From an uncultured Acidobacteriaceae bacterium (GTDB lineage: Bacteria > Acidobacteriota > Terriglobia > Terriglobales > Acidobacteriaceae), in assembly GCA_903828675.1 (NCBI GenBank), contig CAIKND010000225.1, positions 1 to 64,000 on the forward strand: a stretch of 64,000 nt of DNA, read 5' to 3'. Positions 1 through 64,000 of this stretch are shown piece after piece (position 1 is the stretch's first letter; each line of letters begins with the position of its first letter). A model generated the notes under the pieces. That model made no database searches, had not been told where the DNA came from, and saw only the letters and a list, made by a program, of their open reading frames with translations. A program made the translations under genes and the position numbers.

Positions 1-2
1 CC

Positions 3-116
3 ATCGGAGAATACATCGATGGTCACAATCAGAATCCAAAACCCGTAATCTGGACGGCAAAAGCCGCGGACATCCTCGAAAAGGTCACACGGGCTCGGTC
101 CACCCTGAATAAATGA
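3..116 (+). CDS. IS630-family transposase, C-terminal end (cut by window edge)
   Basis: An open frame enters from the left edge and stops at 114-116. Its 37 residues contain IGEYIDGHNQNPKPVIWTA and then ADILEKVTRARSTL, which match the usual C-terminus of IS630/Tc1-mariner-like DDE transposases (NPKPF.WTA...I..KV.RA). The catalytic DDE core would lie left of the window, so it cannot be judged whether the element is complete. Downstream, only 37 bases separate it from the tail of the sensor kinase gene, which is convergent. Identification rests on the tail motif alone. Confidence 0.6.
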   Translation: MGEYIDGHNQNPKPVIWTAKAADILEKVTRARSTLNK

Positions 117-153
117 CCATCTGTGGGGCGGACACCACTAGCAATCCCCGAGA

Positions 154-3100
154 TCACGCTCCTGCCGATGCCTGGCCTGCCAGGCGATGATTGATTGCGA
201 AAAGCGCCAACTCGAGTCGGCTGGAAGTGCCCACCTTGTCGAAGATATTCTTCAGGTGGCGCTTCACTGTCTCCTCGGCAATTCCGCAATCCACTGCGAT
301 TTCCTTGTTCGACAGCCCCTGCGCAATCAGGTTGACTATCTGCAACTCCCGCGCGGTCAGGCCGAAAGTCTTCTCTGGAGGCTTGTTCACCTCGTCCATC
401 AATTCCTTGAGCACTTGAACAAGATTCTGCACCGGCTTGCGCCCGATCCAGTAGTGGCCCTGCATCACAGTAAAGACGCAGGTCGCCAGGTCGGCCACCA
501 TTGCATCCTTCAGCATCACTCCCCGTGCGCCCAGTTGCAGCGCTTCCAGCACCTCCCTTTGACTGATCGCCGAAGTCAGCAGAATGGTCTTGGTTGGCAC
601 CTGAATGGTCGTCAGTTCTCGCAGAGTATCCAGTCCCGGCAGTGAGGGCATGTTCAAGTCGAGCAGCAGGATATCCGGACTTAGTTCCTTCATTTCGCGG
701 ATGGCTTCCTTGCCGTCCGATGCTTCGCCCACCACCATGCATTTGCTATCGCTCTGCAGCATGCGGCGCACGCCGAAGCGAACCACCGGATGATCGTCGG
801 CGATCAGGATGCGAATGGGCCGCGCTGCCTGGTGGCCATCCGCCTTTGGCGCGGTCGCATGGCGTACTTCCGCGGCCAGTTGCCTGACAAGCGCTTCCAG
901 GCGCAACCGATCGCTTGCCTGGGCTGCGACCTCAAGTTCTGAGCAAATGGAAGTTACGCCGCTTACTCCGACTGTCGTGCTTCCGCCCTTCAGGCGATGG
1001 GCGAGCCGGACGACTTCCAGGAAGTCTCCCCGCTTCACGGCCTTGGCAATCTCCGTCACTTCGGAGTCCACCTGAAGTTGGAATTCCGCCATCAGTTCGG
1101 CGACCAGTTCTTCGCCCCCCAACTTCCTCAACTCATCGATTTGACGGCTTTGCTCGCCTTCCCCGTCTTTCTTTTTCGGCGATGGATCCCAACCCAGGTC
1201 CTCGGCTGTATCCTCGGGATGCTCAAGACTCCACCTGTCGAACGCCTCTTTGAGGTCTGCAATCCGGATCGGCTTGGCGATGTATTCGTCCATCCCCGCC
1301 TCCAGGCAGATCTCTTTGTCGCCATGCATGGCGTTTGCGGTCATGGCAACGATCTTTGGCCCCCCGGGCCGCGGCCAGAGCTTCCGCACCCGCCGCGTGG
1401 CATCCAGACCGTCCATCTCGGGCATCTGCACGTCCATCAGAATCAGGTCGTATCGCTGCCGCCGCAGCGCGTCAAGAACCTCATATCCGTTACCTGCTAC
1501 ATCCGCGCGGTATCCAAGACTGGTGATCATCTTCACCGCAACCTTCTGATTGATTGGATTGTCCTCGGCGACCAGGATACGAATGTGCCGGTGCGGAGCG
1601 TCGAACTGACCGGGGTGAAATGGCTTCGGGACCGGCACCATCGGAATCGTACTGCTGAACAGGTTGGCAAACAGAAAGTCAAAACTCGCCGTCTTCACAG
1701 GCCGGGTAAGCCAGCCGGCCGGCTTCAGCATCTCTTCGATCTGCTGGTTCCGTTGTCCAACTGTACCTAGCAGAACAACCGGCGGATCAGGGCGCCGCGC
1801 ACTGCGAAGGGCGTCTCCCAGCAGGTCAACATCGCTCGAGGCAAGCGACTCGCCTACCACGACAGCATCGAACTCCCGCTCCTGCAATGCCACCTTGGCC
1901 AGCGCGGGATTGGCGGCTGTGTGAACGCTGATTCCACGCCGCTCCGCCAGGTTCCTGAAGGTCTCGCGGAGGATACTCCCATCTTCCGCCAGCAGGAGTG
2001 CGGTACCGGTAAAGTCCGGAGCGCGGGACCGCTTTCTACGGTCTTCGTCCCGGGCCTTCAGGGTGAAAAAGAAAGTTGAACCCTTGCCTGGCTCGCTTTC
2101 AACCCATATCGTGCCACCCATCAGTTCAGCAAGCTGCTTGCTGATCGCCAACCCCAGCCCCGTGCCTCCGTAATGGCGAGAGATGGAACTGTCAGCCTGA
2201 GTGAATGGCTGGAAGAGCCGGTCAATCCGGTCCGCTGCAATGCCGATGCCCGAATCCTTCACGCTGAAGCAGAGTTGAACGAGATTGCCTTCCTGGTGGT
2301 CCACCTTCAAGGAGACAAGAATTCCTCCCTGTGCGGTGAACTTCACTGCGTTGGCCAACAGATTGACCAGTACTTGCCGGATACGTGTCGCATCTGCGAC
2401 GACGCATCCCATTACTTCGCTGTCGACTACGTAGCCGATCTCGATATTCTTGGCCGCGGCCGACGCTGTCACCATGTCAAGGGACTCTTCTATGCAAGTA
2501 CGCAGGTCAACGAATGTTTCTTCAAGATCCAGCCGCGCTGACTCGATCTTCGAGAAATCAAGTATGTCGTTGATGATTCCCAACAGGCTCTCGCCGGACA
2601 AACGAACTGCTTCCGCGCACTCCGCTTGTTCCCTTGTGAGTGATGTCTCCAACAGCAGCCCCGTCATGCCGATAATCGCGTTCATCGGCGTTCGGATCTC
2701 GTGGCTCATGGTCGCCACAAAATCTCCCTTGGCCCGGTTCGCCGCCTCCGCCGTCTCCTTTGCCTGCTGCAGTGCCAACTCCGCCTCGCGGTTCGTTGTT
2801 ATATCGATAAGCGTGCCCGAGGCTCCGGAACTCTTCCCCTCAAGGCCGTCTACCTGCCGGGCGGAAGCCTCGACCCAGCGAGATCCTCCGTCTTTGGTCA
2901 GGAAGCGCAGTTCCGCAGTGCAGGCTGCAATTTGGCGCTGCATCAGTGGGCCCAGCTTCATTTCACAAAGATGCCTGTCGTCAGGGTGTACGTAATCCGC
3001 TATTGGATTTCCCAGCGATTCTTCCACATCGAATCCCGTAATCTCGGCCCATGCGGGATTCACGAACGTCAGACGTGAACTCTCGTCTATCTGGAAAATC

Positions 3101-4062
3101 ACTTCCTTAACGCTATTTACCACCGAGCGGTAACGGCTCTCGCTCGCACGCAGTGCTTCATTCTTCGCCAGCCGCGTGCTGATGTCGTGCAGCACACCTG
3201 TAAATCGGATATGTCCGCCTGCCGACGATTCCCCGATGGAAAGGTACAAAGGGACAGACGATCCGTCGCGCATCTTCCCCACCACCTCGCGGCCGATGCC
3301 GATGATACGCGCATTCCGGTCCTGCAGGAACCGCTTGATAAAACTGTCGTGCTTATCCGCGTCCGCCTCGTGCATCAGGCACGTGACTGATTTCCCTGAC
3401 AACTCGCCGGCCGCGTATCCAAACAAACGCTCCGCAGCCGGATTCGTCTGCTCAATCACGCCATTTTCATTGATGGTGATGATGCCGTCAGGCACGGTGT
3501 TCAGAATCGTCCTTGTTAGCGCCTGTGCCTGCTGCAGCTCTGAATACTGTTCCTCCAGACGCTTGTTTGCCTCTGCCAAAAGCGAACTCTTCTGTTCCAA
3601 AACCGCAGTCAGCCGGTTCAGATCCTCCACCGCCCGCGACATCGACTGCAACACGTGCAGCAGGTCCACCACCGGATCGTGCAACGCAAAGTCCCCGACG
3701 GTCAGCCCCAGCCTGCGAATTGCTCCCGGCTCCGGGAGCCATGGCGAGCACAGATACACAAGCAGGTCCCGCTTGCGCGAATACACCATCTGGCCGCGCA
3801 GCAGGAGCTCCGAGCCGCGGTGCCTCAGGACAAAAAGCAAGTTCATTTGATTCGCGATTGCCTGAAAGGAATCAAGCTTGGCCGGAGTCCTGACCTCAAA
3901 CAGATCAAGAAGGCCTTTTCCCGTCTCCACGCCTGGACAAATGCGCCGGATTACCTTGCCGGTATGTTGAATCTTCAAGTCGCCGTCAAAGGCTAGGTGA
4001 AAGGGAAACACCGCGTCAAAGACCTCGGTGGAAATATTCAACGCCGGTACAAATGGACTCAT
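154..4062 (-). CDS. HNOBA-PAS-PAS hybrid histidine kinase with REC-REC-Hpt-REC-HTH (one-protein phosphorelay)
   Basis: A 1302-residue cytosolic sensor with no membrane segment. Residues about 12-145 follow the HNOBA domain of soluble guanylate cyclase (FPFHLAFD, RGQMVY, LCSP, RRLGL, LHD), followed by a coiled coil (145-185). Then come PAS (185-300), PAS (310-430), HisKA with MSHEIRTPMN (His454), HATPase (DSGIG about 603, GGTGLGLAI), a degenerate receiver (685-805), a canonical receiver (Asp877 in LMDVQMP), Hpt (His1022 in AHRLKGG), and a NarL-type receiver (Asp1135) with a LuxR HTH (about 1233-1295). The ATG at 4062 overlaps the H-NOX stop as ATGA, so the two are translationally coupled. A GTG at 4080 is the alternative start. 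Inferred role: the H-NOX partner gates the kinase in response to NO and the phosphate ends on the fused DNA-binding receiver. Confidence 0.93.
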   Translation of the reverse strand: MSPFVPALNISTEVFDAVFPFHLAFDGDLKIQHTGKVIRRICPGVETGKGLLDLFEVRTPAKLDSFQAIANQMNLLFVLRHRGSELLLRGQMVYSRKRDLLVYLCSPWLPEPGAIRRLGLTVGDFALHDPVVDLLHVLQSMSRAVEDLNRLTAVLEQKSSLLAEANKRLEEQYSELQQAQALTRTILNTVPDGIITINENGVIEQTNPAAERLFGYAAGELSGKSVTCLMHEADADKHDSFIKRFLQDRNARIIGIGREVVGKMRDGSSVPLYLSIGESSAGGHIRFTGVLHDISTRLAKNEALRASESRYRSVVNSVKEVIFQIDESSRLTFVNPAWAEITGFDVEESLGNPIADYVHPDDRHLCEMKLGPLMQRQIAACTAELRFLTKDGGSRWVEASARQVDGLEGKSSGASGTLIDITTNREAELALQQAKETAEAANRAKGDFVATMSHEIRTPMNAIIGMTGLLLETSLTREQAECAEAVRLSGESLLGIINDILDFSKIESARLDLEETFVDLRTCIEESLDMVTASAAAKNIEIGYVVDSEVMGCVVADATRIRQVLVNLLANAVKFTAQGGILVSLKVDHQEGNLVQLCFSVKDSGIGIAADRIDRLFQPFTQADSSISRHYGGTGLGLAISKQLAELMGGTIWVESEPGKGSTFFFTLKARDEDRRKRSRAPDFTGTALLLAEDGSILRETFRNLAERRGISVHTAANPALAKVALQEREFDAVVVGESLASSDVDLLGDALRSARRPDPPVVLLGTVGQRNQQIEEMLKPAGWLTRPVKTASFDFLFANLFSSTIPMVPVPKPFHPGQFDAPHRHIRILVAEDNPINQKVAVKMITSLGYRADVAGNGYEVLDALRRQRYDLILMDVQMPEMDGLDATRRVRKLWPRPGGPKIVAMTANAMHGDKEICLEAGMDEYIAKPIRIADLKEAFDRWSLEHPEDTAEDLGWDPSPKKKDGEGEQSRQIDELRKLGGEELVAELMAEFQLQVDSEVTEIAKAVKRGDFLEVVRLAHRLKGGSTTVGVSGVTSICSELEVAAQASDRLRLEALVRQLAAEVRHATAPKADGHQAARPIRILIADDHPVVRFGVRRMLQSDSKCMVVGEASDGKEAIREMKELSPDILLLDLNMPSLPGLDTLRELTTIQVPTKTILLTSAISQREVLEALQLGARGVMLKDAMVADLATCVFTVMQGHYWIGRKPVQNLVQVLKELMDEVNKPPEKTFGLTARELQIVNLIAQGLSNKEIAVDCGIAEETVKRHLKNIFDKVGTSSRLELALFAINHRLAGQASAGA

Positions 4063-4616
4063 GGCTGAGGCTGCTCCCACTCCACCAGAAACAGATCGTA
4101 ATCACGGTCGGGGCCGGCACTTCCTTCTTGCAGCACCCGCACAGGTGTTTTAAACATGTCTCCCAAACCCTCCAAAAGTCCTACGACGAATTGCGAGAGT
4201 CCGGGCCGGTCGGAATAATACCGCAGCCGCAGGGAGGTCGCGGTTATGTCCTGGCAACTGAACCCCGGAGGTTGCAAATGAGAAAAAATCAGTGAGATCC
4301 TGGTGTGGAAGGTAGGCAGGTTCTCAAGAAACTCCGGCAGGTTGCTCCCGCCCAGATTTAGTAATTCACCATATCCATCCCGCGCGGTTTTTAGAATCCA
4401 GTACTGACCGAATCCCCGAAGAACTTCCTCCGTCGTCATCCCCAGCGTCCGGCTCGCGGCCCCGACAAGGGAATAAGTCATCTGATCAGGATAGGCGTTG
4501 CTGGTAATGAAGACTTCGACGTTTACGCCAGCCTCTTTTTTGACGTTCTCCCATGCTGGTCGGCCAAAGCGCTCGATCAGCATATCTTCCAGTGCCTGGT
4601 TCACCATTCCGTACAC
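4059..4616 (-). CDS. H-NOX heme nitric-oxide sensor protein
   Basis: A 185-residue stand-alone H-NOX (HNOB) protein. Visible hallmarks are the N-terminus MYGMVNQALEDMLIERFG, a proximal heme-ligand candidate His104 in PTFHTRI, and the heme-propionate motif YxSxR at Tyr133-Ser135-Arg137 (YYSDR). The position five residues after the Arg, where O2-binding H-NOX proteins have a distal Tyr, is Gln here. That suggests a sensor selective for NO or CO. The start is GTG with AAGGAGAG about 7 bases upstream; an ATG lies three codons later. It ends in an ATGA overlap with the hybrid kinase, its obvious signalling partner. Stand-alone H-NOX proteins are known to regulate kinases encoded next to them. Confidence 0.93.
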   Translation of the reverse strand: MYGMVNQALEDMLIERFGRPAWENVKKEAGVNVEVFITSNAYPDQMTYSLVGAASRTLGMTTEEVLRGFGQYWILKTARDGYGELLNLGGSNLPEFLENLPTFHTRISLIFSHLQPPGFSCQDITATSLRLRYYSDRPGLSQFVVGLLEGLGDMFKTPVRVLQEGSAGPDRDYDLFLVEWEQPQP

Positions 4617-4795
4617 GGAGACTCTCCTTCATCGTGCTATCGCGTGGCTCTTAGGCAGTTTCCCTCTGGATGCCCACTCAATCTTCATACTTTGTACGAA
4701 CTACTTCTGCCGGGTTTCCAGATGCTGGATTATTCTCTGGCCACAACAGAACTGTCAATTTCCCGGCAAAGTACCTTGGTAAGGGAAGGGTCATG

Positions 4796-4906
4796 ACAAT
4801 TCGAGGATTGGTATTCCTCGAAGGCAATACCCAAAGTTGTCGCCATCATCAGGGAGCCGCAGCCTCGCGCGAATTCTGCCTGGGTACACTAATCCTGGAA
4901 TTGCTC
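4796..4906. repeat. TIR element copy A (about 111 bp)
   Basis: The left end ACAATTCGAGGATT and right end AATCCTGGAATTGCTC are imperfect inverted repeats. The interior shares blocks (CATCAGG, TGCC, GGTACA) with the copy at 56504-56615. It has the same ends as the copy at 38183-38296. No coding capacity; either a MITE-like sequence or a structured RNA. Confidence 0.6.
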
Positions 4907-4920
4907 CAGGCTCACTCGTA

Positions 4921-4952
4921 ACACCTGTCTGAACCCGTTTCGTTTTGTGCCG
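4921..4952 (+). promoter_or_regulatory. Possible upstream activator site (enhancer) for the promoter at 5061
   Basis: ACACCTGT, then CCGTTTCGT, then GTGCCG occur in this order here and again at 15686-15720 upstream of the wza-type gene. Both sit about 110-145 bases in front of a GG-N10-GC promoter match, a typical distance for an NtrC-type activator site. This is inference from two sites only. Confidence 0.3.
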
Positions 4953-5060
4953 CTCCCCGTTCGAGTATTCGCCTACGCACCGTTCCCGCCCCTACATCCC
5001 GAGGCGTCCGCCTCTCATCTAAATGGATTAATAAAAGTCACATGAATCGCAATCGAGCAC

Positions 5061-5077
5061 TTGGAAGACCGCGTGCA
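5061..5077 (+). promoter_or_regulatory. Candidate sigma-54 promoter (-24/-12)
   Basis: TGGAAGACCGCGTGCA has GG (5063-5064) and GC (5075-5076) exactly 10 bases apart. It matches the TGGCAC-N5-TTGCA consensus with a few changes. Transcription would start near 5088, ahead of the glycoside hydrolase-like gene. Confidence 0.4.
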
Positions 5078-5253
5078 AGTGTCCCAACAAGGACTACTCT
5101 TAACCCTTGGAGGACTTCGGCTGCTTGCACATCGTTGTCAAATCCGCTGGACATCTTGAACCTGAAAACGCAATCACCGGCAGAACCGCCGTCCAGGGCT
5201 TGCCGAGTCTCCCTCCATTCTTCCGCTTTGCCCTGCAAAGAGGGCACCGAATA

Positions 5254-7518
5254 CTGAAGTCAAAGAACCTCAGTGTCAATGCGCCTGCCGCGATTCTCGC
5301 CGCGATCTTGGTCCTTCAGGGAGCACCATTTGCCAGCCCCGCATCTCAGCTCCCGCTGGAGCTCCACTATCGCATCGCACCGCAACCGTCGGCCCGCGGC
5401 GTACCCCGTATCGGCGTCAATCTAGGAAGCCGCACTTATTGGGGAGCCGAGCAACTCATGGCCAACATCCTGGCCAACCCCGGCTTCGAACCCACAATTG
5501 ATGGTGCGGTCGTCTCCGTGCGCGCAGTCAGCGGTTCGGAGTTCACAGATGACACTCCGTGGCTTGCCCGCCCCACCGGTTTCTGGACCGGTGCGACCTT
5601 TTCGGTGCGCACCGGCCACCTTGCCGGGCTTAGCGGCCGCATTATCGACTCCGGACTCTGGCAGGGTTATCCGCACTTCCGGGCTGGGCAATCGCTCTCT
5701 GGTCTCGCTCCGGGCGACATCGTAGCCCTCTCGCGTTCCGGTAGCCCTGAACTGCCCGCTCATTGGTGGTGGCAGAACCCAACCCGCATCCACCCCAGCC
5801 CTTCCCATCCCACACCGTCTTCAGGCTCGCAATCGCTGCTCATGGCGCCGCTGGGCGAGCAGCCAGTGGCAGCCCTCTCATACGTGGATATGCTTAGTGC
5901 GCGTGCCGGCCGATTGCTCCCTCTTGCCGGGGAATGGGAGGTTAGCTTTTGGGCCCGGTCTGAGGCGGGCGGTCGGCTCACAGTCCAGCTTCGCCGCGAA
6001 AACGCCCCACCATTCCTGCGCCAAAACACTGTTCCCACGGCCACTTGGCGCTTATTTCGTTTCCGCTTCACACCGCACGACGATGCGCCCCCCGCTGGTC
6101 TTGAATTCCGCATTGAGGCCCAAGGCTCCGGTTCCCGAATCTGGATAGACGATGTGTCCCTTGCCCCAGTCGCCACGGCTGCTTCCGGCTTCCGGCCAGA
6201 GGTTATCGCCACACTGCGCCAGCTTCATCCGGGCTACCTGCGCGATTGGCAGGGACAGCTCGGCGATACCTTCGCCAACCGGCTCGCCACGCAGGCCGCT
6301 CGCCGGCCCTTTCGCTACCGCCCAGGCGACGAATCCGCCTTCGGCTATTCTCTCCCCGAGTTTGTGGAACTCTGTCACCAAGTGGACGCCCGCCCCTGGA
6401 TTGTCCTGCCAACAACCCTGAACGATGAGGAATGGAGAGCCGCCGGGGCCTGGATGCGCGACACCCTCAAGCATTACGGCTTCAGCGAAATCGTCGTGGA
6501 GTTCGGCAACGAGAACTGGAACGCCCTCTTCCGCCCCGCTGGGATAATGAACGCCGACAGAATGGCAGAAGCGGCTCAGCGCGGGTTTCGTCTCCTCACT
6601 GAGGCCGCTGGCCACGATCCCCGCATTCTCCCCGCGCTTGGCGGACAGTCTGTTAATCCATCACCCCTCGGCAAGGCTCTCTCCGCCGCCCCCGCTGCCC
6701 GCTTGGCCGCCTTCGCCCCCTACTATGCCCGCGAGATCCATCTGGGCGACCGCGAGCAGGACGAGATCGCGCAACTCTTCCTCATCGACAGCGCCGAACT
6801 CGACGCGGCGTCCCTCATGGCACAGAAGACCGCCACCCAACCGGCCATCTATGAGATGAACGCTCATAGCCTTGATGGCGACGCCCCTCCCGAAGAGGTG
6901 TCAAGGCTGGTGGCGAGTCAGGCCGCAGGCTCCGCCATCCTCTTTCACGCATTAGCCGCCATGGAAAGCGGAATCAATCGCCAGTGTCTCTACGCCCTGG
7001 CCAGCTTCGATACATTTCGCCAGGATGGCAAGCTCGTACGTCTCTTTGGACTCACACGTGACCTCGCTTCCCCCGGCCGTCTTCGCCCCACCGGATTGGC
7101 CATGGCGATGGCGAATCAGGCTATCGCCGGCGATGCCTATGCGCTCACGCCTGTCTCCAGTGGCATTGCTGGCCAATCGCCGATCGCCATCCGTGCCTTT
7201 CTTTCCAATGGCCGCTGGAGCTTCATAGCCGCTTCGGCCTCGCCCCGGGAACTTGAGATCTCAATCGAGATTCCCTATGGAGCAGCCCGGCCCCCCAATA
7301 CTCTCCTCGAGCTCACCGGCTTCTCGCCACTTTCAACGAACGAGGATGCGGCCTTGGTCGTTTTGAAGCCCCAACCGCTTACCGTCCAGTCAGGCCGTAT
7401 CCGCTTTCACCTTGCCCCCTATGGTGCTGCGGCAGCATACACCGAGCTACCCAGTGTTCCGAATCGAAACGGGTCAAGCTGGCACGCGTCTCGCCCTATT
7501 CCGTCGACATCAAGATAA
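5254..7518 (+). CDS. Secreted glycoside hydrolase-like protein of the exopolysaccharide cluster
   Basis: About 754 residues. The stretch from 5254 encodes an n-region with lysines followed by AAILAAILVLQGAPFASPASQ, a good Sec signal peptide. The only start-like codon directly before it is CTG at 5254, with AAAGAGGG 9 bases upstream. The frame is open further up to a TTG at 5107. A beta-rich carbohydrate-binding-like region (about 180-310, ending IWIDDVSL) precedes a TIM-barrel-like domain containing EFGNENW. The Glu of NEN (about residue 420) is placed like the acid/base of clan A hydrolases. The exact GH family is not recognised. It may trim or modify the exported polysaccharide. Confidence 0.75.
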   Translation: MKSKNLSVNAPAAILAAILVLQGAPFASPASQLPLELHYRIAPQPSARGVPRIGVNLGSRTYWGAEQLMANILANPGFEPTIDGAVVSVRAVSGSEFTDDTPWLARPTGFWTGATFSVRTGHLAGLSGRIIDSGLWQGYPHFRAGQSLSGLAPGDIVALSRSGSPELPAHWWWQNPTRIHPSPSHPTPSSGSQSLLMAPLGEQPVAALSYVDMLSARAGRLLPLAGEWEVSFWARSEAGGRLTVQLRRENAPPFLRQNTVPTATWRLFRFRFTPHDDAPPAGLEFRIEAQGSGSRIWIDDVSLAPVATAASGFRPEVIATLRQLHPGYLRDWQGQLGDTFANRLATQAARRPFRYRPGDESAFGYSLPEFVELCHQVDARPWIVLPTTLNDEEWRAAGAWMRDTLKHYGFSEIVVEFGNENWNALFRPAGIMNADRMAEAAQRGFRLLTEAAGHDPRILPALGGQSVNPSPLGKALSAAPAARLAAFAPYYAREIHLGDREQDEIAQLFLIDSAELDAASLMAQKTATQPAIYEMNAHSLDGDAPPEEVSRLVASQAAGSAILFHALAAMESGINRQCLYALASFDTFRQDGKLVRLFGLTRDLASPGRLRPTGLAMAMANQAIAGDAYALTPVSSGIAGQSPIAIRAFLSNGRWSFIAASASPRELEISIEIPYGAARPPNTLLELTGFSPLSTNEDAALVVLKPQPLTVQSGRIRFHLAPYGAAAAYTELPSVPNRNGSSWHASRPIPSTSR

Positions 7519-7594
7519 AGCTATCTTTTTCAAATAGATGCAATTTGGCGCTGTTTTGCACCCCGATTGCACTAGTACGGCCAGAGGAAGAATC

Positions 7595-9169
7595 ATGTCT
7601 GAGCATCAACAGGTTCGTGGAAAACTTCTGCGCAATATCCGCAGCGAAGCTGGCGCGCGCGTTTTCTATCTGGCTACCCGCTTCTTTATTCCCCCCTTTG
7701 TGCTCGCGCACATCGGCATGCAGGCCTACGGCCTCTACGGGACCTTCTTCATCCTGGTCGCCTATATAGGCATTTCCACCGTCGGCTTCTCCAGCGCTTA
7801 CATCAAATACGTCGCGGAATTCGCCGCTGGCAGGCGCTACGATGAGGCCAACCGCCTCCTCTCCGCCGGTATCTTCATTACCACGCCGATCGCCTTGACC
7901 GTCTTCACCGTTTTTGCGCTTTCCTGGAACTTCGTTGCGGTTCGTATGCAGGTTCCACCGGCCATGGCCTCTGACGCACGCTTCCTTGCCTTTACCATCG
8001 TCGGCAGCTTCCTCATGTGTCTGGGCCTCTCCGCCTACCGCGATGCCCTTAGCGGCTTGCAGCGCATCAGAACGGTGCAGCGTATCTGGATCACTTCCTT
8101 CGTTGTCGAGTCCGCGCTGATCTTCCTGCTGGTCGGCCGCGGATGGGGACTGCGCGGCATGGGCATAGCCTTCGTCGCTCGCTCGGTCATCGACCTTGGC
8201 TGCAGCGCCGTCGTTGCATATCGCACCATTCCCTGGCTCCGCGTTTCTGTGCGCCTCATCGACCGGCCCGCTATGCGCCGCCTGCTCGGCTTCGGCAGCA
8301 TCGTTCAGATAAACAGCCTTCTTGCCATCTTCCTCAATACAGTCGAACGGGTCATCGCCACGCCACTTTGCGGACTAGCCGCCGCCGGTCTGCTGGATAT
8401 CAGTACCCGCCTGCCCTACATGGCAATCTCGGTCCCCAGTTCATTTGTCGGCGCCGCCCTCCCCTCCATCTCTGACCTTCAGGGCCGCGATGGTTCCGGC
8501 GAACTGAAGCACGACCTGGTCCGCCACGTCTACCTCACCTGCACCCGTTATATGAACGCCATCTCCGGCTCATTGCTCGGCTTCATCGCAGTCGTTGCCA
8601 TCCCAGTCCTCGGCTTCTGGCTAAAGCAGGTGCCTCTGGGCTCTCCCCTGATCATGATCGCCTTCGCCATCGCCTGCCAGTTTCACCTCATGACCGGCCC
8701 AGGCACCTCTATGGTCAAGGGAATCGGGAAACCCCGCATGGAGTTCCACTATAGCCTCGCGAACATCGCGGCTCTTTTCGTCACCGTGCCCCTCTCGCGC
8801 CTCTTTTTCGGCTCCTGGAGCGCCACGAGTGTTGGCGTCGGCGTCGCCGCCGCTACCATGATTTCTGCGGTCTACTTCATCTCCGTAGCCAACCGTACTC
8901 TTCAGATTGGCGGCTCCAACTTCCTCCGCCACTCCGTCCTTCCCGGTGTCCTGCCCTATGTGGCCGCCTTTGCCTCAGGCGTTCCGATGCACCTGATCGC
9001 CGTCCCCCAGGGCCGCATTCTGCTGGGCCTGTGGCTCGGCTGCCGGTTCGCAATCTTCGCCGCCGTTCTTGTCCCTCTTTGGTGGTTCTTCACAGCCAGC
9101 ACCAATGAAAAGGCCGAGGTCATGAGGCGCGTTTGGTGGCAGAGACAGGCTCTACCCGCCCAAGCCTGA
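7595..9169 (+). CDS. Polysaccharide flippase, Wzx/MOP superfamily
   Basis: A 524-residue, strongly hydrophobic protein with about 12-14 predicted membrane helices, starting with RNIRSEAGARVFYLATRFFIPPFVLAHIG-type sequence typical of Wzx-like flippases. Expected role: moving undecaprenyl-linked repeat units across the inner membrane. The frame is open further upstream, but the ATG at 7595 has AGAGGAAG 5 bases before it and is the better start. It sits 76 bases after the hydrolase-like gene and 113 bases before the acyltransferase, probably in the same transcription unit. Confidence 0.85.
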   Translation: MSEHQQVRGKLLRNIRSEAGARVFYLATRFFIPPFVLAHIGMQAYGLYGTFFILVAYIGISTVGFSSAYIKYVAEFAAGRRYDEANRLLSAGIFITTPIALTVFTVFALSWNFVAVRMQVPPAMASDARFLAFTIVGSFLMCLGLSAYRDALSGLQRIRTVQRIWITSFVVESALIFLLVGRGWGLRGMGIAFVARSVIDLGCSAVVAYRTIPWLRVSVRLIDRPAMRRLLGFGSIVQINSLLAIFLNTVERVIATPLCGLAAAGLLDISTRLPYMAISVPSSFVGAALPSISDLQGRDGSGELKHDLVRHVYLTCTRYMNAISGSLLGFIAVVAIPVLGFWLKQVPLGSPLIMIAFAIACQFHLMTGPGTSMVKGIGKPRMEFHYSLANIAALFVTVPLSRLFFGSWSATSVGVGVAAATMISAVYFISVANRTLQIGGSNFLRHSVLPGVLPYVAAFASGVPMHLIAVPQGRILLGLWLGCRFAIFAAVLVPLWWFFTASTNEKAEVMRRVWWQRQALPAQA

Positions 9170-9282
9170 AGTCGTTAACCATGCCGTCGCGGGAACAGCC
9201 CCCTTGGCTGCAGTGCGCCCGGTCCACCAGTCCCACGCGAGTTTCGCAACCAACCGCCTCAATTGGCGACCAAGAGGAGAAC

Positions 9283-10548
9283 ATGCCAGCTTTCAACCTA
9301 TCGGCGCTTTCTTGCAGATTTCGCGCCCTTTGGAGCAGCCAGACAACGCCTAACTCCGTGCCGGAGACAATCACCGGCGGCGGAGGCTACAATGGCTATA
9401 TTCCCACCCTGGATGGCTGGCGGGCAGTTGCGATTCTAGCTGTGATATTCCATCACGCCATGCTGCCGCTGCTGGACGCGCATCACTGGCTTCTATTCAG
9501 TGAACAAGGCGCCTTGGGTGTGGATATCTTCTTTGCCCTCAGCGGCTTCCTTATCTGTTCGCGGCTATTGAATGAGCGCGACCGCTTTGGCTCCATCGAT
9601 CTCCAGGCCTTTTACCTGCGTCGCGCCTTTCGCATTCTTCCGCCTTATCTGACCTACCTGGCCGCTCTCTTTGTCCTCATCCCTTTTGGTTTCGGCAGCA
9701 GGCATCTAGAGGAGTGGATCTCGTGTCTCACCTTTACGCGCAACTACCTCCCCAACCAGTTCTGGACATGGAAGACTGGGCATTTCTGGTCTCTGTCGGT
9801 AGAAGAGCATTTCTACTTGCTGTTTCCGGCTGCATTGGTGATGCTGGGCGCGGGACGCCTCCGCCGCTTCCTTCCCTGGTTCATCGCTGCCTCGACTGTA
9901 TGGCGCATGGCCGATTACCGCTTTCACCTCTTCGACCGCATTTTTCCGGGCATTCCGTATCCGTATCGCACTGATATCCGGGTGGATGGAATCGCCATCG
10001 GCGCATTAGCCGCTCTGCTTCTGGCCGTGCCCAGCTTCAAGGCCGCGATTCGAGATCGTCTAACGGCTACACGCATCGCCGCCGGAGCCACGATCTTGCT
10101 GGCCATCATCTTCATTCCCGTGCCTATGGGAGTTCTGTGGCAGCGTCTGCTCATCGCGGCTGTTATCACAGCCTCCGCGCTGCGTCCGGAACTAGCAGTC
10201 ACGCGGTGGCTTGAAGCAAAGTGGTTGCGCCACATAGGACGCCTTTCGTTCAGCCTCTATATTTGGCAACAGATGTTTTTCGTGCCGACGCAAAATTCCA
10301 TTGGAAGGGCTTTGGCGCGCATTCCCGCGCTGCAGTCGCTTATCGCAGACCCGTCCGATCGCGCCTGGATCCTGCAGTTGCCCCTGCTTTGCGTAGGGAC
10401 TGTCACTATGGCAGCATTGAGCTACTACTTGGTAGAACAGCCCGCGCTGCGCTGGGGAGCCCGCTACCTGAAGGCACGTGCCGAAGCAAAGAGCTCGGCA
10501 GTCGTGAGTATTCAACCCGAATTTGTTGAGGCGGCTCGGGTGGCCTGA
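9283..10548 (+). CDS. Acyltransferase 3 family protein (OafA/YrhL-like)
   Basis: 421 residues with about 10 membrane helices. Family motifs seen: YIPTLDGWRAVAILAVIFHHA near the N-terminus (with the conserved His), GVDIFFALSGFLI, SLSVEEHFYLLFP and GRLSFSLYIWQQ. Such enzymes O-acylate surface polysaccharides or lipids at the inner membrane. The ATG at 9283 has AAGAGGAG just upstream; an in-frame start at 9133 would overlap the flippase gene and add a non-conserved leader. It is followed 31 bases later by a strong hairpin terminator. Confidence 0.88.
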   Translation: MPAFNLSALSCRFRALWSSQTTPNSVPETITGGGGYNGYIPTLDGWRAVAILAVIFHHAMLPLLDAHHWLLFSEQGALGVDIFFALSGFLICSRLLNERDRFGSIDLQAFYLRRAFRILPPYLTYLAALFVLIPFGFGSRHLEEWISCLTFTRNYLPNQFWTWKTGHFWSLSVEEHFYLLFPAALVMLGAGRLRRFLPWFIAASTVWRMADYRFHLFDRIFPGIPYPYRTDIRVDGIAIGALAALLLAVPSFKAAIRDRLTATRIAAGATILLAIIFIPVPMGVLWQRLLIAAVITASALRPELAVTRWLEAKWLRHIGRLSFSLYIWQQMFFVPTQNSIGRALARIPALQSLIADPSDRAWILQLPLLCVGTVTMAALSYYLVEQPALRWGARYLKARAEAKSSAVVSIQPEFVEAARVA

Positions 10549-10578
10549 GGCTGGATCTTTTCTGAAAACCATCCTAGG

Positions 10579-10620
10579 CAAATAGCGGAAGCCCGATGCA
10601 AATCGGGCTTCCGCTATTTG
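10579..10620. terminator. Perfect 19-bp hairpin terminator, probably bidirectional
   Basis: The arms at 10579-10597 and 10602-10620 are exact complements around the loop GCAA. It lies 31 bases after the acyltransferase stop and between two convergent genes. A/T at the outer end of each arm gives short U-tracts in both directions. Confidence 0.75.
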
Positions 10621-10833
10621 AGGTCAATACTATCTCCCAATCGCCAGGTAAGGGATTGGCTTTTCTTTTTGAGTGTCAGGGTGCGGATGCCGGTTTGACG
10701 GGGGAGGTCTTTGCGGGCTGAAGCTGAACCCCGGGAGAGGTCGTTCCCGTCAAAGCCTGCTCCCCACGTTCTAGGCCGCAGGACGAGCGCGAGGCCTTGC
10801 ACTTCTCAGGTATCACACTCGCGCGCCTGTGAT

Positions 10834-11550
10834 TTATGAGTTCTCTCGCAGCTTCAACCCGGGAGTCACCAGGACGCGCCTGACTCTCCGGCCAAGGTTG
10901 ATGAGCCAGCCAGCCAGCGGCAGGCGGTCATACCATGCGGAGCTGATGTCACTCCTCGAACGCCGTTGGAAACCCAACCGGGGCCGCGCGATAAGAGTCC
11001 GAACATCCGGGTTCTGCTCCCTGAACATGCTCAGTGCCCCATCGAAGTGTTGCGGCCCGCCCATGGGATCGCCCTCCTCCCGCGCCTGCACCTCTTCCAA
11101 GAATCTGACCAGCCGGGGCAGCGCGCCCCCGTTGACTGCATAAAAGTAGGCTGTCATCTGTCGCTTGGACGACAACTCGAGCCGGAAGGCGCCCTGCTGA
11201 TCCTCCTCCAAGTGCCCCAGGTAGAGCAGATCCCAGTCCGATGCCGCTATCTGCGCCATCGCCTCATCCTCCATTTGTCGGAACGCCGTGCTGAAGTCCA
11301 GGTCGTCTTCCATCACCAGCACGTTCCGGACCCCGGCCTGCAACGCCCCTTCAAGAACTCTGAAGTGGCTCTGGAAGCAGCCCCATGCCCCGGCGCTGGG
11401 CCAGTTGCCAGCCTCCAAAACGCGTACAGCGGGGAAGAACGCAGCATCCAGGCCCGCCCGATTCAGTTGTGATTTCATCTGGCGGCGTCGGTCGCGCCGC
11501 TCAGGCAGGTTGATCACCTGCGCCTGTTCAAAGAAGTCGTTGAATTTCAT
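10834..11550 (-). CDS. Glycosyltransferase family 25
   Basis: 238 residues. GT25 features: an N-terminal VINLPERRDRRRQM, AWGCFQSHFRVLEGAL and the acidic VLVMEDDLDF (metal/nucleotide-sugar site). This family adds sugars, often galactose, to lipopolysaccharide or capsule. The start chosen is the ATG at 11550 (MKFNDFFEQ); the frame extends to 11613. A -24/-12 promoter match ends 14 bases before this ATG, which supports the shorter form. It is transcribed away from the GT4 gene at 11724. Confidence 0.85.
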   Translation of the reverse strand: MKFNDFFEQAQVINLPERRDRRRQMKSQLNRAGLDAAFFPAVRVLEAGNWPSAGAWGCFQSHFRVLEGALQAGVRNVLVMEDDLDFSTAFRQMEDEAMAQIAASDWDLLYLGHLEEDQQGAFRLELSSKRQMTAYFYAVNGGALPRLVRFLEEVQAREEGDPMGGPQHFDGALSMFREQNPDVRTLIARPRLGFQRRSRSDISSAWYDRLPLAGWLINLGRRVRRVLVTPGLKLRENS

Positions 11551-11562
11551 ACCCAGTGACTG

Positions 11563-11580
11563 TTGCACGCCCCATGCCAG
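11563..11580 (-). promoter_or_regulatory. Candidate sigma-54 promoter for the GT25 gene
   Basis: On the minus strand TGGCATGGGGCGTGCA has GG and GC separated by exactly 10 bases and matches the consensus well. Transcription would begin near 11553, only about 3 bases before the ATG at 11550. Confidence 0.5.
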
Positions 11581-11693
11581 AAAACCGCCCCGATTCCATC
11601 CTTTCGCTATCATGTTCTGGAACAGCGATCCCCTGCTTGTTCTGTTTCAGACCGCCTGGCATGCTAAACACGCGGCAAAACAGGCCCAAACTC

Positions 11694-11709
11694 TGGCACG
11701 CAAAATGCA
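11694..11709 (+). promoter_or_regulatory. Candidate sigma-54 promoter for the GT4 gene
   Basis: TGGCACGCAAAATGCA has an exact -24 element (TGGCACG), GG at 11695-11696 and GC at 11707-11708, with 10 bases between. Predicted transcription start is near 11720, almost on the ATG at 11724. It is back to back with the minus-strand match at 11563-11580. Confidence 0.55.
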
Positions 11710-11723
11710 TTGTCATGGGTGAC

Positions 11724-12980
11724 ATGAAACTGCGCATCGCTTATCTCGTCAGCCGCTACCCAGCCATCTCGCACACCTTCATCCTGCGCGAGGTGCTCGC
11801 CCTCCGCCGACGCGGATTTGAAATCCACACCGCATCCATTAATCCTCCCAACTGCGCCCCCGAAGGCCTCACAGATGAGGAACTCCACGAAGTCGAGACC
11901 ACCTTCTATATCAAGTCCGTCGCAGTCCCCCGAATTCTCGCCGCCCTCCTGGGTCAGATGTTCCTCTCCCCACTGCGGTTCTTCGCAGGCTTCCTCTATG
12001 CCCTTCGCATAGCTGGCTCCGACCTGCGCGCCATGCTCTTCAGCGTCTTCTATTTTGGCGAAGCCGTACTTCTCTCTGCCTGGATGCGGCGCAAAGGGCT
12101 CAGCCATGTCCATGTCCATTTCGCCACTCCGGCAGCCACTGTGGCCCTCATCGCCACCCGCATCGCCAAAATCGAGTTCTCCGTAACCGTCCACGGTCCC
12201 GACGAGTTTTACGAGGCAGGCCGCTACCAACTTGCTGAAAAGCTTCGCCGCGCCCAATTTGTTTGCGCCATCGGTCAATATTGCCGAAGCCAGCTCATGA
12301 AGCTCAGCGCCCAGGAACACTGGCACAAGTTCGAAATCTCTCCTCTCGGCGTCGATCCCGAGGTTTTTAGTCCGGTTCAACACAAGCGGGTTGCTGGTCA
12401 ATTTCGAATCCTCTGCGTTGGCCGCCTGGTTTCAGCCAAAGGACAGGCCATTCTCCTTGAAGCCGTCTCGCAGCTTCTCCGCAATCGTCAGAACGTCTTC
12501 CTCACCCTCGTAGGGGACGGACCTGACCGTGCCGGATTGGAGCGTTTCGCCTCCGGCCTGGGCATTGCCGCTCACGTTCGCTTCGCCGGTTCGGTCAACC
12601 AGGATTCCATCCGCCTTCTTTACGGGCAATCCGACGCTTTTGTCTTGCCCAGCTTCGCCGAGGGAATTCCTGTTGTCCTCATGGAAGCCATGGCCATGGG
12701 TATCCCTTGTATAAGCACCACCATCACCGGCATTCCCGAACTGATCGTCTCCGGGCGCGAAGGAATTCTGGTACCGCCTTCAGACGTGGCACTGTTGGCT
12801 GGCGCCATCATGCTTCTCAACGACGCTCCGGCTCTGGCGGCCCGGATTGCCGCACGCGGCCGCGACAAGGTTCACCGTGCCTACAATCTGGATACCAATA
12901 TCGACAAGCTGGCCGCGATATTTCAACGCCGGCTCAACACTCTCAATCCGGCCCCGCTCCACACAAAGGTGATCGCTTGA
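11724..12980 (+). CDS. Glycosyltransferase family 4
   Basis: 418 residues, GT-B fold. N-terminal MKLRIAYLVSRYPAISHTFILREV is followed by TVHGPDEFYEAGRYQLAEKL, ISPLGVDPEVF, VGRLVSAKGQ and the nucleotide-sugar site SFAEGIPVVLMEAMAMGIP. This pattern resembles colanic-acid-type WcaL/AmsK enzymes. The start is ATG 11724 (GGGTGAC upstream) or ATG 11715. It is clearly a paralogue of the GT4 at 59006: the N-terminus, the HGPDEFY block and the SFAEG block align residue for residue. The stop overlaps the TTG start of the next gene. Confidence 0.9.
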   Translation: MKLRIAYLVSRYPAISHTFILREVLALRRRGFEIHTASINPPNCAPEGLTDEELHEVETTFYIKSVAVPRILAALLGQMFLSPLRFFAGFLYALRIAGSDLRAMLFSVFYFGEAVLLSAWMRRKGLSHVHVHFATPAATVALIATRIAKIEFSVTVHGPDEFYEAGRYQLAEKLRRAQFVCAIGQYCRSQLMKLSAQEHWHKFEISPLGVDPEVFSPVQHKRVAGQFRILCVGRLVSAKGQAILLEAVSQLLRNRQNVFLTLVGDGPDRAGLERFASGLGIAAHVRFAGSVNQDSIRLLYGQSDAFVLPSFAEGIPVVLMEAMAMGIPCISTTITGIPELIVSGREGILVPPSDVALLAGAIMLLNDAPALAARIAARGRDKVHRAYNLDTNIDKLAAIFQRRLNTLNPAPLHTKVIA

Positions 12981-14158
12981 ACTTCGCAACCATCCTCAAT
13001 TCCCTCGCTGCCGGCGCGGCATTCGCCTCTTTGCCTGGCTCGCTTGAACTCGCCCAGCTCACCTTAGGCTCGATGCTGCCGGTCCGTAAGCAAGAGGCCG
13101 GGCAAGACAAGATCATCCGCCTGGCCGTCATCATTCCCGCGCACAATGAGCAGGACGTCATCTCCGTTTGTCTTGACAGCCTTCTGGCCTCAGGCGCTTC
13201 AGAAAGCCCTTGCGACGTCTTTGTTGTAGCCGACAACTGCACAGACCAGACCGCAAGTATCGCCCGCGCCAAAGGTGTCAGCGTCATGGAGCGCAATGAC
13301 GACACCCGCCGCGGTAAGGGGTTTGCGCTGGAGTTCGCCTTCCACTACCTCCGCCGCGGCTATGACGCGTTCGTTGTTCTGGATGCCGACTCCATTGTGC
13401 CTGTCGGATTCGTCGATCACTTCCGCCGTGCCTTCAGCAGGGGAGCGAAGGCCGTGCAGTGCGTTTATCTGGTGGCTAACCCTGACCAGTCCAGCGCCAC
13501 CCGTCTCATGGATCTCAGCCTGCGCGCATTCAATAAAATACGCCCCAGCGGACGTCAGCGCCACGGCCAATCCGTCGGCATCCTCGGCAACGGCTTTGCT
13601 CTGAGCCGCGGCACCCTGGAAGCAGTCCCTTATGTCGCAAAGTCTGTCGTGGAGGACCTGGAATACCACCTTGAACTCCTTGACGCCGGCATCCGGGTGG
13701 AATTTCTGCACGATGTTCAGGTAAACGGCCTCATGCCTGCCCAGGGCAGGGCGCGCAGCACCCAGCGCGCACGCTGGGAAGGAGGCCGCCTGCGCATGAT
13801 CCGGGAATTTGCGCCTCGTCTTATGGCGCGGGCTCTCGCGGGCCGCATGGAGTGCCTCGAGCCCCTGCTCGATCTCCTCTTGCTACCGCTCAGCTTTCAC
13901 GCTTTGCTGCTTGCTTTCGCCGCCTTCGCCGGTGCCGGCGTATTCCGCGGAATCGGACTGCTGGGCCTGGCCGTGCTACTCCTCCATCTCTGTGCGGCCA
14001 TCGCCGCCGGCTCTTCTCCCCTGCGCGATCTTCGCGCCATCGCATCAGTCCCTTTTTACATCGTCTGGAAACTCACTCGCGTGCCCATGATCATGGCCAC
14101 GTCACTTCGCGGCGCCGCATGGGTGCGCACTGATCGCCCCGTCAAGGAGGCAGCATGA
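12977..14158 (+). CDS. Glycosyltransferase family 2, membrane-associated
   Basis: 393 residues. GT2 features: VIIPAHNEQDVI, VVADNCTDQT, VVLDADSIV (DxD), VEDLEYHLELLDAG and QRARWEGGR (QxxRW-like), then two or three C-terminal hydrophobic segments. The start is inferred as the TTG at 12977, which overlaps the previous stop (TTGA) and has AAAGGTG 7 bases upstream. The long open frame before it has no GT2 homology and shadows the GT4 gene. Processive GT2 enzymes have this layout, so it may build a chain, but a single-transfer role is equally possible. Confidence 0.85.
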   Translation: MNFATILNSLAAGAAFASLPGSLELAQLTLGSMLPVRKQEAGQDKIIRLAVIIPAHNEQDVISVCLDSLLASGASESPCDVFVVADNCTDQTASIARAKGVSVMERNDDTRRGKGFALEFAFHYLRRGYDAFVVLDADSIVPVGFVDHFRRAFSRGAKAVQCVYLVANPDQSSATRLMDLSLRAFNKIRPSGRQRHGQSVGILGNGFALSRGTLEAVPYVAKSVVEDLEYHLELLDAGIRVEFLHDVQVNGLMPAQGRARSTQRARWEGGRLRMIREFAPRLMARALAGRMECLEPLLDLLLLPLSFHALLLAFAAFAGAGVFRGIGLLGLAVLLLHLCAAIAAGSSPLRDLRAIASVPFYIVWKLTRVPMIMATSLRGAAWVRTDRPVKEAA

Positions 14159-15147
14159 TCAGCCAACCCAGGAATCCTGACATCTCCGTTGTCATCGTCA
14201 GCTTCAATACTTGTAACCTTCTGCGCGAATGCCTGCAGTCGGTCTTTTCGCAGACGGGCCCCAGCTTCGAAGTGATCGTTGTAGACAATGCCTCACGCGA
14301 CGGCTCGCTGCAGATGGTCGAGCGCGAATTCCCGTCCGCAATCGCGATTCAGGCCGGGGCCAACCTCGGCTTTGCCGCCGCCAATAACCTGGCTTTCCGC
14401 AAAGCGAAGGGTAAGTATGTTGTTCTGCTCAACTCGGACGCCTTCTTTGCCCCTGGCACCCTGTCAAGGGCTCTCGACTCGATGAAGGCATCGCCCGCCA
14501 CCGGGCTGGGTGGAGGCCTGTTGGTCGGTCGGGACGGCGGATGGCAGCCTTCTGCACGTCTTTTTCCCTCCTTGCTCAACGACTTCCTGAGTCTCAGTGG
14601 ACTTGCTGCCCTCTTTCCCAGATCTCGCTTCTTCGGACGCACCGACCGCACCTGGGCAGATCCCCGGCTGCCGGCGGATACCGACTGGGTCCCGGGCGCC
14701 TTCTCCATCATCCCGCGAGACGTTCTTGAGCAGGTCGGCTACTTCGATGAGAACTTCTTCCTCTACTACGAGGAAGTCGATCTGTGTCGCCGTATTCGCC
14801 TGGCCGGGTATAGAGTCTCTTATTGGCCGGAATTGGAGGTCGTGCACATCGGCGGCGAGTCCTCCCGCCAGGTCAAGCGCCTCTCACTCTCCTCCTCTGG
14901 ATCGCAGCTGACCCTATGGCGGATGCGCAGCGCGCTCCTTTATTACCGTAAGCATCACCATGCCATGGCTTGGCTCGCCATGACCATCGAGACTGGCTGG
15001 CACAGGCTGCGCCTCTTGCGAAATTCGTTCCGCAACCACGAAGATAAACAGGTACGGATCGCGGAATCTCAGGCGGTCATCCACCTCTACGGAAAGGCGT
15101 GGAAAGAAACCCATGGCGGGCGTCTTTCCCCTGCGCGTCCCTGGTAA
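14155..15147 (+). CDS. Glycosyltransferase family 2 (rhamnosyltransferase-like)
   Basis: 330 residues. It begins DISVVIVSFNTCNLLRECLQS and contains VVDNASRDGS, GANLGFAAANNLAF, LLNSDAFFAPG (DxD region) and DENFFLYYEEVDLCRRIRLAG. This pattern is shared by WbbL-type rhamnosyltransferases and related enzymes. The ATGA overlap with the preceding gene and the AAGGAGGCAGC ribosome-binding site fix the start. The sugar transferred cannot be read from sequence. Confidence 0.88.
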   Translation: MISQPRNPDISVVIVSFNTCNLLRECLQSVFSQTGPSFEVIVVDNASRDGSLQMVEREFPSAIAIQAGANLGFAAANNLAFRKAKGKYVVLLNSDAFFAPGTLSRALDSMKASPATGLGGGLLVGRDGGWQPSARLFPSLLNDFLSLSGLAALFPRSRFFGRTDRTWADPRLPADTDWVPGAFSIIPRDVLEQVGYFDENFFLYYEEVDLCRRIRLAGYRVSYWPELEVVHIGGESSRQVKRLSLSSSGSQLTLWRMRSALLYYRKHHHAMAWLAMTIETGWHRLRLLRNSFRNHEDKQVRIAESQAVIHLYGKAWKETHGGRLSPARPW

Positions 15148-15152
15148 GACCC

Positions 15153-15671
15153 ATGTTTGAGAACATTGCCGAAGATTTCAGAATGTACGATCGGGAGTTT
15201 TCCCGCCAGGGCATGTGGGTCATGGTGGCCTATCGCTTCGGCCGCTGGCGTTACTCCATTCGTCCGCGCCTGCTGCGCCTGCCGTTTTCCTTCGTCTACC
15301 GCATTCTGAAGCTTCTCTCGCAGATTCTCACTGGGATCGATCTGCCATGTGAGGTCAAAGTCGGCAGACGCTTGCGCATTGAACACTTCGGCGGGATCAT
15401 CATCAGCGGCGATACCGTTATCGGCGACGACGTCATCATCCGGAACGGCGTCACAATCGGACTCAGGAAGATTGGCGAACCAGGCGCGCCTATCATTGGC
15501 GACCGCGTCGAGATCGGCGCAGGTGCCAAGATCCTGGGACGCATTCGCATTGGTGACGATGCGCAGATTGGCGCCAACGCCGTGGTCATCCGTGACGTTC
15601 CGTCTGGTCACATCGCAGTCGGCATTCCCGCCCGCAACATTGCCCGCAAAGATCTCGGCCCGACCAGCTGA
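15153..15671 (+). CDS. Serine O-acetyltransferase-like hexapeptide acetyltransferase
   Basis: 172 residues. Helical N-terminus (MFENIAEDFRMYDREF), then a left-handed beta-helix with hexapeptide repeats: VKVGRRLRIEHFGGIIISG, TVIGDDVIIRNGVTIG, PIIGDRVEIGAGAKILG, IRIGDDAQIGANAVVI. It resembles CysE/EpsC. In this setting it more likely acetylates a sugar than serine. The ATG at 15153 lies 5 bases after the GT2 stop; an upstream in-frame ATG at 15099 lies inside that gene. Confidence 0.85.
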   Translation: MFENIAEDFRMYDREFSRQGMWVMVAYRFGRWRYSIRPRLLRLPFSFVYRILKLLSQILTGIDLPCEVKVGRRLRIEHFGGIIISGDTVIGDDVIIRNGVTIGLRKIGEPGAPIIGDRVEIGAGAKILGRIRIGDDAQIGANAVVIRDVPSGHIAVGIPARNIARKDLGPTS

Positions 15672-15685
15672 GGATTCAGGGAGAA

Positions 15686-15720
15686 ACACCTGTTCCGTTT
15701 CGTGCCGGACCGTCCGGCAC
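15686..15720 (+). promoter_or_regulatory. Possible enhancer palindrome upstream of the wza-type gene
   Basis: GTGCCGGA-CCG-TCCGGCAC (15702-15720) is a perfect 8-bp inverted repeat. It is preceded by ACACCTGT and CCGTTTCGT, as at 4921. It lies about 120-150 bases before the predicted sigma-54 transcription start, with an A/T-rich, bendable stretch at 15773-15800 between. It could instead terminate the preceding operon, but no T-run follows. Confidence 0.4.
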
Positions 15721-15813
15721 CTGTCGCAGATTCAGCATTTGGCGATTTGGCGATTCCCCCTTGGCGCGCTAAGTAAGTCATTTATTTATAGATATTTATG
15801 CTGGGAATTGGTT

Positions 15814-15829
15814 TGGCGGCCCAGTTGCA
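15814..15829 (+). promoter_or_regulatory. Candidate sigma-54 promoter of the export operon
   Basis: TGGCGG-CCCAG-TTGCA has GG (15815-15816) and GC (15827-15828) 10 bases apart and a perfect -12 element. The predicted start of transcription is about 15840, next to the ATG at 15841. Confidence 0.55.
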
Positions 15830-15840
15830 ATTACAGTTGC

Positions 15841-16872
15841 ATGGGATTCCTCCACAAACTCGTTGAAAAAAGGCAGCTAAGCCGCCCCGCTATGCGGGTG
15901 GTCTGGGTTGTGCTCCTTACATCTGTGTCCTGCCTTTCTGCCAGGGCGCAGGATGCGGCCACCTCCGGCTTTGCTTCACCCCAGGTTGAACACGCCCCAA
16001 CTCCTGCGGATATGCTTCGCGAGTTCGATGCAGAGCCGGAGTCCGACTACCGGCTTGCCGAGGGCGACGAAATCCGCATCGAAGTGTGGGCGAGACCTGA
16101 ACTCAGCGGTAAGTTTGTCGTAGGTCCCGATGGAAAAATCACCCTCTCCTATGCTGGCGCGCTGAAGGTTGTGGACCTGACACGCAGCGAAGTCGAGGCT
16201 GTTGCCGTAAAGCAGTGGAAGGACTATTACGAGAATCTGAAGGTTACGGTCAGCATCGAGCATTACGAAGGCAATCGAATCACCGTGCTCGGCCGGGTGG
16301 CAACGCCCGGTGTCCTGCACTTTGACCGCCAGCCCACGCTGCTTGAAGCCGTCGCCCGCGCCGGTGCAATGCCCACCTACGGATCGGCCAAGGAGAAGCA
16401 GGGCCTTACCCGCTGCATCCTTTTCCGCGGAACCGACAAGGTGGCCTGGATCGATCTCCATAGCCTGCTAACCGGTGGCAACCTGGCCCTCAACATCCAC
16501 CTCCGCCGCGACGACACGCTCTATCTGCCCGATGGCAACGACCAGCTCGTATACGTGATGGGAGAGGTTCTCCGCCCAGGTGCTATCAATCTCACCCCGA
16601 ACATGACATTCATGGATGCGCTTTCCCAGGCTGGCGGACCTACCAAGGATGCGGGTTCAAGAATCCAGCTTGTGCGTCACTCCGCCGGAATCGAACGCGA
16701 AATTGCCATGAGCCAGATCCTCCACCGGGGCCCCAGTCCTGATGTCGCCCTGCAGAGCGGGGACATCATCTACATTCCGCGCAGCGGCCTGGCAAAGGTC
16801 GGCTACCTCATGCAGCAACTCAGCCCGGCCACCTCTTACGTTCTTTTTGCCAGCGGAGTAAAAAACTTCTAG
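15841..16872 (+). CDS. Polysaccharide export protein, Wza family (outer-membrane, SLBB)
   Basis: 343 residues. A signal peptide (MRVVWVVLLTSVSCLSARAQ) is followed by the Poly_export motif YRLAEGDEIRIEVWARPELSG..VGPDGKITLSYAG and two SLBB-like blocks (ITVLGRVATPGVL; VYVMGEVLRPGAI). No lipobox Cys follows the signal cleavage region, so it may not be a lipoprotein. The ATG at 15841 leaves a 17-residue leader before the signal peptide; ATG 15892 is the alternative. It heads a tightly packed operon that runs to 24047. Confidence 0.88.
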   Translation: MGFLHKLVEKRQLSRPAMRVVWVVLLTSVSCLSARAQDAATSGFASPQVEHAPTPADMLREFDAEPESDYRLAEGDEIRIEVWARPELSGKFVVGPDGKITLSYAGALKVVDLTRSEVEAVAVKQWKDYYENLKVTVSIEHYEGNRITVLGRVATPGVLHFDRQPTLLEAVARAGAMPTYGSAKEKQGLTRCILFRGTDKVAWIDLHSLLTGGNLALNIHLRRDDTLYLPDGNDQLVYVMGEVLRPGAINLTPNMTFMDALSQAGGPTKDAGSRIQLVRHSAGIEREIAMSQILHRGPSPDVALQSGDIIYIPRSGLAKVGYLMQQLSPATSYVLFASGVKNF

Positions 16873-16874
16873 CC

Positions 16875-18947
16875 ATGACCCACGAACCCATCAGTAAACA
16901 GGAACAGACCGATCAGCCCACCGGCTCCGGACGCGCCATCGACATTTTGGGCGCTCTCCGCAGGCACTGGATGAAGGGGCTTGCCGTCTTCTTCATCGTC
17001 ACCCTGCTTGGCTCTCCCGTCGCATGGAAGAAGGGCAAAGCCTCTTATCGCAGTGAGGGTGTCATCTACATCTCGCCGCACAACTGGCGCAATCTGGACG
17101 CGGATGAGGAACAGCAGATCCAGTCCAACAACCAGTTCCGCGAATACATGGAACAGCAGGTTCACACCATCAATCGCTACGACATTGTCCTGCCTGTGGT
17201 GCAGGGAGATTCTGCCGGAGCCCGGTTCTTCCGCAAAGCGAATGAGGATGACCGTCACGTCACCGATCGCCTTCGCGGAGCGCTGCAGATTGCGGCCGTC
17301 CCAGATACCTACCAGATGACTGTTGCCCTCGATGGCGAAAAGCCGGACGGACTTGCCGAAGTTGTGAATGCAGTTATGGAAAATTTCATTCAGATAGCCC
17401 GCAAGGAAATGTTCTACGACAGTGACTCACGCCTCAAGAATCTGGACGAAGAACGAACCCGCATTCAGGACGAAATCGCCCATGCAGTAGAGCAACGGGA
17501 CCAGATCGCCGAGAAGCTTGGTACAACCCTCTTCAATGGCGGTGTCATCAACAACTACGAGAAGGTGGCCGGGGAAAACATGGCCGCGCTGATGGATGCC
17601 CGCCGCGAGCGGATTACTGCTGAGGCATCCCTCGGCGGTCGAGCCGGCGAAGGCGATATCGAGCAGGGAATCCAGGCTGCCGCTGCAGCCCAGGCCGACC
17701 GCGATCCCGCTCTGGCCAGCTACCGGTCTGCGCTCATCAATCGCCGCGCGGAACTCGTCCTGCGCATCCAGGGGCTTGCCCCCCGGCACGAAGGCCGGAT
17801 TGCCGCCGAGAAGGATATCGCCGCCATCGATGCCGAACTGGAGCGCGCCACCACAGAGGCCAAAAAGCTGGCGGCTGGCAACCTCCACAGCCTGCAACGC
17901 GGCAAACTGGCCCAAAGCTCGGCTCTTGAAAGCCGCCTTTCCGAGCAGGCCAATCAGATTCAGGTCCGGGCCAACGAATATATGCGGAACTACCAGTTGG
18001 CGATCAGCATGGGGGACGAACTTGACCGCCTTCGCAAGCGCCTCAATGCCACTGAGGACCGCATCAGTACTTTGCAATTGGAGGTCAAGGCGCCCGGCAG
18101 CGTGCGCATCTTCTCTGCTGCCATGACGCCTCAGATTCCCGTCTCGGGCGGACGCAAAAAGCTCTTGATCATGGTTCTTTTCGCTGCCCTTCTGCTGGGC
18201 TTTGCAGTGCCAGTCGCCATCGACTACCTTGATCCCACAGTACGTTCCGCGGGCGAACTCGAGGCTGTCCTCGGCCTACCGGTCACCGGCTGGTTGCCCC
18301 GATCCAGCGGCGCGGACCTGCTCTCCAAGGAAGTACTTCGTCTGGCCGTCACCGTGCGTCGAAACATCAACAACCTCACCTCGGGGGCCCTGGTTGTCTC
18401 TGCTCTTCGACACGGCTCGGGTTCCAGCACCATTGCCCTTGCCATGGGTAAAGCACTTGACAAGCTCGGGATTCGCACGCTGGTCATCGAAATAAATCCA
18501 AAGACTCCCGATGAACGGTATGTCGAGGGCGGAGCCCATCCCGGATATGTGCAATGGATCGCGTGCCGGGCCAGCCTCCAGGAGTGCATCAATCCTGCCA
18601 CTTTCGAATTCCCTGCGCGCATCGCCACCGGCCACGGCGCGAATGAACTGGAACTCATGGCAGGCAGCATGACGCGCCTTCTCATCGACGAAGCCCGAAA
18701 GGAATTCGACCTCGTACTCATTGATGCGACACCGGTTACGGTTTCACTTCTTACCGAGGAACTGATTCGTGATCTCGATTCCGTACTGCTCGTTTCCCAG
18801 GCTCACGTAGACAAACGCAAAGAGATCAAAGCTGCAATAAAAACCATCGAGCGTCTGCGGCCGCGCACCTTCGGTTCGATTATCAACAAAGTCGCATTCG
18901 GAAATCGAAAGGAATCCTGTGATACCCCTGCTTTACTCGCTGCATAG
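16875..18947 (+). CDS. Wzc-like polysaccharide co-polymerase with degenerate ATPase domain
   Basis: 690 residues. Wzz-type chain-length domain with a first membrane helix (about 35-52), a long periplasmic coiled-coil region and a second helix (about 434-456). A BY-kinase-like domain follows. Its Walker A equivalent reads RHGSGSST, without the essential Lys, and the Walker A' position reads LVIEINP instead of the usual LLIDAD. Walker B (DLVLIDATP) is kept. There is no C-terminal tyrosine cluster. It probably controls chain length or export without kinase activity. It starts 3 bases after wza. Confidence 0.85.
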   Translation: MTHEPISKQEQTDQPTGSGRAIDILGALRRHWMKGLAVFFIVTLLGSPVAWKKGKASYRSEGVIYISPHNWRNLDADEEQQIQSNNQFREYMEQQVHTINRYDIVLPVVQGDSAGARFFRKANEDDRHVTDRLRGALQIAAVPDTYQMTVALDGEKPDGLAEVVNAVMENFIQIARKEMFYDSDSRLKNLDEERTRIQDEIAHAVEQRDQIAEKLGTTLFNGGVINNYEKVAGENMAALMDARRERITAEASLGGRAGEGDIEQGIQAAAAAQADRDPALASYRSALINRRAELVLRIQGLAPRHEGRIAAEKDIAAIDAELERATTEAKKLAAGNLHSLQRGKLAQSSALESRLSEQANQIQVRANEYMRNYQLAISMGDELDRLRKRLNATEDRISTLQLEVKAPGSVRIFSAAMTPQIPVSGGRKKLLIMVLFAALLLGFAVPVAIDYLDPTVRSAGELEAVLGLPVTGWLPRSSGADLLSKEVLRLAVTVRRNINNLTSGALVVSALRHGSGSSTIALAMGKALDKLGIRTLVIEINPKTPDERYVEGGAHPGYVQWIACRASLQECINPATFEFPARIATGHGANELELMAGSMTRLLIDEARKEFDLVLIDATPVTVSLLTEELIRDLDSVLLVSQAHVDKRKEIKAAIKTIERLRPRTFGSIINKVAFGNRKESCDTPALLAA

Positions 18948-19974
18948 CGGCAATCTCTATGGAACAGAGCGCATGGCGTTGGCCACTGCGCAGGCCCTTG
19001 GGCCGGAATTCCAGGTAGTGATCATCGCCCCCGAGGGGCCGGTACACGGCGAAGCTCGCCGGTTGGGGTTTGAGACCATAATTTACCGCAGCCCGCTGCA
19101 GTATCTGTGGGCCATTCGCCCCTACTTCGCGGCTCACCTCCGGGTGCTCTCCATCAACACCCGCGTCCTCCATTCACTTGCTGCCGCAGTCTGGGAACGG
19201 CTTTACTGGCGCAAATCGGCCAACCTCCAGGTCGTCCACGGTGGCGCACAGGAGCACCTCAGCTACGGACGCAAGAAACTCCTTCGCTATTTCGGAGTGA
19301 AACAGGTGGCTGTTTCGAATTACGTCAAGGAACGTCTGATAGCCAACGGCTCCGACCCCGGCGGCATTCGCGTGATCGAGAACTTCCTTACCGATCAGCG
19401 CGCCAATCCTGAGATCATCCGGCCCGTGTTCACCCAATCCGGCGTTCGGCGCGTGCTCATCGTCTCCCGCCTGGACCCCATCAAGCGCATCGATCTGCTC
19501 ATGGACGCAATCGACCTTGAACCCACTTTGCGCTCTATCGAATTCCGCATCCTGGGTAGTGGCGAAGACGAGCAACGCTTGCGCCAGCGCGCCTCTGAGG
19601 GATATCCCAACGTACATTTCCTCGGCTTCAGGTCTAACGCCGCTGAAGAAATGGCCGCCGCCGACATGCTCCTCCACCTCTGTTCCGAGGAGCCCTTTGG
19701 CCTGGCGATCCTCGAAGCCATGGCCGCCCGATTGCCGATCCTGGTCCCCGACCGGGGTGGTGCCAGCGACATCGTGGTCTCTGAAGTTTCCGGAATGCAC
19801 TTCTATTCCAACGACGCACGCAGTTTGGCATCCCAATTGCACTTCTTTAAATCGGCAAGCGCCGATCGACTCAATCAATTCGCGCAAGGGGCCGTGAAAA
19901 GGCTCCTGTCCAACTACTCCGCCTCATACGGCGCTCGACAGTATCGCAAGCTGATTAAGGAATGCTGGGCATGA
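18919..19974 (+). CDS. Glycosyltransferase family 4
   Basis: 351 residues. MIPLLYSLHSGNLYGTERMAL at the N-terminus, VHGGAQEHL and VSRLDPIKRIDLLMDAI in the middle, and EEPFGLAILEAMAARLPILVPDRGG (donor site) near the end. The start is GTG 18919 with GAAAGGA upstream, overlapping the Wzc-like gene by 29 bases. Part of the wza operon. Confidence 0.85.
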   Translation: MIPLLYSLHSGNLYGTERMALATAQALGPEFQVVIIAPEGPVHGEARRLGFETIIYRSPLQYLWAIRPYFAAHLRVLSINTRVLHSLAAAVWERLYWRKSANLQVVHGGAQEHLSYGRKKLLRYFGVKQVAVSNYVKERLIANGSDPGGIRVIENFLTDQRANPEIIRPVFTQSGVRRVLIVSRLDPIKRIDLLMDAIDLEPTLRSIEFRILGSGEDEQRLRQRASEGYPNVHFLGFRSNAAEEMAAADMLLHLCSEEPFGLAILEAMAARLPILVPDRGGASDIVVSEVSGMHFYSNDARSLASQLHFFKSASADRLNQFAQGAVKRLLSNYSASYGARQYRKLIKECWA

Positions 19975-20963
19975 ACAGAAACGTATCCATAGTGATCATA
20001 GGCAGGAATGAGGGAGCACGCCTCGTAAGGTGCCTCGAATCGGTCCGGGCGATGGTGGGCCGGAATTCCGCCGTGGAGATTGTCTATGTCGATTCCGGAT
20101 CCACTGATGGCAGTATTCACTGCGCCTTGCATTTCGGCGCGAGTGTTGTTTCGTTGACCGGCCGCTGCTCCGCCGCCCGTGCCCGCAACGCTGGATGGCT
20201 CGCCGCCGATGGCGAGTGGATTCTTTTCTTGGACGGCGATACCGTGGTCCATCCCGGGTTTCTACAGGCGGCTCTCAAGCACACGGTCAATCCCCGCATC
20301 GCCGCCGTCTGGGGACACCGCCGGGAGCTTCATCCAACCGCCAACTTTTATCATCGTGTTCTTGATCTTGACTGGGTCTACGCGCCCGGCCCCAGCGAGT
20401 TCTGCGGCGGAGACGTGCTGATGCGCCGCACTGCCCTCGAACAGACAGGCGGCTTTGACGATGCGCTGATCGCTGGCGAGGAGCCGGAATTGTGCGCCCG
20501 TTTGCGCGGACAAGGCCTCGAGATTCTCCATATCGATGCCCCTATGACAGGCCACGACCTGGCCATCACGCGGTTCTCTCAGTACTGGAAGCGCGCCGTC
20601 CGCGCCGGCTATGCCTATGCCCAACTGGAACGGATAACCCGCGATTACCCACAACCTATGTGGCACGGGGAGACTACGCGCAATGCTGTTCGTGCTTTCA
20701 CGCTGGCCGGCCTTCTCCTCCTCTTTCCGGTCTCTTCAATCCTTCTTGGCAATTGGATTCCTCTAGCCCTCGCCATAGCGCTGGGACTCGCGCTGCTGGT
20801 GCGTAGCGCCTTACGTGCAAGCTGGAAGGCTGCCAGTTCGTTTACTCTTCTCTGCTACGCAATGCACAGCCATTTCCAGCAGTTTCCGATTCTTGCAGGC
20901 CAGATCGCTTACCGGCGCGATATGGTTTTTGCCCGCCGCCGCGACCTGATCGAGTACAAATGA
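19971..20963 (+). CDS. Glycosyltransferase family 2 with C-terminal membrane segments
   Basis: 330 residues. GT2 motifs SIVIIGRNEGARLVRCL, VYVDSGSTDGS, ARNAGWLAA and LFLDGDTVVHPGFL (DxD), then FCGGDVLMRR. A C-terminal pair of hydrophobic helices (AFTLAGLLLLFPVSSILLG, LALAIALGLALLVRSAL) suggests membrane association. The ATGA overlap with the preceding stop gives start 19971; ATG 19962 is the alternative. Confidence 0.85.
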   Translation: MNRNVSIVIIGRNEGARLVRCLESVRAMVGRNSAVEIVYVDSGSTDGSIHCALHFGASVVSLTGRCSAARARNAGWLAADGEWILFLDGDTVVHPGFLQAALKHTVNPRIAAVWGHRRELHPTANFYHRVLDLDWVYAPGPSEFCGGDVLMRRTALEQTGGFDDALIAGEEPELCARLRGQGLEILHIDAPMTGHDLAITRFSQYWKRAVRAGYAYAQLERITRDYPQPMWHGETTRNAVRAFTLAGLLLLFPVSSILLGNWIPLALAIALGLALLVRSALRASWKAASSFTLLCYAMHSHFQQFPILAGQIAYRRDMVFARRRDLIEYK

Positions 20964-21550
20964 ACAACCTCTTCAAACGCTCACTCTCCGCGGCAATGAT
21001 CGCCGTTCTCCGTCCCGCCACTGGCCTCCTTGATGCCGCGACCCGACTATTTGCCTTTGCACGCTTTGCCGCCCGCCTTCACTCGCCACTCGACGCGTCG
21101 GTTGTGGTCCTCGGCGCGCCTGAAGTGCGTGGAACCGGCAACATCATTCCCGGTCGTGAGTTGTATCTCTATCCAGATCTCTACCTTGAGACACAGGAGC
21201 AGGGACGAATCGACATCGGCGACGATGTCGTGATCTCCCGTGGCGTTCACCTTGTGAGCTATTACTCGATCAGCATCGGAGAGGGTGCCATGATCGGCGA
21301 GTATGTGAGCGTTCGCGATGCAAACCACGCCTATGGGTCAGGCCTAATACGCTCCGCAGGACACACGGGCGGCCCTATCGTCATCGGACGCAATGCCTGG
21401 ATCGGGCGCGGCGCTGCCATCCTTGCGGGTGTGACCATTGGGGATAACGCGGTGGTCGCTGCAAATGCCGTCGTCAACCGCGACGTCGCCCCCGATACGG
21501 TAGTCGCCGGCGTTCCCGCCCGGCAGCTTCTTCGGGAGCGTGCGGCATGA
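20960..21550 (+). CDS. Hexapeptide-repeat acyltransferase (WbbJ/LacA-type)
   Basis: 196 residues. A left-handed beta-helix with repeats IDIGDDVVISRGVHL, ISIGEGAMIGEYVSV, DANH (catalytic His region), IVIGRNAWIGRGAAI and VTIGDNAVVAANAVV. The end VVAGVPARQL is typical of maltose/galactoside acetyltransferase relatives. It likely O-acetylates a sugar of the repeat unit. The start overlaps the previous stop (ATGA). Confidence 0.88.
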   Translation: MNNLFKRSLSAAMIAVLRPATGLLDAATRLFAFARFAARLHSPLDASVVVLGAPEVRGTGNIIPGRELYLYPDLYLETQEQGRIDIGDDVVISRGVHLVSYYSISIGEGAMIGEYVSVRDANHAYGSGLIRSAGHTGGPIVIGRNAWIGRGAAILAGVTIGDNAVVAANAVVNRDVAPDTVVAGVPARQLLRERAA

Positions 21551-22812
21551 AGCGGATTCTGCTCAGCGCATACCAATGCGCCCCCGGCGCAGGCAGCGTC
21601 TCGCAGATCGGGTGGGAATGGTACTCCCGGCTTGCAGCCTCGACGCACGTAACCCTCGCCACCCACGTTCGAAATCGGGAAGCGTTGGAGCGCGCCGGGG
21701 CTCCACTGCCGAACACCGAAGTCATTTACATTGACACGGAATGGCTTGCTGGTCCGCTCTATGGCTTGGCAAAACGGCTCTTTCCCAACAGCGAACACTC
21801 GGTCTTCCTGCTCTCATCACTTGATTTCTTCGCCTACGATGCCGCCCTTGTTTGCGAGGCGCGCCAGCGTATGCGCACGGGAGCAGCCTGGGATGTGGTC
21901 CACGCGGTTACGCCTGTCTCGCCTTCCTCGTTCAGCCGCCTGCCTGCTCTCGGATTGCCTGTAGTCCGTGGCCCCTTGAACGGCGGCCTGAGAACCCCCT
22001 CCCAGTTCCCGGAGCTAATGAAGGCCGACAGTGCCTGGCTCTACTCTCTGCGCGACCTCACCCGCCCACTGCGCGCTCTGCTCGGTCGTCGCGGCGCTGG
22101 CAACGTAATCCTCGCCGCCAACAAATCCACCACGAGCAGCCTCACTCGTCAGGAACGTGCGGTGGCCCGCCCCATGATGGAGATTGCCGTAGACCCCGCG
22201 CAGTTTGTCGCGACCCCTTGGCCAGCCGCTCCAACCGTGGACAATCCTCTGCGGCTCGTCTTTGTCGGCCGCCTGATTCCCGCCAAGGCGCTTTCGCTCC
22301 TGTTCGACGCCATGATCGAGCTCAAAAGCGAATTCCCTGTCCATCTCACAGTCATCGGCGATGGTCCCATGCGTGATACATGGGAGCGCCACGCCGCCCC
22401 ACTTGGCAACGCCGTTCAGTTCACCGGCGCCCAGGCAGCAGCCTTTGTCGCCAGCGCCATCGAGCGCTCGCATGCGCTGTGCCTTCCAAGTGTCCGCGAG
22501 TCCGGAGGCGCCGTTTTGCTTGAGGCCATGAGCTGCGGCCGGCCTGTCATCGGCATCGCTCATGGTGGTCCGGGAGAGATCATCACTCCCGAGGTTGGCT
22601 GGCTTGTCCAACCCTTCAATGTTCGCGCAGTCATCGAAGGACTCAAGGATGCGCTTCGCGATATCTTTACCCATCCGGCCGCATGGAGCCAGCGTGGACG
22701 CCGTGGACGCGAGTTCGCTGAAACCAGCCATTCCTGGGATGCTCGCCTCAGCCGGATCGGCGAAATCTACAACGAACTTGCCCCCCTCGGGGCTGACGGG
22801 AGTGTCCGATGA
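21547..22812 (+). CDS. Glycosyltransferase family 4/1 (GT-B)
   Basis: 421 residues. It begins MKRILLSAYQCAPGAGSVSQIGWEW, with VRGPLNGGL in the acceptor domain, LVFVGRLIPAKALSLLFDAM at the domain join, and RESGGAVLLEAMSCGRPVIGIAHGG as donor-binding site. ATGA overlap with the acetyltransferase gene. The RESGG/GGPGE block is the usual catalytic EX7E-type region of GT4 enzymes. Confidence 0.87.
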   Translation: MKRILLSAYQCAPGAGSVSQIGWEWYSRLAASTHVTLATHVRNREALERAGAPLPNTEVIYIDTEWLAGPLYGLAKRLFPNSEHSVFLLSSLDFFAYDAALVCEARQRMRTGAAWDVVHAVTPVSPSSFSRLPALGLPVVRGPLNGGLRTPSQFPELMKADSAWLYSLRDLTRPLRALLGRRGAGNVILAANKSTTSSLTRQERAVARPMMEIAVDPAQFVATPWPAAPTVDNPLRLVFVGRLIPAKALSLLFDAMIELKSEFPVHLTVIGDGPMRDTWERHAAPLGNAVQFTGAQAAAFVASAIERSHALCLPSVRESGGAVLLEAMSCGRPVIGIAHGGPGEIITPEVGWLVQPFNVRAVIEGLKDALRDIFTHPAAWSQRGRRGREFAETSHSWDARLSRIGEIYNELAPLGADGSVR

Positions 22813-24047
22813 ACTCGCCCATTAACTATCTTCTGGTCACGCATATTCCCTTTACCCGTAATGCTGCCGGGGAACCGGTTGTAGACAGACTCTGGGCGCG
22901 CGATCTCCTTGCGCTTGCTCAGTCATTCGGCTCGGTTCGCGTGGCCGCGCCAGAGATTCCGTACTCCGCCGACTTCCAGACATGGGGTCCCGACGCCGCA
23001 CCCCTTCCTCCCGGCTGCGGGGTCATATTCGCCGGCTTTCCAGCAATCCGGTCGCGGCTCGATGTATGGAGATGGCCTTTCATTCGTGGTGTCCTGCGCC
23101 GTGAAGTCCGCAAGGCTGATCTCGTCCACTCCTCCAATCCCTTTGCCCCATGGGTCGGTCTGCGCTACGCTCATGACCTTGCCGTAAAGCTCCGCAAAAA
23201 AACCTTGGTCGTCGTCGCCGAGGACTTTGTCGACATGCTTTCCTGGGAATGGCTGCGCACCGCGCCCTCAAAGTTTCAGCGCTTGCGCCGCGCCTCACAG
23301 CTTCGCGCTCTTGAGAAGACAGTGCGCCAAATGGTGGCCACTGCCTCGCTTACATTCCTGCACACTCCCGCCGCTGTTGAACGCTTCCGGCTTTCCGCTG
23401 CCAACGGTATCGCCATCCGTCAGGCTCTCCATGACGAATCGGAAGTAATTTCCGTTAAAAGCGTCGAAGAGCGCATTGCTTCTCTCGCTGCCGGCCGACC
23501 GCTTCGCATTGCTTCAGCTTGCCGCCACTCAGGTCTCAAAGGGCTTGAGATGCTCATTCTCGCCATCGGCTTGCTCAAGGAACGCGGTATCCGCGTTGAA
23601 GCCGCACTGTACGGAAGCGGCCCGAATACCGAAAAGCTCAAGGCCCTCATCGAGTCTCGTGGCCTGGCGGACCAGGTGGCTCTGCCCGGTCCTGTCTCCC
23701 CCGGTGCGCCCCTCTATCAAGCGCTGGCTGCGTTCGATCTCTTCGCCATGGCGCACAGGACCACGGATTTCGGACGGGCTTTCTGGGATGCCATGGCCTG
23801 CGGCCTGCCAGTAGTCGCCTTCCGCACACCCGCCTCGCAGGATACGGTGAGGGACCGCGTGGACGGATTCATCACCCCCCTCGACGACCCGCAGAGTCTC
23901 TCCGAAGAACTCGGATACCTCAATGAAAATCGCCAGATGCTTGGTGATGCTGCTAAGGCCGCTCGGCGTCGGGCCCTCGAAAACACCCGCGGCGCTTGGT
24001 TCAATATGCGTGCGCAATGGATACGTGATCTGTTTTTGCATGGTTGA
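22809..24047 (+). CDS. Glycosyltransferase family 4 (GT-B)
   Basis: 412 residues. It starts MNSPINYLLVTHIPFTRNAAGEPVVDRLW. The second domain has ASACRHSGLKGLEMLILAI, ALYGSGPNTEKLKALI and DFGRAFWDAMACGLPVVAF as donor site. It is the last gene of the operon that begins with wza, with an ATGA overlap with its upstream neighbour. It converges on the Hpt gene 39 bases away; no clear terminator hairpin lies between. Confidence 0.85.
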   Translation: MNSPINYLLVTHIPFTRNAAGEPVVDRLWARDLLALAQSFGSVRVAAPEIPYSADFQTWGPDAAPLPPGCGVIFAGFPAIRSRLDVWRWPFIRGVLRREVRKADLVHSSNPFAPWVGLRYAHDLAVKLRKKTLVVVAEDFVDMLSWEWLRTAPSKFQRLRRASQLRALEKTVRQMVATASLTFLHTPAAVERFRLSAANGIAIRQALHDESEVISVKSVEERIASLAAGRPLRIASACRHSGLKGLEMLILAIGLLKERGIRVEAALYGSGPNTEKLKALIESRGLADQVALPGPVSPGAPLYQALAAFDLFAMAHRTTDFGRAFWDAMACGLPVVAFRTPASQDTVRDRVDGFITPLDDPQSLSEELGYLNENRQMLGDAAKAARRRALENTRGAWFNMRAQWIRDLFLHG

Positions 24048-24086
24048 GATTTGGCCTGAGCAACGCACTTCCCGCCTGTACCCGGT

Positions 24087-24389
24087 TCAGACGCTGCGCA
24101 GCTCAAGCTTGCCCACCAATGCCTGCCAAGTCTCGATCGATGCGGCAGCAGCCGCCCTATCGCCGGCTTTGCACTGCATCTCCAGAGTTCGCGCCAGTTG
24201 GCCCAGTTCTGTCAAATTAAAGTAACCGGCCGATCCCTTGATCTTGTGCGCAATCCGCCCCAGATCCTCCAGGGCGCCGCTCTCCAGCAGTCCGGCAAGC
24301 TGCGCACTCTCCCTCAGCAGGTTCTCTTCAAACTCCGGCAATAATTCTTCGAAAAACGGCTCCACCCGTTCCCGCCAATGCTTGTCCAC
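24087..24389 (-). CDS. Stand-alone Hpt (histidine phosphotransfer) protein
   Basis: 100 residues. A four-helix Hpt domain with IAHKIKGSAGYF (His48 as phospho-acceptor), preceded by FEENLLRESAQLAGLLESG. Hpt proteins carry phosphate between a hybrid kinase receiver and a final response regulator. It is encoded 38 bases after the sigma-54 regulator gene in the same direction, so that protein is the likely target. No hybrid kinase dedicated to it is visible nearby. Confidence 0.9.
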   Translation of the reverse strand: MDKHWRERVEPFFEELLPEFEENLLRESAQLAGLLESGALEDLGRIAHKIKGSAGYFNLTELGQLARTLEMQCKAGDRAAAAASIETWQALVGKLELRSV

Positions 24390-24427
24390 TCCCTGAATCC
24401 TCTCTTCCGAGCGGGCCCGCCCTTTAC

Positions 24428-25822
24428 CTAATTCCCTTGCCGCAGTTCGTCTATCTTCCCTTCTAGCCCAAACCTCTTCAGCATCCGGTAGAAGCGCGTT
24501 CTGCCAATATTCAACTCGCGCATGGCAGCCGATGCATTGCCGTCATGCTTGGTCAGCGCATTCACCAGCAGGCGTCGCGAGAAGTCTTCAAGCGTCGTAT
24601 CGTCTGTCTCTTCAGGCTCGGGCGCTGGTTCGCTGTCGTTGGTTTTTGCGACGGCGCGAACCCGCTCAGGCAAATCCTCAAGCTGGATCTCGGTCCCGTT
24701 GCACATCACCACGGAACGCTGAATCAGGTTCTGCAACTCCCGGATGTTGCCCGGCCAATCGTAGCGCATCATTCTTTCCAGCGCGACCGCAGACACGCTC
24801 TCCACCCGCCCTTCCCCCATCTGCTTGATGAATGTACGGGGAAGCGCTGGTATATCGTCGCGCCTCTGGCGCAGCGGGGGCAGTTCCAGCTCAAAAACCG
24901 CAAGCCGGAAGTACAAATCCTGCCGGAAGCGCCCCTGTCGCACTTCTTCCTCAAGGTTGCAATGCGATGCCGTCACCAGGCGGAAATCCGAGGAAAGCCG
25001 CGCGCTGCCACCCACCCGCTGGAATGTGCGCTCCTGAAGCACCCGCAGCAGTTTCACCTGCACTTGGTGCGACAACTCGCCAATCTCGTCCAGAAACAGC
25101 GTCCCCCGGTTCGCCTCCTCGAAGCGCCCCACTCTCCGGTTCACGGCGCCGGTGAATGCGCCTTTCTCATGCCCAAAGAGCTCCGACTCCATCAGTGTCT
25201 CCGGCACCGCCGCCAGGTTTACGGCAACAAATGGCCCCCGCGAGCGGCTTCCATAGGTATGCATGGCACGGGCAATCAGTTCTTTCCCTGTTCCGCTCTC
25301 GCCATGGATCAGCACCGTCACGTCGCTCACGCAAAGCCTGTCCAACTGGCGGAAAACGGCTTTCATCGGCGCCGAGTTGCCCACTATGCCCTGGTAACCC
25401 TTCCCCTCTGCTTCACGCTCCAACTGCGAAACACGCATGGCCAGCCGGCCAACCTCCACCGCGTTGGCGATCGTAGTCAGCAGTTTGGTCTGATCCAGGG
25501 GCTTGGTCAGGTAGTCCCGTGCGCCCAGGCGCATCGCCTGCACCACGCTGTCCACCGCATCGTCCGAGGTCAGCACAATCACCGGCAGCATCGGATTGTG
25601 GTCGTGAACCTGCTCCAGCGTGTTCATGCCGCCAAAGCCCGGCATATTCAGGTCAAGGCATATCGCCGAAGGCAGTTCTTCGCTAAGCGCTTCCAAACAA
25701 GCTTCGCCACTCTCCAAAAGCACTACCTCGTAGCCCTCGCGCACCAACCACCGCTCCAGAATCATGCGCTGGGTTGGGTCGTCGTCCACAACGAATATCG
25801 GGCCTGTACCTTCGTCGCTCAT
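24428..25822 (-). CDS. NtrC-family sigma-54 response regulator
   Basis: 464 residues. Receiver (1-125) with acidic pocket VVDDD, phospho-acceptor Asp57 (CLDLNMPG) and TKPLD. AAA+ domain with Walker A GESGTGKE (about 174-181), sigma-54 contact loop GAFTGA (221-226), Walker B TLFLDEIGE, and the sensor region DWPGNIRELQNLI. A Fis-type HTH ends the protein (NASAAMRELNIGRTRFYRMLKRF). It faces the exopolysaccharide operon and is the only sigma-54 activator in the window. The -24/-12 matches at 5061, 11563, 11694 and 15814 are therefore natural candidates for its targets. Confidence 0.95.
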   Translation of the reverse strand: MSDEGTGPIFVVDDDPTQRMILERWLVREGYEVVLLESGEACLEALSEELPSAICLDLNMPGFGGMNTLEQVHDHNPMLPVIVLTSDDAVDSVVQAMRLGARDYLTKPLDQTKLLTTIANAVEVGRLAMRVSQLEREAEGKGYQGIVGNSAPMKAVFRQLDRLCVSDVTVLIHGESGTGKELIARAMHTYGSRSRGPFVAVNLAAVPETLMESELFGHEKGAFTGAVNRRVGRFEEANRGTLFLDEIGELSHQVQVKLLRVLQERTFQRVGGSARLSSDFRLVTASHCNLEEEVRQGRFRQDLYFRLAVFELELPPLRQRRDDIPALPRTFIKQMGEGRVESVSAVALERMMRYDWPGNIRELQNLIQRSVVMCNGTEIQLEDLPERVRAVAKTNDSEPAPEPEETDDTTLEDFSRRLLVNALTKHDGNASAAMRELNIGRTRFYRMLKRFGLEGKIDELRQGN

Positions 25823-26147
25823 GGTGTTAGGAAACTCGCAGCAATTCTATACGGTGCGCGGCATAAGGCCCAACAGCTTATTCGGAAACCTGCCGTTTCA
25901 AACCGCGCACTACGCTTTCAGCCATGAAAGCAGTACCAGGATGCCCCGGCCAGAATCACGCAATCTCCGGTGTCCAACTCGCGCCCTAAGCTGCTCAGGC
26001 TAAATCTCCGCTGCCAAAAAGCGACACTCAGAGCGCATCCCGCAATTTCGCTTTCAGAATGACCTCCGGGCGGCACGCGTCTGCCCCCGTCGAGGCATAT
26101 TAGCCAAACCAGAAAGGCTCGATTCTAGGATCGTTGGAGGAGAAAAA
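25823..26147. other. Divergent intergenic region between the sigma-54 regulator and rfbB
   Basis: No gene seen. It must hold the promoters of both neighbours. A short hairpin (CGCTTTCA-GCCA-TGAAAGC-like, about 25913-25931) is visible. A strong ribosome-binding site GGAGGAG lies just before the rfbB start. Confidence 0.5.
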
Positions 26148-27251
26148 TTGAAACTGCCGCAGAACAAACAACCCCGTAGTTGCGTCCTGGTCACCGGAGG
26201 ATGTGGCTTCATTGGGACCAATTACATACTTCGCGAGATTGAGCGCAGAAATGTGAAGATCGTAAACCTCGACAAATGCGCATATTCCGCAAATCCGCAG
26301 AATCTGGCCGCCGCCGAAAAGACTGACCGATACACGCTGGTCCAGGGTGATATCTGCGATATCGATCTGATGGGCGACCTGCTCAATGACGTGCGTCCCG
26401 CGGCCATCGTGCACTTCGCGGCCGAATCGCACGTTGACCGCTCGATCTCCGGCCCGGAGATTTTCGTGCAGACCAACATGGTTGGGACATCCCGATTGCT
26501 CGAAGCGACCCGAAGGCACTGGTCGAAATTGGGGGCTGAAGAACAATCGTCGTTTCGATTTCTCCACGTCTCCACCGACGAGGTTTTTGGCTCGCTCGGT
26601 GCCGACGATCCCGCATTTACCGAAGAGACCCCTTATGCGCCCAACAGCCCATACTCGGCCAGCAAAGCGGCGTCGGACCACATGGTGCGCGCCTACCACC
26701 ACACCTACGGCCTGCCGACCCTGGTCACCAATTGCTCCAATAACTACGGACCATTCCAGTTCCCAGAGAAACTGATTCCACTTATGATCCGCAACGCCAT
26801 GGCAGGTTTGAAACTTCCCATTTATGGCGATGGGTTGAATGTGCGCGACTGGCTCTATGTAGGCGACCACTGCGATGCAATTGCAACGGTTCTGGACCGC
26901 GGGCGCTGCGGCGAAACCTATAACATTGGCGGCCACGCTGAGCGTACAAACCGGCAGGTCGTGGAAACCGTTTGCCGGCTTCTTGACGAGCGAGCGCCGT
27001 TGGGGCACGGCAAGTGGTACTCAGACCAGGTCGCGTTTGTAACCGACCGCCTCGGTCATGACCGCCGCTACGCCGTTAACACCGAAAAGATCGAGAGAGA
27101 GCTCGGATGGAAGCCAACAGTCAGCTTCGAACAGGGCATGAGTGAAACCGTGCAGTGGTATCTAGACCAACGGGCCTGGGTTTCATCGGTCACAACCGGG
27201 GAATACCGAAACTGGATCAGCAGGCAATACGAGAGTCTTCAAACCGCATAG
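26148..27251 (+). CDS. rfbB: dTDP-glucose 4,6-dehydratase
   Basis: 367 residues, extended SDR family. NAD site TGGCGFIGTNY near the N-terminus, HFAAESHVDRSI, catalytic STDEVFG, YSASKAASDH (YxxxK) and NNYGPFQFPEKLIPL. The product dTDP-4-keto-6-deoxyglucose feeds dTDP-rhamnose and other deoxysugars for the polysaccharide. The start is TTG 26148 with GGAGGAG upstream. rfbA, rfbC and rfbD are not in the window, so the rest of the pathway is elsewhere. Confidence 0.93.
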   Translation: MKLPQNKQPRSCVLVTGGCGFIGTNYILREIERRNVKIVNLDKCAYSANPQNLAAAEKTDRYTLVQGDICDIDLMGDLLNDVRPAAIVHFAAESHVDRSISGPEIFVQTNMVGTSRLLEATRRHWSKLGAEEQSSFRFLHVSTDEVFGSLGADDPAFTEETPYAPNSPYSASKAASDHMVRAYHHTYGLPTLVTNCSNNYGPFQFPEKLIPLMIRNAMAGLKLPIYGDGLNVRDWLYVGDHCDAIATVLDRGRCGETYNIGGHAERTNRQVVETVCRLLDERAPLGHGKWYSDQVAFVTDRLGHDRRYAVNTEKIERELGWKPTVSFEQGMSETVQWYLDQRAWVSSVTTGEYRNWISRQYESLQTA

Positions 27252-27692
27252 AAATGCAATATTCAGGCAGCAGTTTGAAAGGGCGCGGCTTTTGCCGCGC
27301 CGCACGTTGTTGAAAGACACGAGACGGCGTTACCCCCGGAGGATGCGCTTCAAACTCCTTGCTCCATATCAGGCGCCTTTCCCGTGCATCCCTATCCCGA
27401 GCGATCAAGCCCCGGCGCACCGCAGATTCCCGTAGCATGGAAGACGGCGTCCATCTTGCCACGAGCGGCGGCGCGCATCAGCGTTTGACCGCGAGATTCT
27501 CGGTTTCGATGCGCCTCAAACGCGAACAATCGCTGTTCGATGAGGACATATCTCCCGATTCGCCGGGTTCAGCCGGCAGTTGTGCAACAGGCCGTGGCAT
27601 CAATGGCGGCCTGCAGGGAATTCAGCTACTTCGAATAGCCATGAAAAGCGAGGCCTGGAGCACGCCAGAATCGTCGCGGATGGCTTGGCACT
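27252..27692. other. Intergenic region after rfbB
   Basis: Apart from a hairpin at 27282-27301, nothing recognisable. A 184-codon plus-strand frame crosses it but runs into the GH2 gene on the other strand and shows no domain. I see no gene here. Confidence 0.5.
27282..27301 (+). terminator. Hairpin downstream of rfbB
   Basis: GGCGCGGC-TTTT-GCCGCGCC is a perfect 8-bp stem 30 bases after the rfbB stop. No U-tract follows, so termination strength is uncertain. Confidence 0.4.
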
Positions 27693-30671
27693 TTACCTCT
27701 GGACCCGATGCAGAACTAATGGAATGCTCGCAGGGGGACGCACGTTTGGATTCCTCGACGGATCTGAACCATCCGGTGGCGGCCCAATCGCCGGGCGCGA
27801 CCCTGTCGGCTCCGAGGGACGGCTTTGTGGTTGAGATGCCGGGTCAGCCGTTCGCTGTAACTCGATCTGATCTCCATTCACCTTGCCGGAAAAGACGCCG
27901 TTTCCGGCCTTGAAAGAGACACTGTTGGCGTCGATTTTGCCCTCAGTGATCAGGATGGGCGCATCGCTTCCGCCAAAGCCGCCGCCGCCGGCTCCTTCCA
28001 TCCTCCCGGTCAGGCTGCTGCCGGTCTGTCGCAATGTGAATACCGTTGCATTGGAAGAAAAAGGCGAAGCCGGTCCTGGAGCCACGGAAGCTCCCTTTAC
28101 TGGCCTCCACAGGCCGGTGATGCCTGACCCCTTGGGCACCTCAGGTTCCCAGCCTGCAACTTGCGGACGCAGGGTCGCCATCTTCGACGCAATAGTCAAG
28201 CTGGCCGTGGCAAGCCCCGGAGAAGTCGCCTCCACTGTGACGCTTCCAGATACTTTGGTGGACTGGGCGAGGGCCATGCAAAAGCCCGAGAAGGCCTTTC
28301 GCGATGTGCCCTTGTCGGATTCCTGGTTGGTGGGATCGCCATTGCCGGTGCCTATCAGTCTCCCCTCACCGGAGACACGGAACGTAACCTCGTTCTCGGT
28401 AATAGGCACGACCCGACCTTGCGCATCGTGTACCTCGACGGCAAAAACGGCCACGTCCTCGCCATCGGCGGAGATCTCATGGCGGTCGGCATTCATCACC
28501 AGTTTGGCCGCGGGTCCGGTGGTTTCCCGTTTGGCGGACATCACCTGCTTATCGCCCTTGAAACCCCGCGCCTCGATCGTGCCCGGAGCATACTTGACGT
28601 TCCACGCCAGGTGCGAGTCCTTCTTCATCTCTTTGGCGCCGAGGCTCTGGCCATTCAGGAGCAGCTCCACCTTGTCCAGATTGGAGTAAACCCAGACCGC
28701 GATCTCCTTGTCCTCCATCCCCGGCCAATTCCAATGTGGAAACAGGTGCAGCACCGGCTGGGAGGTCCACCAGGATTGGTAGTAGAAGAAAGAGTCCTTG
28801 GGGAAGCCGCAGGTATCGATGATTCCGTACTGCGAGCTGATGTTGGGCCAGCCGTTGGGTGACGGTTCTCCACGGTAGTCGAAGCCGGTCCATACGAATC
28901 CTCCCGAAAGCCACGGCCGCGAATTGCAAAAGCTCCACCAGCCTTCCGCGGAGGCCCGGCCCGTGGTGGTGTAGGGATCGTATGAGCCTACAAAGCCCTT
29001 GTCGAAGTCGGTTACGTAGATGCCGCGCGTGCCGACCGCGCTCACCGTCTCGGTGCCAACAACGGGCTTGTCGGGATGCGCTTTGTGGTAGGCTTCGGCG
29101 CCGGGGTCCATGTAGTTGTACCCCATGACGTCGCATTCGACCAGCCCGCCGACGCCAATCGCGTGGATGGGAGCGATCGACACGGGCCGCGAACCATCGT
29201 ACTTAGCCGCGACGGCCTTCATTGCACTCAGGATATTCAATCCCTTGTCGGTGTTCGCCTGCCCTTCTTCATTCCCCATGGACCACATAAAGACGCTCGG
29301 ATGGTTGCGGTCGCGGCGGACCAGGTTAGTGAACTGGCTGAGGCCTTCAGGATTTGAGGACATCATGCGCGTCTCATCGAAGACCAGCATCCCCAACTCG
29401 TCGCAGGCATCAAGTAGTTCCGAGGTGGGAGGGTTATGGGATGTGCGGTATGAGTTGCAGCCCATTTCCTGGAGCTTCCGGACGCGGTAGTACTGTAGGG
29501 CGTCGGGGAGAGCCGCGCCGACTCCAGCGTGGTCCTGATGATTGCAGGTTCCTTTCAGTTTGACCGGCTTGCCGTTGAGAAAGAAACCCTTCTCCGTGTC
29601 GAATTTCACAGAGCGAATGCCGAAGGGCGTCTCGTAACGGTCGACTACATCGCCGCCAGCGCGCACTTCGGACACCAGCCTGTACAGGTTTCTCAATTCA
29701 AGGGACCACAAGAGGGGCCGGCTGACGATCATCTCCTGGGTATAGGTCTGTTCCCCTCCCGCGGGGATTGACGCGGGGCTGGCTGCTGCTCTTCCCACTT
29801 CCTTTCCGGAGGGATCGAGAATTGTGGAGACCACGCGGACGTTTTGCGCGGTCCGGCCCTTGTTATCCACTTCTGTTTTGATCGTGAGGGCGGCCTCGCT
29901 CGTCCGGACCTCGGCGGTCACCAAAGTCCCCCATTGCTTCACATGAACCGGGTCTTTTTTGACCAGCCAGGCATGGCGATAAATTCCCGCGCCCTCGTAG
30001 AACCAGCCATCACTCGAGGTTGCATCGACCCGCACCAGCAGGACGTTGGGCGCGCCCGGAGTGGCAAAATCGGTCACGTCGAAGCTGAAGGGGTCATACC
30101 CCCCGCTGTGCCGCCCGATATAGAAGCCGTTGAAGATTACCATCGTCTCCCGATAGGAGCCATCAAACTCAAGGGTGATCTGCTTGGTTGCGTCCGCTGC
30201 GGAGAGTTCAAAGACACGGCGGTACCAGCCGACGCTTGTGGCCGGGTAGCTCCGACCCAATGGGTAGAACCCCTTATTGGCAAGCGACGGGTCGTTTTCG
30301 AACGGCAACTCGACAGCCCAATCGTGGGGCAGATCCACGGCCCGCCAGTCAGCGTCGTCGAAAGCCAGAGAGCCGGCAGGAAGAAAGCTTCCCGTCTTCT
30401 GGAAGCTGCCGGTCCTTCCACTCCCGAATCCAAAGTCCTTCGCCGGATCGTTGGCATCTCCAAAGTGGAATCGCCAACCGAAATCCAGCAGCAGACGCTC
30501 GCGCCCGGCACCCGACATGGACGATTTACGCGGGGCGCTGGCGGCAACCGGGCCAGTCCCCTCCCCGGCGACCTGCATTGCAGCGCCGATGGGGCCCATT
30601 CCGTGAGCCGCTGCCACGGCAGGCGCAAGCAGGCTGGTCTTCAAAAGATCGCGGCGTGACAAGGTTTTCAT
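27693..30671 (-). CDS. Glycoside hydrolase family 2 (beta-galactosidase-like), Tat-exported
   Basis: 992 residues. The N-terminus MKTLSRRDLLKTSLLAPAVAAAHG is a Tat signal (SRRDLLK). Then come the GH2 sugar-binding domain (FHFGD, DWRAVDLPHDWAVE), an Ig-like domain, and the TIM barrel with WSMGNEEGQ (acid/base Glu) and PVVGTE (nucleophile Glu). A DUF4982-like domain (KVELLLNGQSLG) follows. The last about 130 residues are unusual: a lipocalin-like stretch followed by Pro/Ser-rich low complexity. ATG 30671 has GAGGAG upstream. It probably degrades plant or microbial galactosides in the periplasm. Confidence 0.88.
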   Translation of the reverse strand: MKTLSRRDLLKTSLLAPAVAAAHGMGPIGAAMQVAGEGTGPVAASAPRKSSMSGAGRERLLLDFGWRFHFGDANDPAKDFGFGSGRTGSFQKTGSFLPAGSLAFDDADWRAVDLPHDWAVELPFENDPSLANKGFYPLGRSYPATSVGWYRRVFELSAADATKQITLEFDGSYRETMVIFNGFYIGRHSGGYDPFSFDVTDFATPGAPNVLLVRVDATSSDGWFYEGAGIYRHAWLVKKDPVHVKQWGTLVTAEVRTSEAALTIKTEVDNKGRTAQNVRVVSTILDPSGKEVGRAAASPASIPAGGEQTYTQEMIVSRPLLWSLELRNLYRLVSEVRAGGDVVDRYETPFGIRSVKFDTEKGFFLNGKPVKLKGTCNHQDHAGVGAALPDALQYYRVRKLQEMGCNSYRTSHNPPTSELLDACDELGMLVFDETRMMSSNPEGLSQFTNLVRRDRNHPSVFMWSMGNEEGQANTDKGLNILSAMKAVAAKYDGSRPVSIAPIHAIGVGGLVECDVMGYNYMDPGAEAYHKAHPDKPVVGTETVSAVGTRGIYVTDFDKGFVGSYDPYTTTGRASAEGWWSFCNSRPWLSGGFVWTGFDYRGEPSPNGWPNISSQYGIIDTCGFPKDSFFYYQSWWTSQPVLHLFPHWNWPGMEDKEIAVWVYSNLDKVELLLNGQSLGAKEMKKDSHLAWNVKYAPGTIEARGFKGDKQVMSAKRETTGPAAKLVMNADRHEISADGEDVAVFAVEVHDAQGRVVPITENEVTFRVSGEGRLIGTGNGDPTNQESDKGTSRKAFSGFCMALAQSTKVSGSVTVEATSPGLATASLTIASKMATLRPQVAGWEPEVPKGSGITGLWRPVKGASVAPGPASPFSSNATVFTLRQTGSSLTGRMEGAGGGGFGGSDAPILITEGKIDANSVSFKAGNGVFSGKVNGDQIELQRTADPASQPQSRPSEPTGSRPAIGPPPDGSDPSRNPNVRPPASIPLVLHRVQR

Positions 30672-30954
30672 TTCTGACTCCTCTAGAGGATTCCGAGAAG
30701 GGAGTTTGCCTGCAGCATCCCAAAAATGCCGCATCGTCTCCAGCCGGAATCAAATGATATGCCAGTATACGTTTCCCTTCGCGGTTCCGCGACGGCTCTG
30801 CATTCCGTTCCGAGACCGAGGCCTTTCCGTTGTCGTCCGCAGGAATCTTGATGACCATGCTTCTCAGCGTCGTGGGATGGTCCATTTCAACGACGGCGCT
30901 GATACAGGAGGTGTGGTCCCGTATTATTCTGGACCTTCAGGTTTGAGACAAGAC

Positions 30955-31161
30955 ATGTCCACAGATCCGCAGCTCGACCGCATCCGGCGCCGCCGGATGC
31001 GCCACGCAGAACGCAAGCTCAAGGAGGCGCAGGGGCGCCTGGCGCGAACAGAGCGCAGCATCCGCCACTGGTCCCGCATCCTCGCAGACCTAAAGCATGA
31101 GCGAATACGGGCCGTTCAGCCGCCCCTTTGGCCTGAAGAGGAAGCGAGAGAAGAACACTGA
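30955..31161 (+). CDS. Small hypothetical protein, basic and helical
   Basis: 68 residues from ATG 30955: MSTDPQLDRIRRRRMRHAER, then a charged helix rich in Arg/Lys/Glu and an acidic tail. The composition fits a single coiled coil. No family recognised and the ribosome-binding site is weak. It stands alone between the GH2 gene and the deaminase, both on the other strand, so it may be spurious. Confidence 0.4.
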   Translation: MSTDPQLDRIRRRRMRHAERKLKEAQGRLARTERSIRHWSRILADLKHERIRAVQPPLWPEEEAREEH

Positions 31162-31389
31162 GCTGCGATTGCGAGGTCGCGTCAGCAGGCGTATGCCGAT
31201 AGTCACTGCAGAGACTCCGGGGTACATCGCGAAAGAGATTTCCCGCCAATTGAGAGCCGTTTCGCTCCGCATCGTTTGCCATCGAGAGCTGGTCATTGCG
31301 GGTAGTTTGGACTAATCCCAGCCTTTCTGCAGACCTCACGAGATGGCTTCATTCACCAAATCGCACGGGATTTAGGGTCGGGTCAGCCC

Positions 31390-31833
31390 TCAACTGGTTC
31401 GCTGCGCCTCCTCGTACTCAACTCCAGCTTCTTTAAGCATGGCTTGCGCAATCTCGCATTCCTTCATCCAGTGCGCCGGAGTCGCTCCTGCAATGGTGAC
31501 GACCCTGACGATTCCTGCCTGAATCAGCAACGCCGCGCATTGCGGACATGGGCAAAACGTCACGTAGGCCGTGGCGCCCTTCAAGCCGTGGCCGTTGCGG
31601 GCCGCGGCGGCAATGGCGTTTGCCTCGGCGTGCACGATCAGCCGGTATTTGACCTCCCGCTCGTGAAGCCGTGCGTCGTCGGCAATGCCGCGCGGAAATC
31701 CGTTGAACCCCTCCGAGAGCTGGGCATGGTCAGAGTCCGCGATCACGCAGCCAACCTTCGTTGACGGGTCCTTCGACCAGGAACTTACCAGCACGGCCAT
31801 TTCAATAAACTTTCGATCCCAACCGTTCATCAT
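31390..31833 (-). CDS. dCMP/cytidine deaminase family protein
   Basis: 147 residues. Zinc-dependent deaminase fold with HAEANAI (zinc His and catalytic Glu) and CPCPQCA (PCxxC, the two zinc Cys). The N-terminal WDRKFIEMAVLVSSWSKDPSTKVGCVI is typical of deoxycytidylate deaminase-type proteins (ComEB). Likely role is pyrimidine nucleotide metabolism. ATG 31833 is chosen because the longer frame overlaps the methyltransferase gene. It lies 31 bases after that gene, probably in one transcript. Confidence 0.85.
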   Translation of the reverse strand: MMNGWDRKFIEMAVLVSSWSKDPSTKVGCVIADSDHAQLSEGFNGFPRGIADDARLHEREVKYRLIVHAEANAIAAAARNGHGLKGATAYVTFCPCPQCAALLIQAGIVRVVTIAGATPAHWMKECEIAQAMLKEAGVEYEEAQRTS

Positions 31834-31864
31834 GCCCCCCACGCGCGTTTGACCATCCGCAATG

Positions 31865-32791
31865 CTATGCGCCTGCATCTTCATGCACCGCATGAACTCT
31901 TACCGAATCATACTTTCCCGGCGCCCCGGAAAATGCTGTCCGAGCCAGTAACTCCCAGGCATTTCGGTTCCAACCCTCCGTCCCAATCGACGCCCGTATC
32001 CGTTGCTGCCCTTCCAGCCACTCCGGCGAAAATTGCCTCGCATAGCCGGTGTACAAAGTCCGCGTCACCCGCAGGCCAGCCATGCCCAGCGCCGCCCGCA
32101 ACGAGCCTTCCGTGAAAAAGTGCAGATGCCGCGGAATGTCCGCGAAAAACCACTCCGGGCCGAGCATCTCCGCCGCTACCGAGCCGTTGTTGGGCACCTC
32201 CAGGATCGCAGTGCCATCCGCAGCCAACAACCTCTTCACGCTTCTCAGTGCCGAAACCAGATCGATACAGTGTTCCAGAACATGCGATAACAGCACAACA
32301 TCGAACTGCCTGCCCCCCAGGGCGACCGGCGATGTCTCTGCGGTTCCCTCAAGAACTTCGCCATTTTTGGACGCAATCGCACGCGCCGCCGCATCCGGTT
32401 CAATCCCCACCACCTGATAGCCCGCTTGTTTGAACTTCGCCATCATCAGTCCCGCGCCGCATCCCACATCGCACAGCGCCGGATGCTCCTTCGTCCGCGG
32501 AACCTCATTCGCAGCCAGGTCGAGGCCACGGTCTCTTCTCCATGCCAGATGAAAAAGCAAGCGGTCAAGCCAGAGCGTCGGCTTGGCCGGCGCGTCCGTC
32601 TCCTCGTGCGTGTGGTAGCCGGAGGTATAGAAGGACGCCACTTGGTCCGCCGTGAACTCGCCAACAACCCGAGCGTACCGGCAGGCGCGGCACAATTCAA
32701 CTTCGTATTCGGTCTCCATCTCCGGCCGCAGATGATCACGCACTTTGAACTGAAAAACCATAGGCATGCCGCATAACAAGCATGTCGCCAT
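31865..32791 (-). CDS. Class I SAM-dependent methyltransferase with N-terminal zinc ribbon
   Basis: 308 residues. Four N-terminal cysteines (CLLCG, CRACR) suggest a zinc-binding module. Then come SAM motif I CDVGCGAGLMMAKF, LLSHVLEHCIDLVSALRSV and PNNGSVAAEMLGPEWFFADIPRHLHFFTEGSL. That layout is common in sugar or glycolipid methyltransferases of surface-polysaccharide pathways. The substrate cannot be read from sequence. Confidence 0.82.
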   Translation of the reverse strand: MATCLLCGMPMVFQFKVRDHLRPEMETEYEVELCRACRYARVVGEFTADQVASFYTSGYHTHEETDAPAKPTLWLDRLLFHLAWRRDRGLDLAANEVPRTKEHPALCDVGCGAGLMMAKFKQAGYQVVGIEPDAAARAIASKNGEVLEGTAETSPVALGGRQFDVVLLSHVLEHCIDLVSALRSVKRLLAADGTAILEVPNNGSVAAEMLGPEWFFADIPRHLHFFTEGSLRAALGMAGLRVTRTLYTGYARQFSPEWLEGQQRIRASIGTEGWNRNAWELLARTAFSGAPGKYDSVRVHAVHEDAGA

Positions 32792-32900
32792 TCAAGTGCT
32801 CCTTATCGGTCGGGCAGCTAAGCGCCGCAACTGCAATTGCGGGGAGAAATGCACTGATTTCTATTCGTTTCAAATCCATCATATCCTTGCGCAAATCAAA

Positions 32901-32929
32901 AGGGGCGAAGCGCCATGCGCTTCGCCCCT
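32901..32929 (-). terminator. Rho-independent terminator after tonB
   Basis: Perfect 13-bp stem (32901-32913 with 32917-32929, loop of 3). On the minus strand it is followed by TTTTGATTTG. It sits 22 bases after the tonB stop. Confidence 0.8.
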
Positions 32930-32951
32930 CTGATTCAACCTGTGCCAACCG

Positions 32952-33962
32952 TCAATACAAGCGGAAGTTCACTTCGACCGTCATCATGACCGGCACGGGC
33001 GTCTTGCCATCCTTCATTGCCGGCTTGAACTTGAACTGCTTGATCGCCTCAAGGGCCTTCTCGTCCAGCCCCATTCCCAAAGCCCGAACGATGCGCGGGT
33101 TCTGCGGGTTGCCTTGCGCATCAACGATGATGGAAATCAGGCAAATGCCCTGGTACTTGGCGCGCCGCGCTTCGTCTGAGAATTCAGGGTCCACGCTGTG
33201 AACCAGCACCGGCTGGGAAACGCCGCCACCGATGCGATACAAACCACCGCCGGTGTTACCGCCCGTACCCGGTCCATACCCATTGCCATTGCCGGAACCA
33301 AGTCCTCCGCCCGAACCTGTTCCCATGCCGCCGCCCGAACCCTGTCCGTTGGAGAGAACGACGTTGATGCCGCTCTTCATGCCGATATTCGGCAGCATCG
33401 GATTGTCAGGCAGCGTAATGTTCTTCTGCACATCGATAGCCGCATCCATCACCAGCTTTGGCTTGTCAAAGGTCTGCACCTGGGGAGGCACAACTGGATT
33501 CTTCTCCAACTTTGGCAGTTTGCCTTTGGTCGGGTCGATGATGCTGTGGTCGCCGCCACCGCCGCCACCGCCAGCCCTGATGTTGGACTTGAGCGCCTTG
33601 AAATCGCTCACGTCGATGTCCGTCGCGATGACGGCAGGCTTGTATGTGTCGATGATCTTCTTGCCCACAAAAAACAGGGCAATCAGCAGAATTGTGAGGT
33701 TGATTGTCGTCGAAATGCCGATTGCCCAGGGGTTGGGCTTTACAGCCATTCGGTCCGGCACCGGAATCGGCGTCGACGTCAATACCAGGGGGGGCAGTTT
33801 TTGAGGGAAAAAGACATCGCGGAGGCTCTCCCACAGACCCACCCAGATGGGCTTTTCTTCAAAAGCCCTTCCCATAAATGCGTCAAGAAGTTCGCTGCCG
33901 TCCGACAGGACAGCTACTGCTTCCGATTCCGTACCCGCCTGTGCCAGTAAGTTGTCTGCCAT
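32952..33962 (-). CDS. Energy transducer TonB family protein
   Basis: 336 residues. N-terminal cytosolic part, one membrane helix (INLTILLIALFFVG), a periplasmic linker very rich in glycine (GGGGGGGD; GSGGGMGTGSGGGLGSGNG), then a C-terminal TonB domain (VDPEFSDEARRAKYQGICLISIIVD, ending VEVNFRLY). It would couple proton-motive force via ExbBD to TonB-dependent receptors. ATG 33962 is preferred over the frame start at 34151, whose extra residues look non-coding. No exbB or exbD is nearby. Confidence 0.88.
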   Translation of the reverse strand: MADNLLAQAGTESEAVAVLSDGSELLDAFMGRAFEEKPIWVGLWESLRDVFFPQKLPPLVLTSTPIPVPDRMAVKPNPWAIGISTTINLTILLIALFFVGKKIIDTYKPAVIATDIDVSDFKALKSNIRAGGGGGGGDHSIIDPTKGKLPKLEKNPVVPPQVQTFDKPKLVMDAAIDVQKNITLPDNPMLPNIGMKSGINVVLSNGQGSGGGMGTGSGGGLGSGNGNGYGPGTGGNTGGGLYRIGGGVSQPVLVHSVDPEFSDEARRAKYQGICLISIIVDAQGNPQNPRIVRALGMGLDEKALEAIKQFKFKPAMKDGKTPVPVMMTVEVNFRLY

Positions 33963-34189
33963 AGTTGCTGCTGGTTCTGTTACCTTTGGCTGCCTCGCGT
34001 GCAGTTCGCACGGGAGCTTTCCTTCGTCCTGACCTATTAGACCATTATGCTTGACCGCGCCTGTCCTTGTCTCGGAATCCCGGCTGTTTCGTTGCCGAGA
34101 CTCGAAATCCAAGCTTCCATATTCCGGCCTGTCCATGGCTCCCATAAACAATAGACGGCTAGTTCCCCTACTTTGTTACCCGAAAAATG

Positions 34190-34217
34190 TTGCTTTGCCG
34201 TTTACACTGGTTAATGA
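34190..34217 (+). promoter_or_regulatory. Possible sigma-70 promoter of ileS
   Basis: TTGCTT (34190-34195) and TAATGA (34212-34217) are 16 bases apart, 30 bases before the ileS start. Modest match only. Confidence 0.3.
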
Positions 34218-34246
34218 ACAAGTTCGCACCGTCCCACGGAGTCAAA

Positions 34247-37171
34247 ATGTCCCCAGCGCCGGAGTTGAAGGCGACCCTTACCCTGCCGCAGACCACTTTT
34301 CCCATGAAGGCCAATCTGCCCCAAAACGAGCCCCTTCGGCTCGCCCACTGGGCCTCAATCAGCCTTTATCAGGAACTGCGCAAGGCCGGTCAGGGTCGGC
34401 CAGCCTATCTGCTCCACGACGGCCCGCCGTATGCCAACGGACCAATCCACCTGGGGCACGCTCTCAACAAGGGATTGAAGGACTTCGTAGTCAAGTCAAA
34501 GACGATGGCGGGCTTTGATGCCCCCTACGTCCCCGGATTCGACTGCCACGGCCTGCCCATCGAGATCAAGGTGGACGAGAAGCTGGGCCGCAAAAAGCTC
34601 GAAATGCCGGTCCCCTCCGTTCTGGAAGCCTGCCGCGCCTATGCGCAGAAATATGTCGACCTGCAGACCTCGCAGTTTGAGCGCATCGGCTGCTTCGGCC
34701 GCTGGCAGACCCCTTACAAGACCATGTCCCGCGACTACGAAGCCCGCACTCTGGAGGCCTTTTACGGCTTCCTTGAGAAGGGATTCGTCTACCGCGGGCT
34801 CAAGCCGGTCTACTGGTGCATCCATGACCGCACCGCCCTGGCCGAGGCCGAGGTCGAGTACGACATGCACACCAGCCCCTCGGTCTACGTGCGCTACCGG
34901 CTCACTTCGGCCCCCGCGGCAATCGCCCCCGCCCTCGCGGGCCGCGATGTTTCCACGATCATCTGGACCACCACCCCGTGGACTCTCCCCGCGTCCCTCG
35001 CCGTGGCCTTCCACCCCGACTTTGAATACGTTGCCCTGGCTGCCGGTGAAGGCCCCGACGCGCCCGTCTACATCGTCGCCGCTGAGCTTGCCGCCCAAAC
35101 CGCGGCCGCCTGCAAACTCGATCCGGTCACTGAACTGGCCCGTTTCAAAGGCGCAGTGCTCGACCGCGTCACCTTCCAGCATCCCTTCCTGGACCGCAGC
35201 ATTCTGGGCGTCCTGGCCACCTACGTCACCGCCGACACCGGCACCGGCGCAGTCCACACCGCGCCGTCCCATGGAGCGGACGACTTTTACACGGGCCAAC
35301 GTTACAATCTTGATTCCACCTGTCGAGTGGACGCCTCCGGCCACATCCATGTGGACCCAGAAGCCTGGAACCACGCCTCGCCGCCCGCCTTTGACGGCCT
35401 GAAGGTATGGGCAGCCAATCCCGTCATCGTCGCCATGCTTGAGGAGTCGGGCGCACTGCTGGCCGGGGCTCCCCTGGTGCACTCCTACCCCCACTGCTGG
35501 CGCTGCCACCACCCCGTCATCTTCCGCGCCACCGAGCAGTGGTTCATCGGACTGGAGACCCCGGTCAAGCGTGCCGACGGATCAGAGACGACCTTCCGTC
35601 AGCTCGCAATCGAAGAGATCGACAAGGTGATCTGGGACCCGGCCTGGGGCAAGGAACGCATCACCAACATGATCGCCACGCGCCCCGACTGGTGCATCAG
35701 CCGCCAGCGCATCTGGGGCGTGCCCATCGCGGTCTTCCTCTGCGAAGGCTGCCAGCAGCCGATTATGTCCACGGAGCTGAACCGCAAGATCACCGGGCTC
35801 TTCGAACGCGAAGGCGCTGAAGCCTGGCACACCACCGACGTGGCCTCGCTGCTCCCCACCGGAGCCGCCTGCGCCCACTGCGGCGGGACCGAATTCCGCA
35901 AGGAAACCGACATTCTAGACGTCTGGTTCGACTCCGGCACAAGCTGGTTCGCCGTCTGCGAATCCGACCCGGAACTGAAGCCCGCTTATTCAGCCTTCCA
36001 GAATGGCAAGGGCACAGAGTGCCTGTATCTGGAGGGAGGCGACCAGCATCGCGGCTGGTTCCACTCTTCCCTGCTCACCTCGGTGGCCTTGCGCGGCCGT
36101 GCGCCTTACTCGCATGTTTCCACAGCCGGCTGGACCCTGGACGAACAGGGTCGCGCCATGTCGAAATCGCTCGGCAACGGCGTCGATCCGGTGGACATTG
36201 CCAACCGCATGGGCGGCGAAATCGTCCGCCTCTGGGTCGCTTCCGTGGACTTCCGGGAAGATATGGCGGCCAGCGAAAACCTGATGCAGCGCTGCGCCGA
36301 GCTTTACCGTAAAGTGCGCAACACCTTCCGCTTCCTGCTCGGGAATCTGGGCGGCTTTGATCCCATCCGCGACCGTGTTGCAGAGGCCGACCTTCTGCCC
36401 CTCGACCGTTACATGCTGGCCCGCACCCGCGACCTTGCCGAAAGGATTCTCGGCTGGTACAAGGACTTCGAGTTCCATCGCGTCTATCAGGCCGTCAACG
36501 AGTTTGCCATCGTGGACCTGAGTTCGTTCTATCTCGACGTGCTCAAGGACCGCATGTACACCTTCGCGCCCACCAGCCAGGAACGCCGTTCGGCGCAGAC
36601 CGTCCTGTGGCAGATCGCCGAGTCGCTGGTTCGGTTGGTTGCGCCCATACTCAGCTTCACCGCCGACGAAGTCTGGGAGCATCTGCCCTCTGTCGAAGGC
36701 CGCGAAGCCAGCGTCCATCTCGCGCTCTTCCCCAAGCCGGAAGAGATTTTCTCTGAAGATCCGGCGCCGCTGTTGAATGAGTGGAAGCAGCTCTTTGAAA
36801 TCCGCGATGTGGCAATGCAGGCACTCGAAGGTGCTCGCCAAGAAAAGAAGATTGGTAAAGCCTTGGAAGCTGACGTGGAGATTCGAGCAATAGGTGAAAC
36901 GTTAGATCTGCTGCGCTCACACGCAAATGGATTAAAGGAAATCCTAAATGTCTCACGTGTCACGGTGCTTGATGGCGCCAAGTTAGAGCGATCTGGCGCG
37001 GACGTCTTTTACACCGTTTCTCTCGCTTCAGGAACCAAGTGCGCCCGCTGCTGGAACTTCATGCCCGAAGTCGGTGACTACGGCATCTGGCAAAACGTCT
37101 GCACGCGCTGCCAATCGGCACTCACGGAGATGGGCATCGCCCCGCCCCAGCCAACGGAGGCAGCTCAATGA
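34247..37171 (+). CDS. ileS: Isoleucyl-tRNA synthetase
   Basis: 974 residues, class I synthetase. HIGH-type motif PIHLGHALNK, KMSKS-type motif AMSKSLGN, editing domain with TTPWTLPASLAV, and a C-terminal zinc site CARCWNF...CTRCQ. Start ATG 34247 has GGAG 7 bases upstream. The frame is open from 34187, but those residues are not typical of the family. lspA follows with an ATGA overlap, a common ileS-lspA arrangement. Confidence 0.97.
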   Translation: MSPAPELKATLTLPQTTFPMKANLPQNEPLRLAHWASISLYQELRKAGQGRPAYLLHDGPPYANGPIHLGHALNKGLKDFVVKSKTMAGFDAPYVPGFDCHGLPIEIKVDEKLGRKKLEMPVPSVLEACRAYAQKYVDLQTSQFERIGCFGRWQTPYKTMSRDYEARTLEAFYGFLEKGFVYRGLKPVYWCIHDRTALAEAEVEYDMHTSPSVYVRYRLTSAPAAIAPALAGRDVSTIIWTTTPWTLPASLAVAFHPDFEYVALAAGEGPDAPVYIVAAELAAQTAAACKLDPVTELARFKGAVLDRVTFQHPFLDRSILGVLATYVTADTGTGAVHTAPSHGADDFYTGQRYNLDSTCRVDASGHIHVDPEAWNHASPPAFDGLKVWAANPVIVAMLEESGALLAGAPLVHSYPHCWRCHHPVIFRATEQWFIGLETPVKRADGSETTFRQLAIEEIDKVIWDPAWGKERITNMIATRPDWCISRQRIWGVPIAVFLCEGCQQPIMSTELNRKITGLFEREGAEAWHTTDVASLLPTGAACAHCGGTEFRKETDILDVWFDSGTSWFAVCESDPELKPAYSAFQNGKGTECLYLEGGDQHRGWFHSSLLTSVALRGRAPYSHVSTAGWTLDEQGRAMSKSLGNGVDPVDIANRMGGEIVRLWVASVDFREDMAASENLMQRCAELYRKVRNTFRFLLGNLGGFDPIRDRVAEADLLPLDRYMLARTRDLAERILGWYKDFEFHRVYQAVNEFAIVDLSSFYLDVLKDRMYTFAPTSQERRSAQTVLWQIAESLVRLVAPILSFTADEVWEHLPSVEGREASVHLALFPKPEEIFSEDPAPLLNEWKQLFEIRDVAMQALEGARQEKKIGKALEADVEIRAIGETLDLLRSHANGLKEILNVSRVTVLDGAKLERSGADVFYTVSLASGTKCARCWNFMPEVGDYGIWQNVCTRCQSALTEMGIAPPQPTEAAQ

Positions 37172-37683
37172 TGGGTCTTGCCGGCTTCACTCTGCCTCGC
37201 CGCCTGCCCTGGCTGCTCTCCATCTCCGCGCTTGTCATTCTTGCCGACCGCCTTACCAAGATATGGGTCGGCAACCATGTTGTGCTGGGCGAAGCTATCC
37301 CCATCATCCCGCGGGTCCTTCGCATTACGCATTGGACCAACGAGGGCGCGGCCTTTTCCCTGTTCGCGGACTCGGCCTCGCCTAACGTGGTGCGCTGGGC
37401 ACTGATCTGTTTCTCGCTGCTCGCCGCGCTTGTGGTCCTCATCGTGATGGTCCGCATCGGCAACCGCTTTACCCTCACCACCATCGCCCTGGCCCTGGTG
37501 CTTGCCGGAGCGCTCGGCAACGTTCACGACCGCATCGCTTACGGCTCCGTTGTGGACTTTATCGAGGTTCACATCTTCGCTTACCACTGGCCCGACTTCA
37601 ACGTCGCCGACTCGTCGATCGTGATTGGCGCATGCCTGCTTATGCTGGATGCTTTGTTCGCGAAGAAGGACCCCACGCCCTGA
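37168..37683 (+). CDS. lspA: Lipoprotein signal peptidase (signal peptidase II)
   Basis: 171 residues with four membrane helices. Family motifs ADRLTKIW, NEGAAFSL, LAGALGNVHDRI (catalytic Asp) and FNVADSSIVIG (second catalytic Asp). It cleaves prolipoprotein signal peptides in the inner membrane. The start overlaps the ileS stop. Confidence 0.97.
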   Translation: MMGLAGFTLPRRLPWLLSISALVILADRLTKIWVGNHVVLGEAIPIIPRVLRITHWTNEGAAFSLFADSASPNVVRWALICFSLLAALVVLIVMVRIGNRFTLTTIALALVLAGALGNVHDRIAYGSVVDFIEVHIFAYHWPDFNVADSSIVIGACLLMLDALFAKKDPTP

Positions 37684-37692
37684 GGTCCGGAA

Positions 37693-38172
37693 TTATCCGC
37701 TCCTCACCGAGTCGGTTTTCGCTCTACCTTTCAGCAACGCTTTTGCCTGTGCCCGCCTCAGCAGGAATAGATAGATCAAAGCCGTCAGCGTGGAGATGGC
37801 CGTAGCCAGATAAACAAGCGGCCTGAGTTCGGGGCCGAACAAGTGCGCGTTGGGGCTTTGCGGTACGGAAAAATACAGAAATGCGATGACGGCCAGCATA
37901 AGCATTGTGCCAGCGCAACTGCCGAGCCCAAGATAAACCCAGAGTCGCCAGCCATAAACGTGTCTAGCCAGTAGGACAACAGGAACCGAAAGAACCCACC
38001 CGAGCGCGCAGAAAAACGCAACGAATCCGCCCGTAAAGATCAGGTCGCTGGCTTGAACGTTCCCCCGGTGCCACGGCAGCGCACCTTGAAGCAGCACGTA
38101 TGCCAGGCAGACCAGGGCTGCCATAACCACGCTCGCCAGGGACAACAGAACCCGCTCCCACCACGAGACCAT
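37693..38172 (-). CDS. Small integral membrane protein of unknown function
   Basis: 159 residues with four likely membrane helices (about 7-30, 41-65, 73-99, 110-135) and a basic C-terminus (RRAQAKALLKGRAKTDS). No family recognised. ATG 38172 (MVSWWERVLLSLAS) is preferred to the frame start at 38214, because the latter would read into the inverted-repeat element at 38183-38296. It converges with lspA, with 9 bases between the stops. Confidence 0.6.
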   Translation of the reverse strand: MVSWWERVLLSLASVVMAALVCLAYVLLQGALPWHRGNVQASDLIFTGGFVAFFCALGWVLSVPVVLLARHVYGWRLWVYLGLGSCAGTMLMLAVIAFLYFSVPQSPNAHLFGPELRPLVYLATAISTLTALIYLFLLRRAQAKALLKGRAKTDSVRSG

Positions 38173-38515
38173 TGCGCCGCTCAGAGCAACTCCAGGATGA
38201 CCGTACCCTATCAAAATTCATGCGAGGTTGCCGCTCCCTGAGGTTCGCGGCAACTTTGTGTCGTGCCTTCGCGGTTTACCAATCCTGGAATTGCTCAGCC
38301 TCCGCCGCTCATCTTACTCCAGGCACTGCCCCGCGTGCGGAACCAGTCTCAGCTCGATTGCGTATCCTCTGCCAGGCCGCTCGCTCGCCTACAATGTCAT
38401 AGTCGGATGAATCACCGTCTCAAGACCTGACGGCGTCATTCCGGCTCTCATCCCGTTCTCACCGGGCCGCTCAGGGCGACCGTTCGACAATGCCGCACCA
38501 TCCCACGAGGATTCA
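38173..38515. other. Intergenic region upstream of the aminopeptidase
   Basis: Divergent spacer holding the TIR element copy C (38183-38296). The remaining 220 bases must contain the aminopeptidase promoter; no clear -35/-10 pair was found. A GAGGATT ribosome-binding site precedes ATG 38516. Confidence 0.5.
38183..38296. repeat. TIR element copy C (about 114 bp)
   Basis: Ends GAGCAACTCCAGGAT (left) and AATCCTGGAATTGCTC (right) are inverted repeats. The right end is identical to that of copy A. The interior shares GCGGCAAC with the copy at 56504. Confidence 0.6.
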
Positions 38516-41140
38516 ATGAAGATCAGCTTTTCCGCTCCTTCTCTGCGAACTGCCTTCTTTGCCACCGAGCTTGCCTGCCTTCTTCTGACCTCGCTCGTTA
38601 CGGCAAGCGCCCAGCGCCTGCCCGCGACTGTTCGCCCCGACCACTATGACCTCGTGCTCACGCCCGACCTTAAGACAGCTACTTTCTCAGGTGTTGAGAC
38701 CATCGATGTAAATGTGGCCGAACCCACCAGCTCCATCACTCTCAATGCCATCGAGATAGCCTTCCAGACCGTGACCGTGTCGGCCGCCGGTCAGCAGCGG
38801 ACCGCCGTCGTTTCCCTTGACAGCGACAAGCAGCAGGCCACCTTCAACTTCCCGGCCAACATTCCCGCCGGCAAGGCCACCCTCTCCATCGCTTTCACCG
38901 GCATCCTGAATAACGAGCTTCGCGGCTTCTATCTCTCCAAGACCGCCCGCCGCAACTACGCCGTTACGCAGTTCGAAGCCACCGACGCCCGGCGCGCCTT
39001 CCCCTGCTTTGACGAACCCGCGTTCAAGGCCACCTTTGACGTCTCCCTCGTAGCCGACGCCGCTGACACTGCCATCTCGAACGGCCCCATCATCTCCGAC
39101 ACCCCGGGCCCCTCCGCAGGTAAGCACACCCTCAAGTTCCTCACCACGCCCAGGATGTCCACCTACCTGGTCGCCTTCCTCGTGGGAGACTTCCAGTGCA
39201 CCGCCGGGGAACAGGACGGCGTCTCCATCCGCGTCTGTTCCACGCCCGACAAGGTGGCGCTCACGCCTTACGCGGTCGATATCGCCAAGTACGTGCTCCA
39301 CTACTACAACGACTATTTCGGCATCCCCTATCCCCTCAAGAAGCTCGATCTCATCGCCCTTCCCGACTTCGAGGCGGGCGCCATGGAGAACTTCGGTGCT
39401 ATCACCTATCGCGAGACCGCCCTCCTCGTTGATCCCAAGGCCGCATCGGTAGGCGCAAAGAAGGAAGTGGCCCTGGTCATCGCTCATGAAATGGCCCATC
39501 AGTGGTTCGGCGACCTGGTAACCATGCAGTGGTGGGACAACCTCTGGCTCAATGAAGGCTTCGCCACCTGGATGGAGAACAAGCCGCTGGAAGCCATGCA
39601 TCCGGAGTGGAACATCGAGCAGAGCGTGGCCGATGGCGAAGGTGGCACCTTGAACATCGATGCGCAGCCAACCACCCGCGCCATCCGCGCCAAAGCCGAC
39701 ACGCCAGAAGAAATCAACCAGATGTTTGACGGCATCGCCTATGGCAAAGCCGGCGCGGTGCTGCTTTCCGTGGAAAACTACCTTGGCCCGGAAACCTTCC
39801 GCAAGGGCGTTCACGCTTACCTCGCCGCCCACAAATACGCCAACGCCACAGCGGAAGACTTCTGGGGCGCGCAGACCGCTGTCAGCCACAAGCCCGTGGA
39901 CAAGATCATGGATTCGCTGGTGGCCCAGCCCGGCGAGCCGCTCATTACCTTCGGCGAGCCCGCGAGCGGCCAGGTACCCGTGCAGCAAAAGCGCTTCTTC
40001 CTCAGCCCCAGCGTTCCAAACAGCCCCGCGCAAAAATGGACCCTGCCGGTCTGCTTTAAGGCCGGCGTAGGCGCACAGGACTGCCAGATCCTTACCCCTG
40101 AAAGCGCATCCCTCAAGGTTCCCGCCTCGAACCTCTTTTTTGCCAACGCCGGAGGCAAGGGCTATTACCGCAGCGCCTACCCATCCAGCGTCTACAACGC
40201 CCTCGTGGCCGCCGTTGAAACCACCCTCACCCCGGTCGAACGCATCAGCCTGGTTGGCGACGAGTGGGCACAGGTCCGCTCGAATAAGGCTACCGTTGGT
40301 GACTATCTCAATCTCGTCACCGCCCTCAAAGCCGACCCCAACGCCCCGGTCGTCTCCAGCGCCCTGGGAGGCGTGAACACTATCCTCGGCCAGGTAGCCG
40401 CCACCCCCGAAGAAAAGGCCGCGGTGGCTGCCTGGATTCGCCGCACCTTCGCCCCCGAGTACGCCAAGCTCGCGCCGCCCTCGCCTGATGACACGCCCAA
40501 CACCCGCGAACTGCGCGCGCAGCTCTTCGGCCTGCTCGGCTATCACGGCAAAGACCCTGCGGTGCTCGCCGAGGCCGGACAGATCGCCCAGAAATACATC
40601 GCCGATCCCACCTCCGTCGATCCCACTCTCGGCCAGACCGCGCTCGCCATAGCCGCCCGCAACGGCAATGCCGGCCTGTTCGATATGTTGCAAAAGGTCT
40701 CTGAGACCTCAACCAACCCCGAGTATCAGGTAGGCGCACTGCGCCTTCTGGCCCAGTTTTCAGATCCCGCGCTGGTGCGGCGCTCGCTTGACTACGCCGC
40801 CTCCGGCAAGGTCCGCAATCAGGACGCCGCCATTCAGTTCGCCATCGGTATGCAGATTGACGCCTCCCGCGACATCACCTGGAACTACATCAAAGCCAAC
40901 TGGGACAAGGTGCAAGCCCAGCTAACCACCGAGATGGGCGCAGCCCTCGTCGGTTCCACCAGCGGCTTCTGTTCCACCGATGCCCGCGACGACGTAAAGG
41001 CCTTCTTCGCCACCCACAAGGTGCCGTCCTCTGACCGCTCCCTGCGCCACGCCGTCGAACGCATCAACGGCTGCATCGAACTGCGCACCCTCCAGGAACC
41101 CAACCTCAAACAGTGGCTCGCCACCCAGCCCGCCAAATAA
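38516..41140 (+). CDS. Secreted M1 family aminopeptidase
   Basis: 874 residues. Signal peptide (MKISFSAPSLRTAFFATELACLLLTSLVTASA). Then the M1 N-terminal beta domain, the substrate motif GAMENFGAITYRE and the zinc site HEMAHQWFGDLVTMQWWDNLWLNEGF (HExxH plus the third ligand Glu 19 residues on). A C-terminal ERAP1-like helical domain completes the protein. It is a metallo-aminopeptidase acting outside the cytoplasm. Position between a membrane protein and the RHS island gives no functional clue. Confidence 0.93.
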   Translation: MKISFSAPSLRTAFFATELACLLLTSLVTASAQRLPATVRPDHYDLVLTPDLKTATFSGVETIDVNVAEPTSSITLNAIEIAFQTVTVSAAGQQRTAVVSLDSDKQQATFNFPANIPAGKATLSIAFTGILNNELRGFYLSKTARRNYAVTQFEATDARRAFPCFDEPAFKATFDVSLVADAADTAISNGPIISDTPGPSAGKHTLKFLTTPRMSTYLVAFLVGDFQCTAGEQDGVSIRVCSTPDKVALTPYAVDIAKYVLHYYNDYFGIPYPLKKLDLIALPDFEAGAMENFGAITYRETALLVDPKAASVGAKKEVALVIAHEMAHQWFGDLVTMQWWDNLWLNEGFATWMENKPLEAMHPEWNIEQSVADGEGGTLNIDAQPTTRAIRAKADTPEEINQMFDGIAYGKAGAVLLSVENYLGPETFRKGVHAYLAAHKYANATAEDFWGAQTAVSHKPVDKIMDSLVAQPGEPLITFGEPASGQVPVQQKRFFLSPSVPNSPAQKWTLPVCFKAGVGAQDCQILTPESASLKVPASNLFFANAGGKGYYRSAYPSSVYNALVAAVETTLTPVERISLVGDEWAQVRSNKATVGDYLNLVTALKADPNAPVVSSALGGVNTILGQVAATPEEKAAVAAWIRRTFAPEYAKLAPPSPDDTPNTRELRAQLFGLLGYHGKDPAVLAEAGQIAQKYIADPTSVDPTLGQTALAIAARNGNAGLFDMLQKVSETSTNPEYQVGALRLLAQFSDPALVRRSLDYAASGKVRNQDAAIQFAIGMQIDASRDITWNYIKANWDKVQAQLTTEMGAALVGSTSGFCSTDARDDVKAFFATHKVPSSDRSLRHAVERINGCIELRTLQEPNLKQWLATQPAK

Positions 41141-41168
41141 CAGTTCATCTCCGCTTCCATTCGCAAAA

Positions 41169-41206
41169 GTGAATCCCAAGTCCGGCTCCTCGAACCTGGG
41201 ATTCAC
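41169..41206 (+). terminator. Hairpin after the aminopeptidase
   Basis: A 10-bp perfect stem (41169-41178 with 41197-41206) begins 29 bases after the stop. No clear U-tract. Confidence 0.45.
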
Positions 41207-41228
41207 ATACGATTAGTGGTCTGCATCT

Positions 41229-41987
41229 ATGACGGACTCCGCCGTTTGTGCAAATGGAGTATATTTCTTGCGATCCCATTTCACCGGCAAAGAACGTGAT
41301 ACCGAATCAGGAAACGACTACTTCGTGGCCAGGTACTACGCCTCCAGCATGGGGCGCTGGTTAAGTCCTGATTGGTCGGCCAAAGCTGAGCCTGTGCCGT
41401 ACGCAAAACTGGACAATCCACAGAGCCTCAATCTCTACGCTTACGTTGGCAATAACCCGCTGATTCACATTGACGCTGATGGACACTGCTGGCCGCAGTC
41501 GCTTTGCAATGCGGTAAGCAATGCTTGGAACAATACCAAGCAGGCTCTAAACCAGGCAGGAAGCTATTTCTACGCGAAGGGTTTCAAGGGTACCGGCGAG
41601 GGAATCAAGGTCAAGCTGGGGCCGGTCAAGGTTGAGATCGGTGAGAGAAAGGGTACAGAGGTTGAAAGGCATTTGAACGGCGATAAGAAACAGGCGGAGA
41701 TCAAGGATGAAAAGAAGCTCAAGGTAGAAATTGGTCCCGCATCGGTCGAAGTCAAGCAAACGCAAACGGGTGACCAATCTAAGCCTGAGTGGAGTGTTTC
41801 TGGAGAGTGGAACGGCGTTGGAGGCTCAGGTGGCCAAGTTGGCGTTGGGGCTGATTTTTGCCATACCGAGTGCAGTTCGATAGAAGGTGGAGTAGAGGCA
41901 GGCAAAGCCTTGAATGATCTGATTAAGAATACCCCGCCTCCACAGCCAGGTTCCTTGGATGAACTCATGACAATTGCCCCCAAATGA
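41229..41987 (+). CDS. RHS core fragment with a C-terminal tip (orphan RHS-CT 1)
   Basis: 252 residues. HFTGKERDTESGNDYFVARYYASSMGRWLSPD..NPQSLNLYAYVGNNPLIHIDADGH is the RHS-repeat-associated core. It is followed by an about 170-residue tip (CWPQSLCNAVSNAWNN onward) rich in Lys/Glu beta repeats (KVKLGPVKVEIGERKG; KLKVEIGPASVEVK), with no family recognised. The YD repeats and the cage that normally precede the core are absent, so this is an orphan tip, not a complete RHS. There is no good ribosome-binding site at 41229. A small membrane protein follows as in toxin-immunity pairs. Confidence 0.6.
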   Translation: MTDSAVCANGVYFLRSHFTGKERDTESGNDYFVARYYASSMGRWLSPDWSAKAEPVPYAKLDNPQSLNLYAYVGNNPLIHIDADGHCWPQSLCNAVSNAWNNTKQALNQAGSYFYAKGFKGTGEGIKVKLGPVKVEIGERKGTEVERHLNGDKKQAEIKDEKKLKVEIGPASVEVKQTQTGDQSKPEWSVSGEWNGVGGSGGQVGVGADFCHTECSSIEGGVEAGKALNDLIKNTPPPQPGSLDELMTIAPK

Positions 41988-42078
41988 TACGGAGTACCCT
42001 CTCAGTTTGCTACTGCTAGCGGTTGGACCGGTGACCATCGACGAAATCTGTCAGATTGCAGTTTATGAAGGTGAGTTA

Positions 42079-42465
42079 ATGAGATTTAAGTGGCTCGAAT
42101 CGAAAGCAGTTTCCAGACTGTTCTTTTGTTCCGCTGTCGCATTCTTAACCCTTTGTTCGTTTACATCCTTGGCCTTGATTCCAGGGGTTCAGCAAATAGT
42201 GAACACTTCACGGATGGCTAATCAGCTTTTTGTGATCCCATTCTTTGCGGTGGCCGCTGTGGCAATTCCGTCGATGATTGCTATTTTCTGTGGGATGGCA
42301 ATTTTCTGTGCGTGCATAGACCATTCGATCCGTACAAAGGTGTTCTGGTTTCTCCTGTTTTTTGGGACTGGACCCATTGGATCAACTGTGTATTACTTCG
42401 CGGTGTATCGAGGTTATATCAAGAGGAAAAGGGAGGGTGGTGGCGGGTGGCCCCGGTCCCAATGA
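42079..42465 (+). CDS. Small membrane protein, candidate immunity protein for RHS tip 1
   Basis: 128 residues with three or four membrane helices (LFFCSAVAFLTLCSFTSLALI; LFVIPFFAVAAVAIPSMIAIF; VFWFLLFFGTGPIGSTVYYF). ATG 42079 has GAAGGTGAG just upstream. The last residues (GGGGWPRSQ) and the stop are supplied by a hairpin repeat starting near 42440. The W-x-GP-x-G-Y-R pattern of the last helix recalls the PLDc_N-type membrane module. The position right after an RHS tip suggests immunity; this is inference. Confidence 0.5.
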   Translation: MRFKWLESKAVSRLFFCSAVAFLTLCSFTSLALIPGVQQIVNTSRMANQLFVIPFFAVAAVAIPSMIAIFCGMAIFCACIDHSIRTKVFWFLLFFGTGPIGSTVYYFAVYRGYIKRKREGGGGWPRSQ

Positions 42466-42530
42466 TCGTTCCCAACCACGCTGAGGGTGCCCCCGGTCCC
42501 TCGCTCTTGGGGACCGGGGATACCACTACG
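42440..42530. repeat. REP-like GC hairpin repeat (R1)
   Basis: The unit begins GGCGGGTGGCCCCGGTCCC and contains the stem CCCCGGTCCC (42491-42500) with GGGACCGGGG (42510-42519). Similar units follow at 42707, 43127, 44487 and 44551. Confidence 0.6.
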
Positions 42531-42548
42531 ATTTGCACCGGCACACGT

Positions 42549-42746
42549 ATGATGAGCTCGACCACTCGCACAGCAGAACACGCACAAATGCGACCCCACT
42601 TCACCGGCAAAGAACGCGACTCCGAATCAGGCAACGACTACTTCGGGGCTAGGTACTACAGCAGCGCCATGGGCCGGTTCATGTCGCCCGATCCGTCCGG
42701 ACTTCTGGCGGGTGGCCCCGGTCTCGATTCTGAGACCGGGGATTGA
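42549..42746 (+). pseudogene. RHS core fragment 2
   Basis: HFTGKERDSESGNDYFGARYY-SSAMGRFMSPDPSG is RHS core sequence. It runs straight into the hairpin repeat R2, which encodes GGPGLDSETGD and a stop. No tip domain remains. Confidence 0.6.
42707..42743. repeat. REP-like hairpin repeat (R2)
   Basis: The stem CCCCGGTCTC (42716-42725) pairs perfectly with GAGACCGGGG (42732-42741), after the shared lead GGCGGGTGG. Confidence 0.6.
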
Positions 42747-42770
42747 TCTACGACGGAGGTATCCACATCT

Positions 42771-43265
42771 ATGATGATCTCCGCCGTTTGTACAACCACA
42801 ACACGTTTTTCGCCATCCCGTTCTACCGGCAAAGAACGGGATACCGAATCAGGCAACGACTACTTCTCTGCGCGCTACTACAGCAGTGCAATGGGACGTT
42901 TCATGTCGCCCGATCCGATCATCATGAATGATCTTCGGATGATCAACCCGCAGCGGTGGAACAAGTACGCATACGTCATCAATAATCCGCTGATTTTGAC
43001 TGACCCGACGGGCAAAGATGCGGCCTACGTAAACTTCAGTGGCATGGCGCACGGTTTTGGTCATGCCGGGGTTATGTCCATTCATCACGATGGAAGCGCG
43101 ACGTTTTCATACAAGGATGGGGATGGGCGGGTGGCCCGGGTGCCGGGAGTAGTGACCCCAGCCACTGAAGTTGGGTGCCCCAGGTCCGGGGTCCCCGCGG
43201 ACAGGTCTTCGTCCGTGGGGTGGAGGTGCCTCGCATTTGGGCACCTGGGAGAGCACGGACCTTAG
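42771..43265 (+). pseudogene. RHS core fragment 3 with truncated tip
   Basis: STGKERDTESGNDYFSARYY, then SSAMGRFMSPD, WNKYAYVINNPLILTDPTGKD: the most complete core in the array. A tip begins (AAYVNFSGMAHGFGHAGVMS, then HHDGSATFSYKDGDG) and is cut at about 43126 by hairpin repeat R3. The residues after that are repeat-encoded. The GFGHAGV segment vaguely recalls the His region of papain-like amidase tips; no firm assignment. Confidence 0.6.
43127..43258. repeat. REP-like hairpin repeat, long or compound (R3)
   Basis: Starts GGCGGGTGGCCCGGGTGCC. Includes paired segments such as AGGTGCC/GGCACCT around 43225-43248. It interrupts the RHS tip of fragment 3. Confidence 0.5.
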
Positions 43266-43510
43266 GGTGTGGTGGTTCAAGCGGACACCCATCAAGGCGA
43301 ATTTGTCATCAAAACATCAATCACAAGATCGCCCCCGTACCTCACTCCATCAAGCCTTCCAAGTCGCGCAAACGCTCAATGATCCACCCTTGCTGAAATG
43401 TGCCGCGCCAGTCTTGACACCTCGCGGGGCTGGCTCTACACTAGCGAAACGAATTCAAGCACTTACCCCCAAGTGCTAGCGTTTTGCTTTCCCAAAAACA
43501 AGGAGGATCC

Positions 43511-44449
43511 ATGCACGTCGTTGGCAAGGCTACGGCTTTTGCTCTTTTCCTCGTTCTGCAACCAACCCTCGTTACCGCCCAGCACGATATATCCGGCGCT
43601 GCGGACCACCCACTCGTGTCCCGCTACCCCGGTTCCACGATCTCTGTCTACAACGTAACCGACTTCGATGAATTCAAAGTGCCTCTCAGCCGGCCCGACG
43701 CGGGTGTCCCGAAGACCCAGACCATCGAAGGCAAAATAACCCGCATCGTTTACGACACTCCAGCTCCGCGCTCAGTGCTTGAAATCTACAGAAATTTCGA
43801 ATCCGCCCTTACCCATGCCGGTTTCAAGCCACTGTACTCCTGCGTCAATAACGATGGGTGCGGGAGTGGCGGTCCGACCCAGCTCTCATCCGTCGGCCGC
43901 GAGGACTGGAGTTGGGGCGCAGGCCATCGCTTCCTGGCAGCCAAGCTGGAACGCTCCGGCGGCACTGCCTATGTCACGGTCCACGTGGGCCAGTGGAGCG
44001 ACCTCTCCCGCGGCACACAAACGGTCCTCTTCGTCGTCGAGACCAAGGCCATGGAGAAGGACCTCGTAACCGTCGATTCCAAGGCGCTCGGAGACGACAT
44101 CGCCACCCAGGGCCACTCGGCCGTCTACGGCATCTACTTTGATACCGGCAAAGCTGAGGTCAAACCTGAGTCCGACGCGGCGCTCAAGCAGATAGGCCAG
44201 CTCTTGCAAGAGCAGGCTTCGCTCAAACTCCTCGTCGTGGGACACACAGACAACGTTGGCGGCTTGGCGTCCAACATGGACCTCGCCCGCCGACGCGCGG
44301 ATGCGGTGGTGAAAGCCCTCACCCTGCAATACGGCGTCACTGCTGCCCGCCTTTCCGCGCAGGGCGCGGGGCCTCTGGCCCCCGTGGCCAGCAACCGCAG
44401 CGAGGACGGCCGGGCAAAGAACCGCCGCGTCGAACTGGTGGAGCAATGA
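43511..44449 (+). CDS. OmpA-family outer-membrane protein
   Basis: 312 residues. Signal peptide (MHVVGKATAFALFLVLQPTLVTAQ). A middle domain with SRYPGSTISVYNVTDFDEF and NFESALTHAGFKPLYSC resembles DUF4892-type sequence. A C-terminal OmpA domain (VYGIYFDTGKAEVKPESDAAL, VVGHTDNVGG, LARRRADAVV, NRRVELVE) binds peptidoglycan. ATG 43511 has AAGGAGGATCC directly upstream. It lies inside the RHS island but its own sequence looks ordinary. Confidence 0.9.
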   Translation: MHVVGKATAFALFLVLQPTLVTAQHDISGAADHPLVSRYPGSTISVYNVTDFDEFKVPLSRPDAGVPKTQTIEGKITRIVYDTPAPRSVLEIYRNFESALTHAGFKPLYSCVNNDGCGSGGPTQLSSVGREDWSWGAGHRFLAAKLERSGGTAYVTVHVGQWSDLSRGTQTVLFVVETKAMEKDLVTVDSKALGDDIATQGHSAVYGIYFDTGKAEVKPESDAALKQIGQLLQEQASLKLLVVGHTDNVGGLASNMDLARRRADAVVKALTLQYGVTAARLSAQGAGPLAPVASNRSEDGRAKNRRVELVEQ

Positions 44450-44486
44450 CAGGCGGGTAACCCACATCCTGCCTTCCACAAATGAT

Positions 44487-44521
44487 CGGGTGGCCCAGGT
44501 CTCGACTTTGAGACCTGGGAT
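44487..44521. repeat. REP-like hairpin repeat (R4)
   Basis: CCCAGGTCTC (44494-44503) pairs with GAGACCTGGG (44510-44519), loop of 6. It follows CGGGTGG as in R1 and R2. It may double as a terminator for the OmpA gene. Confidence 0.6.
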
Positions 44522-44550
44522 TGTAAGATGATCGCATGCCGAAAGGGCTT

Positions 44551-44634
44551 GTGGCGGGTGACCCGGGTCCCGGTGATCTTTTCAACCTAAGTTGAGGGTG
44601 CCACCGGTCGCTCGCAGTTGGGGACCGGTGATCT
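44551..44634. repeat. REP-like hairpin repeat (R5)
   Basis: Starts GTGGCGGGTGACCCGGGTCCC. Contains CACCGGTC (44602-44609) paired with GACCGGTG (44623-44630). Organised like R1, with two GC blocks separated by a GTTGAGGGTGCC-type spacer. Confidence 0.55.
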
Positions 44635-44658
44635 CGGTACGATTCAGAGGGAGCGACT

Positions 44659-44736
44659 ATGACGGAACCCCCCGTGTGTACATTTCACGTGTGTTTTTCG
44701 CCATGCTACTTCACCGGCAAAGAACGAAATACCGGA
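44659..44736 (+). pseudogene. RHS fragment 4 (lead-in plus first core residues)
   Basis: MTEPPVCTFHVCF..YFTGKERNTG. The DNA is homologous to the lead-ins of fragments 1 and 3 up to CACCGGCAAAGAACG, then stops matching at the 3' end of polA. A relic only. Confidence 0.55.
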
Positions 44737-44740
44737 CCCT

Positions 44741-47428
44741 CTACTTCAGGTCCCGCCAGTTCGGCCCAAAGCCCAGGTCGGCCACCAGTGGCACATTGAG
44801 CTTTACAACCCCCTCCATTTCCGTCCGCACCAGCGTCTCCACTTCCGCAGTCTCGTCGGTCGGCACTTCGAAGATCAGTTCGTCATGCACCTGCAGAATC
44901 ATGCGGGTCTTCAGCTTGCGGCTGGTCAGTTCACGATCGATGGAGATCATGGCTAGCTTGATCAGGTCGGCCGCCGTACCCTGCAGCGGCGTATTGATGG
45001 CCGTCCGCTCGGCAAATCCCCGCTGATTCTGGTTCCGGCTCTCAAGGTCGGGAATGGGGCGCATCCGCCCAAACAGCGTGCGCACGTACCCATCCCGCCG
45101 CACCTGCTCCAAAGTGCTTTCAATGAACGTCTTAACCCCTTGATAGCGGGAGAAATACCTCTCGATATAAGCCTTCGCCTCGCCCTGCGGAATGCCCAGT
45201 TGCGCCGCCAGACCGAAGGCCGAGATCCCGTAAACAATCCCAAAATTCACCGCCTTGGCCCGTCCGCGCGTCTCCTTGTCCATCGTGTCAGCAGGAACGC
45301 CGAAGACTTCGCTTGCCGTCAGGGTATGAATATCGATGTTTTCCTCATACGCCCGCATCAGCAGCGGGTCGCGGCTGAAGTGAGCCAGCAGACGCAGCTC
45401 AATCTGCGAATAATCCGCCGAAAGCAACTGCGTGCCCGGCGAGGCTGTGAACGCCGCCCGAATCTCCCGTCCCAACTCCGTTCGAATAGGAATGTTCTGC
45501 AGGTTGGGGTTGACCGACGACAGACGCCCCGTGGCTGTGTTCGCCGCCTGGAAGGTTGTGTGCACCCGCGATTCTGCGTCGGCAAGCAGCGGCAGCGCGT
45601 CAATGTAGTTCGACTTGAGCTTCGACAGGTGACGGTATTCAAGCACGAGCTTGGGAACTTCGTTATGCTCCGCCAGTTGCTCCAGCACGTCCTGAGCGGT
45701 GGAAACTGCCTTGCCTTTGCCCCGGCTCGGCGGCGCCGGAAGGCCCAAGTGAGTAAACAGCACCTCGCCAAGTTGCTTCGGCGAATTGACATTGAACCGC
45801 CGCCCGGCCAGTTCGAAGATGCGCTCGCCTACCCGTTCCAGTTCCAGGCTGAATCGCGTCGAAAGAGCGCCCAGAACCCCGGAATCGATGCGCACCCCGG
45901 CCTGCTCCATGCGAAACAGCACCGGCGTCAGCGGAAGATCGATGTCCCGGTAAACAGATTCAACAGCCGCCTTTTTCAGTTCGACCATCAAAACGGGCAC
46001 CAGGGCGTGAATGGCTGAAGCCCCGGCTGTCAGCGTGGCCGGAGCCAACTGCCCATGACGCGCCGCCACGTCAGCCAGCGACTGCGTGGCGTGAGTTGGA
46101 TTCAGCGCAAACGAAAGCAACATGGTGTCATCGCATGAGCCGCGCAGTTGAACGCCCTGTTTATCAAGAAGATGCAACGCCAACTTCAAGTCATGCGTTT
46201 GCTTTGGCACGGATGAATCTTCGAGCAGCAATCGCAACGCAGCCGTCAAGGGAATACGCAACGCGATGGCTGAATCGGCACACACACCCAAACTGAAGCT
46301 GGCCTGTCTCTCCGCTGCCTCCGCCACGTCGAGCAGCGAAAACATCCGGGGCTGCTCTTCTTCGGCCTCCTCCACAACGGGCGCCGCATCCAGCGCGAAT
46401 GCAAAGCCATGCTCCCGGGCTGCCGCATAGAAGGCTGCGGATTGTTCTTCGGTCGGCTGCTCAAGGAGTTCGACAACGGGCGCAGTTTCGGATGGGGCCA
46501 GATCGCGAAGCATCGAGGTGAATTCAAGTTCCGTGAACAGCTCGCGGCATGCCTCAATATCCGGCGGCTGGGTCTCCATAGCAGCCAGATCCAGCTCCAG
46601 CGGCACATGGCTGTCGATGGTGACCAGCTCTTTTGAGAGCAGAACGGCGTCGCGATTCTGCTCCAGCGACTCGCGGTAGGTCTTGCGCTTGACCTCAGCG
46701 GCTCGGTCCAGCACCGCCTCCACAGTTCCGAATTCGAGAATCAGTTCCACGCTGCCTTTGTCGCCGATGCCGGGCGCGCCGGGAATGTTATCCACAGCAT
46801 CGCCGCGAAGAGCCATCACGTCCACGACTTTTTCCGGCGGCACTCCGAGCACCTCGACCACCTTTTCCGGATCGAGAATCAGGTTGTCTTTTTGCGGATT
46901 GAGGATCTTCACCTGCGACGTAACCAACTGCATCATGTCCTTGTCGCCGGAGACGATGAAGACCTCATGCTGCTGCTCGGCAGCCTCGCGGGCCAGCGTG
47001 CCGATCACATCGTCAGCCTCAAAGCCCTCAGCTTCGAGGATGGGAATCCGCAGTGCTTCCAGAGCGCGGCGAATGTAGGGAATCTGACGGCGCAGGTCCT
47101 CGGGCATCGACGCACGATTGGCCTTGTAGCCCTCGTAGTCAACTTCGTCGAAGCTCTGCGTCTTGCCGTTCCATTTCTTCAGCGGCCCCATGGTGCGCGC
47201 CCGCTCGTCCCGGAATACCTCACCGCTGACGTCGAAGACCGCCGCAAAATAGAGCGGCGAGAAGTCCTGGCGCAGCTTTTTGATCATGTTCACGAAGACG
47301 TAGACGGCCGCCGTGGGCAACCCGCCACGCGTGGACATGGGGCGGCTGCGCTGCATCGCATGGTAAGCGCGAAAGATGAACGACATGGTGTCGAGCAGGA
47401 AGACGGGCGGTTTGGCTTGGTCAGGCAC
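44741..47428 (-). CDS. polA: DNA polymerase I
   Basis: 895 residues. 5'-3' exonuclease domain (LLDTMSFIFRAYHAM, GDKDMMQLV, LRGDAVDNIPGAPGIGDKG). The middle 3'-5' exonuclease-like domain seems degenerate: the expected DxE reads ALDAAPV. Polymerase motifs follow (DYSQIELRLLAHFS, RGRAKAVNFGIVYGIS, LQVHDELIFEV). GTG 47428 is chosen as start (PDQAKPPVFLLDTM), 22 bases after the queA stop. The longer frame would read through queA's end. Confidence 0.96.
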   Translation of the reverse strand: MPDQAKPPVFLLDTMSFIFRAYHAMQRSRPMSTRGGLPTAAVYVFVNMIKKLRQDFSPLYFAAVFDVSGEVFRDERARTMGPLKKWNGKTQSFDEVDYEGYKANRASMPEDLRRQIPYIRRALEALRIPILEAEGFEADDVIGTLAREAAEQQHEVFIVSGDKDMMQLVTSQVKILNPQKDNLILDPEKVVEVLGVPPEKVVDVMALRGDAVDNIPGAPGIGDKGSVELILEFGTVEAVLDRAAEVKRKTYRESLEQNRDAVLLSKELVTIDSHVPLELDLAAMETQPPDIEACRELFTELEFTSMLRDLAPSETAPVVELLEQPTEEQSAAFYAAAREHGFAFALDAAPVVEEAEEEQPRMFSLLDVAEAAERQASFSLGVCADSAIALRIPLTAALRLLLEDSSVPKQTHDLKLALHLLDKQGVQLRGSCDDTMLLSFALNPTHATQSLADVAARHGQLAPATLTAGASAIHALVPVLMVELKKAAVESVYRDIDLPLTPVLFRMEQAGVRIDSGVLGALSTRFSLELERVGERIFELAGRRFNVNSPKQLGEVLFTHLGLPAPPSRGKGKAVSTAQDVLEQLAEHNEVPKLVLEYRHLSKLKSNYIDALPLLADAESRVHTTFQAANTATGRLSSVNPNLQNIPIRTELGREIRAAFTASPGTQLLSADYSQIELRLLAHFSRDPLLMRAYEENIDIHTLTASEVFGVPADTMDKETRGRAKAVNFGIVYGISAFGLAAQLGIPQGEAKAYIERYFSRYQGVKTFIESTLEQVRRDGYVRTLFGRMRPIPDLESRNQNQRGFAERTAINTPLQGTAADLIKLAMISIDRELTSRKLKTRMILQVHDELIFEVPTDETAEVETLVRTEMEGVVKLNVPLVADLGFGPNWRDLK

Positions 47429-47450
47429 GGTTCCGAGTTTACCAGCCCGG

Positions 47451-48641
47451 TCAGGAAAGAAACATACAGTCCCCGTAGCTGAAGAATCGGTATTGCGCGT
47501 CGACGGCGTGCCGGTAGGCCGCCAGCACCGGCTCGCGCCTGGCAAAGGCGCTTACCAGCATCAGCAGGCTCGATTTGGGCAGGTGGAAATTAGTCAGCAG
47601 CGCGCCCACCAGGCGGAACTCGAAGCCGGGCGAGATAAAGATCTCCGTCACGCCAGAATGCGCCAGCAACTCGCCGCCCGCGGCCTGGAGCGCGCAATGT
47701 TCCAGAGTCCGCACCACGGTGGTGCCAACCGCCACGATGCGCCTGCCCTCGCGAATGGCCCGATTGACGGCATCCGCAGCGGAGGCGCTCAACGTATAGC
47801 GCTCGCGGTGAAGCTTTACTTCGTCCAACTTGTCAACTCTCAGCGGGGCAAATGTGCCCAATCCAGCATGCAGGGTAACCCGCGCAACCTCGACGCCCTT
47901 GGCGGTCAGCGCTTCCAGCACATGCGGAGTAAAGTGCAAGCCCGCCGTGGGCGCGGCCACCGAGCCGCGCTCGCGCGAAAAAACGGTCTGATAACGTTCG
48001 CGGTCCGCAGCCGCATCATCACGCCGGATGTAGGGAGGCAGGGGCATGTGGCCGATTCGGTCCAGCACACCAAAGAAGTCTTCAACCGGCGAAAACCGCA
48101 GCAGCCTTTCGCCAAACTCGCCGCGCTCCAGCACCTCAGCATCCAATTCGACTTCGCCGGAGCTGGACGAAAACGCCAGCCGCTCACCGACGCCTACCTT
48201 CTTCCCTGGCTTGACCAGAGCACGCCAGCAGTTGTCGCCGGCCGGTTCGGTCAGCAGTACCTCGACAAGGGCGGTGGGCTGCTGGAGATGAGACACCGGT
48301 TGAGGTTCGTGGTTTCCCACCCTTGCGCCAGAAAGAAGGCGCAAGGATGGGGCACGGAGCAGTTGTGCGGCGTCCGGCGCAGGTTTCATTCCAGTGCGCT
48401 GGGCATAGAGCCGCGCCGGAATGACCCGGGTGTCGTTCAGCACAAGCAAGTCGCCCGGATGCAGCAACGAGGGAAGCTCCGCAAAGCTCGAGTCGCTTAC
48501 AACGCCTTTTGCCCGGTCCATGACCAGCATGCGGCTCAGTCCGCGCTCAACGGGCGGCTGCTGGGCGATCAACTCGGGCGGCAGATGAAAGTCGAAGTCG
48601 TCGACGCGCAGGCCGCTTTTGGATTGGGCGGCTTCGCTCAT
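47451..48641 (-). CDS. queA: tRNA preQ1(34) S-adenosylmethionine ribosyltransferase-isomerase
   Basis: 396 residues. [39 protein letters not shown] and [16 protein letters not shown] are QueA signatures. It forms epoxyqueuosine on tRNA. An insertion after [13 protein letters not shown] (about 40 residues, including [17 protein letters not shown]) is partly encoded by a perfect GC hairpin at 48321-48346. ATG 48641 overlaps the stop of the upstream acyltransferase gene (ATGA). Confidence 0.95.
48321..48346. repeat. REP-like hairpin embedded in queA
   Basis: CCTTGCGCC and GGCGCAAGG form a perfect 9-bp stem around an 8-base loop, flanked by CCCAC and GATGGGGCAC. The unit is in frame and translated within a non-conserved insertion of QueA. 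Confidence 0.55.
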
Positions 48642-49333
48642 GCCACCGGCTTTCCGAAATGCGCTAAAGCGCGCAGCCGGGCGCGCTCGATGGCCGCATT
48701 CAACTCTTCGCGCTTCGGCTCGAAGTCTTCGTTGGCCAGGCCCGTGGGAACATGCGTCCACTGCGCCCAACTGACCACGATCCGAGTAAAGGGCTTGGGC
48801 ACCAGGAACCGGTCCCAGGAGCGCATGGTCCAGGCATGCTCAGGCTCCAGGTGAAAGGCTCCAATGGGCACTCCGGTCATTTGCGCCAGCTTGATGGGGC
48901 CCGCCTTGGTGCGATAAATGGGGCCGCGCGGGCCGTCAGCGGTAAAGATGGCGGTACGGCCGGTCTCGATCACGTCTTTCAGTCCCAGCAGCCCCTCGCG
49001 CGCACCGCGAGAGCTGGACCCCCGCACCGCGCCGAAGCCGAACATCTCGAGAATACGCGTGATCAGCTCGCCGTCAAAGCTACGACTGATGAGGATGATG
49101 GCTTTTGAATGGCGGAAGTAGACCGTACACGGCAGCACGCATTGGTGCCAGAAGCAGAACACCTTCGCCGGAGATATCTCCCCAAACACAATCGGCGTGA
49201 CGCCCTCTTCGGCTATGACCTCAAAGCGCCAGGTGCGGCCGATAACAGAAAACAATGCCCACACGAGACGCGGGATGATGGCCAATACAAGGCGCTGGAC
49301 AACGGTAAACTTGGGACGGGCTTCAGTGGTCAC
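48638..49333 (-). CDS. DUF374 lysophospholipid acyltransferase-like protein
   Basis: 231 residues. N-terminal hydrophobic segment, CFWHQCVLP (acyltransferase His region), [31 protein letters not shown] and [16 protein letters not shown]. This is the DUF374 pattern, related to LPS acyltransferases. Likely a membrane-bound enzyme of lipid A or phospholipid synthesis. It is in line with queA (4-base overlap) and 10 bases after the ABC permease gene. Confidence 0.87.
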
Positions 49334-49343
49334 TCATTCGATT

Positions 49344-50588
49344 TTAGCTGTAACGCAGCCAGCGCAACAGTTCGGGCAGTGTCGCCCGCTTGCCATACAT
49401 CAGGATGCCCACGCGATAAAGCCGCGATGAGAACCAGAGCGTGGCCCAGATGCTCAGCAGCAAAAGGCCGATGGAGACCGCGAACTGCCAGGCCGGCGGA
49501 ATCTCCGAGGCCATGCGCAGGAACATGACGATGGGCGCGGTGGGCGGAAAAAATGAGGCCAGCATCGACCAAATCGAATTCGAATCGTTGATGATGAGCA
49601 CAATCATCGCGAAGCTGAGCCAGGTGGGAGCGGCGGCCAGCGGCATGTACATCTGCAGTTCCTGCTCCGTCTCGCAGGTGGCCGCGAGGCCTGCAAACAG
49701 CGAACTGTAGAGCAGGTAGCCAAGCACAAAATAGACCGGAAACAGAATGCCCTCGGTCCACGAGAAGTGAATGGCGAAGTCCCCTGTGAGCATGGCGGCG
49801 GCAAATGGGGTGGCAACGATAACGGCCGCTGCTACCACCCAGATGACAATCTGCGTCAGGCCCACGGCGCCCACTCCAATGAGCTTTCCGGCCAGCATGT
49901 CGCTTGGCTTTACGGTCGCGAGCATTACCTCGAAGATGCGCGAAGTCTTCTCCTGAATGATGGAACGCGCCACGTTCATTCCGTAGATCAACGTGGTCAT
50001 CGAGAGCAGGATCGCCATCACGTAGCCCTTCCAGAAGGAGGCCTGCGCATTGCTCTTGACGACTGAATCTTTCTTTACCTGAAATGTCTCAATCTCGATG
50101 CCTGTCACAACTGCGTCAGCATCGCCTTGCTTCATTCCGGAGCCGGTCAGCTTTTCATGTACGAGGCCGTCGTTCAGCGCGTTTCTGAGGCGGCCCGTGG
50201 TCATAAAGTCGCCTGCGGCCTGCGAAATGTAACTGGCGCTTGGTACTGCTCCTGCGGGCGTCTCGATCCACAGCACGCCGTCCACGGTCTTGGCGCGCAT
50301 CTTTTCGATAAGCGCGGCGCGAGACTCCGGCGTCATCTCGGTCACAAGATCAACATTGCCCTTGCGGCCCTTGTCGCTATGCAAATGATCGCGCACCTCA
50401 GTAGCCAATGCGGTATTGGACGATGCAATGACCAGATGCTTGCCGGAGCCGAGGCCAAGGCTCGATAGATAGCCCACACCGATAATTACCGCGAACAATG
50501 CCGGCAAACCAACGGTCGACAGCCGGAAGGCCTTGCCCCGAATCTGCTCCAGATATTCGCGCCGTGCAATCAGCATGGTGTTATTCAT
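49344..50588 (-). CDS. ABC transporter permease, NatB-like
   Basis: 414 residues. First helix after MNNTMLIARREYLEQIRGKAFR, then a large external loop (about 60-175) and a cluster of five or six helices (FWKGYVMAILLSMTTLIYGMN onward), with the QEKTSRIFEVMLATVKPSDMLAGKLIG loop typical of NatB/ABC-2 permeases. Exported substrate unknown (Na+ or drugs by analogy). ATG 50588 overlaps the ATPase gene by 8 bases and has GGGAGG upstream. Confidence 0.88.
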   Translation of the reverse strand: MNNTMLIARREYLEQIRGKAFRLSTVGLPALFAVIIGVGYLSSLGLGSGKHLVIASSNTALATEVRDHLHSDKGRKGNVDLVTEMTPESRAALIEKMRAKTVDGVLWIETPAGAVPSASYISQAAGDFMTTGRLRNALNDGLVHEKLTGSGMKQGDADAVVTGIEIETFQVKKDSVVKSNAQASFWKGYVMAILLSMTTLIYGMNVARSIIQEKTSRIFEVMLATVKPSDMLAGKLIGVGAVGLTQIVIWVVAAAVIVATPFAAAMLTGDFAIHFSWTEGILFPVYFVLGYLLYSSLFAGLAATCETEQELQMYMPLAAAPTWLSFAMIVLIINDSNSIWSMLASFFPPTAPIVMFLRMASEIPPAWQFAVSIGLLLLSIWATLWFSSRLYRVGILMYGKRATLPELLRWLRYS

Positions 50589-51483
50589 TGGGCTTGCCTC
50601 CCACGGTCTGGATAAAGATCTCTTCGAGTGACGGCTCAACCAGTTCGAAACGATAAATCGTCGCTACTGCCGACGCGTCATGCAGAAGCTTCTGCGCATT
50701 TCCATGCGGCTTCAGCTTGATTTCGGCGTGACCTGAGAAGTTTTTGGCCTCGGCAATCTCCTCGCTCTTCAGAAAAGCGTCGCTGCCTTCGAACTCTACG
50801 ATCACATGATTGCGCTCGTAGCGACTCTTGATCTCGCGCACCTTGCCGGTCAATACCGCCTTGCCATTGTTGATGAGGCAGATTGCGTCGCAGAGCTTTT
50901 CCACCTGGTCCATGCGATGGGTAGAGAAAATGATCGCCTTGCCCTGATCTTTGAGTTCAAGCAGCGTACGCTCCACCAGCACAGCATTGACCGGATCGAG
51001 ACCGCTGAAAGGCTCGTCCATCACGATGAGGCCGGGATCGTGCATGAGCGTGGCGATAAACTGGATTTTCTGTTGCATCCCTTTGGAGAGCTCTTCGGTC
51101 TTTTTGTTCAGTGACTCGTCAATCTCCATGCGCTTGGCCCACGCAGTCGCCCGCGTACGCGCCTCTTCGGCCCCCAGCCCATGCAACTCGCCGAAGAAGA
51201 CAAGCTGTTCAATGACCTTCATCTTCTTGTAGAGGCCGCGCTCCTCGGGCAGATAGCCCACACGGTCCAGGCTCTTGCGGTCGAAAGGCTTGTCGAACAG
51301 GTTGATGCGGCCCGAATCCGGCATGGTGATGCCCATCATCATGCGAATGGAGCTGGTCTTCCCTGCTCCGTTCGGACCCAGCAGCCCAAACATCTGGCCG
51401 GCTTCAATGGATAGGCTCAGGTCATCGACTGCGACCTTGTTCTCGTAGGCCTTGGTCACTCCCGCGAGTTCGACTACTGGCAT
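50581..51483 (-). CDS. ABC transporter ATP-binding protein, NatA-like
   Basis: 300 residues. Walker A GLLGPNGAGKTSS, signature ELSKGMQQKIQ, Walker B LIVMDEPFSGLDP, H-loop FSTHRMDQVE, and a C-terminal DUF4162-like tail. Partner of the downstream permease. ATG 51483 has GGGAG upstream; GTG 51498 is an alternative start. First gene of a minus-strand run reaching polA. Confidence 0.92.
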   Translation of the reverse strand: MPVVELAGVTKAYENKVAVDDLSLSIEAGQMFGLLGPNGAGKTSSIRMMMGITMPDSGRINLFDKPFDRKSLDRVGYLPEERGLYKKMKVIEQLVFFGELHGLGAEEARTRATAWAKRMEIDESLNKKTEELSKGMQQKIQFIATLMHDPGLIVMDEPFSGLDPVNAVLVERTLLELKDQGKAIIFSTHRMDQVEKLCDAICLINNGKAVLTGKVREIKSRYERNHVIVEFEGSDAFLKSEEIAEAKNFSGHAEIKLKPHGNAQKLLHDASAVATIYRFELVEPSLEEIFIQTVGGKPNE

Positions 51484-51614
51484 GGATTCTCCCGCCACTT
51501 TCTCTGTGCAATTGCGTTTGCGATTTACCGGAAGGGGCCGGCCACTCAGAAAAAGTGTAGCAAAGAGAGCCGTGAGCGCACTCTACCCTTGCTTTCAATA
51601 CGCGTGAAAACAGA

Positions 51615-51654
51615 AAACGGTTCCCGGCATCTGAAGAATTGCCGGGAACCGTTT
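51615..51654 (-). terminator. Rho-independent terminator after the oxidoreductase gene
   Basis: A perfect 15-bp stem (51615-51629 with 51640-51654, loop of 10). On the minus strand it is followed by TTCTGTTTTC. It lies 33 bases after the oxidoreductase stop. Confidence 0.8.
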
Positions 51655-51686
51655 CATACCCATCGGACGGTTTGTCCTTGAGTCTC

Positions 51687-53036
51687 CTACGCCAGCTTCA
51701 TTGCATCCGGGTCCCACTTGATGACTTCGCCCTTTTCGATGCTGAGATTGCTGAGCAAAGCTGCGCCGGCTGCGCGGAATCCGAAGACGGCGTCTTCCAC
51801 CACTGGCTTGCGGCTGCGAACCGACCCAAAGAAGTTCTTGAAGTGGTCGTAGCTGTCCAGGTAGCCGTGCGGAGCTACATACTTCTCCGATCCGCCCAGG
51901 GCGTCCGAACCTGTATGCGCCGGGTACTTCACCGCATAGTCCGCAAGGAAGCTCTTCTGCATCGCCTCCGTGAAGGTGTCGATCATGTAACCCGGAGCCT
52001 TTTCACGGGGCACGCGGCTTACCGTCACGGCTCCCCCGCCGATTTCCATGGTGCCCTCAGAGCCGGTGAAGATGAGGCCTTCGCTCTCTTCGCCGCCATC
52101 GACAAAATTGACGCGCAAGCTCAGGTTGAAGCCTTCCTTGTAGTCGAACAGGCCCAGCATCACGTCGGGTACATCGCGGCCATCGTTCCAGAAGCGCAAT
52201 GCGCCAGTAGCCATGCCGCGCATGGGACCGTGTGAACCGGTGATGAAATGGGTTCCGCTGAACAGGTGCACGAACAGATCGCCGGCCACGCCGCTTCCAT
52301 AGGCCTTCCACTTGCGCCACTGGAAGAAGTGCTCCGGGTTAAACGCAATCTTCGGCGCGGTGCCCAGGAAGCGCGGCCAGTCGCAGGTCTCCGGGGAGGC
52401 ATCCGAGGGAACCGTGTAGCTCCATGCGCCCATGGCCGAATTGCGGTCCCAGCGCGCGGTAACCATGTTGAGCTTGCCAATTGCGCCCGCCTCAAGCAGT
52501 TCCTTTGCCTTGATGTAGAGAAGCGAACTCACGCGCTGGCTGCCCACTTGGAGGATGCGGTTGGTCTTGCGCGAGGTCTCGATCATCTCCGGGCCATCTT
52601 TGTACAGATGGATCATCGGTTTCTCGCAATACACGTCCTTGCCGGCGTTCATGGCATCCACCGAGGCCTGTTTGTGCCAGTGGTCGGGCGTGCCGATGAT
52701 GACCGCGTCAATGTCTTTGCGCGCCAGAATCTCGCTGTAGTCGCGCGTGGTAAAGATATCGTTGCCCCAGATCTCTTTGCTGTGCTCCAGGCGTCCGTTG
52801 TAGCAGTCGGCCACGGCCACCAGTTTGACGCCGGGAACCTGCACCGCTACCTTGGTGTCGAACTGGCCCTGTCCGCCCGCGCCGATGAGCGCGATCTGGA
52901 TGTGGTCGTTGGCTGCAACCGGCTTGCCCGGCTCGCTTTGCATGGCCGCCAAAGCATGCATCCTTGGCCCCAGTAATGTCCCAGCCGATGCCGCTCCAGC
53001 AACCCTCAAAAAGCTCCTGCGATTCAATTCGTGCAT
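51687..53036 (-). CDS. Gfo/Idh/MocA family oxidoreductase with Tat signal
   Basis: 449 residues. N-terminal Tat signal (NRRSFLRVAGAASAGTLLGP), then the Rossmann motif IALIGAGGQGQF, TPDHWHKQASVDAMNAGKDVYCEKPM (EKP motif) and a C-terminal dehydrogenase-like domain. Such proteins oxidise or reduce sugars or inositols with NAD(P), here probably in the periplasm with a bound cofactor. ATG 53036 has GGAGGGG upstream; the longer frame adds unrelated residues. Monocistronic, with its own terminator. Confidence 0.88.
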   Translation of the reverse strand: MHELNRRSFLRVAGAASAGTLLGPRMHALAAMQSEPGKPVAANDHIQIALIGAGGQGQFDTKVAVQVPGVKLVAVADCYNGRLEHSKEIWGNDIFTTRDYSEILARKDIDAVIIGTPDHWHKQASVDAMNAGKDVYCEKPMIHLYKDGPEMIETSRKTNRILQVGSQRVSSLLYIKAKELLEAGAIGKLNMVTARWDRNSAMGAWSYTVPSDASPETCDWPRFLGTAPKIAFNPEHFFQWRKWKAYGSGVAGDLFVHLFSGTHFITGSHGPMRGMATGALRFWNDGRDVPDVMLGLFDYKEGFNLSLRVNFVDGGEESEGLIFTGSEGTMEIGGGAVTVSRVPREKAPGYMIDTFTEAMQKSFLADYAVKYPAHTGSDALGGSEKYVAPHGYLDSYDHFKNFFGSVRSRKPVVEDAVFGFRAAGAALLSNLSIEKGEVIKWDPDAMKLA

Positions 53037-53159
53037 TTGAAACCCCTCCAACCTGCGAGTTTTACGTCGCATATAAACATACACGCGCGTGCCGGGTCCT
53101 GTGCTACGCGATCCGGCTTTGTTTGTCCTGTCGGACTCAAGCCATTTAGCATCCTCAGT

Positions 53160-55430
53160 GTGCCCGGTCTCGATACTCCAGTGATGTATGTGCGCGGCGT
53201 GGGTCCGCGCGTGGCGGAAATGCTCGCCGCCAAAGATATCCAGACCGCCGAGGATCTGCTCTACCACCTGCCGTTTCGATATGAGGACCGCCAGAACCCC
53301 CGCAGCCTCGACGAGTTGCAGACCGGCGAGATGGCCAGCGTCATCGCCGAGGTCCGTGGCTCCATCCTGCTCCGCACCCGCAAGGCGCCCATATTTGAGC
53401 TCACCGTGGGCCAGGGACGGCTGGCTCTCAAGTGCATCTGGTTCAACGGCAGCTATTTGAGCGGCAAATTCCACGCCGGGCAAACCGTGGCGGTCTACGG
53501 TCGGGTCGAGCCGTCACGCTCTTCCAGCAACCTGAAGATGATACAGCCCCAGTTCGAGGTGCTGCCCGATGCCAGCGACGACGCCGACACGCGGCTGCTC
53601 GAAGTGGGCCGCATCACCCCGGTCTACGAATCGCTTGGCGGTGCGCGGCTGGCCTCGCGCTGGCAGCGCAAAACGATCTTTAACCTGCTGGAAGGCGTGC
53701 GCGGCGCGGTGCCCGAATGCCTGCCCAAAGAACTGCTGGCCCGGCTCGATCTGCCCGACCGCGAGACCGCATTGCGTGAGGTTCACTACCCGCCAGAAGG
53801 CACACCCTTTGCCCAGTTACAGGCGGCCTCGACACCCGCCCACCGGCGGCTGATCTTCGAAGAGCTGTTCTTTCTGGAACTGGGACTGGAACTCAAGCGC
53901 CGCCGCGTGAGGAAACGAACCGGCATCGCTTTCGCCACCAGCGACAAGGTGCGCGAGGCACTGCGGGAGGTGCTTCCCTTCCATCCCACCGTGGCGCAAA
54001 AGCGGGCTCTCGGCGAGATTGTCACCGACATGCGCAAGCCCAGCCCCATGCGCCGACTGCTCCAGGGCGATGTAGGCTCCGGCAAGACCATCGTCGCCTT
54101 CCAGGCCATGCTGGTGGCCATGGAGAACGGCTACCAGGCCGCCTTGATGGCGCCCACCGAGATTCTCGCCACGCAGCATTTTCTGGCCGCGCGCAAGCTG
54201 CTTGAGCGGTCCAGCCGCAAGCCCCGCATTGTTCTGCTCACCGGCTCGCTGGACGAGGACCGCAAGCGCCAGACCCGTGCGCAGATCAACTGTGGCGAGG
54301 CGCAACTGGTCATCGGAACCCACGCGCTGATCGAGGAAAAAGTCGAATTCGACCGCCTCGGCCTGGTAGTGGTGGACGAGCAGCACCGCTTCGGCGTTTT
54401 GCAGCGCTTCAAGCTGATGAAGAAGCCCAATCAGGCCGAACCTGACGTGCTGGTCATGACCGCCACGCCTATTCCGCGCACCCTGGCGCTTTCGCTCTAT
54501 GGCGACCTCGACCTGAGTGTTCTGGACGAGTTGCCCCCCGGCCGCACCCCCATCGTCACCCGCCGCGTTGCCGGCGAGCGCGCCGAAGAGGTATGGGATT
54601 TCGTTCGCAAGCAGGTTGCTCAAGGCCGCCAGGCTTACATCGTCTATCCGGTCATCGAGGGCAGCAAGGACGACCAGCCGGAACTGGACTTTTCCCACGA
54701 CGAGCCCGAGACCGCTATCGAGCCACCGCCCAAGAAGCCAAAGACCGCTCGTAAGGGCAAGACCGCCGACCTGTTCCCCAAGACCGCACAGGAGGCCAAT
54801 CCGGGCGCAAAGTCCGGGCTGAAGTCGGCCGTCGAGATGCACGAAAAGCTGCGCTCTGGCCCGCTCTCCGACTTGCGTGTGGGCCTTCTCCATGGCCGCC
54901 TTGACGCCGACGAAAAGGAAATCATCATGCGCCGCTTCCAGCGTGGCGAAATCGACGTGCTGGTAGCCACTACCGTCATCGAGGTCGGCGTGGACGTGCC
55001 CAACGCCACGGTCATGGTCGTCGAACATGCTGAGCGCTTCGGCCTGGCGCAGTTGCATCAGTTGCGCGGCCGCGTAGGCCGTGGAGAGGCCAAGAGTTAC
55101 TGCATTCTCATGACTGGCCCCCGCGTCTCCCCGCTGGCCGAGGAACGGCTCAACGCCATGGTCCGCACGCAGGATGGCTTTGAGCTGGCTGAGTTGGATC
55201 TCACGCAGCGGGGTCCCGGCGAGTTCTTCGGAACCCGGCAGGCCGGACTCCCCGAATTCCGCGTAGCAAATCTGGTGCGCGACCGGCAGTTGCTGGAAGT
55301 GGCGAAGATCGAGGCCGAGAGTTTTGCCAATAACGCCAGTGCGCAGGTGACGGAGGCCGAGCGAACGCGGGTATGGGCGCGGCTCAAAGATTCATGGCAG
55401 CGAAGGTATGGGCTGGTTGAGGCTGGCTGA
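53160..55430 (+). CDS. recG: ATP-dependent DNA helicase RecG
   Basis: About 756 residues. N-terminal wedge/OB domain (MYVRGVGPRVAEMLAAKDI, YEDRQNPRSL), helicase motif I LLQGDVGSGKTIVAF, DEQH box VVDEQHRFG, TATPIPRTLALSLYGDLD, LLHGRLDADEK and HQLRGRVGRG. It acts on stalled replication forks. A Lys/Pro-rich insertion (PPPKKPKTARKGKTADLFPK) lies between helicase motifs. The start is uncertain: GTG 53160 or ATG 53184; the frame is open to 53031 but that part overlaps the divergent gene. Confidence 0.95.
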   Translation: MPGLDTPVMYVRGVGPRVAEMLAAKDIQTAEDLLYHLPFRYEDRQNPRSLDELQTGEMASVIAEVRGSILLRTRKAPIFELTVGQGRLALKCIWFNGSYLSGKFHAGQTVAVYGRVEPSRSSSNLKMIQPQFEVLPDASDDADTRLLEVGRITPVYESLGGARLASRWQRKTIFNLLEGVRGAVPECLPKELLARLDLPDRETALREVHYPPEGTPFAQLQAASTPAHRRLIFEELFFLELGLELKRRRVRKRTGIAFATSDKVREALREVLPFHPTVAQKRALGEIVTDMRKPSPMRRLLQGDVGSGKTIVAFQAMLVAMENGYQAALMAPTEILATQHFLAARKLLERSSRKPRIVLLTGSLDEDRKRQTRAQINCGEAQLVIGTHALIEEKVEFDRLGLVVVDEQHRFGVLQRFKLMKKPNQAEPDVLVMTATPIPRTLALSLYGDLDLSVLDELPPGRTPIVTRRVAGERAEEVWDFVRKQVAQGRQAYIVYPVIEGSKDDQPELDFSHDEPETAIEPPPKKPKTARKGKTADLFPKTAQEANPGAKSGLKSAVEMHEKLRSGPLSDLRVGLLHGRLDADEKEIIMRRFQRGEIDVLVATTVIEVGVDVPNATVMVVEHAERFGLAQLHQLRGRVGRGEAKSYCILMTGPRVSPLAEERLNAMVRTQDGFELAELDLTQRGPGEFFGTRQAGLPEFRVANLVRDRQLLEVAKIEAESFANNASAQVTEAERTRVWARLKDSWQRRYGLVEAG

Positions 55431-55459
55431 ACGAGAAAATTCCAGCAAAAGGCCCGCAG

Positions 55460-55864
55460 TCAGGCTGCCTGGGATGTCTGTAATCCGCTCGCTCTTTCAA
55501 CTGGAAACGTCTGAATCTCCAGGTCGATACTGGCAATTTCTGCCCCGCAATCCCGCTGGTGGCTGCGGGTGCACTGGCAAAGCTCTGTAAAGCGGATATG
55601 CCCGCTCTGGCTGAGTTCCAGCCCGGCAGCAATCAGTAAGCTGTAGATATCCACGCAGGCATGGCGCTCGAACTCGAATAGCATACTGACTGTGCCCGTG
55701 TCGTTTGCGCCGCGGCTCAGTACCCACCCGCCGCAGCCGAGGATCGCGCCCGTAAGGGTCTGGACCAATCGCCCCGGTTCCTCAATCGAGACAGCCTTCA
55801 TCTGCATTGCCCAGGGTATTCTCATCGCCGCTCCCGTGCTCTTTTCCAGCATGGCTCGCCTCAT
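55460..55864 (-). CDS. Hypothetical protein, ACT-like
   Basis: 134 residues. The middle (MKAVSIEEPGRLVQTLTGAI, LGCGGWVLSRGANDTGTVSM, LFEFERHACVDIYSLLIAAG) alternates strand-helix in a way that resembles an ACT-type regulatory fold, but no family is recognised. Two Cys lie in the sequence ELCQC near the end. The start may be ATG 55864 (AGGA upstream) or ATG 55825 (GGGAG upstream). Convergent with recG, with 29 bases between stops. Confidence 0.6.
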   Translation of the reverse strand: MRRAMLEKSTGAAMRIPWAMQMKAVSIEEPGRLVQTLTGAILGCGGWVLSRGANDTGTVSMLFEFERHACVDIYSLLIAAGLELSQSGHIRFTELCQCTRSHQRDCGAEIASIDLEIQTFPVERASGLQTSQAA

Positions 55865-56087
55865 AGTCGTCCTATCGGACCGGGATCTTGCAGCATAATG
55901 TCTGTTCAGGAGTTGCACGCTTTCTGCCCTGCTTTGAAACAGATGCGCCTGCCCGACGATGTGGGCGCCTTCCCTTGGCAATGGGACGTGGATACGCCTC
56001 CTGGTCAGGCCACCCCGCCAACCATCAGCGGCCAAGCGAAATCAGGTAAACACAACCAGAGCGGAATGTTGTAGGTTGGGAGACAGG

Positions 56088-56471
56088 ATGATCATCGGGT
56101 CTGGAATCGATCTGGCCGAGATCGGCCGCATTCAGCAGTCCATTGACCGCTATGGAAACCGCTTTCTCGACCGTGTCTTCACCGCCGCGGAGCAGGCCTA
56201 CTGCCTCAGCAAGCGCAAGTCTGCCGAGAGCTTTGCCGCGCGCTTCGCCGCCAAAGAGGCCGGAGCCAAAGCCTTGGGAACTGGAATCAGCCACGGCGTA
56301 AACTGGTTGGAGATCGAGGTCGTACGGGAGGCAAGCGGTAGGCCTACCCTTAAGTTTCATGGACGCGCCGGCATCATTGCAGCCAAACTGGGAGTTGTTC
56401 GCGCCGCGCTCTCAATCACACATACAACAGAACTTGCCGCTGCCAGCGTGGTGCTTGAAGACGGGCATTAA
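56088..56471 (+). CDS. acpS: Holo-[acyl-carrier-protein] synthase
   Basis: 127 residues. GSGIDLAEIGRIQQSI (Mg/CoA site Asp) and FAARFAAKEAGAKALGTGI are AcpS signatures; the C-terminus has LSITHTTELAAASVV. It attaches phosphopantetheine to acyl carrier protein. ATG 56088 has GGGAGACAG directly upstream. Transcribed divergently from the ACT-like gene. Confidence 0.95.
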   Translation: MIIGSGIDLAEIGRIQQSIDRYGNRFLDRVFTAAEQAYCLSKRKSAESFAARFAAKEAGAKALGTGISHGVNWLEIEVVREASGRPTLKFHGRAGIIAAKLGVVRAALSITHTTELAAASVVLEDGH

Positions 56472-56503
56472 AACCGCCCCTTCTGCTATTCTCTAGGCGT
56501 TAT

Positions 56504-56615
56504 AGCAATTCTAGGATTGGTATACCTATGAGGCAGTGCGCAAAGCTGACGCGACCATCAGGAAGCGGCAACATCGCATGAACTCTGCCACGGTACAGTA
56601 ATCCTGGAATTACTC
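56504..56615. repeat. TIR element copy B (about 112 bp)
   Basis: Ends AGCAATTCTAGGATT and AATCCTGGAATTACTC are imperfect inverted repeats. It has almost the same length as copy A and shares interior blocks with it. It begins 32 bases after acpS and ends 30 bases before the mlaD start. Confidence 0.6.
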
Positions 56616-56645
56616 TAGCCGCCTCATTCAAGCCAGAGGAGTGTC

Positions 56646-57722
56646 GTGCCAAGCCGCAAAGAGATTCAGTGGTCGCAACTGAGGGTTGGAGCGTTGGTCC
56701 TGGCGGCCATGGCCGTGCTCATTGGGCTCATTTTTCTCATGACCGGCTCAACCGGTGGGTTGTTTGCGCGTAAAGTCGTGCTCCGGTCCTATTTTCAAAA
56801 CGCCGCAGGGCTCAAGAACGGAGCGCCGGTCACGCTCGAGGGCGTCACCATAGGCAATGTACGCCGCGTCCGCGTAATTCCCGATCGCAACCCTACCCCG
56901 GTGGAAGTAACCATGCAGGTGGGCTACGAGTTTCTCGGCGGACTGCATGTGGACTCAACCGCCTCCATTGCCCAGGCGGGTGTCTTGGGCGACAGTTATG
57001 TCGATCTCGATTCGGCCCGCGCCTCCGGCCCTCCCCCGGCCAATAATGCTGAACTCAAGGCCGCCGGATCTCCGAGTATTCAGGACGTCATTCGCACCAG
57101 CCAAGTCTCCATAGAGGAGATATCCCAACTGATTCGGAAATTGCAGACCCTGACGGACACGCTCAATAGCAAGCGGGGCACAGTCGGCCAGCTGATCAAC
57201 GATCCCGAACTCAGCCGCAAGATCACCCACATCGCCACGGACCTTGAGACCATTACGGACGCAATCAGCAGCGGCAAGGGATCGCTCGGCAAGTTGGTCA
57301 ACGACGATACCCTCTATGCCCGTGCCAACTCTGCCGTCGAGCGGCTCGACAAGATCACCACCGATCTCGATGAGGGTAAAGGCAGCGCCGGAAAACTGCT
57401 TCGCGACGACGCTCTCTATAACAACATGAACGCCGCCGTTTCCAACGCCAATCAACTGGTTGCCGAAATCAACGCCGGCAAGGGCGCCTTGGGCAAAATC
57501 GCCAAAGACCCCGCCTTCGCGCAAAAGCTCGACGACACCGTCACCCGCCTCGATTCAATCCTCAAAGGCGTAGACGAAGGCAAGGGCACGCTCGGCCAAC
57601 TGGTACAGAATCGCGCCCTCTACGACCATGCCGACCAGACCCTCGATCAGTCCCAGCAGTTGGTCAAGAGCATCCGCGAAAACCCCAAAAAGTACCTCGT
57701 CATCCGCCTGAAGCTGTTTTAG
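56646..57722 (+). CDS. MCE/MlaD family lipid-transport protein
   Basis: 358 residues. One N-terminal helix (VGALVLAAMAVLIGLIFLM), then the MCE domain (LRSYFQNAAGLKNGAPVTLEGVTIGNVRRVRV, VLGDSYVDLD). The rest is about five copies of a 40-residue unit built on GKGxxGKLxxDxxLY within long helices. MlaD proteins bind lipids in the periplasm for an ABC importer/exporter. No MlaE or MlaF is adjacent. The start is GTG 56646 with GAGGAG upstream. Confidence 0.9.
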   Translation: MPSRKEIQWSQLRVGALVLAAMAVLIGLIFLMTGSTGGLFARKVVLRSYFQNAAGLKNGAPVTLEGVTIGNVRRVRVIPDRNPTPVEVTMQVGYEFLGGLHVDSTASIAQAGVLGDSYVDLDSARASGPPPANNAELKAAGSPSIQDVIRTSQVSIEEISQLIRKLQTLTDTLNSKRGTVGQLINDPELSRKITHIATDLETITDAISSGKGSLGKLVNDDTLYARANSAVERLDKITTDLDEGKGSAGKLLRDDALYNNMNAAVSNANQLVAEINAGKGALGKIAKDPAFAQKLDDTVTRLDSILKGVDEGKGTLGQLVQNRALYDHADQTLDQSQQLVKSIRENPKKYLVIRLKLF

Positions 57723-58090
57723 TGCCCCACCGGCCTTGTCGACCCGCGAGAGATGAAACAAACTCCCGTGCCCATTTCCGGAGGGAGCAGAGGCATTCAT
57801 GCCCCTGCATTGATCCTTTGATTTCCACGCCTTCAGGCGCGGACTTTCGTCTTCTTCCCCTTGACGGCGAACAGAACCAAGGCCAGTTCCAATTAGGACA
57901 CGACTTTAGAGCCTGATCTGAGCAACGACTTCCGAATAGCCGACGATACGACCAGAATGTCCGCCCGGCACCATCATCCTCTACCCACAGCAGTGTCATC
58001 CTGAACACAGTGAAGGATCCGCGGTTGCCTTTGAGAGTTTCAAAGTGGCGTTACTTCCGAATAGCCGACTATGCGGGAACGGTGTGTTGT
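57723..58090. other. Intergenic region after mlaD
   Basis: No gene recognised. It contains a short hairpin repeat TGTCATCCTGAACACAG (stem ATCCT/AGGAT, 57998-58018) and two copies of ACTTCCGAATAGCCGAC (57928-57944 and 58053-58069). Confidence 0.5.
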
Positions 58091-58510
58091 ATGCTTGGGA
58101 TTGAATTGAGCCCTTTCTTTGTTTCTATGAACCTTGCAGAGCAGATTGAGTCGCTCGAAAAATCCGGTTTTGGCGGTCCTTTCCCATACAAAGACTGCTC
58201 CTTGATATCGCATCTGTGCGGTGTTGAAACAGCGGAGCTGATCCCAGAACTGGACTTGTTCTTCGGGGACATTGCGGGGTGGAGTAGTTCTGCAACCAGG
58301 CTCGACCAAGGGCCAATCCAAGAGCTTCTAAAGGCTCAATCATGGTTGTCAAAGGGCGGCTTTTTTGAGCGACGTCCTCACCTTGCCGTCTGCCGCGATG
58401 CCATTACACCGGAAGAAACGCCGGACCTCTTCCGCCCCATGCATGTGGCGGAAGAGCTTCGCATCTCCCTCATGCTTCTACTGAATGAGATGAACCTTCG
58501 AGAAGGATAG
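58091..58510 (+). CDS. Hypothetical protein
   Basis: 139 residues from ATG 58091 (or 127 from ATG 58127). Contains MNLAEQIESLEKSGFGGPFP, YKDCSLISHLCGVET and HLAVCRDAITPEETPDLFRP. Soluble, acidic, mixed helix; no family recognised. The frame is open back to 58010, but that part crosses a repeat. Codon use is less G+C-biased than its neighbours, hinting at acquisition. Flanked by related short repeats (58056-58067 direct, 58526-58537 inverted). Confidence 0.5.
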   Translation: MLGIELSPFFVSMNLAEQIESLEKSGFGGPFPYKDCSLISHLCGVETAELIPELDLFFGDIAGWSSSATRLDQGPIQELLKAQSWLSKGGFFERRPHLAVCRDAITPEETPDLFRPMHVAEELRISLMLLLNEMNLREG

Positions 58511-59005
58511 TCGTGGTCGTGTGACCGCCTATTCGGACAAAATGCAATCTCAAGTCTCAGAACAGAGACCCTGGATTCGATTTCAGCGCCGTTTGCAGTC
58601 ATGCAAGGGCCTCGCCGCACCCAGAAACCAAACAAAAATGCGGCTGATTTTCATGTTTCTGAATTTAAATAACTTAGCCGCCATTCGAACTGCAGATAAT
58701 TACGCCCCAATAGCGCACAATCATCTTATGGTCACCTTCCGCCCAACTGAATCCCTCTTCGCGCGAACGGCTTACAGACGTCGTACCCAAGTACCCTCTA
58801 CCCCTCGACCCCCCTCCCTACCCCTCCTACCCACCCCCCCCTCCCTCCTATAAAACTGTGAAAACTCACCACGTTCGCCTCCCGTTGTCGATGTATCGGC
58901 CATTGTTGCGCTTCGGCTGCAAGGCCTTATACATTTGAGAATCGTCGCCTCGGTCGATTTCTCCGCCACATCCTCCAGAGCGCCTCGAAGGTCAGGACGA
59001 TCAGC
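58511..59005. other. Intergenic region upstream of the second GT4
   Basis: No gene recognised. Includes an A/T-rich part (58630-58730), a 65-base C-rich tract (58785-58849) and a TATAAAA just after it. Presumably the GT4 promoter region. Confidence 0.5.
58785..58849. other. C-rich tract with G-quadruplex potential on the minus strand
   Basis: At least eight runs of three or more C within 65 bases, on a purine-poor strand. The complementary strand fits the G3+N1-7 quadruplex pattern. Confidence 0.6.
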
Positions 59006-60271
59006 ATGGCAGACACGGCCCAACCCGAAGCGCCAGGCTCGCAGGCATCTTCGACCCGCTCTCTCGCCTACCTCGTCAGCACCTATCCAACCCTGTCCAT
59101 GATCTTTGTCCTCCGCGAAGTTCTCCAACTTCGGGAACTGGGCTTCCGAATTGAGACAGCCTCAATCAATCCGCCGGATCGCGCAGCCGAAGACCTCACA
59201 GAAGATGAAAGGGACGAGTACTTCCACACCTCCTACGTGAAGAAACTCGGCCCGGCAGGCGCGACCAAAGCCCATTTGAGAACGCTCCTGCGCAATTTCG
59301 CCGGCTACTTCCGGGGATTGCGGTTGACCCTCAGCTTGAGCGGGCTGGACCTGAAGCGGCTCTTCTTCAACCTCATGTACTTCACTGAGGCGCTGATGGT
59401 GGGCCAGTGGATGCGGCGAAACCGCCAGAGCCACCTGCACACCCATCTTGCCCAGCAGGCCGCCACTGTCGGCCTCTATGTGCACCGCATATTCAAATTT
59501 GGATTTTCGATCACCGTCCACGGCCCCGATGAGTTTTACGACGCGCAAGGCCAGTACCTTGCCGAAAAGATCGCTGCTGCCGACTTCATCGTCTGCATCA
59601 CCTCGTTCGCACGCAGCCAGATGATGAAGCTGTCGCCCCACATCTACTGGAACAAGTTCGTCGTTTCTCCGCTCGGGGTCGACCCACAGGTATTCTCGCC
59701 CCGCCCCGCGAGAACCGCACCGGAAACCATCGAAGTCCTCTGCGTAGGCCGCCTGACACCGGCCAAGGGGCAGCACCTATTGATTGAAGCGGTCGAGCGA
59801 CTCACCGCCCAGGGCCGCAGTGTGAGGCTCCACCTTGTCGGCAGCGGCCCGGATGAAGAGTCTCTTCGGATTCACACCGCACGCACCGGCCTTACCAATC
59901 GCGTTGTCTTTGAAGGCGCTGTCAATCAGGACCGCATCCGCACCCTCTACGCCGTAGCGGACCTGTTCTGCATTCCCAGCTTTGCCGAGGGTCTTCCAGT
60001 GGTACTCATGGAAGCAATGGCCATGGAGATTCCCTGCATAACGACATACATCACCGGGATTCCAGAATTAATCCGCGACGGCATCGACGGTCTGCTGGTG
60101 CCGCCTTCCGACGTTGAGGCACTTGTCGATGCGCTGGCAAAGTTGATCGACGACGAGCCTTTGCGCCTTCGATTGGCTCGCGGCGGTCGCGCCCGCGTAC
60201 TTGAAAAGCACGACCTGCGGCGCAACGTCGAAAGGCTCGCTCAAATCTTCGCGGACCGAGTGAAAACCTAA
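59006..60271 (+). CDS. Glycosyltransferase family 4 (paralogue of the enzyme at 11724)
   Basis: 421 residues. LAYLVSTYPTLSMIFVLREV, ITVHGPDEFYDAQGQYLAEK, VSPLGVDPQVFSP, CVGRLTPAKGQHLLIEAV and SFAEGLPVVLMEAMAMEIP repeat, in order, the landmarks of the GT4 at 11724. A 20-residue polar leader (MADTAQPEAPGSQASSTRSL) is unique to this copy. It stands alone outside the main cluster. Its stop overlaps the stop of the convergent ABC permease gene by 2-3 bases. Confidence 0.9.
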   Translation: MADTAQPEAPGSQASSTRSLAYLVSTYPTLSMIFVLREVLQLRELGFRIETASINPPDRAAEDLTEDERDEYFHTSYVKKLGPAGATKAHLRTLLRNFAGYFRGLRLTLSLSGLDLKRLFFNLMYFTEALMVGQWMRRNRQSHLHTHLAQQAATVGLYVHRIFKFGFSITVHGPDEFYDAQGQYLAEKIAAADFIVCITSFARSQMMKLSPHIYWNKFVVSPLGVDPQVFSPRPARTAPETIEVLCVGRLTPAKGQHLLIEAVERLTAQGRSVRLHLVGSGPDEESLRIHTARTGLTNRVVFEGAVNQDRIRTLYAVADLFCIPSFAEGLPVVLMEAMAMEIPCITTYITGIPELIRDGIDGLLVPPSDVEALVDALAKLIDDEPLRLRLARGGRARVLEKHDLRRNVERLAQIFADRVKT

Positions 60272-61401
60272 TCAAGTGCCTTGTGAAAGCGGAGAATTGC
60301 GACGGTGAGCAGGCTTAAACCAAGTCCTGCCATGGCCGCCATTTGCGGCCACAAGATATCCATTCCAACGCCCTTCAGGTAAGTGCCGCGAAGCACAACA
60401 AGAAAGTAGCGCAAAGGGCTCAGGTAAGTAAGGTATTGCAACCACTGCGGCATGGTGACGATGGGAAATCCGAATCCTGAAAACGTGATAGCCGGCATGA
60501 TAAAGAAGAACGCTGTGACCATAGCCTGTTGTTGTGTGGATGAAACGGTGGAGATAAGCAAACCCACGCCCAACATACAAAGAAGGAATAGCACCGAACC
60601 GGCCAGCAACACTGAAATATGGCCGCGAAACGGCACCTGAAACCATAGAGTTCCAACCGTGGCAATCAAGGAAACATCGAAAAGGCCAATAAGAAAGAAC
60701 GGCAGCGTCTTGCCTAGAATGAACTCGGCCGGGCGAATGGGCGTGACCATAATCTGTTCGAGCGTACCAATCTCGCGCTCGCGCACCACCGCAAAGGCCG
60801 TCAGCGTAATGACCAGAACCAATGTCAAACTGCCGATAACTCCTGGCACAAAAAACCAGCGACTGCTTAGTTCCGGGTTATACCAGGGGCGCTGCTCAAG
60901 CACGACGGAAGGAATTTGGTCGATTAGTTGTGGAGCAATCCGGCCAATGCGGTCTCTCTGATAGCTCTGCGCAAAGCCGAGGGCAATCTGCGAAATGTAA
61001 CTCGACGCTATCAATGCGGTATTGGAATTAGTCGCATCTACGATCACTTGCATGGGCGCTGTTTCACCCTTGCGCAGCTTCTGGGCAAAGCCTGCATCGA
61101 TCTCCAGGCCGATGGTGGCATCTCCGCGGTCGATCAGTTCACGCACCTGCCTTGACTCCGTCAACTGCCTCTGAACATCGAAGTACGGGCTGGATGTAAA
61201 ACGTGAGATCAGTTCTCGGCTCTCCTGACTACGATCAAGATCCAGCACCACGGTCGGAACATGATGAATCTCAAAAGTAGCCGCGTATCCGAAGACCAGC
61301 ATCTGGATGATGGGCGGGCCAATAAGAATGAAGCGCGTCCGCTTGTCGCGGAATACCTGAATGAACTCCTTGATGAGCATTTGCTTTAGACGCCCAAACA
61401 T
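60268..61401 (-). CDS. ABC-2 type permease (YbhR/YbhS-like) 2
   Basis: 377 residues. MFGRLKQMLIKEFIQVFRDKRTRFILIGPP, then FGYA, a large periplasmic domain and five C-terminal helices, with REREIGTLEQIMVTPIRPAEFILGKTLPF and YLSPLRYFLVVLRGTYLKGVG. It is homologous to the permease upstream. Last gene of the exporter operon, 12 bases after its partner. Confidence 0.9.
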   Translation of the reverse strand: MFGRLKQMLIKEFIQVFRDKRTRFILIGPPIIQMLVFGYAATFEIHHVPTVVLDLDRSQESRELISRFTSSPYFDVQRQLTESRQVRELIDRGDATIGLEIDAGFAQKLRKGETAPMQVIVDATNSNTALIASSYISQIALGFAQSYQRDRIGRIAPQLIDQIPSVVLEQRPWYNPELSSRWFFVPGVIGSLTLVLVITLTAFAVVREREIGTLEQIMVTPIRPAEFILGKTLPFFLIGLFDVSLIATVGTLWFQVPFRGHISVLLAGSVLFLLCMLGVGLLISTVSSTQQQAMVTAFFFIMPAITFSGFGFPIVTMPQWLQYLTYLSPLRYFLVVLRGTYLKGVGMDILWPQMAAMAGLGLSLLTVAILRFHKALD

Positions 61402-61413
61402 CGATGGCCTCCT

Positions 61414-62547
61414 TTATTCCAGCCGCTTATGGAACGAGCGGGTCGCAATGAGCGTCAACAGAACCGCAAACACTGCCAGCGGTATCAGATCGGCGTAAAG
61501 CATGGCGGTGGGTGTGCCTTTGAGGAATATCTTCTTCAGTACAGAGACGTAGTACCGCGCTGGCAAAATGCGCGTGATCCACTGCAAGACCTGGGGCATC
61601 TGCTCAATCGAGAACAGAAACCCCGATAGCAGGAACGCGGGAAGAAACGTAATCAGCAGTGCAATCTGGCTAGCCGCAAACTGATTCCTTGCGAGAACAG
61701 AGATGAGGAACCCGAGCGAAAGCACGACCACCATAAACAGCGCTGAACTGACGGCGAGCGTGACGTAGGAGCCACGAAATGGAACATGAAACCACTTCAC
61801 CGCAATCCATACGCAGACAGCGACGTCGAACATGCCGAGCACGAAGTAGGGCGTCAACTTGCCCAGCATGATCTCCATCGCGCTGACAGGGGTAGAGATA
61901 AGTTGCTCCATCGAACCGCGCTCCCACTCGCGTGCAATCGTGAGTGAGGTCAGGAACGCACCGATTACCGACATGACAAGGGCAAGGACCCCGGGAACGA
62001 TGAAGGCACTGCTCTCAAGGTTCTCGTTGTACCAGGTCCGCGTTTGCACGCTCACCGGAGCCGGCTGGATCGTTTGCCCGCGCTTGCCGAGCCAGTTGAG
62101 TTGAATCTCAGACGAGTAACCCTGCACCACGGCCTGAGCGTAGCCGCTGAGTACGTTGGCCGTGTTGTCGTCGGTCGCATCGACCAGCGCCTGCACGGGG
62201 ACAGGACCGCCCTCCTCCAACCGCTCAGAGTAATCCCACGGGATTACAATTCCCATCTTGGCCTGGCCATCATCCAGAGCCCTGGTGAGCGCAGGATAGT
62301 TATCCACGACGCGCGCAACATGGAAATACTCATTCGACTGGAATCGCTTGAGAAGATCCTGACTTCGCTGGCTGCCGTCGCGGTCGTATACATATACTGG
62401 CATTCCCTTTAAATCGAGACTGACACCGTATCCGAATAGCAGCATAAGCGTCACCGGCATGATGACGACAATCCCCAGGCTGCGCGAGTCGCGCAGGATA
62501 TGAACTACTTCTTTCCTGGCCATGGCCAGCAAGCGCGTAAAGCTCAT
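61414..62547 (-). CDS. ABC-2 type permease (YbhR/YbhS-like) 1
   Basis: 377 residues. MSFTRLLAMARKEVVHILRDSRSLGIVV, FGYGVSLDLKGMPVYVYDRD, then REWERGSMEQLISTPVSAMEIMLGKLTPYF and RILPARYYVSVLKKIFLKGTP. Same layout as the second permease, so the pair probably forms the membrane channel as a heterodimer. ATGA overlap with the ATPase gene. Confidence 0.9.
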   Translation of the reverse strand: MSFTRLLAMARKEVVHILRDSRSLGIVVIMPVTLMLLFGYGVSLDLKGMPVYVYDRDGSQRSQDLLKRFQSNEYFHVARVVDNYPALTRALDDGQAKMGIVIPWDYSERLEEGGPVPVQALVDATDDNTANVLSGYAQAVVQGYSSEIQLNWLGKRGQTIQPAPVSVQTRTWYNENLESSAFIVPGVLALVMSVIGAFLTSLTIAREWERGSMEQLISTPVSAMEIMLGKLTPYFVLGMFDVAVCVWIAVKWFHVPFRGSYVTLAVSSALFMVVVLSLGFLISVLARNQFAASQIALLITFLPAFLLSGFLFSIEQMPQVLQWITRILPARYYVSVLKKIFLKGTPTAMLYADLIPLAVFAVLLTLIATRSFHKRLE

Positions 62548-63500
62548 GGTTTATGCGCCTCCACCGTGTTGCTCGCCGTGGTAAGTGAAACAAAGACATC
62601 TTCAAGCGTGGGCCTTATCTTCTCAATTCGGCTCACGGTCACTCCGTATTCCGAAAGGTACTTTCCAATTTGGGCCACGGCAGCGGCCGCATCCGGCACA
62701 ACCAGATGCAAAGCGTTGCCAAAGACGGCCGCATCCATCACGTCCGGAGCCGACTGCAGCGCTTCTACGGCGCTGCCCAGCGGCTCGCACTCAATCAAGA
62801 GCAGTTCCCCCCGCATCGAGTCTCGTTTCAGTTCAGAGGGCGTACCTAGAGCCACCATCTTTCCGCGAAAGATCAGCGCAAGACGGTTGCAGTACTCCGC
62901 CTCTTCCATATAATGAGTTGTCACAAAAACGGTAACTCCCGCTTCTGCCATCTGGTGAATGAGATCCCAAAACTGACGCCGCGACATGGGATCGACACCG
63001 GAAGTTGGCTCATCCAGAAAGAGGATGCGCGGCTGGTGCAGCACCGCGCATCCCAGCGCGAGCCGCTGTTTCCATCCACCAGGAAGCGTCCCGGTAATCA
63101 GATTCTCCTGACCTTTTAAATTGGCCATTGCCAAAGCCCATTCGATCCGGGCATCGAGGATCTTCGAAGGAACACTGTAAAGCCCGGCAAAGAGGCGCAG
63201 GTTCTCGATCACCTTCAGATCGTTATAGAGTGAAAATTTCTGCGACATATAGCCAATGTTCTGGCGCACCGCCTCAGGGTCGCGGCTCACATCGTATCCG
63301 GCAACCGTTGCAAAACCGGAAGTCGGCTTCAACAGTCCGCAAAGCATGCGAATGGTGGTCGACTTGCCAGCCCCGTTCGGCCCCAGAAATCCAAACACCT
63401 CGCCCTCGCGAACCGTAAGACTGAGCCCATCCACAGCCACAAAGTCTCCGAACCGCTTGACGAGGTTCTCCACCACGACTGAATTCACTGGCTCAGGCAT
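62544..63500 (-). CDS. ABC transporter ATP-binding protein (second half of a YbhF-like pair)
   Basis: 318 residues. Walker A GPNGAGKSTT, Walker B ILFLDEPTSGVDP, H-loop VTTHYMEEAEYCNR and a C-terminal regulatory tail. The signature region GGWKQRLALGCAV lacks the classical LSGG start. ATG 63500 overlaps the upstream ATPase stop by 8 bases. In E. coli YbhF both ATPases are in one chain; here they are two genes. Confidence 0.92.
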   Translation of the reverse strand: MPEPVNSVVVENLVKRFGDFVAVDGLSLTVREGEVFGFLGPNGAGKSTTIRMLCGLLKPTSGFATVAGYDVSRDPEAVRQNIGYMSQKFSLYNDLKVIENLRLFAGLYSVPSKILDARIEWALAMANLKGQENLITGTLPGGWKQRLALGCAVLHQPRILFLDEPTSGVDPMSRRQFWDLIHQMAEAGVTVFVTTHYMEEAEYCNRLALIFRGKMVALGTPSELKRDSMRGELLLIECEPLGSAVEALQSAPDVMDAAVFGNALHLVVPDAAAAVAQIGKYLSEYGVTVSRIEKIRPTLEDVFVSLTTASNTVEAHKP

Positions 63501-64000
63501 GGTGCGGCGCCCCACCTTCCACCGCATCCACAAACAGGTCTTCAATGGTCGGCGCGACTTGCTGAATCGCGTCGAAGGCCACATGGGCGCTCTTCAGCAA
63601 GGCTTCGAACTCCGGGATGCGGCGCGCGGCATCGTCCACTACCACGTGCACTCCATCGCCAGTCTGCACCAAGCTTGAGATTCCCTCCGCGTGCTCCAGT
63701 TGGCATCGCAGTGGACGCGGGTCGGATGCGGTAACCGACAACACCCCTTTACCCAGTCCTGCCTTCAGATTTGCTGGGGTATCACAAAACAGCAGCTTGC
63801 CCTGATGCATCAAAGCGACACGATGACACCGCTCGGCTTCGTCGAGGTACGCGGTCGAGGTGAGAATCGCCACGCCATCCGCTACCAGTTCATAAAGGAT
63901 CCGCCAGAAGTCGCGACGCGAGACAGGATCGACGCCAGTGGTAGGCTCATCGAGCAGAATCACTTTAGGCCGATGAATGAGCGCGCACACCAGGCCGAGC
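63493..64000 (-). CDS. ABC transporter ATP-binding protein, C-terminal part (cut by window edge)
   Basis: The frame enters from the right edge. Walker B VILLDEPTTGVDPVSRRDFW, H-loop position reading STAYLDEAERCHR (Ala-Tyr where His is usual), then a regulatory tail ending PTIEDLFVDAVEGG. Walker A lies outside the window. First visible gene of the exporter operon; an HlyD-like fusion protein may lie further upstream. Confidence 0.88.
   Translation of the reverse strand, partial: LGLVCALIHRPKVILLDEPTTGVDPVSRRDFWRILYELVADGVAILTSTAYLDEAERCHRVALMHQGKLLFCDTPANLKAGLGKGVLSVTASDPRPLRCQLEHAEGISSLVQTGDGVHVVVDDAARRIPEFEALLKSAHVAFDAIQQVAPTIEDLFVDAVEGGAPHHA

Follow-up and report, generated by a model that had tools for sequence, protein, structure and literature searches.

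An apparently partly decayed array of orphan RHS C-terminal cassettes in an Acidobacteriaceae genome, with a conserved short joint that might serve cassette exchange

The window, a 64,000-nt stretch of DNA from an uncultured Acidobacteriaceae bacterium, contains an array of RHS core segments that is beyond chance. It may well consist of orphan RHS C-terminal cassettes, partly decayed and of a type widespread in the Acidobacteriaceae, where an orphan cassette comprises a core fragment, a variable tip and the next small gene (taken as a putative immunity gene). The array itself belongs to a known kind, that of displaced rhs-CT cassettes; what is unusual is a 12-mer locked at its silent sites, a lead with phased boxes, terminal joints, differing cores and an in-frame ATG. 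The short conserved joint, common to relatives, suggests that tips are swapped as precise cassettes.

Four segments of the array begin with homologous leads (Table 1), as the original prediction had stated. It had also read FTGKERD(T/S)ESGNDYF in all four, but only three encode TGKERD(T/S)ESGNDYF; the fourth reads TGKERNTGP and its likeness to the core ends after approximately 27 nt. The first three leads carry the RHS core, with TIGR03696 matches at E-values of 1.8e-16, 5.6e-11 and 1.2e-16, and the fourth is a terminal joint set against polA, in which a core remnant of about 27 nt follows the 12-mer and is itself followed by the polA stop codon. Hairpin repeats truncate two of the three tips (in segment 2 the core is interrupted approximately 100 nt in), and because these tips are broken the array looks largely decayed. 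The tip of cassette 1 gave no Pfam match over cut-off, and no Pfam match was found for the 128-aa ORF that follows it. Judged by eye, this ORF is membrane-like.

Table 1 The RHS cassette array of the window. In each lead, ACCGGCAAAGAACG starts at the first base of the 12-mer.
Feature	Position	Strand	Details
Lead W1	41208..41296	+	TACGAT box 41208, TATGAC box 41228; 12-mer from 41283
Cassette 1	41229..41987	+	252-aa frame; ATG inside lead; Rhs_assc_core at residues 17-86
128-aa ORF 3' of cassette 1	42079..42465	+	Candidate immunity gene, from position only
Hairpin repeat (GGGTGGCCC..GGGGACCGGGG)	42435..42533	+	Families D3/D4; presumably REP-like
Lead W2	42527..42616	+	Boxes 42527 and 42548; 12-mer from 42603
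Cassette 2 core fragment	42603..42707	+	Core cut by hairpin repeat; without tip
Lead W3	42749..42838	+	Boxes 42749 and 42770; 12-mer from 42825
Cassette 3	42771..43265	+	164-aa frame; core and short tip entering hairpin repeat near 43120
Terminal joint W4	44638..44740	+	Lead 44638..44726, boxes 44638 and 44658; 12-mer from 44713

No full RHS gene precedes the array, in agreement with the original prediction: pepN ends at 41140 and polA, on the minus strand, ends at 44741. The prediction had named, as what would speak against it, a genome without a full RHS gene together with the same decayed array in all relatives. A full gene was indeed not found, but the relatives do not share the array: in a comparison resting on five queries, the polA flanks of 19 relatives, two of them too short to judge, contained neither pepN nor an OmpA gene or a cassette.

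Across the whole genome, 23 RHS-core (TIGR03696) matches were found on 11 contigs, all within frames of 58-529 aa. PF05593 had no match in the genome, TIGR01643 had a single match below cut-off and no RHS repeat exceeded the cut-off; by comparison, PF05593 scores of 71.5 and 81.5 bits were obtained for two long RHS proteins from the genus. These results lend no support, for this genome, to the proposal that tips recombine onto a complete RHS gene elsewhere. Neither a carrier gene nor a full-length rhs gene was found in the draft, which consists of 241 contigs with several arrays reaching contig ends, and the carrier gene may therefore be missing from the assembly. No other sampled member of the genus exceeds seven core matches, some of which lie within long RHS frames. 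Joints and cassettes have plausibly multiplied in this genome, which yielded no RHS carrier gene. A lead cassette lies behind frames that have 1405, 703 and 639 residues ahead of the core in the relatives G186, G121 and G124, respectively, the layout being an RHS gene and then orphans with a tip and a small gene; orphans preceded by authentic RHS sequence also occur. Cultured relatives that possess lead cassettes include Granulicella mallensis X5P3 (locus L318) and Granulicella sp. dw_53 (locus L342). Small ORFs lie 3' of several of the genome's own cassettes. Ten such ORFs were scanned and three had Pfam matches over cut-off (TonB_C, DUF6843 and Lcl_C), none of which indicates immunity.

One orphan tip of this genome, C4b, matches, at 57.6% over 184 aa, a tip that G121, a single-contig relative from the same genus, carries on an RHS-core protein of 961 aa. 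That protein also has Ig-like domains, and its RHS repeat scores 21.8 bits, just below cut-off. The homology starts at the 12-mer and extends through the next gene. As this orphan tip forms part of an RHS-core protein in the relative, it represents a known kind of displaced rhs-CT cassette, and the earlier notion of a store of displaced tips is thus upheld in kind. Four pairs were selected from the tip-comparison matches, three orphan/attached and one orphan/orphan; in all of them blastn homology sets in at 594-601 (601 being the A of ACCGGC). The lead cassettes share one edge, although the search was partly biased toward it: the sites of the 118-copy, box, terminal-joint, start-codon and neighbouring-core analyses were found by a TGK(E/Q) motif or a near-14-mer pattern, so that orphans with other edges would be missed and the search itself partly presupposes a fixed edge.

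The left edge of the lead cassettes is the 12-mer ACCGGCAAAGAA, the silent positions of which are nearly invariant in the Acidobacteriaceae, while the next two codons vary. Among 38 copies in loci fetched via TIGR03696 matches, ACC was used 36 times, GGC 38, AAA 34 and GAA 36, against background usage of 0.43, 0.45, 0.36 and 0.46, respectively, in long frames from those loci; the Arg and Asp codons directly after the 12-mer were at background. A codon-blind search returned 118 copies (ACC 116, GGC 117, AAA 108, GAA 108), in which the Arg codon was again free. Skew is also seen at other core codons, for example GAA at codon 8 in 98 of the 118 copies and in 23/23 of the genome's own. The 14-mer (ACCGGCAAAGAACG) has 25 exact copies in 6.39 Mb, and 40 copies when one mismatch is allowed, compared with 3 for a reversed control. 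A role as a DNA uptake word was rejected, the exact copies lying only at cassettes or lone joints and not genome-wide.

The lead consists of two TAYGAY boxes about two helical turns (~21 nt) apart, then approximately 50 nt and the 12-mer, a box usually lying some 55 nt 5' of the latter. A TAYGAY was present 40-64 nt upstream of 33/54 non-attached copies (the remaining 21 having no box there) versus 0/64 attached copies (Fisher P 2.7e-15), where the attached and orphan labels come from a regular expression and the 54 include a few locus-edge copies with authentic RHS sequence upstream. At least two boxes occurred at 61 of 105 non-attached sites, against 0.69 expected. Of 65 box spacings, 52 measure 19-22 nt (5, 11, 25 and 11 instances of 19, 20, 21 and 22 nt) and six measure 41-42 nt. 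An origin of the lead as a coding relic of YD repeats was rejected: the spacings do not run in steps of three, and 25 type I leads lack three-base periodicity. A folded, attC-like lead was likewise rejected, RNAalifold predicting no pair on 23 leads, and for a lead that travels with the upstream cassette the case was weak (one homologous pair, rank 208 of 1225).

At the end of some arrays stands a lead followed by 15-34 nt of core, giving n cassettes and n+1 joints. Among 15 lead sites without an intact core, nine keep such a stretch, and three of these nine short joints are one base off the 12-mer. Terminal joints were located 3' of cassettes in the window, at C185 and C38 of the same genome and in the relatives' loci L311, L342 and L360. 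The joint at C29 is more degenerate, and no terminal lead was seen at C100 or C106.

We favour, with about an even chance of being right, the reading that lead and 12-mer form a joint for precise cassette exchange. A circle of 12-mer, core, tip, putative immunity gene and lead would recombine at the 12-mer of an RHS gene, loading a new tip and displacing the previous one downstream, where it would follow a lead; at a lone joint, such recombination would yield n cassettes and n+1 joints. Against the model, no recombination was seen. In integrons, gene cassettes with precise edges lie between repeated joints, n+1 in number. The lead cassettes resemble these in lying between repeated joints with apparently precise edges, and n+1 joints are seen at some of the arrays only; their arrays have no linked integrase and the lead has no consensus fold. 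More tentatively, the Acidobacteriaceae, together with one or more further families of the Acidobacteriota, might possess an integron-like, non-integron cassette system for RHS toxin tips. Its dispersed joint would comprise phased TAYGAY boxes, bound by a putative protein, and a 12-mer core site also concealed within their RHS genes; an unlinked recombinase would insert, excise and stack tip-immunity cassettes, with lone joints as empty docks. A search of the genome found no linked recombinase: among 41 tyrosine recombinase matches, only short pieces lie near arrays, at C4 and C106. Phage carriage was also rejected, as the gapped pattern hit three viral contigs at one identical stretch, which lies within a reading frame and is unrelated, and viral_contigs held no relative of cassette 1. 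Plasmid records contain only cores below 60% identity.

Rhs tips are, in the published model, displaced by homologous recombination between near-identical cores; the Jackson 2009 model reportedly invokes recombination between core sequences. It is possible, if somewhat doubtful, that this ordinary process built the arrays, the lead being a passenger from one ancestral orphan. It predicts the same gene order, the layout seen in relatives and the orphans with authentic RHS sequence upstream are what it expects, and it sits well with the lack of a linked recombinase. However, within a locus the first 96 nt of neighbouring cores share only 59-93% identity (67 pairs, in a comparison that misassigns some type II leads), and their longest identical block has a median of 17 nt, reaching 30 nt or more in 8/67. 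The silent-site lock is strongest at the 12-mer, box spacing is conserved and terminal joints retain 15-34 nt of core, all of which argue against this explanation. The arrays could also be old homologous-recombination transfers that have since diverged.

That the lead is chiefly an expression module, and the arrays a series of expressed small effector/immunity genes and not a store, appears improbable. Most leads do supply an in-frame start codon, so that the orphan may be translated: an ATG precedes any stop in 53/63 intact lead cassettes versus 14 and 16 in the other frames, and all 25 distinct type I leads are open in the core frame, 24 of them with ATG at -54. Yet a stop comes first in 9/63 intact cassettes, and neither the terminal joints without a gene nor the lock in RHS-fused genes (63/64 for both ACC and GGC) would be explained. 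Plain decay, in which the segments are the broken remains of RHS loci interrupted by hairpin repeats, with no present function, we consider unlikely. It would account for the two truncated tips in the window, for the RHS 3' parts C4a and C233a, which by eye begin directly after repeat sequence, and for the failure to find a carrier gene in the genome. Against it, 22 of the 23 own core matches have no internal stop, 22/23 lie in frames of 172-529 aa, and lead and 12-mer are conserved at the DNA level across genera.

The orphan rhs-CT/rhsI modules of Enterobacteriaceae likewise consist of tandem core fragments with a variable tip and a small gene, and the same tips are fused to RHS genes elsewhere. 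According to the sections consulted, their core fragments differ in length, the orphans usually lack start signals, and the cores of attached and dissociated tips are identical in the strains compared (PMC2935791, PMC3150448, PMC3967940). As far as those sections go, the arrays described here differ in having one shared edge, differing neighbouring cores, an in-frame ATG in most cassettes and a conserved lead and 12-mer, with no carrier gene found in the own genome. For orphan cdiA-CT/cdiI, the consulted part of the source describes one pair whose module homology runs from one VENN sequence to the next; the carrier is another, upstream carrier sequence varies in amount, and that part does not mention a phased lead (PMC3150448). 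Neisseria mafB-CT cassettes, with and without start codons and followed by immunity genes, are limited to Neisseria and have a carrier protein that differs from RHS; no lead or locked word is mentioned in the portion consulted (PMC4287609). In the parts of open-licence PMC text searched, such a lead or locked word was not found, nor was a paper on Granulicella with an RHS repeat-associated core found in open-licence PMC text.

The mechanism of tip change in polymorphic toxins is still an open question. If the favoured reading of lead and 12-mer as an exchange joint is true, a family-wide joint with DNA-level constraint inside the RHS frame would turn tip exchange into a precise reaction that can be tested, and the shared joint could explain how tips have built up in a genome without a visible carrier gene.

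Between pepN and polA the window carries four homologous leads, each followed by ACCGGCAAAGAACG. The original prediction of four lead-started segments with an RHS core held for all four leads and for the core of segments 1 to 3 (TIGR03696); segment 4, however, retains only about 27 nt of core. Among 19 genus relatives, neither pepN, the OmpA-family gene nor a cassette was found beside polA, two of these loci (L259 and L263) extending less than 500 bases past polA. REP-like hairpin repeats cut two of the three window tips and precede many leads. The hairpin-plus-lead unit was seen again with different cores in the genome's own copies C100a, C3, C185b and C206b, at 98-100% identity across 55 nt of the lead; further copies are the fourth window lead (W4), C237 and C38b.

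Features of the window array and its neighbours
Feature	Position	Strand	Description
pepN	ends 41140		left neighbour of the array
Segment 1	ACCGGCAAAGAACG at 41283		252-aa frame with tip, then 128-aa ORF
Segment 2	ACCGGCAAAGAACG at 42603		hairpin repeat interrupts inside core
Segment 3	ACCGGCAAAGAACG at 42825		short tip, running into hairpin repeat
OmpA-family gene	43514-44449		after segment 3
Segment 4	ACCGGCAAAGAACG at 44713		lead and core remnant, abutting the polA stop codon directly
polA	ends 44741	minus	right neighbour of the array
REP-like hairpin repeats	42435-42533, 42708-42745, ~43113-43260, 44546-44644		GGGTGGCCC..GGGACC

Across the whole assembly (6.39 Mb in 241 contigs, the window lying on contig C225), TIGR03696 revealed 23 cores, spread over 11 contigs; their frames measure 58-529 aa, and 22 of the cores contain no internal stop. 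A core match was present in 33 of 59 genus genomes, this one included, and the next highest count was 7; in the family, 87 of 120 genomes possessed a core and 63 an RHS repeat. No RHS repeats were found in the genome, PF05593 giving 0 matches and TIGR01643 a single match below cut-off (E 1.67). As controls for PF05593, two long RHS proteins from relatives in the genus scored 71.5 and 81.5 bits, a third (961 aa) reached 21.8, slightly below the cut-off of 22, and the genome's own RHS 3' parts C4a and C233a scored 15.6 and 13.9 bits. A divergent RHS gene could therefore escape the repeat search on its own; more telling evidence against a carrier gene comes from the lengths of the frames that contain the 23 cores. 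The arrays on C100, C4, C3, C38, C204 and C233 are on small contigs or at the end of a contig, and parts of them may therefore be missing from the assembly. By eye, C4a and C233a (L057 4532-6016 and L059 843-2432; 211 and 271 residues ahead of the core) start directly after repeat sequence, which is what loss of the RHS body at a repeat would look like. Separately, orphan cassettes with frames of 323, 341 and 279 aa occur in identical order in two genera (L098, G069:C16; L099, G049:C7), their equal lengths and order suggesting an array that was shared or transferred.

The start of the core is locked at silent sites. In the genome's own 23 copies the four opening codons, which make up the 12-mer, were ACC in 23, GGC in 23, AAA in 23 and GAA in 22, against usages of 0.50, 0.53, 0.31 and 0.47 in long frames of the same loci; in 38 copies from relatives (loci from TIGR03696 matches) the counts were 36, 38, 34 and 36, against 0.43, 0.45, 0.36 and 0.46. 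A codon-blind search returned 118 copies with 116, 117, 108 and 108, respectively. In the relatives' copies the Arg and Asp codons that follow show background usage; Arg in the codon-blind set was CGG 30, CGC 27, AGA 27, CGA 18, CGT 11 and AGG 4. Further core codons are skewed among the genome's own copies (GAA at codon 8, TCA at 9, GAC at 12, GGG at 15, AGG at 17) and in relatives (codon 8 in 29/38; more weakly 7, 14, 15 and 17); GAA occupied codon 8 in 98 of the 118. A small sample from outside the family (31 loci, yielding 14 copies) contained the 12-mer in 6/6 copies of one family, f31, with box pairs at 78/58, 77/57 and 63/43 at three sites, and in 0/8 copies from six other families, five of the eight reading TGHER.

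The lead comprises a TACGAY box, about 15 nt, a TAYGAY box (mostly TATGAC), about 50 nt and the 12-mer, in two subtypes with boxes near -76/-55 and -100/-58; no consensus fold was found in it. In a third type (L054 11075-12100, L337, L339) the box lies at -27 and a longer upstream frame encodes LYD shortly before TGKERD. Non-attached sites were pooled from own, relative and named loci, giving 105 distinct ones; they are related rather than independent, and the pool includes the own copies that first revealed the motif. At least one TAYGAY lay within 110 nt at 86 of them and at least two at 61, compared with means of 11.7 and 0.69 in 500 first-order Markov controls. Spacing was 19-22 nt in 52/65 and 41-42 nt in 6/65, and 55 nt was the commonest distance to the nearest box at least 35 nt away (36/86). 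Significantly, a box 40-64 nt upstream was present in 33/54 non-attached and 0/64 attached copies of the named set (P 2.7e-15). A sequence model from 23 own leads matched 24 of 120 family genomes (E ≤0.01), some matches covering the 12-mer end only.

In four selected pairs, three of them orphan/attached and one orphan/orphan, blastn homology begins at 594-601, where 601 is the first base of the 12-mer. Own cassette C4b and that of a relative, G121, share identity from the 12-mer across the tip and the next gene up to its stop; in C4b a lead starts 3 nt after that stop, while in G121 the first box of the lead there is degenerate and the -55 box alone was found. Among 50 leads, a single pair had homologous upstream genes (lead identity rank 208/1225), a faint hint that the lead might belong to the upstream cassette. 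Lead and core identity were uncorrelated (r = -0.09; 28 own copies including remnants), and own leads identical across 55 nt can carry cores just 59-69% alike. All edges and joints were located through the TGK motif or a near-14-mer pattern, so other edges would be missed.

An intact core was absent at 15 of 78 lead sites, nine of which retain at most 15-34 nt; three of these nine short joints are one base off the 12-mer. Behind cassettes, terminal joints were found at C185, C38, L311, L342, L360 and in the window; the joint after C29 is more degenerate, and C100 and C106 lack one. Joints at C237, L183 and L160 appear alone within the DNA examined (3 kb for L160). By eye, the C29 joint (L058 ~6225-6275) is followed by an apparent short copy of the polA 3'-end, polA also neighbouring the window joint (44713-44770).

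How cassettes might move was considered against passages of Jackson et al. (2009, PMC2935791), which report that, among the strains compared, attached and dissociated tips had identical cores, and that core fragments varied in length, propose homologous recombination with circles, and note that integron exchange requires an integrase not known with Rhs. The arrays of this genome fit circles too; the proposed exchange point here, however, is the lead plus 12-mer, at which circles would be exchanged. Neither circles nor exchange were seen. Neighbouring cores within a locus share 59-93% identity across 96 nt, the longest identical block having a median of 17 nt and reaching at least 30 nt in 8 of 67 pairs; this block begins at the 12-mer in 38/67, a position partly guaranteed by the site search. 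No linked recombinase was found: of the genome's 41 tyrosine-recombinase matches, those near arrays (C4, C106) are short pieces. The C106 piece, which contains a stop, is at G000:C106:145540-145650, about 1.5 kb past the cassette core. At L057 1189-3921, upstream of the C4 array, two frames encode a MobF-type relaxase/helicase (TrwC, AAA_30).

An in-frame ATG precedes any stop in 53 of 63 intact lead cassettes (against 14 and 16 for the two alternative frames), so the orphans may be translated. In this they would differ from most enterobacterial orphans described in passages of PMC3967940 and PMC3150448; mafB cassettes of both sorts, with and without a start codon, are known (PMC4287609), and standalone toxin cassettes are described in general terms in PMC3482391. 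Among 18 own frames outside the window, Pfam matches above cut-off were an M23 peptidase (C185b) and DUF922 (C4c), the remainder of the 18 having sub-cut-off matches or none; HEXXH-like motifs were read by eye in other own tips. Three of ten small ORFs scanned after cassettes exceed a Pfam cut-off (TonB_C, DUF6843, Lcl_C), and the ten are candidate immunity genes by position only.

We conclude that the window holds a real, partly decayed array of orphan RHS cassettes. The kind is known but its form here is unusual: there is no visible carrier gene, and a shared edge and joint combine with a silent-site lock and terminal joints.
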